A stretch of DNA of 34,280 nt from positions 1-34,280 of the forward strand of contig JAITIB010000040.1 of assembly GCA_031279675.1 (NCBI GenBank), given 5' to 3'. The translations under genes and the position numbers were made by a program. Below the pieces are notes generated by a model that did no database searches, was not told the DNA's origin, and saw only the letters and a list, made by a program, of their open reading frames with translations. Below, one piece after another: positions 1 to 34,280 of the stretch (position 1 is the first letter of the stretch; each line of letters starts with the position of its first letter). This stretch comes from Puniceicoccales bacterium. GTDB taxonomy: Bacteria; Verrucomicrobiota; Verrucomicrobiia; Opitutales; UBA953.

Positions 1-119
1 CGGGGGAGTTCCCCCAGTCTTCGGGGGAGTTCCCCCAGTCTTCGGGGGAGTTCCCCCAGTCTTCGGGGGAGTTCCCCCAGTCTTCGGGGGAGTTCCCCCA
101 GTCTTCGGGGGAGTTCCCA
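1..119. repeat. Tandem repeat of 21-bp palindromic unit CGGGGGAGTTCCCCCAGTCTT, five full copies plus a partial copy; may continue beyond the window edge
   Basis: Exact repetition at 1-21, 22-42, 43-63, 64-84 and 85-105, then a partial copy from 106. Each unit contains GGGGG-AGTT-CCCCC. Confidence 0.95.
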
Positions 120-124
120 GATTG

Positions 125-165
125 GCTCGGGGAACTACTCTTTTTATTAGAGTAGTTCCCCGAGC
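125..165. repeat. Perfect 16-bp inverted repeat (hairpin)
   Basis: GCTCGGGGAACTACTC - TTTTTATTA - GAGTAGTTCCCCGAGC. Confidence 0.9.
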
Positions 166-196
166 GGTTCGAGGGAGACCCTCGAACCCTTTTTTT
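166..196 (+). terminator. Rho-independent terminator-like hairpin
   Basis: GGTTCGAGGG-AGA-CCCTCGAACC followed by CTTTTTTT. It would terminate a + strand gene left of the window. Confidence 0.75.
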
Positions 197-343
197 AAGC
201 CGCCAAAGAACGCGTTTAGCCCCCCAAAACATCCCCGCGTCTTCGGATTGGAATAATGCCCCCGTTAAACAAACGGCGATTTCCGAGCGAAGCGACAAGA
301 CCGGGCGCGAAGCGAACCGGAACAATCGCCTTCGCGAAAGCGG

Positions 344-504
344 CGATCAATCGCCGCACTCCATAATTAGACGTTTCCCGGCAGCATTTCATTATGACAA
401 TGCCGTCAGCAGGCTGTCGGCGACTGAAGTCGCCGTTCCGCCTGCGGCGGGAGGGGCTCCGGTCATCCTGCCAACGATCAATCGCCGCGCTCCATAGTAA
501 GACG
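344..504. repeat. Imperfect 30-bp direct repeats (344-373 and 475-504) flanking a hairpin module
   Basis: CGATCAATCGCCGCACTCCATAATTAGACG vs CGATCAATCGCCGCGCTCCATAGTAAGACG, 27/30 identical by eye. Confidence 0.75.
418..450. repeat. REP-like double hairpin module (copy 1)
   Basis: CGGCGACT-GA-AGTCGCCG then TTCCGCC-TGC-GGCGG. CGGCGACTGAAGTCGCCGTTCCG also occurs on the minus strand at about 17832-17854. Confidence 0.8.
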
Positions 505-533
505 CCGGTTTAGGGCGGCCTGCGCGAAGTGTG

Positions 534-1640
534 TTACCAGGCGAAGGTTTCTTCCTTCTTGAGGCTTTTCGCGAAGGCGACCAGAAGTTGGACGCATTGC
601 TCGACCACGGCAAGGTCCACGATTTCGCCGGGCGTGTGCATGTAGCGCAGGGGCACGGACACGAGGCCGCAGGCGACGCCGCTGTTGGCCATCTGGATGG
701 CGCGCGCGTCGGTGCCCGTGGGGCGCGGCTCGGCTTGGAGTTGATAGGGGATTCCCAAGGTTTCCGCCACGGTCACGAGGCGGTCGAAGACGAGGGGGTT
801 GATGTTGGGGCCGCGGGCAATGACGGGGCCGCCGCTGAGTGTGGTGCGCCCGAATTTGCGGTTGTCGGCGTCGGGGTGGTCGGTGGCGTGTGTGACGTCC
901 ACGGTGATGGACAGCCCGGGCGCGAGCCCTTGGGCGGCAACCTGGGCGCCGCGCGTGCCGATTTCCTCCTGCGTCGTGGCGACGGAAACAACGCGGGCGG
1001 CGAGCTTGGCGGTGCGGGCGAGGCGCAGGAGGGCTTCCATGACGATGTAGCAGCCGGCCTTGTCGTCGAACGCGCGGGCGACGCCGAGGGTGCCGCGCAG
1101 GAGTTCGAAGCCGACGTCGTAAACGGCGGGGTCGCCGATGCGCACCACGGCTTCGGCGGCTTTGCGGTCGGGGGCGCCGATGTCGAGCCACATGTCGTGG
1201 CGCTGGGGCACTTTGCCCCGGTCTTCGGCGCTCATGAGGTGGACGGCGCGTTTTCCGGTCACGGCAAGCACGGGGCCGTTCTTCGTGAGGATGCGCACGC
1301 GGCGCCCGGACGGGATCACCAGGTCGTGCCCGCCGAGGAAGTCGAAGTAGAGGAAGCCTTTGTCGTCGATGTAGGAGATGATGAGCGCGATTTCATCAAT
1401 GTGCCCCGCAAACATCACCGTGGGGCCGCCCTTTGGGTTCACGGTCGCGATGCGGTTGCCGAGGGCGTCCTTGGCATACGTGGCGGCAACGGGCGAGACG
1501 TGCCTGTCCACCACGGCTTGCGCCGCGAACTCGTGCCCGGTGGGCGATTTTGCCTCAAGCAGCTCGAGGAGAAACGCGGGCGCTGCGCCGGCGCCGGATT
1601 GCACGGAGGGGGTTGCCACGGATGCGGTCTTTTTTGACAT
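534..1640 (-). CDS. M42 family metallopeptidase (aminopeptidase/endoglucanase-type)
   Basis: MSKKTASVATPSVQ...; motifs VMFAGHIDEIALII, ARAFDDKAGCYIVMEAL, TTQEEIGTRGAQ and PTGTDARAIQ fit the dinuclear-metal M42 family. Confidence 0.9.
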   Translation of the reverse strand: MSKKTASVATPSVQSGAGAAPAFLLELLEAKSPTGHEFAAQAVVDRHVSPVAATYAKDALGNRIATVNPKGGPTVMFAGHIDEIALIISYIDDKGFLYFDFLGGHDLVIPSGRRVRILTKNGPVLAVTGKRAVHLMSAEDRGKVPQRHDMWLDIGAPDRKAAEAVVRIGDPAVYDVGFELLRGTLGVARAFDDKAGCYIVMEALLRLARTAKLAARVVSVATTQEEIGTRGAQVAAQGLAPGLSITVDVTHATDHPDADNRKFGRTTLSGGPVIARGPNINPLVFDRLVTVAETLGIPYQLQAEPRPTGTDARAIQMANSGVACGLVSVPLRYMHTPGEIVDLAVVEQCVQLLVAFAKSLKKEETFAW

Positions 1641-1739
1641 GCGCGTGCTTCTGACAGCGGGGCGCGCCTGTGAAAAGAAAGAAAAAAGCTTTCCCGAAGT
1701 CCGCCCGCGCACACAATCGCCCGCGATCAGACTTTCACC

Positions 1740-2441
1740 ATGAGCCACTATCGCATCCTTGTCGTCGAGGACGACGCCGCCATCAGGCGCGGCATGGCCG
1801 ACACCCTCAAGTTCGTGGGCCATGACGTTCTCGAAGCCGCCACGGGCCCTGACGGACTCGCCGCCGCCCTTAACAACGAATACGACCTGCTCCTGCTCGA
1901 CATCGTCCTTCCCGGCGGCGTCTCGGGCCTCGACATCCTCGGGCAGCTCCAAAACGAGCGCCCCGGCACGCCCGTCATTCTCCTCACCGCAAAGGGGGCG
2001 GAGGCGGACCGCGTCGCCGGACTCAAGCTCGGCGCCGATGACTACGTCGTCAAACCCTTCAGCGTAAAGGAACTCGTCGCGCGCATCGAGGCCGTCCTGC
2101 GCCGCAGCCCCGGGCGGACGCTCGACCGGCGCCACGTCGCCATCCCCGGCGGCACCGCGGATTTTGAACGCCGCCTCGTCCAGTTTGACAAAGGCGGGGA
2201 AACGCCCCTCACCGAGCGCGAATACGAACTCTTCCGCTACCTCGCCACGCACCCCGGGCGCATCATCACCCGCGATGAAATCCTGCAGCGCATCTGGAAA
2301 CTCGACCCGCGCGCCGTCGAGACGCGCACCATCGACATGACCATCGCCCGCCTGCGCGACAAAATCCGCGACCGCAACTGCACCATCATCCAGACCATCC
2401 GCGGGCGCGGCTACCAGTTCACCGGCCCCCCCGCCCCTTAG
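1740..2441 (+). CDS. OmpR-family DNA-binding response regulator
   Basis: Receiver domain (VVEDDAAIRRG, LLLLDIVLP, LTAKGAEADRVAGLKLGADDYVVKPF) plus winged-helix C-terminus (LTEREYELFRYLATHPGRIITRDEIL...TIRGRGYQF). Confidence 0.95.
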   Translation: MSHYRILVVEDDAAIRRGMADTLKFVGHDVLEAATGPDGLAAALNNEYDLLLLDIVLPGGVSGLDILGQLQNERPGTPVILLTAKGAEADRVAGLKLGADDYVVKPFSVKELVARIEAVLRRSPGRTLDRRHVAIPGGTADFERRLVQFDKGGETPLTEREYELFRYLATHPGRIITRDEILQRIWKLDPRAVETRTIDMTIARLRDKIRDRNCTIIQTIRGRGYQFTGPPAP

Positions 2442-2456
2442 CCGCACCGCCCGCCC

Positions 2457-4181
2457 ATGACCCTCGGCACATGGACCCCCGGCAGCCGCACCCTGCGGCT
2501 CATCTTCGCCCTCTGCCTCATCCTCATCTTCTTCGCCCTCGGCTGGACAAGCGCCACCATGCTCCAGCTCGAAAAATCCGAGCACGCCACCCGCCAATAC
2601 TACAGCCACCAGGACGACATCCAGACCGCCCTCCACAACGCCGCCGCAACCCTCCACCGCATCCTGTCCGGCGCCGACAGCCAGCCCTACTTCTACTACA
2701 CCCCCGCCCATTACCCCTCCCGCCCCTACAACGACCAGCTCACCCCGCCCCTCCCCGGCGAACGCCTGCGCCCCTCCCCCTTTCTCGCCACCCCCAACCC
2801 CCTCGCCCGCCTCCACTTCACCGTCACCCCCCAAGGCATCATCTCCTCTCCCGAGGCGCCCCCGCCCGAATGGACACTCCCCGCCGCTTCCCCCAAGGCT
2901 GCCGACGCCCTCCGCCAGTTGCTTGAGAAACACCAAGGCATCGACTTTCACGCCGCTTACCTCCTCGCCGAACCATTGGGCACCACCGCCATTCACACCC
3001 CGTCACTCACCCCTGCCGACCCCGCCGCCCCCCTCCGCTTCACCGGCAACCTCACCCGCTTCCGCCCCACCTGGCTCGACAACGAACTCTACCTCCTGCG
3101 CCGCGCCAGCACCACGCACGGCGACATCCTCCAAGGCATCTGGCTCAACTGGGAGCACCTCCACGACACGCTCCAGGCCCACCTCGCCCCCCACCTGCCC
3201 AACGCCACGCTCCACCCCGCCACCGCGCATTCCGCCGACGGGCACATCCCCCTCCCTCCCTTCCCCCTCCACCTCATTCCCCCTCCACCGCCCCCCGTGT
3301 CCCCCACCCCCAACCCCCTCGTCCTCATCGCCGTATGGATGTTTGCCGCCCTCGCCATGGCCGGCTTGAGCGCCCTCTTCTTTGGCGCCGTCTCGCTCAG
3401 CGAACGCCGCGCCACCTTCGTCTCCGCCGTCACCCACGAACTGCGCACCCCCCTGACCACATTCCAACTCTACACCGAAATGCTCACCAGCCAAATGGTC
3501 CCCCCCGACGCCGTCCCGCACTACCACGCCACCCTTCACGCCGAGGCCACGCGACTCACCCACCTCGTCGAAAACGTCCTCGGCTTCGCCCGCCTCGAAC
3601 GGGGCCGCGCCCTGCGCCGCGACGAGATCCTCACCACAGGGCAACTCCTCGCCCGCACCACCCAGCGTCTCGAAAAACACCTCGCCGCGCACCACATCAC
3701 CTTCACCCACCAAGCCACCCCCGGCACCCTCCCCCTCGCCCTGCGCACCGACAGCACCGCCGTCGAACAAATCCTCTTCAACCTCGCCGACAACACCGCC
3801 AAATACGCCACCCCCGGCAACCCCAACCCCGCCGCCCGCCTGCACGTTTGCGCCGACGCCACCACGCTCCACTTCGAGTTCTCCGACAACGGCCCCGGCA
3901 TCCCCCTCTCCGCCCGCAAAAAACTCTTCAAACCCTTCAACCGCTCCGCCGAGGAAGCCGCCGGAAAAAAACCCGGGGTCGGCCTCGGCCTCGCCTTCTC
4001 CCGCCAGCTCGCCCGCCGCCTCGGCGGCGACCTCACCCACCGCCCCACCCCCACCGGCTGCACCCTCCGCCTTCACCTCCCCCGGCACACCCCCCGCATC
4101 ACAAACCCCGACGGCGCCGGCGCAGCAACCACCCCGCCACCTCATCCACCTCGGGATAACGAAAGCCCCGCCCCAAAATAA
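2457..4181 (+). CDS. Membrane sensor histidine kinase
   Basis: N-terminal TM, second TM after a proline-rich stretch, HisKA (FVSAVTHELRTPLTTFQLYTEML), HATPase (LFNLADNTAKYA, DNGPGIP, GVGLGLAFSRQLARRLGG). 15 bp after the response regulator. Confidence 0.93.
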   Translation: MTLGTWTPGSRTLRLIFALCLILIFFALGWTSATMLQLEKSEHATRQYYSHQDDIQTALHNAAATLHRILSGADSQPYFYYTPAHYPSRPYNDQLTPPLPGERLRPSPFLATPNPLARLHFTVTPQGIISSPEAPPPEWTLPAASPKAADALRQLLEKHQGIDFHAAYLLAEPLGTTAIHTPSLTPADPAAPLRFTGNLTRFRPTWLDNELYLLRRASTTHGDILQGIWLNWEHLHDTLQAHLAPHLPNATLHPATAHSADGHIPLPPFPLHLIPPPPPPVSPTPNPLVLIAVWMFAALAMAGLSALFFGAVSLSERRATFVSAVTHELRTPLTTFQLYTEMLTSQMVPPDAVPHYHATLHAEATRLTHLVENVLGFARLERGRALRRDEILTTGQLLARTTQRLEKHLAAHHITFTHQATPGTLPLALRTDSTAVEQILFNLADNTAKYATPGNPNPAARLHVCADATTLHFEFSDNGPGIPLSARKKLFKPFNRSAEEAAGKKPGVGLGLAFSRQLARRLGGDLTHRPTPTGCTLRLHLPRHTPRITNPDGAGAATTPPPHPPRDNESPAPK

Positions 4182-5682
4182 GAAAATACACCCCCGCCGA
4201 CGCCACCACGACCCCCGCCAGCGCCACCGCCTCCACCACACCGCCGACCCGCCCCTCCACCACACCCCACGCCCCGTGCGCAAACACCCCCATCAACCCC
4301 GACGCCACCACGCACCGCGCCAGCGCCCCACCCAACGCCCCACCCCCGCCAACTCCCTCGCGCCGCGCCAGCACACGCCACAACACCGCGCACTGGAACA
4401 CCACTGAGACCCAGTTCGCCACCGCCAGCCCCGGCGCCCCCCAGCACCACGCCAGCACCGGCGACAACACCAGGTTCACCCCAAACACCCACACCGCCAC
4501 CCGCGCCTGCGAACGCACATCCCCCAGCGCATTCAACCCGCGCCCCACCAGCGCCAGCACCCCGTAAAACGGCGCCCCGGCGGCAAACACACGCAACACC
4601 GGCACCGTCGCCCGCGTCGCCTCCGCATCAAACTTCCCATGCTCGAACAACACCCGCACCACCGGCTCCCCCAGCACCATCAGCCCCACCGCCGCAGGAA
4701 TGTTGATCGCAAAAATCAACCGCATCCCGTGCGCAAACTCACTCCCCAGCTCCCCGCGCCGCCCCGCCGCCGCGTGAACCGCCATGGCCGGAAAAATCAC
4801 CGACGAGACCGCTATCGCAAAAACCCCTATCGGCAACTCCACCACACGGTTTGCCAAATAATAAACCGTCAACGACTGGTCGTCCAAATTCAACGCAAGG
4901 CACCGCGACACCAGAAAATTCACCTGCTGGACCCCCGCACCCGCCACCGCCGGCAAAAACAACCCGCGCAAGCGCACCCACGCCCCCGAGCCCTCCAACG
5001 AAAACCCCGGGCGCCACCCCTCGCGAGCCAGCGCCACCGCGGGCACCGCCAGCTGCAGCCCGCCACCCACCAGCGCCCCCGCGCACACCGCCACCGCCAG
5101 CGCCACCTCGTCCCGCGCCCCGCCCACCCACGCCCCGCCCACCGCGCCAATCATCGCCACGTTAAGCCACACCGCGCTCAAGGACGTCACCCCAAACCGC
5201 CCCAGCAAATTCAACGCCGCCGTGAACAATGCCGCCAGACACACCAACGGCATGTAAGGCAGGCACACCACCGTCAGCCCCGCCGCAATCCGGTGCCGAT
5301 CCGCCACCGCCCCGAACTCCCACGCCGACACCGCCCACATCACCCCCATTCCAACCACCGTCAACCCCGCCATCAACAAGCCCATGCGCGAGCGCACCAC
5401 GTTCAAAAAACGGAACGCCCTCCCGCGCCCCCCCTCCGCCAACTCCTCCGACATCACCGGCATCACCGCCGCCGTCAACGCCCCCTCTCCAAGCAGGCGC
5501 CGGAAAAGATTCGGCACCAGCAGCGCAAACAACACGCCCGACGCCACCGCCCCGCTCCCCAGCAAACCCACGATCAACTCATCACGCACCAACCCCAGCA
5601 CCCGCGACCCCAAGGTCCCCCCTGCGGTAAGAAACATGTTTTTATAATGAGAGCGCGGAGCCATTGTTGATGAAAACATCAC
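4099..5682 (-). CDS. murJ: Lipid II flippase MurJ (MviN family)
   Basis: MAPRSHYKNMFLTAGGTLGSRVLGLVRDELIVGLLG...NLFRRLLGEGALTAAVMPV; multi-spanning MATE/MOP-type sequence. Confidence 0.92.
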   Translation of the reverse strand: MMFSSTMAPRSHYKNMFLTAGGTLGSRVLGLVRDELIVGLLGSGAVASGVLFALLVPNLFRRLLGEGALTAAVMPVMSEELAEGGRGRAFRFLNVVRSRMGLLMAGLTVVGMGVMWAVSAWEFGAVADRHRIAAGLTVVCLPYMPLVCLAALFTAALNLLGRFGVTSLSAVWLNVAMIGAVGGAWVGGARDEVALAVAVCAGALVGGGLQLAVPAVALAREGWRPGFSLEGSGAWVRLRGLFLPAVAGAGVQQVNFLVSRCLALNLDDQSLTVYYLANRVVELPIGVFAIAVSSVIFPAMAVHAAAGRRGELGSEFAHGMRLIFAINIPAAVGLMVLGEPVVRVLFEHGKFDAEATRATVPVLRVFAAGAPFYGVLALVGRGLNALGDVRSQARVAVWVFGVNLVLSPVLAWCWGAPGLAVANWVSVVFQCAVLWRVLARREGVGGGGALGGALARCVVASGLMGVFAHGAWGVVEGRVGGVVEAVALAGVVVASAGVYFLILGRGFRYPEVDEVAGWLLRRRRRGL

Positions 5683-5809
5683 CCACTAAGCCCGCCCCCA
5701 CCCAAACGCCAGAGCGAAGCATTGCGCGGGCCGTGGGGACACGCCAAGAGGCGCACCCGGTTCAGGGCGCGCCTCCTTTTTAAATCCAAGCTGAATGGTG
5801 AAATCGTCC

Positions 5810-7069
5810 TTAGATGAGCGGCGTCGAACCGGGAATCGGGACCTCGACTTTTGGCGCCTTGCCGAATGCATACTCGGGGGGAGTCAGGTCGAGCTTGGAG
5901 GCATCGCTGAGCCACTTGTAATTGACCTCCTTGCCAGTGTAGGCGGAGACACGGCCCAAAATCGCAGTCATCGTGGACTCGGCGACAGCGCGCGCCTCGT
6001 TCAACGGCTTGCCGCTGCGGATGGCGTTGAGAAGGTCAACATGCTCCTGTTCGTATGCATTGCGCCCGCGCCCGCCGAAACGCCATTCGTCCTTGCCCTT
6101 GATCCTGATGCGCCCGCTGGGCAGCGCGGTGCCAAGGGTGCCGACGAGGTTTTCGTTAACACGGTGGTTGGTGTTGTTCGCCTGGCGGCAGAAGCTCTGC
6201 ACGCGCACGCCGTTGGCGTATTCAAACTCGACGGAGAAGTGGTCCCACGCGTCACCATACTTGGCGTCGGTGCGGCGCTGGCGTCCGCCCATGCCAAAGG
6301 CCTTGATCGGGGGACCGCCAAGGGCCCAGTTGATGATGTCGATGTTGTGAACGTGCTGCTCGACGATGTGGTCGCCGCTGAGCCATGTGAAGTAGAGCCA
6401 GTTGCGAATCTGGTATTCCATGTCCGTCCACTCGGGATTGCGCCCGCGGTGCCAGAGTTCGCCGCCAACCCAATAACATTGGGCGGCAACGATGTCACCG
6501 ATGGCGCCGTCCTTGACGCGCCGCATGGTCTCGATGTAGGAGCGTTCGTGGCGGCGCTGGGTGCCGGCGACGATGGAGAGTTTTTTCTGCGCGGCAAGCT
6601 CGCCCACGGCGATGACCTTGCGGACGCCGGCGGGATCGACGGCAACGGGCTTTTCGGCAAAAACGTGCAGCCCTTTCTCAATTGCCGCCTCAAGGTGCAG
6701 GGGACGGAAGCCGGGGGGAGCGGTGAGGATGACGATGTCCACGCCGGAGTTGATGACGTCCTTGTAGGCGTCAAAACCGCTGAAACTGCGTTCCTTGGGG
6801 ACGTTGAAAGTTTTGCGGGCCTTCTCGGTGACGTCGGGAAAGATATCACCCACGGACCAGATTTTGACATCCTTGCCTGCGCTGAGGATGTTTTTGGCGG
6901 CGCCGATGCCCCGCCCGCCGGTGCCGATGACGCCGACTTTCAGGGTGTCGTCAGCGCCCGCGGCAAACGCATTGACGGGCACGCTGGCGAGGATGGGGAG
7001 AGTGGCGACCGTGGCACAATTGCCAAGGAACGAGCGCCGTGACGGGTTGTTTGCTGTGTTGGTGGACAT
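5810..7069 (-). CDS. Gfo/Idh/MocA family oxidoreductase with Tat-type signal
   Basis: Start MSTNTANNPSRRSFLGNCATVATLPILASVPVNAFA (twin-arginine signal); LKVGVIGTGGRGIGAAKNIL Rossmann motif; EKPVAVDPAGVRKVI. Confidence 0.92.
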   Translation of the reverse strand: MSTNTANNPSRRSFLGNCATVATLPILASVPVNAFAAGADDTLKVGVIGTGGRGIGAAKNILSAGKDVKIWSVGDIFPDVTEKARKTFNVPKERSFSGFDAYKDVINSGVDIVILTAPPGFRPLHLEAAIEKGLHVFAEKPVAVDPAGVRKVIAVGELAAQKKLSIVAGTQRRHERSYIETMRRVKDGAIGDIVAAQCYWVGGELWHRGRNPEWTDMEYQIRNWLYFTWLSGDHIVEQHVHNIDIINWALGGPPIKAFGMGGRQRRTDAKYGDAWDHFSVEFEYANGVRVQSFCRQANNTNHRVNENLVGTLGTALPSGRIRIKGKDEWRFGGRGRNAYEQEHVDLLNAIRSGKPLNEARAVAESTMTAILGRVSAYTGKEVNYKWLSDASKLDLTPPEYAFGKAPKVEVPIPGSTPLI

Positions 7070-7250
7070 GTGTTTTTGAGTGAGTTGTTTGTTTTTGGTA
7101 TGGTTTCGTTTCCGTCCCGGCAATGGTTCTGCGGCGGGTGCGCAACCCGGGGACGGCGAGAACGGTGAGATTGTTTTTTTCGCGTTTTGTTCCCTTGAAA
7201 AAAATCATCGCCCGCGCGCGGGCATGGAAATAGACGCAACGGTTTTTCCC

Positions 7251-8006
7251 ATGTCCGGTCTTTGCGCCTATCATCCGTTTCCGGTGCCGTCGCGCGCGCA
7301 GGAAATCACCCTCTCGCCCAGCGAGAGCGCGCACCTTGCACGGTCGTTGCGGGCGCAGGCGGGGGAGAGTGTTCGCGCGTTTGACGGCAACGGGCGGAGC
7401 TGGTTCGGGAGCGTTGCGCGGGCGGACGCGGGCGCGCTCGTGATGCGTGTCGAGTCCGCCCGGCAGGTCGAGCCTCCACGCCCCGTGCTCGCCCTCGCGC
7501 AGGTGTTGCCCAAGGGCGGGCTGATGGACGACATTGTGCGCGCCGCCGTCGAGATTGGGGCCGGGGAGATCCATCCGCTTTTTTCCGGGCGTTGTGAAGT
7601 CAAGCTCGACGCCGCCCGGGCGGAGGCGCGGGTCGGGCGCTGGCAGGGGATCGCCATCGAGGCGTGCAAGCAGTCGGGCAATGCATTTCTGCCGAGCATT
7701 GCAACGCCGGTGGCGTTGAAAACCTTTCTGGGCGCATTGCCGCCCGCGGCGTTCCTCTTTGCGGGCAGCCTTGAGGCGGACGCCGTGGAGTTGGCACGCC
7801 TTCCGGCGGGCGAGGTGGCGTCGGGAAATCCCGGACGGCTCGTCCTGTTCATCGGTCCGGAAGGGGATTTTTCACCGGAGGAATATTCCCTCTTGCGCCG
7901 GCATGGCGTGCGCGGGGTGCGTCTCGGCAACCATGTTTTGCGCGTGCCGACGGCGGCACTCTACGGGCTCGCCGCACTCGATCAACTGCGCCAACGGATG
8001 GGTTGA
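7251..8006 (+). CDS. rsmE: 16S rRNA (uracil(1498)-N(3))-methyltransferase RsmE
   Basis: VLALAQVLPKGGLMDDIVRAAVEIGAGEIHPLFSGRCEVK, AIEACKQSGNAFLP, LFIGPEGDFSPEEYSLLRRHGVRGVRLGNHVLRVPTAALYGL. The ORF is open upstream to 7080; start at 7251 is preferred. Confidence 0.92.
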   Translation: MSGLCAYHPFPVPSRAQEITLSPSESAHLARSLRAQAGESVRAFDGNGRSWFGSVARADAGALVMRVESARQVEPPRPVLALAQVLPKGGLMDDIVRAAVEIGAGEIHPLFSGRCEVKLDAARAEARVGRWQGIAIEACKQSGNAFLPSIATPVALKTFLGALPPAAFLFAGSLEADAVELARLPAGEVASGNPGRLVLFIGPEGDFSPEEYSLLRRHGVRGVRLGNHVLRVPTAALYGLAALDQLRQRMG

Positions 8007-8214
8007 GGGGCGGACGCCCGTGGCGGCAGGATCGTTTGCCGGGTTTGGAGAAAATCCGTTCGCTGCCTTGTGCCGGACATCCTCCGTCGGCAACGCCACC
8101 GCTCCGGGTTGGTTTCGGAATATCGTTTCATTCCGGAACGCCTGCGGGACCTCCCGTAAAAATCGCGGAACAAAACCAGGCGGGACTGTCTCACCACGGC
8201 TTTCATTCACTACC

Positions 8215-9138
8215 ATGAAGTCATCCCATCATTCCACCACGAAAGCGCACGCTTTCGGAAAATCCGCCCTTTTCGCCGCCGCTCTTTCAGCGGCCAGCGT
8301 CTGCGGGCTCCAAGCCGACGACACCGTCACGGGAACCCGCGAGTTCAAGGAAGCCAAGGAACTTGACGGCGAAGGCACGCTCTGGATCGCGCGCGATTCC
8401 GTGCTGAAGTTCACCGGTGAAAAGGCCACGATTGAGCGCATCATCGAGATCCAGCCCTCCGGGCGGCGCCGCCACGGCTTTGGCATCATCGAAGTTGCCA
8501 ACCCCAAGGCGGAGCTCACCGTGAAGGTGCTCCTCGGCAACAACGAATACGGAGTGTTCCGCCGCACCGAAAAACGCGGCCCCGGCACCCTCATCCTTTC
8601 CGGGGACGAGGACAACAGCGGCGCCAAGCTCGTCGTCCGCGAAGGCACGGTCGTCCTCGCCAAGGCCAGCGACAACGGCACCCACGCCCAGGGCGGCACC
8701 GGATTTCTCGAAATCTACGGGGACAAGGAAAAGGGCACCCTCGGCACCCTCCGCATCGGGGGCACGGGAGGCGATCAGATCGCCGATGACGGCAACATCA
8801 TCATTAACGGCGGCGTCCTCGACTGCAACACCCACGCCGAGTCGGTCAACTCCCTGAGCGCCACCGACGCCACTTTCCAGTTCGCCTTTGGCGGGGCTGC
8901 GGGCAAGACTGGCACGCTCTCCGTGACCGGGGAGGAAGCCTTCTCCGCAAAGGGGAAAAACACCGTCGTCCTCGCCAGCGCCAGCTCATGGGCCGCCGGC
9001 AGATACGATCTCTTCGTCGCGAGCGAGGAAATCCCCAATGACTACTTCAAAACCTTCAGCCTGAGCGACGTTCCGAATGGGAAACTTGAGCTCGACGCCA
9101 AGAAGAAGACCATCCAGCTGGTCATCGAAAAGAAGTAA
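8215..9138 (+). CDS. Secreted autotransporter-passenger-like protein
   Basis: Signal peptide (FGKSALFAAALSAASVCGLQA); GPGTLILSGDEDNSGAKLVVREGTVVLAKAS resembles autotransporter-associated beta-strand repeats. No C-terminal barrel or PEP-CTERM seen. Confidence 0.7.
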   Translation: MKSSHHSTTKAHAFGKSALFAAALSAASVCGLQADDTVTGTREFKEAKELDGEGTLWIARDSVLKFTGEKATIERIIEIQPSGRRRHGFGIIEVANPKAELTVKVLLGNNEYGVFRRTEKRGPGTLILSGDEDNSGAKLVVREGTVVLAKASDNGTHAQGGTGFLEIYGDKEKGTLGTLRIGGTGGDQIADDGNIIINGGVLDCNTHAESVNSLSATDATFQFAFGGAAGKTGTLSVTGEEAFSAKGKNTVVLASASSWAAGRYDLFVASEEIPNDYFKTFSLSDVPNGKLELDAKKKTIQLVIEKK

Positions 9139-9184
9139 TCGCGTGCCTCTTTTCGCCACGGCGAAAATGCCCGCCGCAAAAACA

Positions 9185-9215
9185 CCCCCGGTCGAAACAC
9201 CGGGGGCGTTTTTTT
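9185..9215. terminator. Rho-independent terminator between convergent genes
   Basis: CCCCCGGT-CGAAAC-ACCGGGGG then CGTTTTTTT. Confidence 0.85.
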
Positions 9216-9247
9216 CCAAGATATCAGCAAGGACGCCGCCGCGCGCC

Positions 9248-10378
<1,131 letters not shown>

Positions 10379-10402
10379 TCACCCTTTCGCGCCTTCGAGA
10401 CC

Positions 10403-11761
10403 ATGCCCGCAACAATCCTCTCCTCCGACACTTTTGCCACACAGGCCAACGCCACCGCAGCGCCCGCGCTTGCCGCGCTCAAGCGTGAGGGATGGGAACG
10501 GTTCCAATCACTCCCATGGCCGTCGCATGACGATGAGCGGTGGCGTTTTGCGACCATCGCCCCGGCCTCGGACATTGGTGCGTTTGCGCTGCCATGCGCC
10601 CCCGACACCGCCCTGGCGGCGGCGCTTGAGGCGCGCTCGTGCCTTGTCAGGACGGTGGCGGCGAAGCTTGTTTTTGTGAACGGGCACCCCTCCGGTGGCA
10701 TCGCCACGGATGCCCGGCTCGCGGCGCGCGGAGTCGTTTTTGAACCGCTGGACGAGGCCATGCGGCGGCGTCCCGGATGGGTCGCGGAGCACTTGCTCAA
10801 GGCTGGCGCGACGCTCGGGAGTGAGAAGTTGCTCGCGCTTCATCAGGCATACACCCAGGGCGGATACGTTTTGCACGTTCCCGACGGCGTCACCCTTGAA
10901 CACCCGGTCGCGGTTTACCAATGGCACACGGGAGACGGCGTGGCGGTTTTCCCCCATGCGCTCATCGTGGCAGGGAAAAATTCGCGCGTGGACGTGGTTG
11001 ATTTTCACCTCTCGGCGGACGCCACCGGGAGCATACTGGCAGTGTCCGCCGCGGACATTTACGCGGGGGAGGGCGCGCGCGTTTCGCGCACCGTCGTCCA
11101 GCAATGGAGCCCGCACGGGATATCGCACCAGATCGACAACGCGAGCGTCGAACGCGGCGGACAGGCGGTTTCCATCTCGGTGAATCTCGGGGCCAGGCGC
11201 GCGCGCATGGAAAATGCCGTCCGCCTCGACGGCACCGGCGCGGATGCGCGGCTCTACGGGTTGACGGTGGCGGAGGGCAGACAGGAGTTTGACCAGCGCA
11301 CCCTGCAAATCCACAACGCCGGGGGCGCGACATCGGATTTGCTCTACAAAAACGCCCTGCTGGATTCGGCGCGAACCCTGTTCTCGGGACTCATCCGCGT
11401 GGCGCCCGGCGCCCAGGGGACGGACGCGTATCAGACAAATCGCAACCTGCTGCTCTCTCCGGACGCCGAGGCCAACTCACTGCCGGGACTGCAAATCGAG
11501 GCCAACGACGTGAAGTGTTCCCACGGCGCGACAACGGGCCAGCTCGACCCCGAGGAGCTTTTTTACATGCGCGCACGGGGCATCCCCAAGGACGCGGCGC
11601 ACGAGCTGCTCGTATTCGGATTCTTCGAGGAAATCATCAACAGGGTGGCAAACCCGGAGCTCGCCACCGCACTGCGCGAGTTCGTCCAAGCGAAATTTCA
11701 ACACACGACCGCCCGAAGCTGCGCCTGCTACTGGTGCACCGTGCTGCGCACAACCGCATAG
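10403..11761 (+). CDS. sufD: Fe-S cluster assembly protein, SufB/SufD family (SufD-like)
   Basis: MPATILSSDTFATQANATAAPALAALKREGWERFQSLPWP...; EHPVAVYQWHTG; DQRTLQIHNAGGATSDLLYKNALLDSARTLFSGLIRVAPGAQGTDAYQTNRNLLLSPDAEANSLPGLQIEANDVKCSHGATTGQLDPEELFYMRARGI. Confidence 0.9.
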   Translation: MPATILSSDTFATQANATAAPALAALKREGWERFQSLPWPSHDDERWRFATIAPASDIGAFALPCAPDTALAAALEARSCLVRTVAAKLVFVNGHPSGGIATDARLAARGVVFEPLDEAMRRRPGWVAEHLLKAGATLGSEKLLALHQAYTQGGYVLHVPDGVTLEHPVAVYQWHTGDGVAVFPHALIVAGKNSRVDVVDFHLSADATGSILAVSAADIYAGEGARVSRTVVQQWSPHGISHQIDNASVERGGQAVSISVNLGARRARMENAVRLDGTGADARLYGLTVAEGRQEFDQRTLQIHNAGGATSDLLYKNALLDSARTLFSGLIRVAPGAQGTDAYQTNRNLLLSPDAEANSLPGLQIEANDVKCSHGATTGQLDPEELFYMRARGIPKDAAHELLVFGFFEEIINRVANPELATALREFVQAKFQHTTARSCACYWCTVLRTTA

Positions 11762-11794
11762 GGGAAAAATCCCGGCGGCGCGAACAGGCCCGCG

Positions 11795-12646
11795 TCACCG
11801 CGTCAAAGGCGCCAGCTGCTCACGACACCACCTGCCATTCTGCAGCGTGACCGCATCGGGATCGCCCACCGCGGCATGGCACTCGTCCTCGCAAACAATC
11901 CACCCCTCGTAATCGCGCAACACCAGCCACTCCGTAATCTGGTGAAAATCCAATTTGCCCGAACCCATTTGGGCCCAAGGCTCGGGCCCGTTCCCGGAAA
12001 AGTCCTTGTAGTGGACATGGTTAACAAGATGCGCCCACTTGCTCATCGTGGCGATGACGTTCATCCCGCCACGCGCAATGTGCCCGACGTCCGGCGTCCA
12101 GCCCGTGACAGCGGGATCAAGACTGTTCAGCACAACATCGTAGTCCTCCTGCGTGCGAATAATGGAATGCGGGGGACTGTTGGGGTGGAAACTGCAAACA
12201 ATGCCGGCATCCGCGGCGCGGCGCGACACGGCGTTGACATTCCTGGCAAGATTAAGACGCCGCTCCTGCAACTGGTGGCGCCCGCAGGGGCGTTGAACGG
12301 TGCCAAGGCGCGCACCGGGGAAATGCCCAAGCATGGCAATGGCATGGTCCGCCGCCGCACGCTCGGACTCGGACTCACGCTCCCCATTCCACCCGCAAGT
12401 CAACGACAGCGCGGCAAGCGTAAGCCCATGCGCCGCAAGCGCGGCCTTGAGCCTGAGCGGATCCTTGAAATCGCCGAGCCAGTAACCGGGAACATTCTCA
12501 AGCACCATCGGCTCGATGCCGTCAAAACCGGCCTGCGCGGCAACCCTTATCATGTGGTCCAGCCGATTATCGTAAGCAGCGCCGCTTCCCTGCATGAACC
12601 AGGTGTAAACCTCGGACGCGTATTGGATTTTTTTTGTGTCAGACAT
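11795..12646 (-). CDS. Sugar phosphate isomerase/epimerase (xylose isomerase-like TIM barrel)
   Basis: AAQAGFDGIEPMVLEN..., GWTPDVGHIARGGMN, HVHYKDFSGNGPEPWAQMGSGKLDFHQITEWL, WIVCEDE. Confidence 0.85.
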   Translation of the reverse strand: MSDTKKIQYASEVYTWFMQGSGAAYDNRLDHMIRVAAQAGFDGIEPMVLENVPGYWLGDFKDPLRLKAALAAHGLTLAALSLTCGWNGERESESERAAADHAIAMLGHFPGARLGTVQRPCGRHQLQERRLNLARNVNAVSRRAADAGIVCSFHPNSPPHSIIRTQEDYDVVLNSLDPAVTGWTPDVGHIARGGMNVIATMSKWAHLVNHVHYKDFSGNGPEPWAQMGSGKLDFHQITEWLVLRDYEGWIVCEDECHAAVGDPDAVTLQNGRWCREQLAPLTR

Positions 12647-12676
12647 AATTGCGATAAACTGGGTTGTTTGAAAATT

Positions 12677-13219
12677 TCACGAATCCCCTCGGGCGTCCTC
12701 CGGCGCTTTTTCCGATGACGCAATGACAACCGCCCCCAGCAACGCCGCCGTCAACAAAACCCCCGTCAACAACAACGCCACCGCATAGTCACCACTCATC
12801 AACAACAGCCCGATCCGCCGCACCGGCAGCACAGGAGCCCCCGCAACACCACCCCCGAACGACGCCGCGCCGATTGCCGGAACGACCACCGCCAAAACCA
12901 ACGACGCCACCCCGACCGACCCACCCACCCGCAACAACGCCGCCCGCCGCCCACCCTCAACCTCAACCTCAACCTGCCGTGTCAGCATCACCGCAAACAA
13001 CGCCACCACGGACACCGCGCCCACGTAAACAAGCACCTGCGCAAAGGCCGCAAACTCCGCCCCGGCCCACAAATAAAACGCCGCCACCCCGACCCACGCC
13101 ACCGACAGCAAAAGGGCGCAATGCACGACATTCCTCAAAAACAACGCCACCGCCGCCACCACAAAGGCAGGCACGGCAATGGCAAACAACGACACAAGGA
13201 CTGGATCAATCTCCGGCAT
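12677..13219 (-). CDS. nuoJ: NADH-quinone oxidoreductase subunit J
   Basis: MPEIDPVLVSLFAIAVPAFVVAAVALFLRNVVHCALLLSVAWVGVAAFYLWAGAEFAAFAQVLVYVGAVSVVALFAVMLTR; canonical NuoJ pattern. The ORF extends to 13252 with an alternative start. Confidence 0.88.
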   Translation of the reverse strand: MPEIDPVLVSLFAIAVPAFVVAAVALFLRNVVHCALLLSVAWVGVAAFYLWAGAEFAAFAQVLVYVGAVSVVALFAVMLTRQVEVEVEGGRRAALLRVGGSVGVASLVLAVVVPAIGAASFGGGVAGAPVLPVRRIGLLLMSGDYAVALLLTGVLLTAALLGAVVIASSEKAPEDARGDS

Positions 13220-13455
13220 GGCATCAAAACACTCCGCGCACACGGACAGCATTCACGCCCGTTAACAACAACAAAAAAACACGCCGCAAAAACCGCTTGC
13301 CAACACCACCCCGCCCGCACAGCCTCCGCCCCCCGTTTTTTCGACGGCGCACGGAAACCCGCGCGGCGCCGGAAAACCAACGCAACAACCAACAAATAAC
13401 CAATAAACAACCTCAACCCTGCGCCGAGCAAGGCCGCAGGTCATCATCAAAAAAC

Positions 13456-15174
13456 ATGGCATCAGAAACTATGGAAAAACTGCTCAGTGAGAGCAACTTC
13501 GGCCCCCTCAAGGCCGGAACCATCATCAGGGGCATCATCACGGAAATCCGGCAAAACGACGTCATCGTGGACATCAACGGCAAGTCCGAGGGAGTCATCC
13601 CCCACAACGAATTTCCCGACATCAGCGCGATCCAAATCGGCGAGGAAATCGAGGTCTTCCTCGAAAAACTTGAGGACCGCAACGGCAACCCCGTCGTCTC
13701 CTACGACAAGGCCCAGCAGAAGAAAAACTGGGAAAACATCGCCGCCAACTGCACCGAAGGCTCCGTCGTCCAAGGGCGCGTCAAAGCCAAGGTCAAGGGC
13801 GGGCTCATCGTCTCCGTCGGCGTGGACGCCTTCATGCCCGCCTCCCAGATCGACGTGCAGCCCCCGAAAAACCTGGAGCAATACGTCGGGCAGACCTACG
13901 ACTTCAAAATCATCAAGATCAACGCCGAGCGCAAAAACATCGTCGTCTCCCGCCGCGAACTCATCGAGGAGCAACGCCACGAAAAACGCCGCGTCCTCCT
14001 CGACGAAGTCAAGCCCGGCACCAAGCGCAAAGGCGTCGTCAAGAACATCACCGACTACGGCGCGTTCGTGGATCTGGACGGCCTGGACGGCCTCCTCCAC
14101 ATCACCGACATGAGCTGGGGCCGCGTCTCGCACCCCAGCGAGCTCCTCAAGGTCGGCGAGGAAATCGAAATCATGATCATCGAGGTGGATCGCGACCGCG
14201 AACGCGTCTCGCTCGGCCTCAAGCAATGCACCACAAACCCCTGGGAAAACATCGAGCGCAAATTCCCCGCCGGCACCCGCATCAAAGGCAAGGTCGTCAA
14301 CCTCGTCAATTACGGCGCATTCCTCGAAATCGAGCAGGGCGTCGAAGGCCTCGTGCACGTCTCCGAACTCAGCTGGACAAAACGCATCTCCAAACCCAGC
14401 GAAGTCCTCAAGGTCGGACAGGAGCTCGAAGCCGTCGTCCTCAACGTCAACAAGGAAGAGCAAAAAATCTCCCTCGGCCTCCGCCAGCTCGAAGCCAACC
14501 CATGGGACATGGTGCGGCACAACTACCCCGCCGGCGCGCGCGTCCGCGGCAAAGTCCGCAACCTCACCAACTTCGGCGCCTTCATCGAGCTTGAGGAAGG
14601 CATCGACGGCATGGTGCACGTCTCCGACCTGAGCTGGACACGCCACATCAACCACCCGGGCGAAATCCTCAAGAAAGGCGAGGAAATCGAAGCCATCGTC
14701 CTCGACGTGGATGTGGACCAGCAACGCATCTCCCTTGGCATCAAACAAACCCAGGACGACCCATGGGCCGACATCGACCGCAAATACCGCATCGGCGACA
14801 TCGTCGAAGGCAAGGTGACAAAGATCACCAACTTCGGTGCCTTCGTCGAGCTCGACAGCGAGATCGACGGCCTCGTGCACATCTCGCAAATCGGCGAGGA
14901 GCATGTCGAAAAAATCAAGGACTTCCTCAAGATCGGACAGCAAGTCTCCGCGCGCGTGATCAAAATCGACCACGAGGAACGCCGCATCGGGCTCTCCATC
15001 AAGGCCGCCAATTACGACAGCGCGCAACTCCAGGCCGAAATCAACGCCTTCGACCGCATCAAGTCCCACACAGGGAACACCGGCACCGGCGCCAGCAACA
15101 CCGACAACAACAACACCGACATCAACAACCTCGGCGCCCTCCTCGACAAAGCCGAGAACGTCCCGCAACAATAA
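13456..15174 (+). CDS. rpsA: 30S ribosomal protein S1
   Basis: Six S1 repeats, e.g. [97 protein letters not shown]. Confidence 0.96.
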
Positions 15175-15198
15175 CAGGACGCGCAACCCACCAGAAAG

Positions 15199-15229
15199 AC
15201 CGGCGTGCAAATCCCACGCCGGTTTTTTT
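15199..15229 (+). terminator. Rho-independent terminator of rpsA
   Basis: ACCGGCGTG-CAAATCC-CACGCCGGT followed by a T-tract. Confidence 0.9.
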
Positions 15230-15234
15230 GCGCC

Positions 15235-16131
15235 TCAACCCCCGCAAACCCCCGCCAACGCCACCGCATGACGCTGCCGCACAGCCTCGAAAAGACACAC
15301 CGCGCCCGCCACGCCAACATTGAGCGAATCCGACAACCCAAACTGCGGAATGCAAATCCGCTCAACCCCCCGCCCCGGAACGCCGCCACAAAACCAACCC
15401 TCCGACAAACCATCCTTTTCGCTCCCCAACACCAACGCCACCGCGCCACGAAAATCCGCCTCCCAATAGACCCTCCCCGCCCCCGGCGCCGCCGCGAACA
15501 CCGCATACCCCCCCGCCCCAAGAAACGCGCGCACCTCGGCCACGGACGCCACCGCGCACGGCATCGAGAAAAGCGCACCCTGCGAAGCACGCACAACATT
15601 CGGATTGAAAATGTCCACCACCGCATCGCAACAAATGACCGCCGCGCACCCCGCCGCGTCCGCCGTCCGCAGGAGCGCCCCCAGATTGCCCGGTTTCTCG
15701 ACCCCCTCCACCACAAGCACGAGCGGCGGCCCCTCCAATCCCCCCCGCAGCACCACTCCCCCCAACGCCACCGGCCACATCCGCGCCACCCCCATCAAAC
15801 CATCCGCGCCCTCGCGCCCGCTCACCTTTTCAAAAACACCCGCGCTGACCTCAAACACAGGAACCCTCCCCCTGCGCGCCTCCCCAACCAACGCCACCGC
15901 CGCGGAAGCATTCTTGAAAAACCCCGGACAATAATAAATCCCATCCACAATGCCGCCCCGCGCACCAGCCCCCAGCGCCCGCGACAATTCGCGCAAACCC
16001 TCCACAAGGAACAACCCCGCCTCCCGCCTCCCCGCGCGCTCGCGAAGCCGGGACAAGGCCAGAACACGAGGATTCTGCCTGCTGGTGATAACAGGACGGA
16101 CGCCACCGACGGCATTCTCATTGCTACTCAT
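15235..16131 (-). CDS. TrmH/SpoU-family RNA 2'-O-methyltransferase
   Basis: ITSRQNPRVLALSRLRERAGRREAGLFLVEGLRELSRAL; LVLVVEGVEKPGNLGALLRTADAAGCAAVI; VALVLGSEKDGLSEGW; CIPQFGLSDSLNVGVAGAVCLFEAVRQR. Confidence 0.92.
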   Translation of the reverse strand: MSSNENAVGGVRPVITSRQNPRVLALSRLRERAGRREAGLFLVEGLRELSRALGAGARGGIVDGIYYCPGFFKNASAAVALVGEARRGRVPVFEVSAGVFEKVSGREGADGLMGVARMWPVALGGVVLRGGLEGPPLVLVVEGVEKPGNLGALLRTADAAGCAAVICCDAVVDIFNPNVVRASQGALFSMPCAVASVAEVRAFLGAGGYAVFAAAPGAGRVYWEADFRGAVALVLGSEKDGLSEGWFCGGVPGRGVERICIPQFGLSDSLNVGVAGAVCLFEAVRQRHAVALAGVCGG

Positions 16132-16235
16132 GGGCAAACCACAAAACACATCCCCAACCACACAGCAATCAGTCAAATTCCCCACCCCGTCCACACACAC
16201 CAACCCACCGCGTCCAGATTGGTCTTCAAAGAAGA

Positions 16236-16262
16236 GGCACGGGTGTTTCTCTCACCCGTGCC
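16236..16262 (-). terminator. Perfect 10-bp stem-loop downstream of the PEP-CTERM gene (candidate terminator)
   Basis: GGCACGGGTG-TTTCTCT-CACCCGTGCC; weak T-rich flank on the minus strand. Confidence 0.5.
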
Positions 16263-16295
16263 CTGCTTATTTTCACACAACAAGCCTTTTGAAGC

Positions 16296-17348
16296 TTAAG
16301 CTTTGCGCCGCCGTCTCAACACCGCCAAGGCCACCGCCCCGAGGCCGCCGATCAAGGCATAGGTCGAGGGCTCCGGGATGGCGCGCGCGACGAGGTAGGT
16401 TTGCCAGATGCCGATGCCACCCGTGTCGTAGGCGATGTCAAACACCTGCCCGGTATCCGCCACTACTGGATCCGACCCCCACAGTCCGTCAACAGGAAGT
16501 CCTTCAAGAATCAAGATCTGGTCTCCCACCGCAAATTCGCCCGTGGCCTCAATCACCAACACAGCCTCCCCGGTAATGTTAACATTGCCAGAGTTGCTGA
16601 GTATGATTTTCCCATTGGTGCCCGCCGGGCTCACGGTGATTGCGAACTCCGCATCCCCAGTGATATCAAAGCGAGTAGCGACCGATATCTGGCTCTCATG
16701 GTCAATGAGAAGTTGTGCCCCGGCTCTCATCTCCAGATTATTGACACCCATGAAACCGCCTTCGGTCAGCTCAACACGCCCGTTAACAGCAACGTGAAGC
16801 GTCCCGGCATGAACAGATGTGGCGACGACGTCGCTTACAATCAACTCGCCAGAACCATTGGAAGAACCCCCGACGGTAATTGCATTGGATACATACACCT
16901 TGGAAGCAGAGCCTGATATCTCCACATAACCTATTCCGGTATAAGTGCCAATCTCAAGCGAGATGGTCTCAACCTTGCCGTCGAGAACATTAAAGTGCCC
17001 AGTGCTAAAGGTTCCGACCTCGATACCTCCGCTCGCAATGAACTCCCCGCCTTCGTAAACATTGAGCGTGCCCGGCCCGTCCCAGCCAATCCGGCCCGTG
17101 CGCGCAAGCTCAAGCACGCCACCATTCCAAATATTGACGAGCGCCTCACCACCAATGAGCGGCCCGATATAAGCATCATCGATGATTCCACCCATGAGGG
17201 GATGGAAAAAAGGAGCATAAATGTCTGTCACTCCGGCTGCTGGGGACCAGTCATCGACCGCGTTGGCGGCGGGCGGGCTCGCAAGGGTGAAAGTTGCCGC
17301 GGCGGCGGCAAGGGTGAGTGTTTTGAGGGTTATGGATGTTGTTTTCAT
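16296..17348 (-). CDS. PEP-CTERM sorted exported protein with beta-helix-like glycine-rich repeats
   Basis: Signal peptide MKTTSITLKTLTLAAAAATFTLASPPAANA; C-terminus AIPEPSTYALIGGLGAVALAVLRRRRKA; repeats of GxLxVxxGGxxxxSGG / GTLHVAVNGRVELTEGG type. Confidence 0.88.
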   Translation of the reverse strand: MKTTSITLKTLTLAAAAATFTLASPPAANAVDDWSPAAGVTDIYAPFFHPLMGGIIDDAYIGPLIGGEALVNIWNGGVLELARTGRIGWDGPGTLNVYEGGEFIASGGIEVGTFSTGHFNVLDGKVETISLEIGTYTGIGYVEISGSASKVYVSNAITVGGSSNGSGELIVSDVVATSVHAGTLHVAVNGRVELTEGGFMGVNNLEMRAGAQLLIDHESQISVATRFDITGDAEFAITVSPAGTNGKIILSNSGNVNITGEAVLVIEATGEFAVGDQILILEGLPVDGLWGSDPVVADTGQVFDIAYDTGGIGIWQTYLVARAIPEPSTYALIGGLGAVALAVLRRRRKA

Positions 17349-17393
17349 TTTTTTGTCTGTTTGGTTGGTTGTTTTGGTTGAGAAAAAAGGGTT

Positions 17394-17924
17394 TTATGCC
17401 TCCGGTTCCGGCTCTGGTTCTGGCTCCGGTTGCGGTTGCGGGGACGGGGGCGGTGTTTTTTTGGGGAAACGTTGGGAAATGACCCTCTGGTAGTGCGTCA
17501 CCACGGCGTTGAGGGCGTTCACGGCGGCATCCAGCGTCCCGGGGAGCGTGCGACGGGGCCAAAAAAATTCCCGCGCTCCTTCGAACGCGTGCGATGGGGG
17601 CGGACAAGGTTTTCTGGAGCCTTCTTCCTCTTTAACAGAGGGAAACTCAGAATCGTGCTCGAAGCGGCAGGGGGGGGTCGAGTGACCTCGACGGGACATT
17701 GTCGCGCTACGCGCGATTCCGCCTACGGCAGGGCGCGGTGCCCGCGCAGTCATTGACCGGCTGCGCCGGTTTCCGCCTACGGCGGGAGGTTCCGCAAACG
17801 GAGCTGCTGCACGCGAGGTGAGTCCGGTAAACGGAACGGCGACTTCAGTCGCCGCTCCGCCAACAACAAAAGCGACGGCAAAGGCGGCGGCATAAGTGAA
17901 AGCGTTGTTGGCGTGGGTGGACAT
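17394..17924 (-). CDS. Hypothetical protein: N-terminal TM/signal, hairpin-array-encoded middle, C-terminal P/E dipeptide tail
   Basis: MSTHANNAFTYAAAFAVAFVVGGAATE...LDAAVNALNAVVTHYQRVISQRFPKKTPPPSPQPQPEPEPEPEPEA. Coding status is plausible, not certain. Confidence 0.5.
   Translation of the reverse strand: MSTHANNAFTYAAAFAVAFVVGGAATEVAVPFTGLTSRAAAPFAEPPAVGGNRRSRSMTARAPRPAVGGIARSATMSRRGHSTPPCRFEHDSEFPSVKEEEGSRKPCPPPSHAFEGAREFFWPRRTLPGTLDAAVNALNAVVTHYQRVISQRFPKKTPPPSPQPQPEPEPEPEPEA
17677..17854. repeat. Array of at least eight consecutive short-loop palindromes (REP/BIME-like)
   Basis: GTCGAG/CTCGAC, TCGCGC-TAC-GCGCGA, GCGCGG-TGC-CCGCGC, ACCGGC-TGC-GCCGGT, CCGCC-TAC-GGCGG, TCCG-CAAA-CGGA, TCCG-GTAAA-CGGA, CGGCGACT-TC-AGTCGCCG. 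Confidence 0.9.
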
Positions 17925-18060
17925 GGCGGTGTTGTTGACGGGGGGTGAAAACGAATGGGGAGGGGGAGATAGATGTTCGCGGCACGCTGCAATGCCAACA
18001 CTGGTGGTTGCAATTTATGTGGAGTTGGAAATGCTGCGCGGCTTCTTTTTTGGTTTCACG

Positions 18061-19554
18061 ATGAGTTTTCTTCTTCCTTGGACAATTTACCTGAGCTTTG
18101 CCGGCGCGGTGGTGACGTGGTTCGCGGGGGCGCAGTCCGCCGCACGGGCGCGGTGGTGCGCGCTGGGGACGATGGTGGCGACGCTGGGGATTTCGCTCGT
18201 GGCGGCGTGGGGGTTTGTGCCGGTGGCGTCGCCGCAGTCCATGGTCAATATCGGGTGGCTGGGAGACTGGGCGCGGTTTCACCTTGCCGTGGATGGGATA
18301 AGTCTGGCGCTGGTGTTGCTCACGGGAGTGGCGGGTGTGGCGGGTGTGTTGTTTTCGTGGGATGTGGAGCGGCGGGCGGGCGATTTCTTCGCGCTTTTCC
18401 TGCTGCTTCTCTGCGGGGTTTACGGGGTGTTTTTGAGCGCGGATGTGTTTTTGCTGTTTGTGTTTTATGAGATCGCGATTGTGCCCAAGTATTTTCTGGT
18501 GGCGGCGTGGGGCTCGACGAACCGGGAGTATGGGGCGATGAAGCTGGTGTTGTATTCGTTCGCGGGGAGCGCGCTGGTGCTGGCGGGGTTGGTGTGGATG
18601 AGCGCGGTGGGGACGCGGACCTTGCCTGTGTTTGATCTGGCGGGGTTTGTGGAGTGCGGGAGGATGCTTCCGGTGGCGTTGCAGGTGCCGCTGTTTGCGT
18701 TGATGTTCACGGGGTTTGCGGTGCTGGCGGGGATGTTCCCCTTTCATACGTGGGCGCCGACGGGGCATGTGGCGGCGCCGACGGGGGCGTCGATGTTGCT
18801 TGCGGGGGTGGTGATGAAGCTGGGTGCGTATGGGTGCCTGCGTGTGGCGTTGCCCGCGTTTCCGTTGGGTTTTGGGGTGTTCCAGCCGGTGATCGCATGG
18901 CTGGCGGTCGCGGGGATCGTGTATGCGGGGCTGGTGGCGCTGGTGCAGCGGGATTTCAAGTTCGTCATCGGGTATTCGAGTGTGAGCCACATGGGGTTTG
19001 TGCTGCTTGGGCTGGCGGCGGCCTCGCCGCTGGCGTTGGGCGGGGCGGTGCTGCAGATGTTTTCGCATGGTGTGGTGGCGGGGCTGTTGTTTGGCGTGGT
19101 GGGGCGGATGGTGTATGGGCGGACGCATTCGCGGGATTTGCAATGGTTGCGGACGCTGCCGTTGGCGCGGTTGATGCCGTTCGCGGCGGTGGTGTTTGCG
19201 CTGGCGGCGATGGCCTCGATGGGGATGCCGGGGTTTAGCGGTTTTCCGGCGGAGCTGGCGATCTTGTCGGGAGTGTGGCGGCAGGAGCCGGTGTGGGCGC
19301 TGGCGGCGGTGGTTGGGATTCCGGTTGGGGCGGCGTTTATGCTGCGGGCGCTGCAGCTGGCGTTTCTTGGCGGGGATGGCGGGGGGGGCGGAGTGCGCTT
19401 TGCGCCGGTGTCGCTTCCGGAAAAGGTGGGGGCGGGGTTGTTGCTCGGGGTGAGCGTGGGGGTGGGGTTGAGGCCGGATGTGCTGACGGGCTGGATCGCG
19501 CCGGCGCTGGAATCGCCGTGGTTTGATCTTGTGAGAAACGGGGGTGCGCAATGA
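18061..19554 (+). CDS. nuoM: NADH-quinone oxidoreductase subunit M
   Basis: MSFLLPWTIYLSF...FHLAVDGISLALVLLTGVAG, FVFYEIAIVPKYFLVAAWGSTNREYGAMKLVLYSFAGSAL, MFPFHTWAPTGHVAAPTGASMLLAGVVMKLGAYG. The ORF is open upstream to 17896. Confidence 0.94.
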   Translation: MSFLLPWTIYLSFAGAVVTWFAGAQSAARARWCALGTMVATLGISLVAAWGFVPVASPQSMVNIGWLGDWARFHLAVDGISLALVLLTGVAGVAGVLFSWDVERRAGDFFALFLLLLCGVYGVFLSADVFLLFVFYEIAIVPKYFLVAAWGSTNREYGAMKLVLYSFAGSALVLAGLVWMSAVGTRTLPVFDLAGFVECGRMLPVALQVPLFALMFTGFAVLAGMFPFHTWAPTGHVAAPTGASMLLAGVVMKLGAYGCLRVALPAFPLGFGVFQPVIAWLAVAGIVYAGLVALVQRDFKFVIGYSSVSHMGFVLLGLAAASPLALGGAVLQMFSHGVVAGLLFGVVGRMVYGRTHSRDLQWLRTLPLARLMPFAAVVFALAAMASMGMPGFSGFPAELAILSGVWRQEPVWALAAVVGIPVGAAFMLRALQLAFLGGDGGGGGVRFAPVSLPEKVGAGLLLGVSVGVGLRPDVLTGWIAPALESPWFDLVRNGGAQ

Positions 19555-20981
19555 GTTTCCTGTTTGCGCCGCCATTGGTGCCCGAATTCGCAAGGGCGTT
19601 TGTGCCCGAGATGGCGTTGGTGGCGGGGGCGTTGATGGTGCTTGGCGCGGACTTGTCGGTGGGCCGGGGCAAGGCGTTGCGGTGGCGTGTGGGATGCGCG
19701 GCGGCGCTGGGGGTTGTCTCCGTGGCAGGCGCGCTGGCGGGGTTGCTGCTGGTTGGGAATGAAGGCGGGGCGGCGGCGGTGTTCAAGGTGTCGCGTGTCG
19801 CGGTGGCGGGATTGGGCGGGCTGGCGGTGCTGGTGTTGGGCGGGACTTCGCGGGTGCGCAATCCTGCCGAGCAGGTGGCGTTGATGTTGTTCGCGCTGGC
19901 GGGGCTTTTGTTGATGATCGTGGCAAAAAGCTTGCTGACGATATTTCTGGCGCTGGAGCTGGCGGGGTTGTCGCTCTATGTGCTGGCTGGATTTGACAAG
20001 GCGCGGCGCGAGTCGGCGGAGGCGGGATTGAAGTATTTTCTTTTTGGCGGGATGGCGGCGGCGTTCCTGTTGTTTGGTTTTAGTTTGCTTTACGGGTTGA
20101 CGGGGGCGGTGGACTTGGAGGCGGTGCGGAGGGGGATCGCGGAGGGACCGGGGGGGGGAAACCGGGAGTTGCTGGCGGTGGCGGGAATGATGGTGTTCGT
20201 TGGCCTGGCCTACAAGACGGCGCTGGCGCCGTTTCATCACTGGGCGCCGGATGTCTATGCCGGGGCTCCGGCGGCGTCGGGAGTGTTGATCGCGTCGGCG
20301 TCGAAGGTGGCGGGCTTTGTGCTGATGCTGCGGCTCTGGGAGGCGTTCGGTGTGCCGGGGGCGACAGTGCTATGGGTGCTTGCCGGGTGCTCGATAGTGG
20401 CGGGCAATGCGGTGGCGCTGGCGCAGGGGAATGTGCGGCGTTTGCTGGCGTATTCGGCGATTGCCCACGCGGGGGTGATGGTGATGTCCGTGGCGGCGGG
20501 GCATGTGCCCGTGCTGGAGTTTTACGCGGTGACTTACGGGCTGGCGACGGCGGGAGCGTTCGCGGTGGTGGCGGTGGTGGAGGCCTCGGGACGGTGCCGG
20601 GAGATCTCGGATTTGAACGGGCTTTGGAAACGGTCGCGATTGCTGACGGCGTGCCTGATGGTCTGTGTGCTTTCATTGGCGGGTGTGCCCCCGCTGGCGG
20701 GGTTCCTTGGGAAGTTCCGGGTTTTCGCGCAAGTTCTGGCGCGATACGGGAGCGGAGGCGCGGCGTTCTGGATGGTGCTTCTGGCGGTGGCCTCGAGCGC
20801 GGTGGCGTTGTATTATTACCTGCGTATCCTGAAAGCGGCGTTTGTGTGCGACCCGGCGCCGGGGGCGGAGGCAAAGATCAAGACGCCGGTGGCGGCGGCG
20901 GTGGCGCTGGTGGCGGCGTCGGTGGCATTGGTTGCGCTGGGCGTGGCGCCGTGGTTGCTGGAGCAGCTCGCGTCCCTGTGA
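19551..20981 (+). CDS. nuoN: NADH-quinone oxidoreductase subunit N
   Basis: Proton-channel family: FLALELAGLSLYVLAGFDKARRESAEAGLKYFLFGGMAAAFLLFGFSLLYGLTG, FHHWAPDVYAGAPAASGVLIASASKVAGF, RRLLAYSAIAHAGVMVMSVAAG. ATGA overlap with nuoM. Confidence 0.93.
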   Translation: MSFLFAPPLVPEFARAFVPEMALVAGALMVLGADLSVGRGKALRWRVGCAAALGVVSVAGALAGLLLVGNEGGAAAVFKVSRVAVAGLGGLAVLVLGGTSRVRNPAEQVALMLFALAGLLLMIVAKSLLTIFLALELAGLSLYVLAGFDKARRESAEAGLKYFLFGGMAAAFLLFGFSLLYGLTGAVDLEAVRRGIAEGPGGGNRELLAVAGMMVFVGLAYKTALAPFHHWAPDVYAGAPAASGVLIASASKVAGFVLMLRLWEAFGVPGATVLWVLAGCSIVAGNAVALAQGNVRRLLAYSAIAHAGVMVMSVAAGHVPVLEFYAVTYGLATAGAFAVVAVVEASGRCREISDLNGLWKRSRLLTACLMVCVLSLAGVPPLAGFLGKFRVFAQVLARYGSGGAAFWMVLLAVASSAVALYYYLRILKAAFVCDPAPGAEAKIKTPVAAAVALVAASVALVALGVAPWLLEQLASL

Positions 20982-21015
20982 ACCGACGTCCTGTCGCGGG
21001 CTGCGGCGGTGGCGG

Positions 21016-22311
21016 TCAAATCCACTTTTTCCGGCGGAAATAAACGAGCATCCCGATGGCAAACGCGAGCATGACCGCGATGCAGACGAAGTAACCGTAT
21101 TGGGTTTTGATCTCGGGCATGTTTTCAAAATTCATCCCGTAGATCCCCACGACGAATGTCAGCGGGATGAAGATGGAGCTCATGACGGTGAGGACGCGGA
21201 TGATGTCGTTCGTTTTGCGCTCCTGCAACATGTGGTGGTAGTCCTGCAAGTCCTGAAGGATGACGCGGGCGTGCTCGACGCGGTCTCCGGCACGCAGGAC
21301 GTGGTCGTTGAGGTCGCGCAAATACACATCGTCGAGCCCGGAGAGAAGTTCGTGGTCGAGGAGGCCCAGCGTGCGCATCGCCTCGCGCATGGGGTATGCG
21401 ACACGGCCCAGCCGGACGACGATCCGCTTGAGGTGGTAAACCTCATCAATGTTCAAGTTCTCATGCTGGGTGAGGAACTTGTCCTCAATCTCGCCAATGG
21501 CGTCCTCGATCTCCTCGGTCAGGAAGAGCATCCGGTCAACGAGCGTGTCGATCAGCGAATAAAAGAGGTAGCCGGTGCCGAGCTTGCGTATGCGGCCCGT
21601 GTTTTCCTTCAGGCGCCGCTCGATGGCCTCGAAGACGAGCTCGTTGCTCTCGTGAAAGGAGATGACGAAGGTGGGCGCGGCGATGATGGAAATCTGCTGC
21701 CCGCGCGGTTCCACCTCGGGCGGGGAATCAGACTCGGAGCCGGCAATGAGAGAACAGGAGCCGGAGTCCTCCTCCCCGCCGGAGGTCTGGACATCCTCGA
21801 ATTTGAGGCGAACGCCACGCGTGATGGCGAGCAGCATGTCGCCGTATTCATCCACCTTGGTGCGCGACCAGACGGCAAGCACGTCCTCTTGCGCGAGCAT
21901 GGGAATATTGAATATGGCGCCCATCATGTGGACGATCTCCGGATCGGTGAGCCCCATCATCTGGATCCACGTCACGCCGGGCCGGTCCGCATAGGCGGGG
22001 ACACGGTCAATGTCGGAAAATTCCTCCACCGTGCACGTGGTCTCGTTATAACAGATGACGCGGAAGCGCGTCGGCCCCTCGCTTTCAAAGGGACTGGAGG
22101 CGGGAAGCTCGCCGGGGGCGCGCCCGATTTCGCTGGGGTCGTGCTCGGAGGCGTCGGCGGAGAACGGGAGCGGTTGTGCGATGTTTGCGGAAGGCAACGG
22201 CGCGCGGTCGTCATCAAAACCGTGTTTTTCCTTGGCGGCATTGATGCGTTCATTGGCGAATTGCAGCGAGCGTTGAAGCGCGCGGCGGCGGCGGTCAGAA
22301 CGGCGACTCAT
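21016..22311 (-). CDS. corA: CorA family magnesium/cobalt transporter
   Basis: C-terminal LTVMSSIFIPLTFVVGIYGMNFENMPEIKTQYGYFVCIAVMLAFAIGMLVYFRRKKWI (YGMN signature); start MSRRSDRRRRALQRS. Confidence 0.93.
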   Translation of the reverse strand: MSRRSDRRRRALQRSLQFANERINAAKEKHGFDDDRAPLPSANIAQPLPFSADASEHDPSEIGRAPGELPASSPFESEGPTRFRVICYNETTCTVEEFSDIDRVPAYADRPGVTWIQMMGLTDPEIVHMMGAIFNIPMLAQEDVLAVWSRTKVDEYGDMLLAITRGVRLKFEDVQTSGGEEDSGSCSLIAGSESDSPPEVEPRGQQISIIAAPTFVISFHESNELVFEAIERRLKENTGRIRKLGTGYLFYSLIDTLVDRMLFLTEEIEDAIGEIEDKFLTQHENLNIDEVYHLKRIVVRLGRVAYPMREAMRTLGLLDHELLSGLDDVYLRDLNDHVLRAGDRVEHARVILQDLQDYHHMLQERKTNDIIRVLTVMSSIFIPLTFVVGIYGMNFENMPEIKTQYGYFVCIAVMLAFAIGMLVYFRRKKWI

Positions 22312-22405
22312 GGGGACGGAGGTTGCCCGAACCCGTCCGGAAATCAAAGGCGAAAAATCTGTCCGGTTTGCCCGGGGCGGCGGCAGGGGGCGGCGCGCTG
22401 TTTTT

Positions 22406-23227
22406 TCATTTCCAGACGAGATGCCAGGTCGTCCCGGTCGTCTCGTCCGCGACACGAAATTCGACCCCGTTGCGTATTTCGCGACGAAGCGTTTCCATTG
22501 TGTAAAGGGTGGCCTTCGGCTCCTCGGCCTTGCGCGTCGCGTTAATGGCGCGAAGCAGGCGATCAAGCATCGCCTGTGTTTCGACGCGTCCCGAACGGCC
22601 CGTTTGCGAGACGATGAAATCTTTCTCCGGATACTTGTTCCCCGCCGCGGCAGCAGCCTGTTGTTTTGCGCGGAGCGCCGAGGGTTTCCCAATCCGGGCA
22701 AGCTTGGCCACGTCGCCACCTTTCACCAAGACGGGCTCGCCGCCGACAATGCGCAAAGTGGCGTCCACACGGCGAATCTGGAGCTTGCTGCCAAAGGCGG
22801 TGCCGCGCGCCGCCTTGACGGGCTCAATCGCCCGCACGGTTTTTTCCAATTCCGCCGGCGGGACCAGGAGCAGGATTTCCCCCCCTGCGGCACCATTCGC
22901 ATCCACCGTGAAAATCGTGATGGCCGCATAGGGCGCGGTGGCGTCAAACTGCCCGCTCACATCGAGCGCGCCGACGAACGTGGCGACGGGTTTCCCGTCC
23001 AGGTTTTTGGCATTGGCGCGCAATGCCGTGGCAACACCAGGCTTTGCAGGAGGCGACGTCACCGCCGTCGATTTGGCCTTCGCATCCGGTTTTGCGGAAA
23101 CGGAAAACGCAGCCGGCACCCCCGCGAAGAGAAAAAATGCCAGCGCGACGGCGACTGGCAAACGCGGGACGGAAACATTGGGGGAAAGGTGGCGTTGGCT
23201 CATTGTTTGGGAAACGGCTTTCATCAC
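22406..23227 (-). CDS. Hypothetical exported protein
   Basis: Signal-like PRLPVAVALAFFLFAGVPAAFSVSA; no family recognised. The start could be internal (MSQRHL...). Confidence 0.6.
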   Translation of the reverse strand: MMKAVSQTMSQRHLSPNVSVPRLPVAVALAFFLFAGVPAAFSVSAKPDAKAKSTAVTSPPAKPGVATALRANAKNLDGKPVATFVGALDVSGQFDATAPYAAITIFTVDANGAAGGEILLLVPPAELEKTVRAIEPVKAARGTAFGSKLQIRRVDATLRIVGGEPVLVKGGDVAKLARIGKPSALRAKQQAAAAAGNKYPEKDFIVSQTGRSGRVETQAMLDRLLRAINATRKAEEPKATLYTMETLRREIRNGVEFRVADETTGTTWHLVWK

Positions 23228-23249
23228 GTGCTCGGGTTCAAAAAAACAG

Positions 23250-23325
23250 TGGAGCCACTTGTCAGATTCGAACTGACGACCCTTTCATTACGAATGAAAT
23301 GCTCTACCAGCTGAGCTAAAGTGGC
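23250..23325 (-). tRNA. tRNA-Thr (anticodon CGT), CCA encoded
   Basis: GCCACTT TA GCTCAGCTGGTAGAGC A TTTCA TTCGTAA TGAAA GGGTC GTCAG TTCGAAT CTGAC AAGTGGC T CCA; full cloverleaf pairing by eye. Confidence 0.96.
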
Positions 23326-23467
23326 GTTCCTCCGGGCACGCTGCAGGACTCGCCGGCGATTGCAAGTTTTTTGCGTCACTGCGAAAAAGATTGGCACCGC
23401 GCACGGTGGCGACAAAACAAGCCTCCCGCTGACAGCCAGCGTTTTTCCCATTTTTCAAAAGGAAGGA

Positions 23468-24361
23468 ATGCTCCCGACACTCAATGCCAGTTTTCTCGCC
23501 ACCACCGCCCATGCCTCCCCCGCGCCCATCGAGGGCAGCCAGGGAGTGCTCCTCGCATGTGCGGGCGCGCTGCTGCTGGCCATGTTCGCCGGGGCGCGGC
23601 ACGGATACTGGCGCGGCCCCGTGCGCCAAATCGCGCCCACCGTGGCGCTCGCGCTCGCAATCCTCGGCGCATGGATTGGCGGCGCGGCATTCGGACACTC
23701 CGTGTTGCACGGCACACTCGTCCCATGGCTGTTGCGCGGAATATGCGGCATGTTTCTCCTCGGCAGCATTCTCTGGCTCGCAGCCTTCGCCTTCCTCTGG
23801 CGGCTCGGGCGCAACCGTTTCCCCAACCCCACCGGGGAGACAGAGAACCCGGTGCTCGGAGCCATCGTCGGCTGCTGGACGGCAATCCTCTGGAGCACAG
23901 TGGTTTTTTTCCTTCTCGCCGCCACCGGAGCCATCGCGCAATTCTGGATCGACAACACGCGTCCCGCCGCCGGCAGCACCACGGCCCGCATCCTCACGCA
24001 ACTCGTCGTCGTCAAAAACTCCCTCGCCCGCGTCAACGGCGCCGCCTGGCTCAAAACCTGGAACCCGCTCCCCGCGCACCTCCAGCGCACGATAGAAAAA
24101 GGGCTCCGCGTCCTCAACACCCCGGGCGCCCTGCAACGCCTGCAACGCCTGCAACCCATCCGCGCCATCGCCACCGACCCCGCATTCTACCCCCTCACCC
24201 AAAACCCCGAAATCCGCCAGTGCATAGCCGCGCACGACATCCACAAGCTCCTCGCCCACCCCGCCGTGCTCCAACTCCTCGCCGACGACAACTTCCAACG
24301 CAAACTCGCCCAGACCAACCTCGGGCAACTCTTCGACCAAGCCCTCGAGCCCGCTCTCTAA
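23468..24361 (+). CDS. Membrane protein, CvpA-like
   Basis: GARHGYWRGPVRQIAPTVALALAILGAWIGGAAFG resembles the CvpA N-terminal pattern; four hydrophobic segments then a helical tail. Confidence 0.55.
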   Translation: MLPTLNASFLATTAHASPAPIEGSQGVLLACAGALLLAMFAGARHGYWRGPVRQIAPTVALALAILGAWIGGAAFGHSVLHGTLVPWLLRGICGMFLLGSILWLAAFAFLWRLGRNRFPNPTGETENPVLGAIVGCWTAILWSTVVFFLLAATGAIAQFWIDNTRPAAGSTTARILTQLVVVKNSLARVNGAAWLKTWNPLPAHLQRTIEKGLRVLNTPGALQRLQRLQPIRAIATDPAFYPLTQNPEIRQCIAAHDIHKLLAHPAVLQLLADDNFQRKLAQTNLGQLFDQALEPAL

Positions 24362-24426
24362 AAATCCCCTTGGCAAACGCCCAAAAGCCGCCAAGCTGCC
24401 CCGCTTTTCAACCACCAACAACCAAC

Positions 24427-25377
24427 ATGCAACCAACACAAATGAAAGCACAACGCCACCTCCCCGCAGCAACAACCCTCCTCCTCGCCCTCGCCGCCCC
24501 GCTCGCCACCGCGCAAAGCACCCCGGCGCCAGCCCCCGCCACGACACCTGAAAGCGCCGCAGCCGCAAAACAAGCCCCCCTGCCCAACGCCGAGGAAGTC
24601 ATCGAGCAAAACGGCAAAAAATTCATCCTCGTCTCCACCATCAAAACCCCGGCAACCAACCGCGAATTCCAAAACAACGTCGCCATCATCCGCCAGCAAC
24701 GCAACATCGCCATCGAGCTCAAACGACGTATCGACCAGGCCCTCACAACCCCGGAAAAAGAAGCCCTCCAGCAAAAACTCGACGAAGCCGTCAAAAAACT
24801 TGATGACGACAACAAGCTCATGGTCAAAACCTACGGCTTCTCACTCATGCGCAACTACATGCTGCAAATCGTCAAGACCCACCTCTACCTCCCGCTCGAC
24901 GACGAACAATACGGAAAACTCCCCGCGACCGAGCGCACCCCCGAGCGCATCACCACGCAAACAGTCAAGGACAAGGACGGCAAAGAACAAACCATCCGCC
25001 TGCTCCACATCGCCACAATCACAGGCGTCGCCGACAACGACATCTTCCGCCAAAACGTCCAACTCGTCCAAAACCAGCGCCAGCGCATCCTCCAACTCAC
25101 CGAGGCCATCAAACAGTTCAAAAACGAGAAAGACAAAAAACGCTTCGAGGAAGAACTCGCAAAATCCACCGAGACGCTCCAAAAAAACAACGAGGCCATG
25201 ATCAAACAATACGGCTTCAGCCTCGCGAACAACTACACGCTCGAAATTGAAACATGCCACCTCTACATGGCCGTCTCCGAGGAAGAACTCAAGGCCGCCC
25301 AGGCGCAAAAAAACAACCCCCCGGCCAGCCCGGCAACCGCGGCACCCAACACCGTTGACGGACTCCAACTCCGTTGA
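24427..25377 (+). CDS. Exported protein with two copies of a 'YGFSL' repeat (paralog A)
   Basis: Signal MKAQRHLPAATTLLLALAAPLATAQS; repeats NREFQNNVAIIRQQRN...MVKTYGFSLMRNYMLQIVKTHLYLPL and DNDIFRQNVQLVQNQRQ...MIKQYGFSLANNYTLEIETCHLYMAV. Confidence 0.85.
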   Translation: MQPTQMKAQRHLPAATTLLLALAAPLATAQSTPAPAPATTPESAAAAKQAPLPNAEEVIEQNGKKFILVSTIKTPATNREFQNNVAIIRQQRNIAIELKRRIDQALTTPEKEALQQKLDEAVKKLDDDNKLMVKTYGFSLMRNYMLQIVKTHLYLPLDDEQYGKLPATERTPERITTQTVKDKDGKEQTIRLLHIATITGVADNDIFRQNVQLVQNQRQRILQLTEAIKQFKNEKDKKRFEEELAKSTETLQKNNEAMIKQYGFSLANNYTLEIETCHLYMAVSEEELKAAQAQKNNPPASPATAAPNTVDGLQLR

Positions 25378-25450
25378 CGCCCCCGACCCCCTGACCGGCA
25401 GCCCGCGCACCACCATCACCATCCAAAAACATCCAACCGCAAACACCCGT

Positions 25451-26194
25451 ATGACAACCGAAACAACACCCGGCCCCGCGACGAACAAACCCGAGATCAT
25501 CGAGCAGAACGGACAAAAACTCGTCCTCGTCGCCACCATTAAAACCGTCGCCGCCAATCGCGAGTTCCAAAACAACGTCAACGTTGTCCAAAAACAGCGC
25601 AACTTCGCCGTGGAACTCAAGCAGCGGCTCGACCAGGCCTTCACCTCAGCCGAAAAGGCGGCCATCCAGAAAAAACTCGACGAAACCCTCAAGAGTCTCG
25701 ACAGCAACAACGCACTGATGGTGAAAACCTACGGTTTCTCGCTCATGCGCAAATACGTCCTCTCCTTTGCAAAAACCCGCCTCTACACACCCCTCACAGA
25801 CGAGGAATACGAAAAGACATCCCCCGAGGAAAAGGCAAAGCCGGACGCCATCAAGACCATCGACGGAAAAGTCCACGCCTATATCGCATCCATAGAAGGC
25901 ATCGCGGAAAACGACATCTTCCGCCAGAACGTCCAGCTCGTCCAAACGCAACGCAACCGCCTCGTCCAGCTTAAGCAAGCCCTTGACAAGTCAACCGGCG
26001 AGGCGGACCGCCAAAAACTCCAGGAAGAGTTCACCAAGTCCGAGGAGGTCCTCAAAAAGAACAACGAGGAAATGATTAAACGCTACGGCTTCAGCCTCAT
26101 GAGAAACTACCTTTTGGAAGTCGAGGAATCCAGCCTCTACACAAGCTTGACAGAGGAAGAAATCCAAAAGACCGCCCCCGCTCCCCAAGCTTAA
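25451..26194 (+). CDS. Protein with two copies of the same 'YGFSL' repeat, no signal peptide (paralog B)
   Basis: MTTETTPGPATNKPEIIEQNGQKLVLVATIKT...MVKTYGFSLMRKYVLSFAKTRLYTPL and ENDIFRQNVQLVQTQRNR...MIKRYGFSLMRNYLLEVEESSLYTSL. Confidence 0.85.
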   Translation: MTTETTPGPATNKPEIIEQNGQKLVLVATIKTVAANREFQNNVNVVQKQRNFAVELKQRLDQAFTSAEKAAIQKKLDETLKSLDSNNALMVKTYGFSLMRKYVLSFAKTRLYTPLTDEEYEKTSPEEKAKPDAIKTIDGKVHAYIASIEGIAENDIFRQNVQLVQTQRNRLVQLKQALDKSTGEADRQKLQEEFTKSEEVLKKNNEEMIKRYGFSLMRNYLLEVEESSLYTSLTEEEIQKTAPAPQA

Positions 26195-26207
26195 ATCCCC
26201 ACTCTTT

Positions 26208-26241
26208 CCACAGACAGGAAACGCACACCGCCTGTCTGTGG
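26208..26241. repeat. Perfect 11-bp inverted repeat downstream of paralog B
   Basis: CCACAGACAGG-N12-CCTGTCTGTGG; no T-tract directly after. Confidence 0.75.
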
Positions 26242-26494
26242 ATGCCCTGCGCAAGGGCTGCGACACCGACCCTTGCAGACACCGCGCAAAGCCCCGGAAA
26301 AACGTTTTTCCGCCCGCAAACACACAAACCGAAAAGACTCCCAAACCCCCCCAGGGAATTTGCTCCGGAACCACTTCCGGGACCATGGCGGGAACGCTTG
26401 TTTTTTTTGTTGCAAGCCCGGGAAATTTCATTGTTTTCGCCGCCAAGGAAATCACGTTTCCTTCAACGTCAAATCAAACACCTAAAGTAAAACA

Positions 26495-26896
26495 ATGAGC
26501 ACAGAGCTACCATATACCTCGTATGCAGAATACGAAAACACGCTGATCGAACAGGCACGCAAGGAAGCCTTGGAAAAGTGGAAAGAAGTCGAACTTCGCC
26601 AACGGCTGGCCACAGCTTACCAAAGCTTTGGTTTCAGTTCCAACGCCGAGTTCATCAAAGCCTTGGGCGGAGTTGTCCGCGCCGGTGGCAAGGGCAAAGG
26701 CAAGGGCAAAGGCAAGCCGCCTGCCGGGGCGCCCAAGAAAAAGGGTCCCAAGAAGGGCAAGCGCGTCCGTCTCACACCGGAAATCATTGCCAAGATCCGT
26801 GAGCTGAGCGCCCTCGGCAAGGGAGTCTCCGAAATCACCCGGACACTGGGCATTTCGGCGCCATCCGTTTACAAGGTCACCAAGAACAAGAGCTAA
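26495..26896 (+). CDS. Small basic protein with C-terminal resolvase-like helix-turn-helix
   Basis: Helical N-terminus, GKGKGKGKGKPPAGAPKKKGPKKGKR linker, then RLTPEIIAKIRELSALGKGVSEITRTLGISAPSVYKVTKNKS. Confidence 0.75.
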   Translation: MSTELPYTSYAEYENTLIEQARKEALEKWKEVELRQRLATAYQSFGFSSNAEFIKALGGVVRAGGKGKGKGKGKPPAGAPKKKGPKKGKRVRLTPEIIAKIRELSALGKGVSEITRTLGISAPSVYKVTKNKS

Positions 26897-26913
26897 GTTC
26901 CCGGCTGGTTTTC

Positions 26914-26947
26914 AAAAAGCACCCGTCCCCGGGTGCTTTTTTATTTT
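26914..26947 (+). terminator. Rho-independent terminator
   Basis: AAAAAGCACCCG-TCC-CCGGGTGCTTTTTTATTTTT. Confidence 0.88.
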
Positions 26948-27183
26948 TCACCACACGCGCCGGCTCCCTTCGCACCGCACGGATGTTGATGGAAGAACGT
27001 CGCGCCAAAACACAAAACACGCGGGACACGGGGCCGTTATTTCACGAGCTTGCGCAATCTGGAAAAAGACAGCGGCCCATTCTCCCCGCCCCGTCAGCCC
27101 GCGACGTATTCGAGGACATTTTTCCTTCCTTCTCCCCCCGCGGTCTTCCAGCATTGCAAAAACAATTTCCCCGGTGACTCATC

Positions 27184-28707
27184 ATGAATAAAGGCATCTT
27201 TCCGGAACCCAACGTGTTGCGTGACATTGTCCAGGATCTGGACGTGCAAGAGTTTTCCGGCGACTGGAAAACGCCTATCTCCGGCTTGATAACTGACAGC
27301 CGCCGCGTAGTCCCGGGAAGTGTCTTTTTCGCCATTCCCGGACTGCGCACAAACGGCGAGCTTTTTGTCGAGGAGGCAATCAGCCGCGGCGCGGCGGCAA
27401 TCGTCACCACCGTGCCGCCCAGCCGTCACACACAGGTGGCCTGGATACGCGTCGGCGACGTGCGCAAGGCGCTGGCGGCGGCGGCGCGCAATTTTTACAA
27501 TCACCCGGAGCGAAAGCTCCAGGTTGCCGGCGTCACCGGCACCAACGGAAAGACAACCGTGACGACGCTGTTGCATTACCTGCTCCAACACGGGGGCGAA
27601 CGCTGGGGGCTGATCGGCACAGTGCGTTATGAGTTGGGAGAGCGCAGCCTGCCGTCCCACAAGACGACACCGGAGGCGCCCGACATTTACAGCATGATGA
27701 CACACATGGTGGCGGCGCGATGCCCCGGACTGGCAATGGAAGTGAGCTCCCACGCCATCGCCCAATATCGCGTGGACGGCATGGCGTTCAAAGTACTCGC
27801 ATTCACGAACCTCAGCCGCGACCACATTGACTACCATGCCAGCATGGAGGAGTATTTTGAGGTGAAAACACGCCCGTTCCTCGGCCTGTGCGGACCCCTT
27901 CCCGAGGTGGCCGTGCTCAACGTGGATGACCCGGCGGGACGCCGCCTCTCGGCGCTGCTGCCCGCGCAAGTGCGCCAGATCACCTTTGGAGAATCCCCCG
28001 AGGCGCACCTGCGCGCCACCGGGGCGCAATTGCATCCCGGTGGCAGCACGTTCAATCTCGTGCGCGATGGCAGCGCGGCGGGCACTGTTCACACGACACT
28101 CCCGGGCCGCTACAACGTGAGCAACATTCTGTGCGCGCTCGCAATCGCGTCCGCGCTCGGGCGCGACACCGGGGCGCTGCTTCCCGCGATATCCGCATTC
28201 CCCGGCGTCCCCGGGCGCATGGAACGCGTTGCCACGGAATTGCCCTGCCAGATTTTTGTGGACTACGCGCACACGGACGACGCGCTGAAAAACGCCCTCG
28301 GGATGCTTCGCCCAATCACGCCCGGGCGCCTGCTCGTGGTGTTTGGGTGCGGAGGCAATCGCGACCGGGGGAAACGCCCCGCGATGACCGCCGTGGTGCA
28401 ATCGCTCGCCGACTGCGCATGGGCGACCGCGGACAACCCGCGCAAGGAACTTCAGCAAACCATTTTTGAGGACATGCGCGGGGGCGTCACCAAGCCGGAG
28501 TCCATCACCTTTGTCGAGGATCGCCGCCACGCCATCAGCCTCGCGCTGGACGCCATGCGCACGGGCGACACACTGCTCATTGCGGGCAAGGGGCATGAGG
28601 CCTACCAGGAATTCGCCGATGTGACGGTGCCGTTTGACGACCGGCAGGTGACGCGCGAACTGCTTGCCTTGAAACAATACCGCGTCGCCGCCCGCCCCCC
28701 CGCATGA
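27184..28707 (+). CDS. murE: UDP-N-acetylmuramoyl-tripeptide synthetase MurE
   Basis: ISGLITDSRRVVPGSVFFAIPGLRTNGELFVEEAISRGAAAIV, VTGTNGKTTVTTLLHYLL, AMEVSSHAIAQYRVDGMAFKVLAFTNLSRDHIDYH, VDYAHTDDALKNAL, DNPRKE. Confidence 0.96.
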   Translation: MNKGIFPEPNVLRDIVQDLDVQEFSGDWKTPISGLITDSRRVVPGSVFFAIPGLRTNGELFVEEAISRGAAAIVTTVPPSRHTQVAWIRVGDVRKALAAAARNFYNHPERKLQVAGVTGTNGKTTVTTLLHYLLQHGGERWGLIGTVRYELGERSLPSHKTTPEAPDIYSMMTHMVAARCPGLAMEVSSHAIAQYRVDGMAFKVLAFTNLSRDHIDYHASMEEYFEVKTRPFLGLCGPLPEVAVLNVDDPAGRRLSALLPAQVRQITFGESPEAHLRATGAQLHPGGSTFNLVRDGSAAGTVHTTLPGRYNVSNILCALAIASALGRDTGALLPAISAFPGVPGRMERVATELPCQIFVDYAHTDDALKNALGMLRPITPGRLLVVFGCGGNRDRGKRPAMTAVVQSLADCAWATADNPRKELQQTIFEDMRGGVTKPESITFVEDRRHAISLALDAMRTGDTLLIAGKGHEAYQEFADVTVPFDDRQVTRELLALKQYRVAARPPA

Positions 28708-30773
28708 TCGGCTTCCTTGAGCACCCCGGCGCACCCGGCCCCCTGTCGCGCGTGCACGAGCACACCGCGTCCATTTTTGCCCCTGGAGGCTGGCTCCACA
28801 CCGTGCTCCACCTCCAGCACCGCCCGCAACAAGCCGCGTTTGCCGACGCCACCGCGCGCGCGTTCGCCGCCGGGACTCCACTGCTTTGCGAGGCCGGCAC
28901 CGGAGTCGGCAAAAGCCTCGCCTATCTCCTCCCTGGGATCATCCACGCGGTTGACACCGCGCGGCAATTCGTCGTCGCCACGCACACCATCCCGCTGCAG
29001 GAACAGATCCAAAACAACGACCTCGCCAAATGCCGCAAACTCTTCGGGGACGTCCCGGCGCTGCACCGTTACGCCGCGTTCAAGACCGCGCTCCTCGTCG
29101 GGAAATCCAACTACCTGTGCGCCACCCGCCTCGCCAAGGCGCTCCAACAGCACGCACAACTGCTCGAAACAACCCAGCAGACGGAGCTGCGGCTCATTCA
29201 GGAATGGGCCGGGACAACTCAAACCGGACTCAGGGAGGATTTCCCGGGCGCCATCTCAAGCGAAGTCTGGGACTGGGTGAACGCGGACTCGTCGGCGTGC
29301 AACCCGCGCAACTGCTCGCCCGCGACATGCCCCTACCAGCGCGCGCGCGCGCGCATCGCCGGCGCCAACATTGTCATCGTCAACCACGCGCTGTTGCTCG
29401 CGCTCATCGCCGCCGGCGCCACCCCGCGCAAGGATTTGCGCGGGGTGCTTTACCCGGACGACTTTGTCGTGCTCGACGAGGCGCACCGGCTCCCCGATGT
29501 CGCCACCGACCACTTCGGGGCAAGCGTCACCGCGTTCGCGCTCGACAAGCAACTGCGCATGCTCTGGAACCCGCGGCGTAACCGTGGGCTTCTCGCCAAT
29601 TCCGGCACGCGGCACGATCAGGAGCTTGTCGTTGACGCGATGACCGCCGCCGAATTTTTCTTCAACGAAATCCGCCACCGCCACCTCGCCACCTCGCCCA
29701 TCCACCGCCTGCGCCAGCCCGGCTGGGCCGAGCCCCTGCTCAACGAACCGCTCCAGCGCCTCGTCCTGCGCCTCGGGGCGCTTTCCAAGAACGAAAACGC
29801 GCGCCCCCGCCAGGAAGAGCTGGACGATTTCCGCCGCCGCCTCAGCGCACTCAACGGCACGCTCAACGACATTCTCGCGCTGGCGCACGCCCCCGAGCAC
29901 GTTTACTGGGTCGAGCGCACTGGTGCGCACGGGCAAAACATCTCCGTCAACAGCGCCCCGCTCGACGTTGCCGACGCCCTGCGTACCCATCTTTTTGAGC
30001 GCAAGACCAGTGTCCTGATGACGAGCGCGACACTTAGCGACGGCACCGGAAACATGGGACGTTTTCAAAAACAAACCGGCGCGACCAAGATCGCGTGTCT
30101 CATCGAGAAGTCCCCGTTCGACTACCGCCGCAACATGCAAATTTACATCGCCGCCGACGCCCCCGCGCCACACCCCGGTAACGGCGGGCGTGACACGGAC
30201 TGGCTCGCCGGCATCGCCGCGCATTGCATCGCGGCAGTCCCCCGCGGCGGGACCCTTCTCCTCTGCACAAGCCACGGCGATGTGCGCAAGCTCCACACCG
30301 CGCTTTCCGCAAACCCCGCCACCAGCGCGCGTCTCCTGCTCGCCCAGCTTGCGGGGACAAACCGCAGCCAGCTCGTGGGCCGGTTCCGCACCACGGGCAA
30401 CGCCGTTCTCATCGGCACGGACAGCTTTTGGACAGGCGTGGACGTCCCCGGGCCAGCCCTCTCCCAAGTGATAATGGTCCGGCTGCCTTTTGAAAATCCC
30501 TCGCACCCCATCGTCGAGGCACGGATGGAATGGCTCCTGCAAAAGGGAAAACGTCCGTTCGACGAGATGAGCCTTCCCGCGGCCTTGATCAAATTCCGGC
30601 AAGGACTCGGGCGTTTGATTCGCCAAATGGACGACCGGGGCCGCCTCGTCATACTCGATTCACGCATACTGGCAAAGTCCTACGGACGCCACTTCGTGGC
30701 AGCGTTGCCACATCCGAATTACACCCGCTTCACCCGCGAAAATCTTGGCGCGGTAATGCCGGAATATACCTGA
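28704..30773 (+). CDS. ATP-dependent helicase, DinG/XPD-like superfamily 2
   Basis: LLCEAGTGVGKSLAYLLPGIIHA (Walker A), VLDEAHRLPD (DEAH), LMTSATLSDG, VLIGTDSFWTGVDVPGPALSQVIMVRLPFENPSHPI, FRQGLGRLIRQMDDRG. ATGA overlap with murE. Confidence 0.93.
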   Translation: MIGFLEHPGAPGPLSRVHEHTASIFAPGGWLHTVLHLQHRPQQAAFADATARAFAAGTPLLCEAGTGVGKSLAYLLPGIIHAVDTARQFVVATHTIPLQEQIQNNDLAKCRKLFGDVPALHRYAAFKTALLVGKSNYLCATRLAKALQQHAQLLETTQQTELRLIQEWAGTTQTGLREDFPGAISSEVWDWVNADSSACNPRNCSPATCPYQRARARIAGANIVIVNHALLLALIAAGATPRKDLRGVLYPDDFVVLDEAHRLPDVATDHFGASVTAFALDKQLRMLWNPRRNRGLLANSGTRHDQELVVDAMTAAEFFFNEIRHRHLATSPIHRLRQPGWAEPLLNEPLQRLVLRLGALSKNENARPRQEELDDFRRRLSALNGTLNDILALAHAPEHVYWVERTGAHGQNISVNSAPLDVADALRTHLFERKTSVLMTSATLSDGTGNMGRFQKQTGATKIACLIEKSPFDYRRNMQIYIAADAPAPHPGNGGRDTDWLAGIAAHCIAAVPRGGTLLLCTSHGDVRKLHTALSANPATSARLLLAQLAGTNRSQLVGRFRTTGNAVLIGTDSFWTGVDVPGPALSQVIMVRLPFENPSHPIVEARMEWLLQKGKRPFDEMSLPAALIKFRQGLGRLIRQMDDRGRLVILDSRILAKSYGRHFVAALPHPNYTRFTRENLGAVMPEYT

Positions 30774-31014
30774 GCACGGCTTCCACACGCCAGCCGGTGT
30801 ATTGCCGGAAACAACTCCGCCATCGCGCGTGGACGCCACCGCGCGCGCGCCTTCCTCTCTTTTTTCAGGGCCCTCATTTTTTGAAATTTTCCTCTTGATT
30901 ACTTGTTCGGTAATGATAGCAAGATTCGGAATTGAACATTGGAACTTTGTTCGCGCGAGGGTTTGCGCGGGGAAAATTCCCGATGATCGAAAAATCCAAA
31001 AATCATAACCGACC

Positions 31015-33606
31015 ATGAAAACGAAACTCTCCTTATCATTCCTGCGCACGCTTGCCGTCGCGCTGACGCCGTTTGCCGCCTCCTCCCAGGTGGCGTTCGC
31101 GCAAAACGCCGACGGGGCCGCTGGCACCGTCCCCAAACCAGACAAGTCGGCCATCGCTTCACCGGGCGTTGCGGAAGAGACGGTTCGTCTCGACGATGTT
31201 TCCGTCGAAGGGGCGGACGTCTCCAAGTCCGTCCTGCCCATTCGGCCCAACAACGCCTTTTACGGTTTTGACGAATTGCTGAAGGACACGCCGCGCTCGA
31301 TTTTTCAGGTGAGCAAGGCGCAGATCGAAAACGACTTTTTCCACAACTTCTCCGACCTCGCGCGCTACTCGCCCAGCATATCGCGCGGCACCGCGTCGAA
31401 CTTCTCGACCTTCGCCAAGATCCGTGGAGGAAGCGCCGACACCACGCGCAACGGCATCTTGCTGCTCAACCCTGCCGTGCGCCCCTTTGACAACAACGCG
31501 TGGGAATCCGTCGATATCGTCGCCGGCGTGCCGTCCGTCATCCAAGGCTCGACCACGCGCACAGCGGGCGTCATCAACTACGTCACCAAGAAACCGCTTT
31601 TCGATGGCGAGCATCTTGTGCTCTCCGCCACGCTGGGCCGCCTCGGTTTGCGGGACGACACCACCTACGGGCAATACTCCACCTCGTTTGACTACAACCG
31701 CGTCCTCATCCCGGACGAGCTTGCCGCGCGCATCAGCGTCCAGAAAACCGATGCCAAGCAATACTGGGGCAACGCTCAAAGCAACTTCGAGGACGTCTAT
31801 GCGGCCACAACCTGGACACCCGCCGCAATCAAAGGCCTGAGGGTTGACACAAACCTCACCTACACGAGCAGCCGCGGGCCGATGCCCTACGGAATAAACC
31901 GTGTGGACCAGGAACTCATCGACAACTGGACCTACCGCGCAGGCCCCTACTCGCCCATCGTCTCGTGGCAGGGCAACTCCTACTGGGGCTACGCGAACAA
32001 CCCCGGCGTGTTTGATGGCCCGGGCGGCCAAGTCACCACGCCATGGACGGCAGCCGACCCTGCCATCCTGACTGGCTGGGCGCAACGTCCCGGAGACGCC
32101 TCGCGCGTGCCAATCAATGGCGGACAGGTCATTTACACCGACAAGGCCTTCAGTGACACCTTCGAGTTCATCGCCCAAAACATCACCGAGCTGAAGCTCA
32201 ACGAGAATTTCACACTGCGAAACAACACCCTCTTCCAATACAGCAAGAGCTACGTTTTCGGTTACGACGAGTACCATAGCTTCATGGTGAACAAAATGTT
32301 CACCACGCGCTTCGAACTCCTCACCGACCACGAATTCTCCCTCGGTGAAAGCGCCGGGCGCATCCGCCACCAAAGCAACACCGGGTTCGAGTATCGTTTC
32401 CTCTGGAACCTCTGCGATAACGCGGGGCACGGCGCGGAACGCGTCGCCAGCGACACGCCCGACGCCACCAACCCGGCGGACGGCGCGGGAAATCTCGGCA
32501 CAGGCACCGCGCTCGGCGTGGACAACATTTACGCCGACCCCTCGCAAATCGTCTATGTCAACGGCCTGCCCTACTTCCCCGTTGAGACAAAATACGGCTG
32601 GTTCGGCATCGCCCCCGCCTATGCCGCGGGCGGCGGACGCTATGCCGGGCTCTCCGTGCGCGCCCTCTCCGGCACAGACCTGCGCATTAACCAGCTCCAC
32701 CAGTACAACTTCTTCACCGAGCAAAAACTCAACTGGGAAACGCTCACCTGGCGCGTCGGCGCCCGCGTCACCGCCATCCGCGACACACTCCGAGCCACCA
32801 ACATCACCTACCGGGCCGTGGCCTCGGGGACGCTCACCGGCTACGACTTCAACGACGACGTCTCCGAAATAAACTACGACATCAACACCAGCCTCTCGTG
32901 GAGCCCCGCCAAATGGGTCACCCTTTACGGAGCGTTCGACCACGACATCGCCGCCGGCGATTGCGGTTGCTGCTTGACGCAAGGGTTCATGGCCGAGGCG
33001 CCGGGCAACCCCAAGGATCAGCGCCTGAACAGGGACACCTTCCTCCTCAAGAGCGAGCTCTTCGAGGCGGGCGCCAAGTTCGAGCTCATCCCCGCGAAGC
33101 TCTTCGCCAGCACCTCCGTCTTTCACCAGACGCGCCACACGCCCACGCCCATCACCGCGTATAACATCATAAGCCGCGATGTGAAACAAACCTTCCGCGG
33201 CTTCGAGCTCGCGCTCTCCTACCAGCCGACGGCGCAGTTTGCCACCGGCATCAACTACAGCTACATCGACGTGAAGAATGACAACGGCTCGCGCTCCACC
33301 GGCATCGCCCGCAACAGCGGCAACCTCTGGGCCACCTACACATTCCCCAACGGCATCGGGCTGAAGGCCAGCGCATGGGCAACCTCAGACTGGCTCGTCT
33401 CGGCAAACGTCCGCGTCCCCGTCCAATACAACCTGGATCTCGGCGCATTCTACACCTACCAAAACTGGCGCGTGGATCTCGACGTGACCAACGTCACAAG
33501 CGAGAAAAACTGGTCTCCCTCCGGCAACTACGCCGGCGACGCCTACACCTACCTCCTACCGCAGGAAAGGCTCGGAGTCCAATTCAAGGTCACGGCCACA
33601 TTCTGA
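31015..33606 (+). CDS. TonB-dependent outer-membrane receptor
   Basis: Signal peptide; plug region (SIFQVSKAQIENDFFHNFSDLARYSPSI...FAKIRGGSADTTRNGILL...SVDIVAGVPSVIQGSTTRTAGVINYVTKKP); beta-barrel ending QERLGVQFKVTATF. Confidence 0.93.
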   Translation: MKTKLSLSFLRTLAVALTPFAASSQVAFAQNADGAAGTVPKPDKSAIASPGVAEETVRLDDVSVEGADVSKSVLPIRPNNAFYGFDELLKDTPRSIFQVSKAQIENDFFHNFSDLARYSPSISRGTASNFSTFAKIRGGSADTTRNGILLLNPAVRPFDNNAWESVDIVAGVPSVIQGSTTRTAGVINYVTKKPLFDGEHLVLSATLGRLGLRDDTTYGQYSTSFDYNRVLIPDELAARISVQKTDAKQYWGNAQSNFEDVYAATTWTPAAIKGLRVDTNLTYTSSRGPMPYGINRVDQELIDNWTYRAGPYSPIVSWQGNSYWGYANNPGVFDGPGGQVTTPWTAADPAILTGWAQRPGDASRVPINGGQVIYTDKAFSDTFEFIAQNITELKLNENFTLRNNTLFQYSKSYVFGYDEYHSFMVNKMFTTRFELLTDHEFSLGESAGRIRHQSNTGFEYRFLWNLCDNAGHGAERVASDTPDATNPADGAGNLGTGTALGVDNIYADPSQIVYVNGLPYFPVETKYGWFGIAPAYAAGGGRYAGLSVRALSGTDLRINQLHQYNFFTEQKLNWETLTWRVGARVTAIRDTLRATNITYRAVASGTLTGYDFNDDVSEINYDINTSLSWSPAKWVTLYGAFDHDIAAGDCGCCLTQGFMAEAPGNPKDQRLNRDTFLLKSELFEAGAKFELIPAKLFASTSVFHQTRHTPTPITAYNIISRDVKQTFRGFELALSYQPTAQFATGINYSYIDVKNDNGSRSTGIARNSGNLWATYTFPNGIGLKASAWATSDWLVSANVRVPVQYNLDLGAFYTYQNWRVDLDVTNVTSEKNWSPSGNYAGDAYTYLLPQERLGVQFKVTATF

Positions 33607-33625
33607 GCAACTGCCCGCTCACGCA

Positions 33626-33667
33626 CACCCGTTGTCGTTGAAAAACGGCAACGGGTGCTTTTTTTTG
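33626..33667 (+). terminator. Rho-independent terminator of the TonB receptor gene
   Basis: CACCCGTTGTCGTT-GAAA-AACGGCAACGGGTG followed by CTTTTTTTT. Confidence 0.92.
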
Positions 33668-33844
33668 TCTTTCGCAATCCCTTCCCAAGACGATTTGGGC
33701 AAAAACAGTTTTCAGTGCCGGAGCCGTTGGCCAAATGCGGAAGACCCCCGGCTTGCGACGGAGGTCTTCTTGTAAAAACGCCTTTTTGAGGCTGGAGAAA
33801 CGGCATGGAATATTCATGCCCGTTTTATTTTTCAGGGGCGGGCG

Positions 33845-33991
33845 TCACGGTGTTTCACGACAAACCACGAGCATTGAAGAAACCGTCTTTTCGAACCAGC
33901 GGGCCGGCTCCACCACCGCCAGAAAAAGCTGCAGGAGGATGGAAATGAAAATGAAGAGGGAAATGCCAATAATCGGGTTTGTCGCTTTCAT
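33845..33991 (-). CDS. Small single-span membrane protein (48 aa)
   Basis: MKATNPIIGISLFIFISILLQLFLAVVEPARWFEKTVSSMLVVCRETP, just downstream of the OsmC-like ORF on the same strand. Confidence 0.45.
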   Translation of the reverse strand: MKATNPIIGISLFIFISILLQLFLAVVEPARWFEKTVSSMLVVCRETP

Positions 33992-34019
33992 TGTTTTATG
34001 CCGGATGGCGCGCCGGGTG

Positions 34020-34280
34020 TTAGCGTTTACTGAAATCCTCCGGGGCACGACTGCGGACAAGGCGTCCCGCGATCGTCTGGGAGTCGTTGAGCAGGTTGTA
34101 TATGGGGCAAGTCGCCTCCACGGCGTCGCGCAGGGCCAAAATGGCCTCTTCGGACTCCGGAGATTCGATGTGCACCGTGTAGTGGATATTTTCGTAGCGG
34201 GGCGGTTTCTCCGCGCCCGAGCCGTTGCGCGGAGAGAGGGTGCCTTCGACGCGGACTTCAATCGAGTCGAGCACGAGTTC
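34020..34280 (-). CDS. OsmC-like protein, C-terminal part (runs off the window edge)
   Basis: LDSIEVRVEGTLSPRNG...YENIHYTVHIESPESEEAILALRDAVEATCPIYNLLNDSQTIAGRLVRS; CP.YNLL resembles the C-terminal OsmC cysteine motif. Confidence 0.55.
   Translation of the reverse strand, partial: ELVLDSIEVRVEGTLSPRNGSGAEKPPRYENIHYTVHIESPESEEAILALRDAVEATCPIYNLLNDSQTIAGRLVRSRAPEDFSKR

Follow-up and report, generated by a model that had tools for sequence, protein, structure and literature searches.

The window analysed here, a stretch of 34,280 nt from a Puniceicoccales bacterium, carries two adjacent genes, A and B, whose products are 55% identical across 241 residues (Table 1). Sequence comparison makes both look like real genes on which purifying selection acts. 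Against congeners, pN/pS is 0.43-0.58 in A, which evolves fast, and 0.20-0.28 in B, which evolves more slowly and is under tighter constraint. In the window, B's reading frame continues without a stop back into the end of A, and a ribosomal frameshift fusing A to B was considered and rejected, because in most congeners this frame reaches only a short way upstream of B's start. Elsewhere the two genes are separated by a 5 nt gap (L045) or overlap by 4 nt (L022). The small protein encoded downstream of B has a weak match to dnstrm_HI1420 that lies under the cut-off.

Table 1. Features of the A/B locus and its surroundings, in coordinates of the window.
Feature	Position	Strand	Remarks
Secreted protein with C-terminal PEP-CTERM-like sorting signal PEPSTYALIGGLGAVALAVLRRRRKA	16296-17348	-	recognised by eye
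Orphan protein, likely signal peptide	22406-23227	-	no Pfam match
tRNA-Thr (CGT)	23250-23325	-	upstream of CvpA-like gene
CvpA-like (Colicin_V, PF02674) membrane protein gene	23468..24361	+	Pfam 25.9 bits, E 1.1e-5, under curated cut-off 29.3; directly upstream of A
Gene A, predicted exported two-unit protein	24427..25377	+	316 aa from first ATG; alternative ATG at 24442
Predicted Sec signal peptide of A, MQPTQMKAQRHLPAATTLLLALAAPLATA	24427..24513	+	hydropathy, maximum 12-residue value 2.14
Unit A-R1	24616..24918	+	unit profile
Unit A-R2	24997..25296	+	unit profile
Gene B, two-unit protein, no signal peptide predicted	25451..26194	+	247 aa
Unit B-R1	25514..25819	+	unit profile; predicted beta, long helical hairpin, YGFSL turn, beta
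Unit B-R2	25871..26173	+	unit profile; fold as predicted for B-R1
Small protein downstream of B	26495-26896	+	Gly/Lys-rich middle, helix-turn-helix-like C-terminal part

A preliminary description of this DNA had claimed, from alignment by eye, that each gene encodes two copies of one pattern with near-invariant cores. Twenty-eight single-unit proteins from other families, and nothing from the window, went into a profile that recovers all four copies at 107.1 (A-R1), 98.7 (A-R2), 112.1 (B-R1) and 93.5 bits (B-R2); when A and B are shuffled, the best of 4000 sequences reaches 12.2 bits. Identity between the proteins is 64% for the first units and 53% for the second, against 32% between the two units of A and 42% between those of B; A's first unit is indeed nearer to B's first unit than to its own neighbour, as had been said. 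Because an independent profile finds the four copies, and because first units resemble first units and second units resemble second units more than the two do within a protein, the alignment, the motif and the coordinates first proposed were right. The cores seen by eye match the invariant columns of the ~102-residue unit in a nine-sequence seed set (F18, N21, Q28, R29, L62, N66, M69, Y73, G74, L77, Y81 and E97), and the pattern N..F..N/QR/N..M...YG.SL...Y of this ~100-residue unit is present in all four units of the window. It could be argued that charged coiled-coil sequences only look alike by chance or composition, since the Glu/Lys/Gln content is high and searches of Pfam and the PDB return weak unrelated coiled-coil matches. 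The comparison of profile scores with shuffles refutes this; moreover, the alignment is nearly gap-free across ~100 residues, with Y-G and N invariant, and a repeated fold is predicted at high confidence by AlphaFold2, so that we attach a negligible probability to chance resemblance.

A and B are members of a protein-domain family of the Verrucomicrobiota that is undescribed relative to Pfam, NCBIfam and PHROGs. The Pfam scan gave no match above chance for A or B and, for 33 single-unit relatives, no recurring or plausible match (the commonest was RMI1_C, in eight members, best E 0.016); searches of NCBIfam and PHROGs gave nothing near cut-off. The new domain proposed at the outset is thus borne out, in that none of the three collections holds a family covering the unit. 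Sequence searches of the PDB with two alignments returned only helix-helix chance matches, which were rejected; the best was bacteriohemerythrin (E 0.006, over one hairpin), and the unit has no visible conserved iron-ligand histidines.

The AlphaFold2 model of B, obtained from a 55-sequence alignment, has a mean pLDDT of 93.6 and a pTM of 0.82. It predicts a strand (22-30), two helices (33-62 and 66-94) and a strand (102-114) in the first unit, and the same succession in the second (strand 140-149, helices 151-180 and 184-212, strand 221-232). The helices, of ~30 residues each, are predicted to run antiparallel, and YGFSL occupies the turn from the second helix into the last strand. The unit would therefore be a strand, a two-helix hairpin, the YGFSL turn and a strand, equivalent in both halves of B, in agreement with the suggestion of a unit repeated twice. 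A single-unit relative is predicted to have the same order of elements plus a C-terminal helix (pLDDT 83). Conservation is highest in the YGFSL loop (2.52 bits), intermediate in the strands (1.66-1.95) and the helix bases (1.65), and lowest at the hairpin tip (1.08-1.13). Foldseek comparisons of the predicted models with the PDB (350,542 chains) and with viral folds gave no match at E <= 0.001.

With B alone as query, the family is present in 79/141 close genomes, and with the unit profile in 123/373 genomes of the order and 25/388 genomes sampled over the phylum; one scan of genome contigs with B as the sole query yielded no more than two close relatives, loci of the same genus in Puniceicoccales bacterium MAGs. 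No relative was found in IMG/VR, either by B or by a single-unit alignment, and a viral origin was rejected on this ground together with the lack of a PHROGs match and of a viral fold at the threshold given above. The survey of copy number and neighbours that had been envisaged found one, two or four units per protein, and showed that in 20 genomes the gene upstream is CvpA-like. Three families of the same order (f2, f5 and f14) and one outside it (f52) have proteins with a single unit, preceded by a signal peptide or a lipoprotein signal, with two such genes in tandem in f5. Family f17, likewise of this order, has one exported two-unit gene, f95 has its own two-unit gene, and a lone four-unit protein, exported and with its first two units degenerate, is found in f11 (L095:3985-5226, minus strand, genome G270). 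The f14 genomes G292, G230 and G353 encode relatives without export signal (L085, L088/L109, L110, L096), which start MTK.....G.P.RI..D.Q.FQLVA.IEG; in these one unit is clear, and a second, weakly recognisable, ends in QVRKGALYAT. G230 has two copies.

The history of these units was read from a tree of 121 of them, built on few columns, midpoint-rooted and with many open forks. In this tree the first units of f1, the family of the window, and of f17 group together, and the second units do likewise, with 6 label changes against 52 in shuffles, which argues that the internal duplication preceded the gene duplication. The order proposed in the preliminary description is supported by this grouping and amended by it, as the internal duplication appears to be old and common to f1 and f17. 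The two f95 units are each other's closest relatives (support 100/91), pointing to an independent internal duplication there, and doubling inside the gene thus seems to have happened at least twice. The simplest reading of the sequences would start from one secreted unit, which doubled before the f1/f17 split (and separately in f95), followed by tandem gene duplication within f1. Single units are placed first because of their spread and by parsimony, besides the midpoint root.

Signal peptides were called by hydropathy, as the maximum over 12 residues. By this measure the first gene has a signal peptide and the second has none in 22/22 f1 pairs, from genera g1, g2, g3 and g5 (2.1-2.8 for gene 1 and at most 1.0 for gene 2). 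Six genomes carry a single gene, in which a predicted signal peptide precedes a B-like body (L011, at ~1480, in G029; L012 in G023; L013 in G020; L014 in G014; L015 in G010; L010 in G011); G029 has an additional partial second locus. Those of the single-gene proteins that were compared are nearer B than A: L119 is 47.7% identical to the window's B and 39.5% to its A, and L118 is 57% identical to the B of L121. This form fits a deletion of A's body. In 6/6 of these genomes an internal Met is retained at the position of B's start, preceded by residues that resemble B's leader (contexts such as NNNTMSNTTSK and KSMTTASQP), and the retained Met may be a second start, giving a putative cytosolic short form. 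A check for Shine-Dalgarno sequences is uninformative on these internal starts, because they, A and B are alike in having no clear motif.

Twenty genomes, from g1, g2, g4 and g5, have the CvpA-like gene immediately ahead of the locus and in the same orientation, and it is probably an operon partner of A and B. It was not found beside the locus in g3 or in the other families examined, and the link is therefore not needed for the core role of the unit. The literature searched yielded no known CvpA partner of this sort, and nothing useful on the A/B family or on CvpA in Verrucomicrobia.

The reading we favour, tentatively and at somewhat less than even confidence, is that periplasmic A and cytosolic B work around the CvpA-like protein, one on each face of the inner membrane, as scaffolds or holdases in envelope maintenance. 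The beta bases would give rigidity to the protein or its oligomers, and the hairpin arms would hold other proteins. In the single-gene species the signal peptide would have come to stand on a B-like body, and the cytosolic form would perhaps still be made from the internal ATG. A more specific version is doubtful, although we consider it worth stating: a two-compartment protein, in which one hairpin fold, both exported and cytosolic, surrounds a CvpA-like channel or transporter from the two sides of the inner membrane, supplied in most species by a gene pair or, where one copy was lost, by one gene with two starts (a long exported and a short cytosolic product).

The most serious rivals to this proposal are a Skp-like holdase and a B that serves A before export. 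Under the latter, A would be an exported effector, and B would stay in the cytosol as a chaperone, an assembly template or a sink, keeping A in shape until export through the like-with-like contacts of paralogues. The strict pairing of an exported with a non-exported copy in 22 pairs, the tight spacing of the genes and the slower evolution of B are all consistent with this. However, the exported single-unit relatives and the two-unit relatives of f17 have no cytosolic copy that we could find beside them, and the f14 relatives in G230, G292 and G353 seem to hold only the non-exported form; we judge it unlikely, while still a real contender. The structural repeats could also belong at the surface or outside the cell, in an adhesin or coat-like protein, with B a secondary and perhaps decaying copy. 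Such a role could be suggested by the signal peptides on most members, the unit copy numbers of 1, 2 and 4, and the fast evolution of A, but B is the more conserved copy and is strongly constrained, the family sequences that were read show no sorting signal, beta-barrel or PEP-CTERM, and variability sits at the tips of the hairpins and not at their bases. We consider this quite improbable.

The unit could otherwise be a far-diverged Skp/OmpH, the short-armed trimeric periplasmic chaperone, doubled in tandem. In Skp the elements follow the order beta, helix, helix, beta, beta, helix, which agrees with that of the single-unit model, and the exported, helix-rich design is similar. With the same model, 1u2m_C and 1sg2_C rank 1st and 5th among 350,542 PDB chains (Foldseek probabilities 0.95 and 0.90), but with E-values of 1.2-1.5 and with other helical hairpins scoring almost equally, and the two-unit model has no Skp among the top 50 matches listed. 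Set against OmpH sequences from within the order, 13 at first and 30 later, the unit reached profile-profile probabilities of 0.9-4.2%, against 1.2% for a reversed control, a weak signal so close to the control that homology by profile was rejected. Furthermore, the units have no PF03938 match, B is predicted not to be exported, and a separate true OmpH exists in 37/38 genomes searched, that of the window included; in G000 the only PF03938 matches were a true OmpH on C44 (74.7 bits) and, below the threshold, a site on C105, with none on C94. We hold descent from Skp/OmpH to be unlikely.

Whatever their role, A and B add a domain that several Verrucomicrobiota families share and for which no curated family model exists. 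Its growth can be followed clearly, from single units through proteins with two and four of them to gene pairs. The strict pairing of exported and non-exported copies, reduced in the single-gene species to one B-like body fronted by a signal peptide, makes an unusual case of one fold in two compartments, next to a CvpA-like protein. Proteins built on such hairpins are common in general. For annotation, the profile would offer a model for hundreds of genes presently labelled hypothetical.

Among the systems closest to the locus are secreted two-unit proteins of other Verrucomicrobiota families, f57, f63 and f87 (L091-L094, L111, L112), also undescribed in Pfam as judged through the window-derived profile. 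The likeness extends over both units, with a profile-profile probability of 97-98% and, for one comparison, E-values of 4e-11 to 1e-12. They differ in having FG/YG-V-P-like turns in place of YGFSL, followed by RxYxY...TLYLK, and in that a separate first strand between the units is not visible; on sequence grounds they are probably a sister family. The relation to CvpA, the Colicin_V production protein (PF02674), is of another kind, as the likeness is that of the upstream neighbour and not of A or B. In Skp/OmpH (PF03938; 1sg2, 1u2m), which is small and exported, an N-terminal strand leads into a helical hairpin that C-terminal strands follow, a design resembled by the predicted single unit; by Foldseek rank Skp is the nearest solved structure for that unit, in a match that is not significant (E 1.2). 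Unlike Skp, the unit has a hairpin of ~30 residues per arm and is repeated one, two or four times, and export is predicted by hydropathy for A and not for B. A and B may act like Skp, which they resemble in the layout of the predicted models, and we do not class them as Skp.
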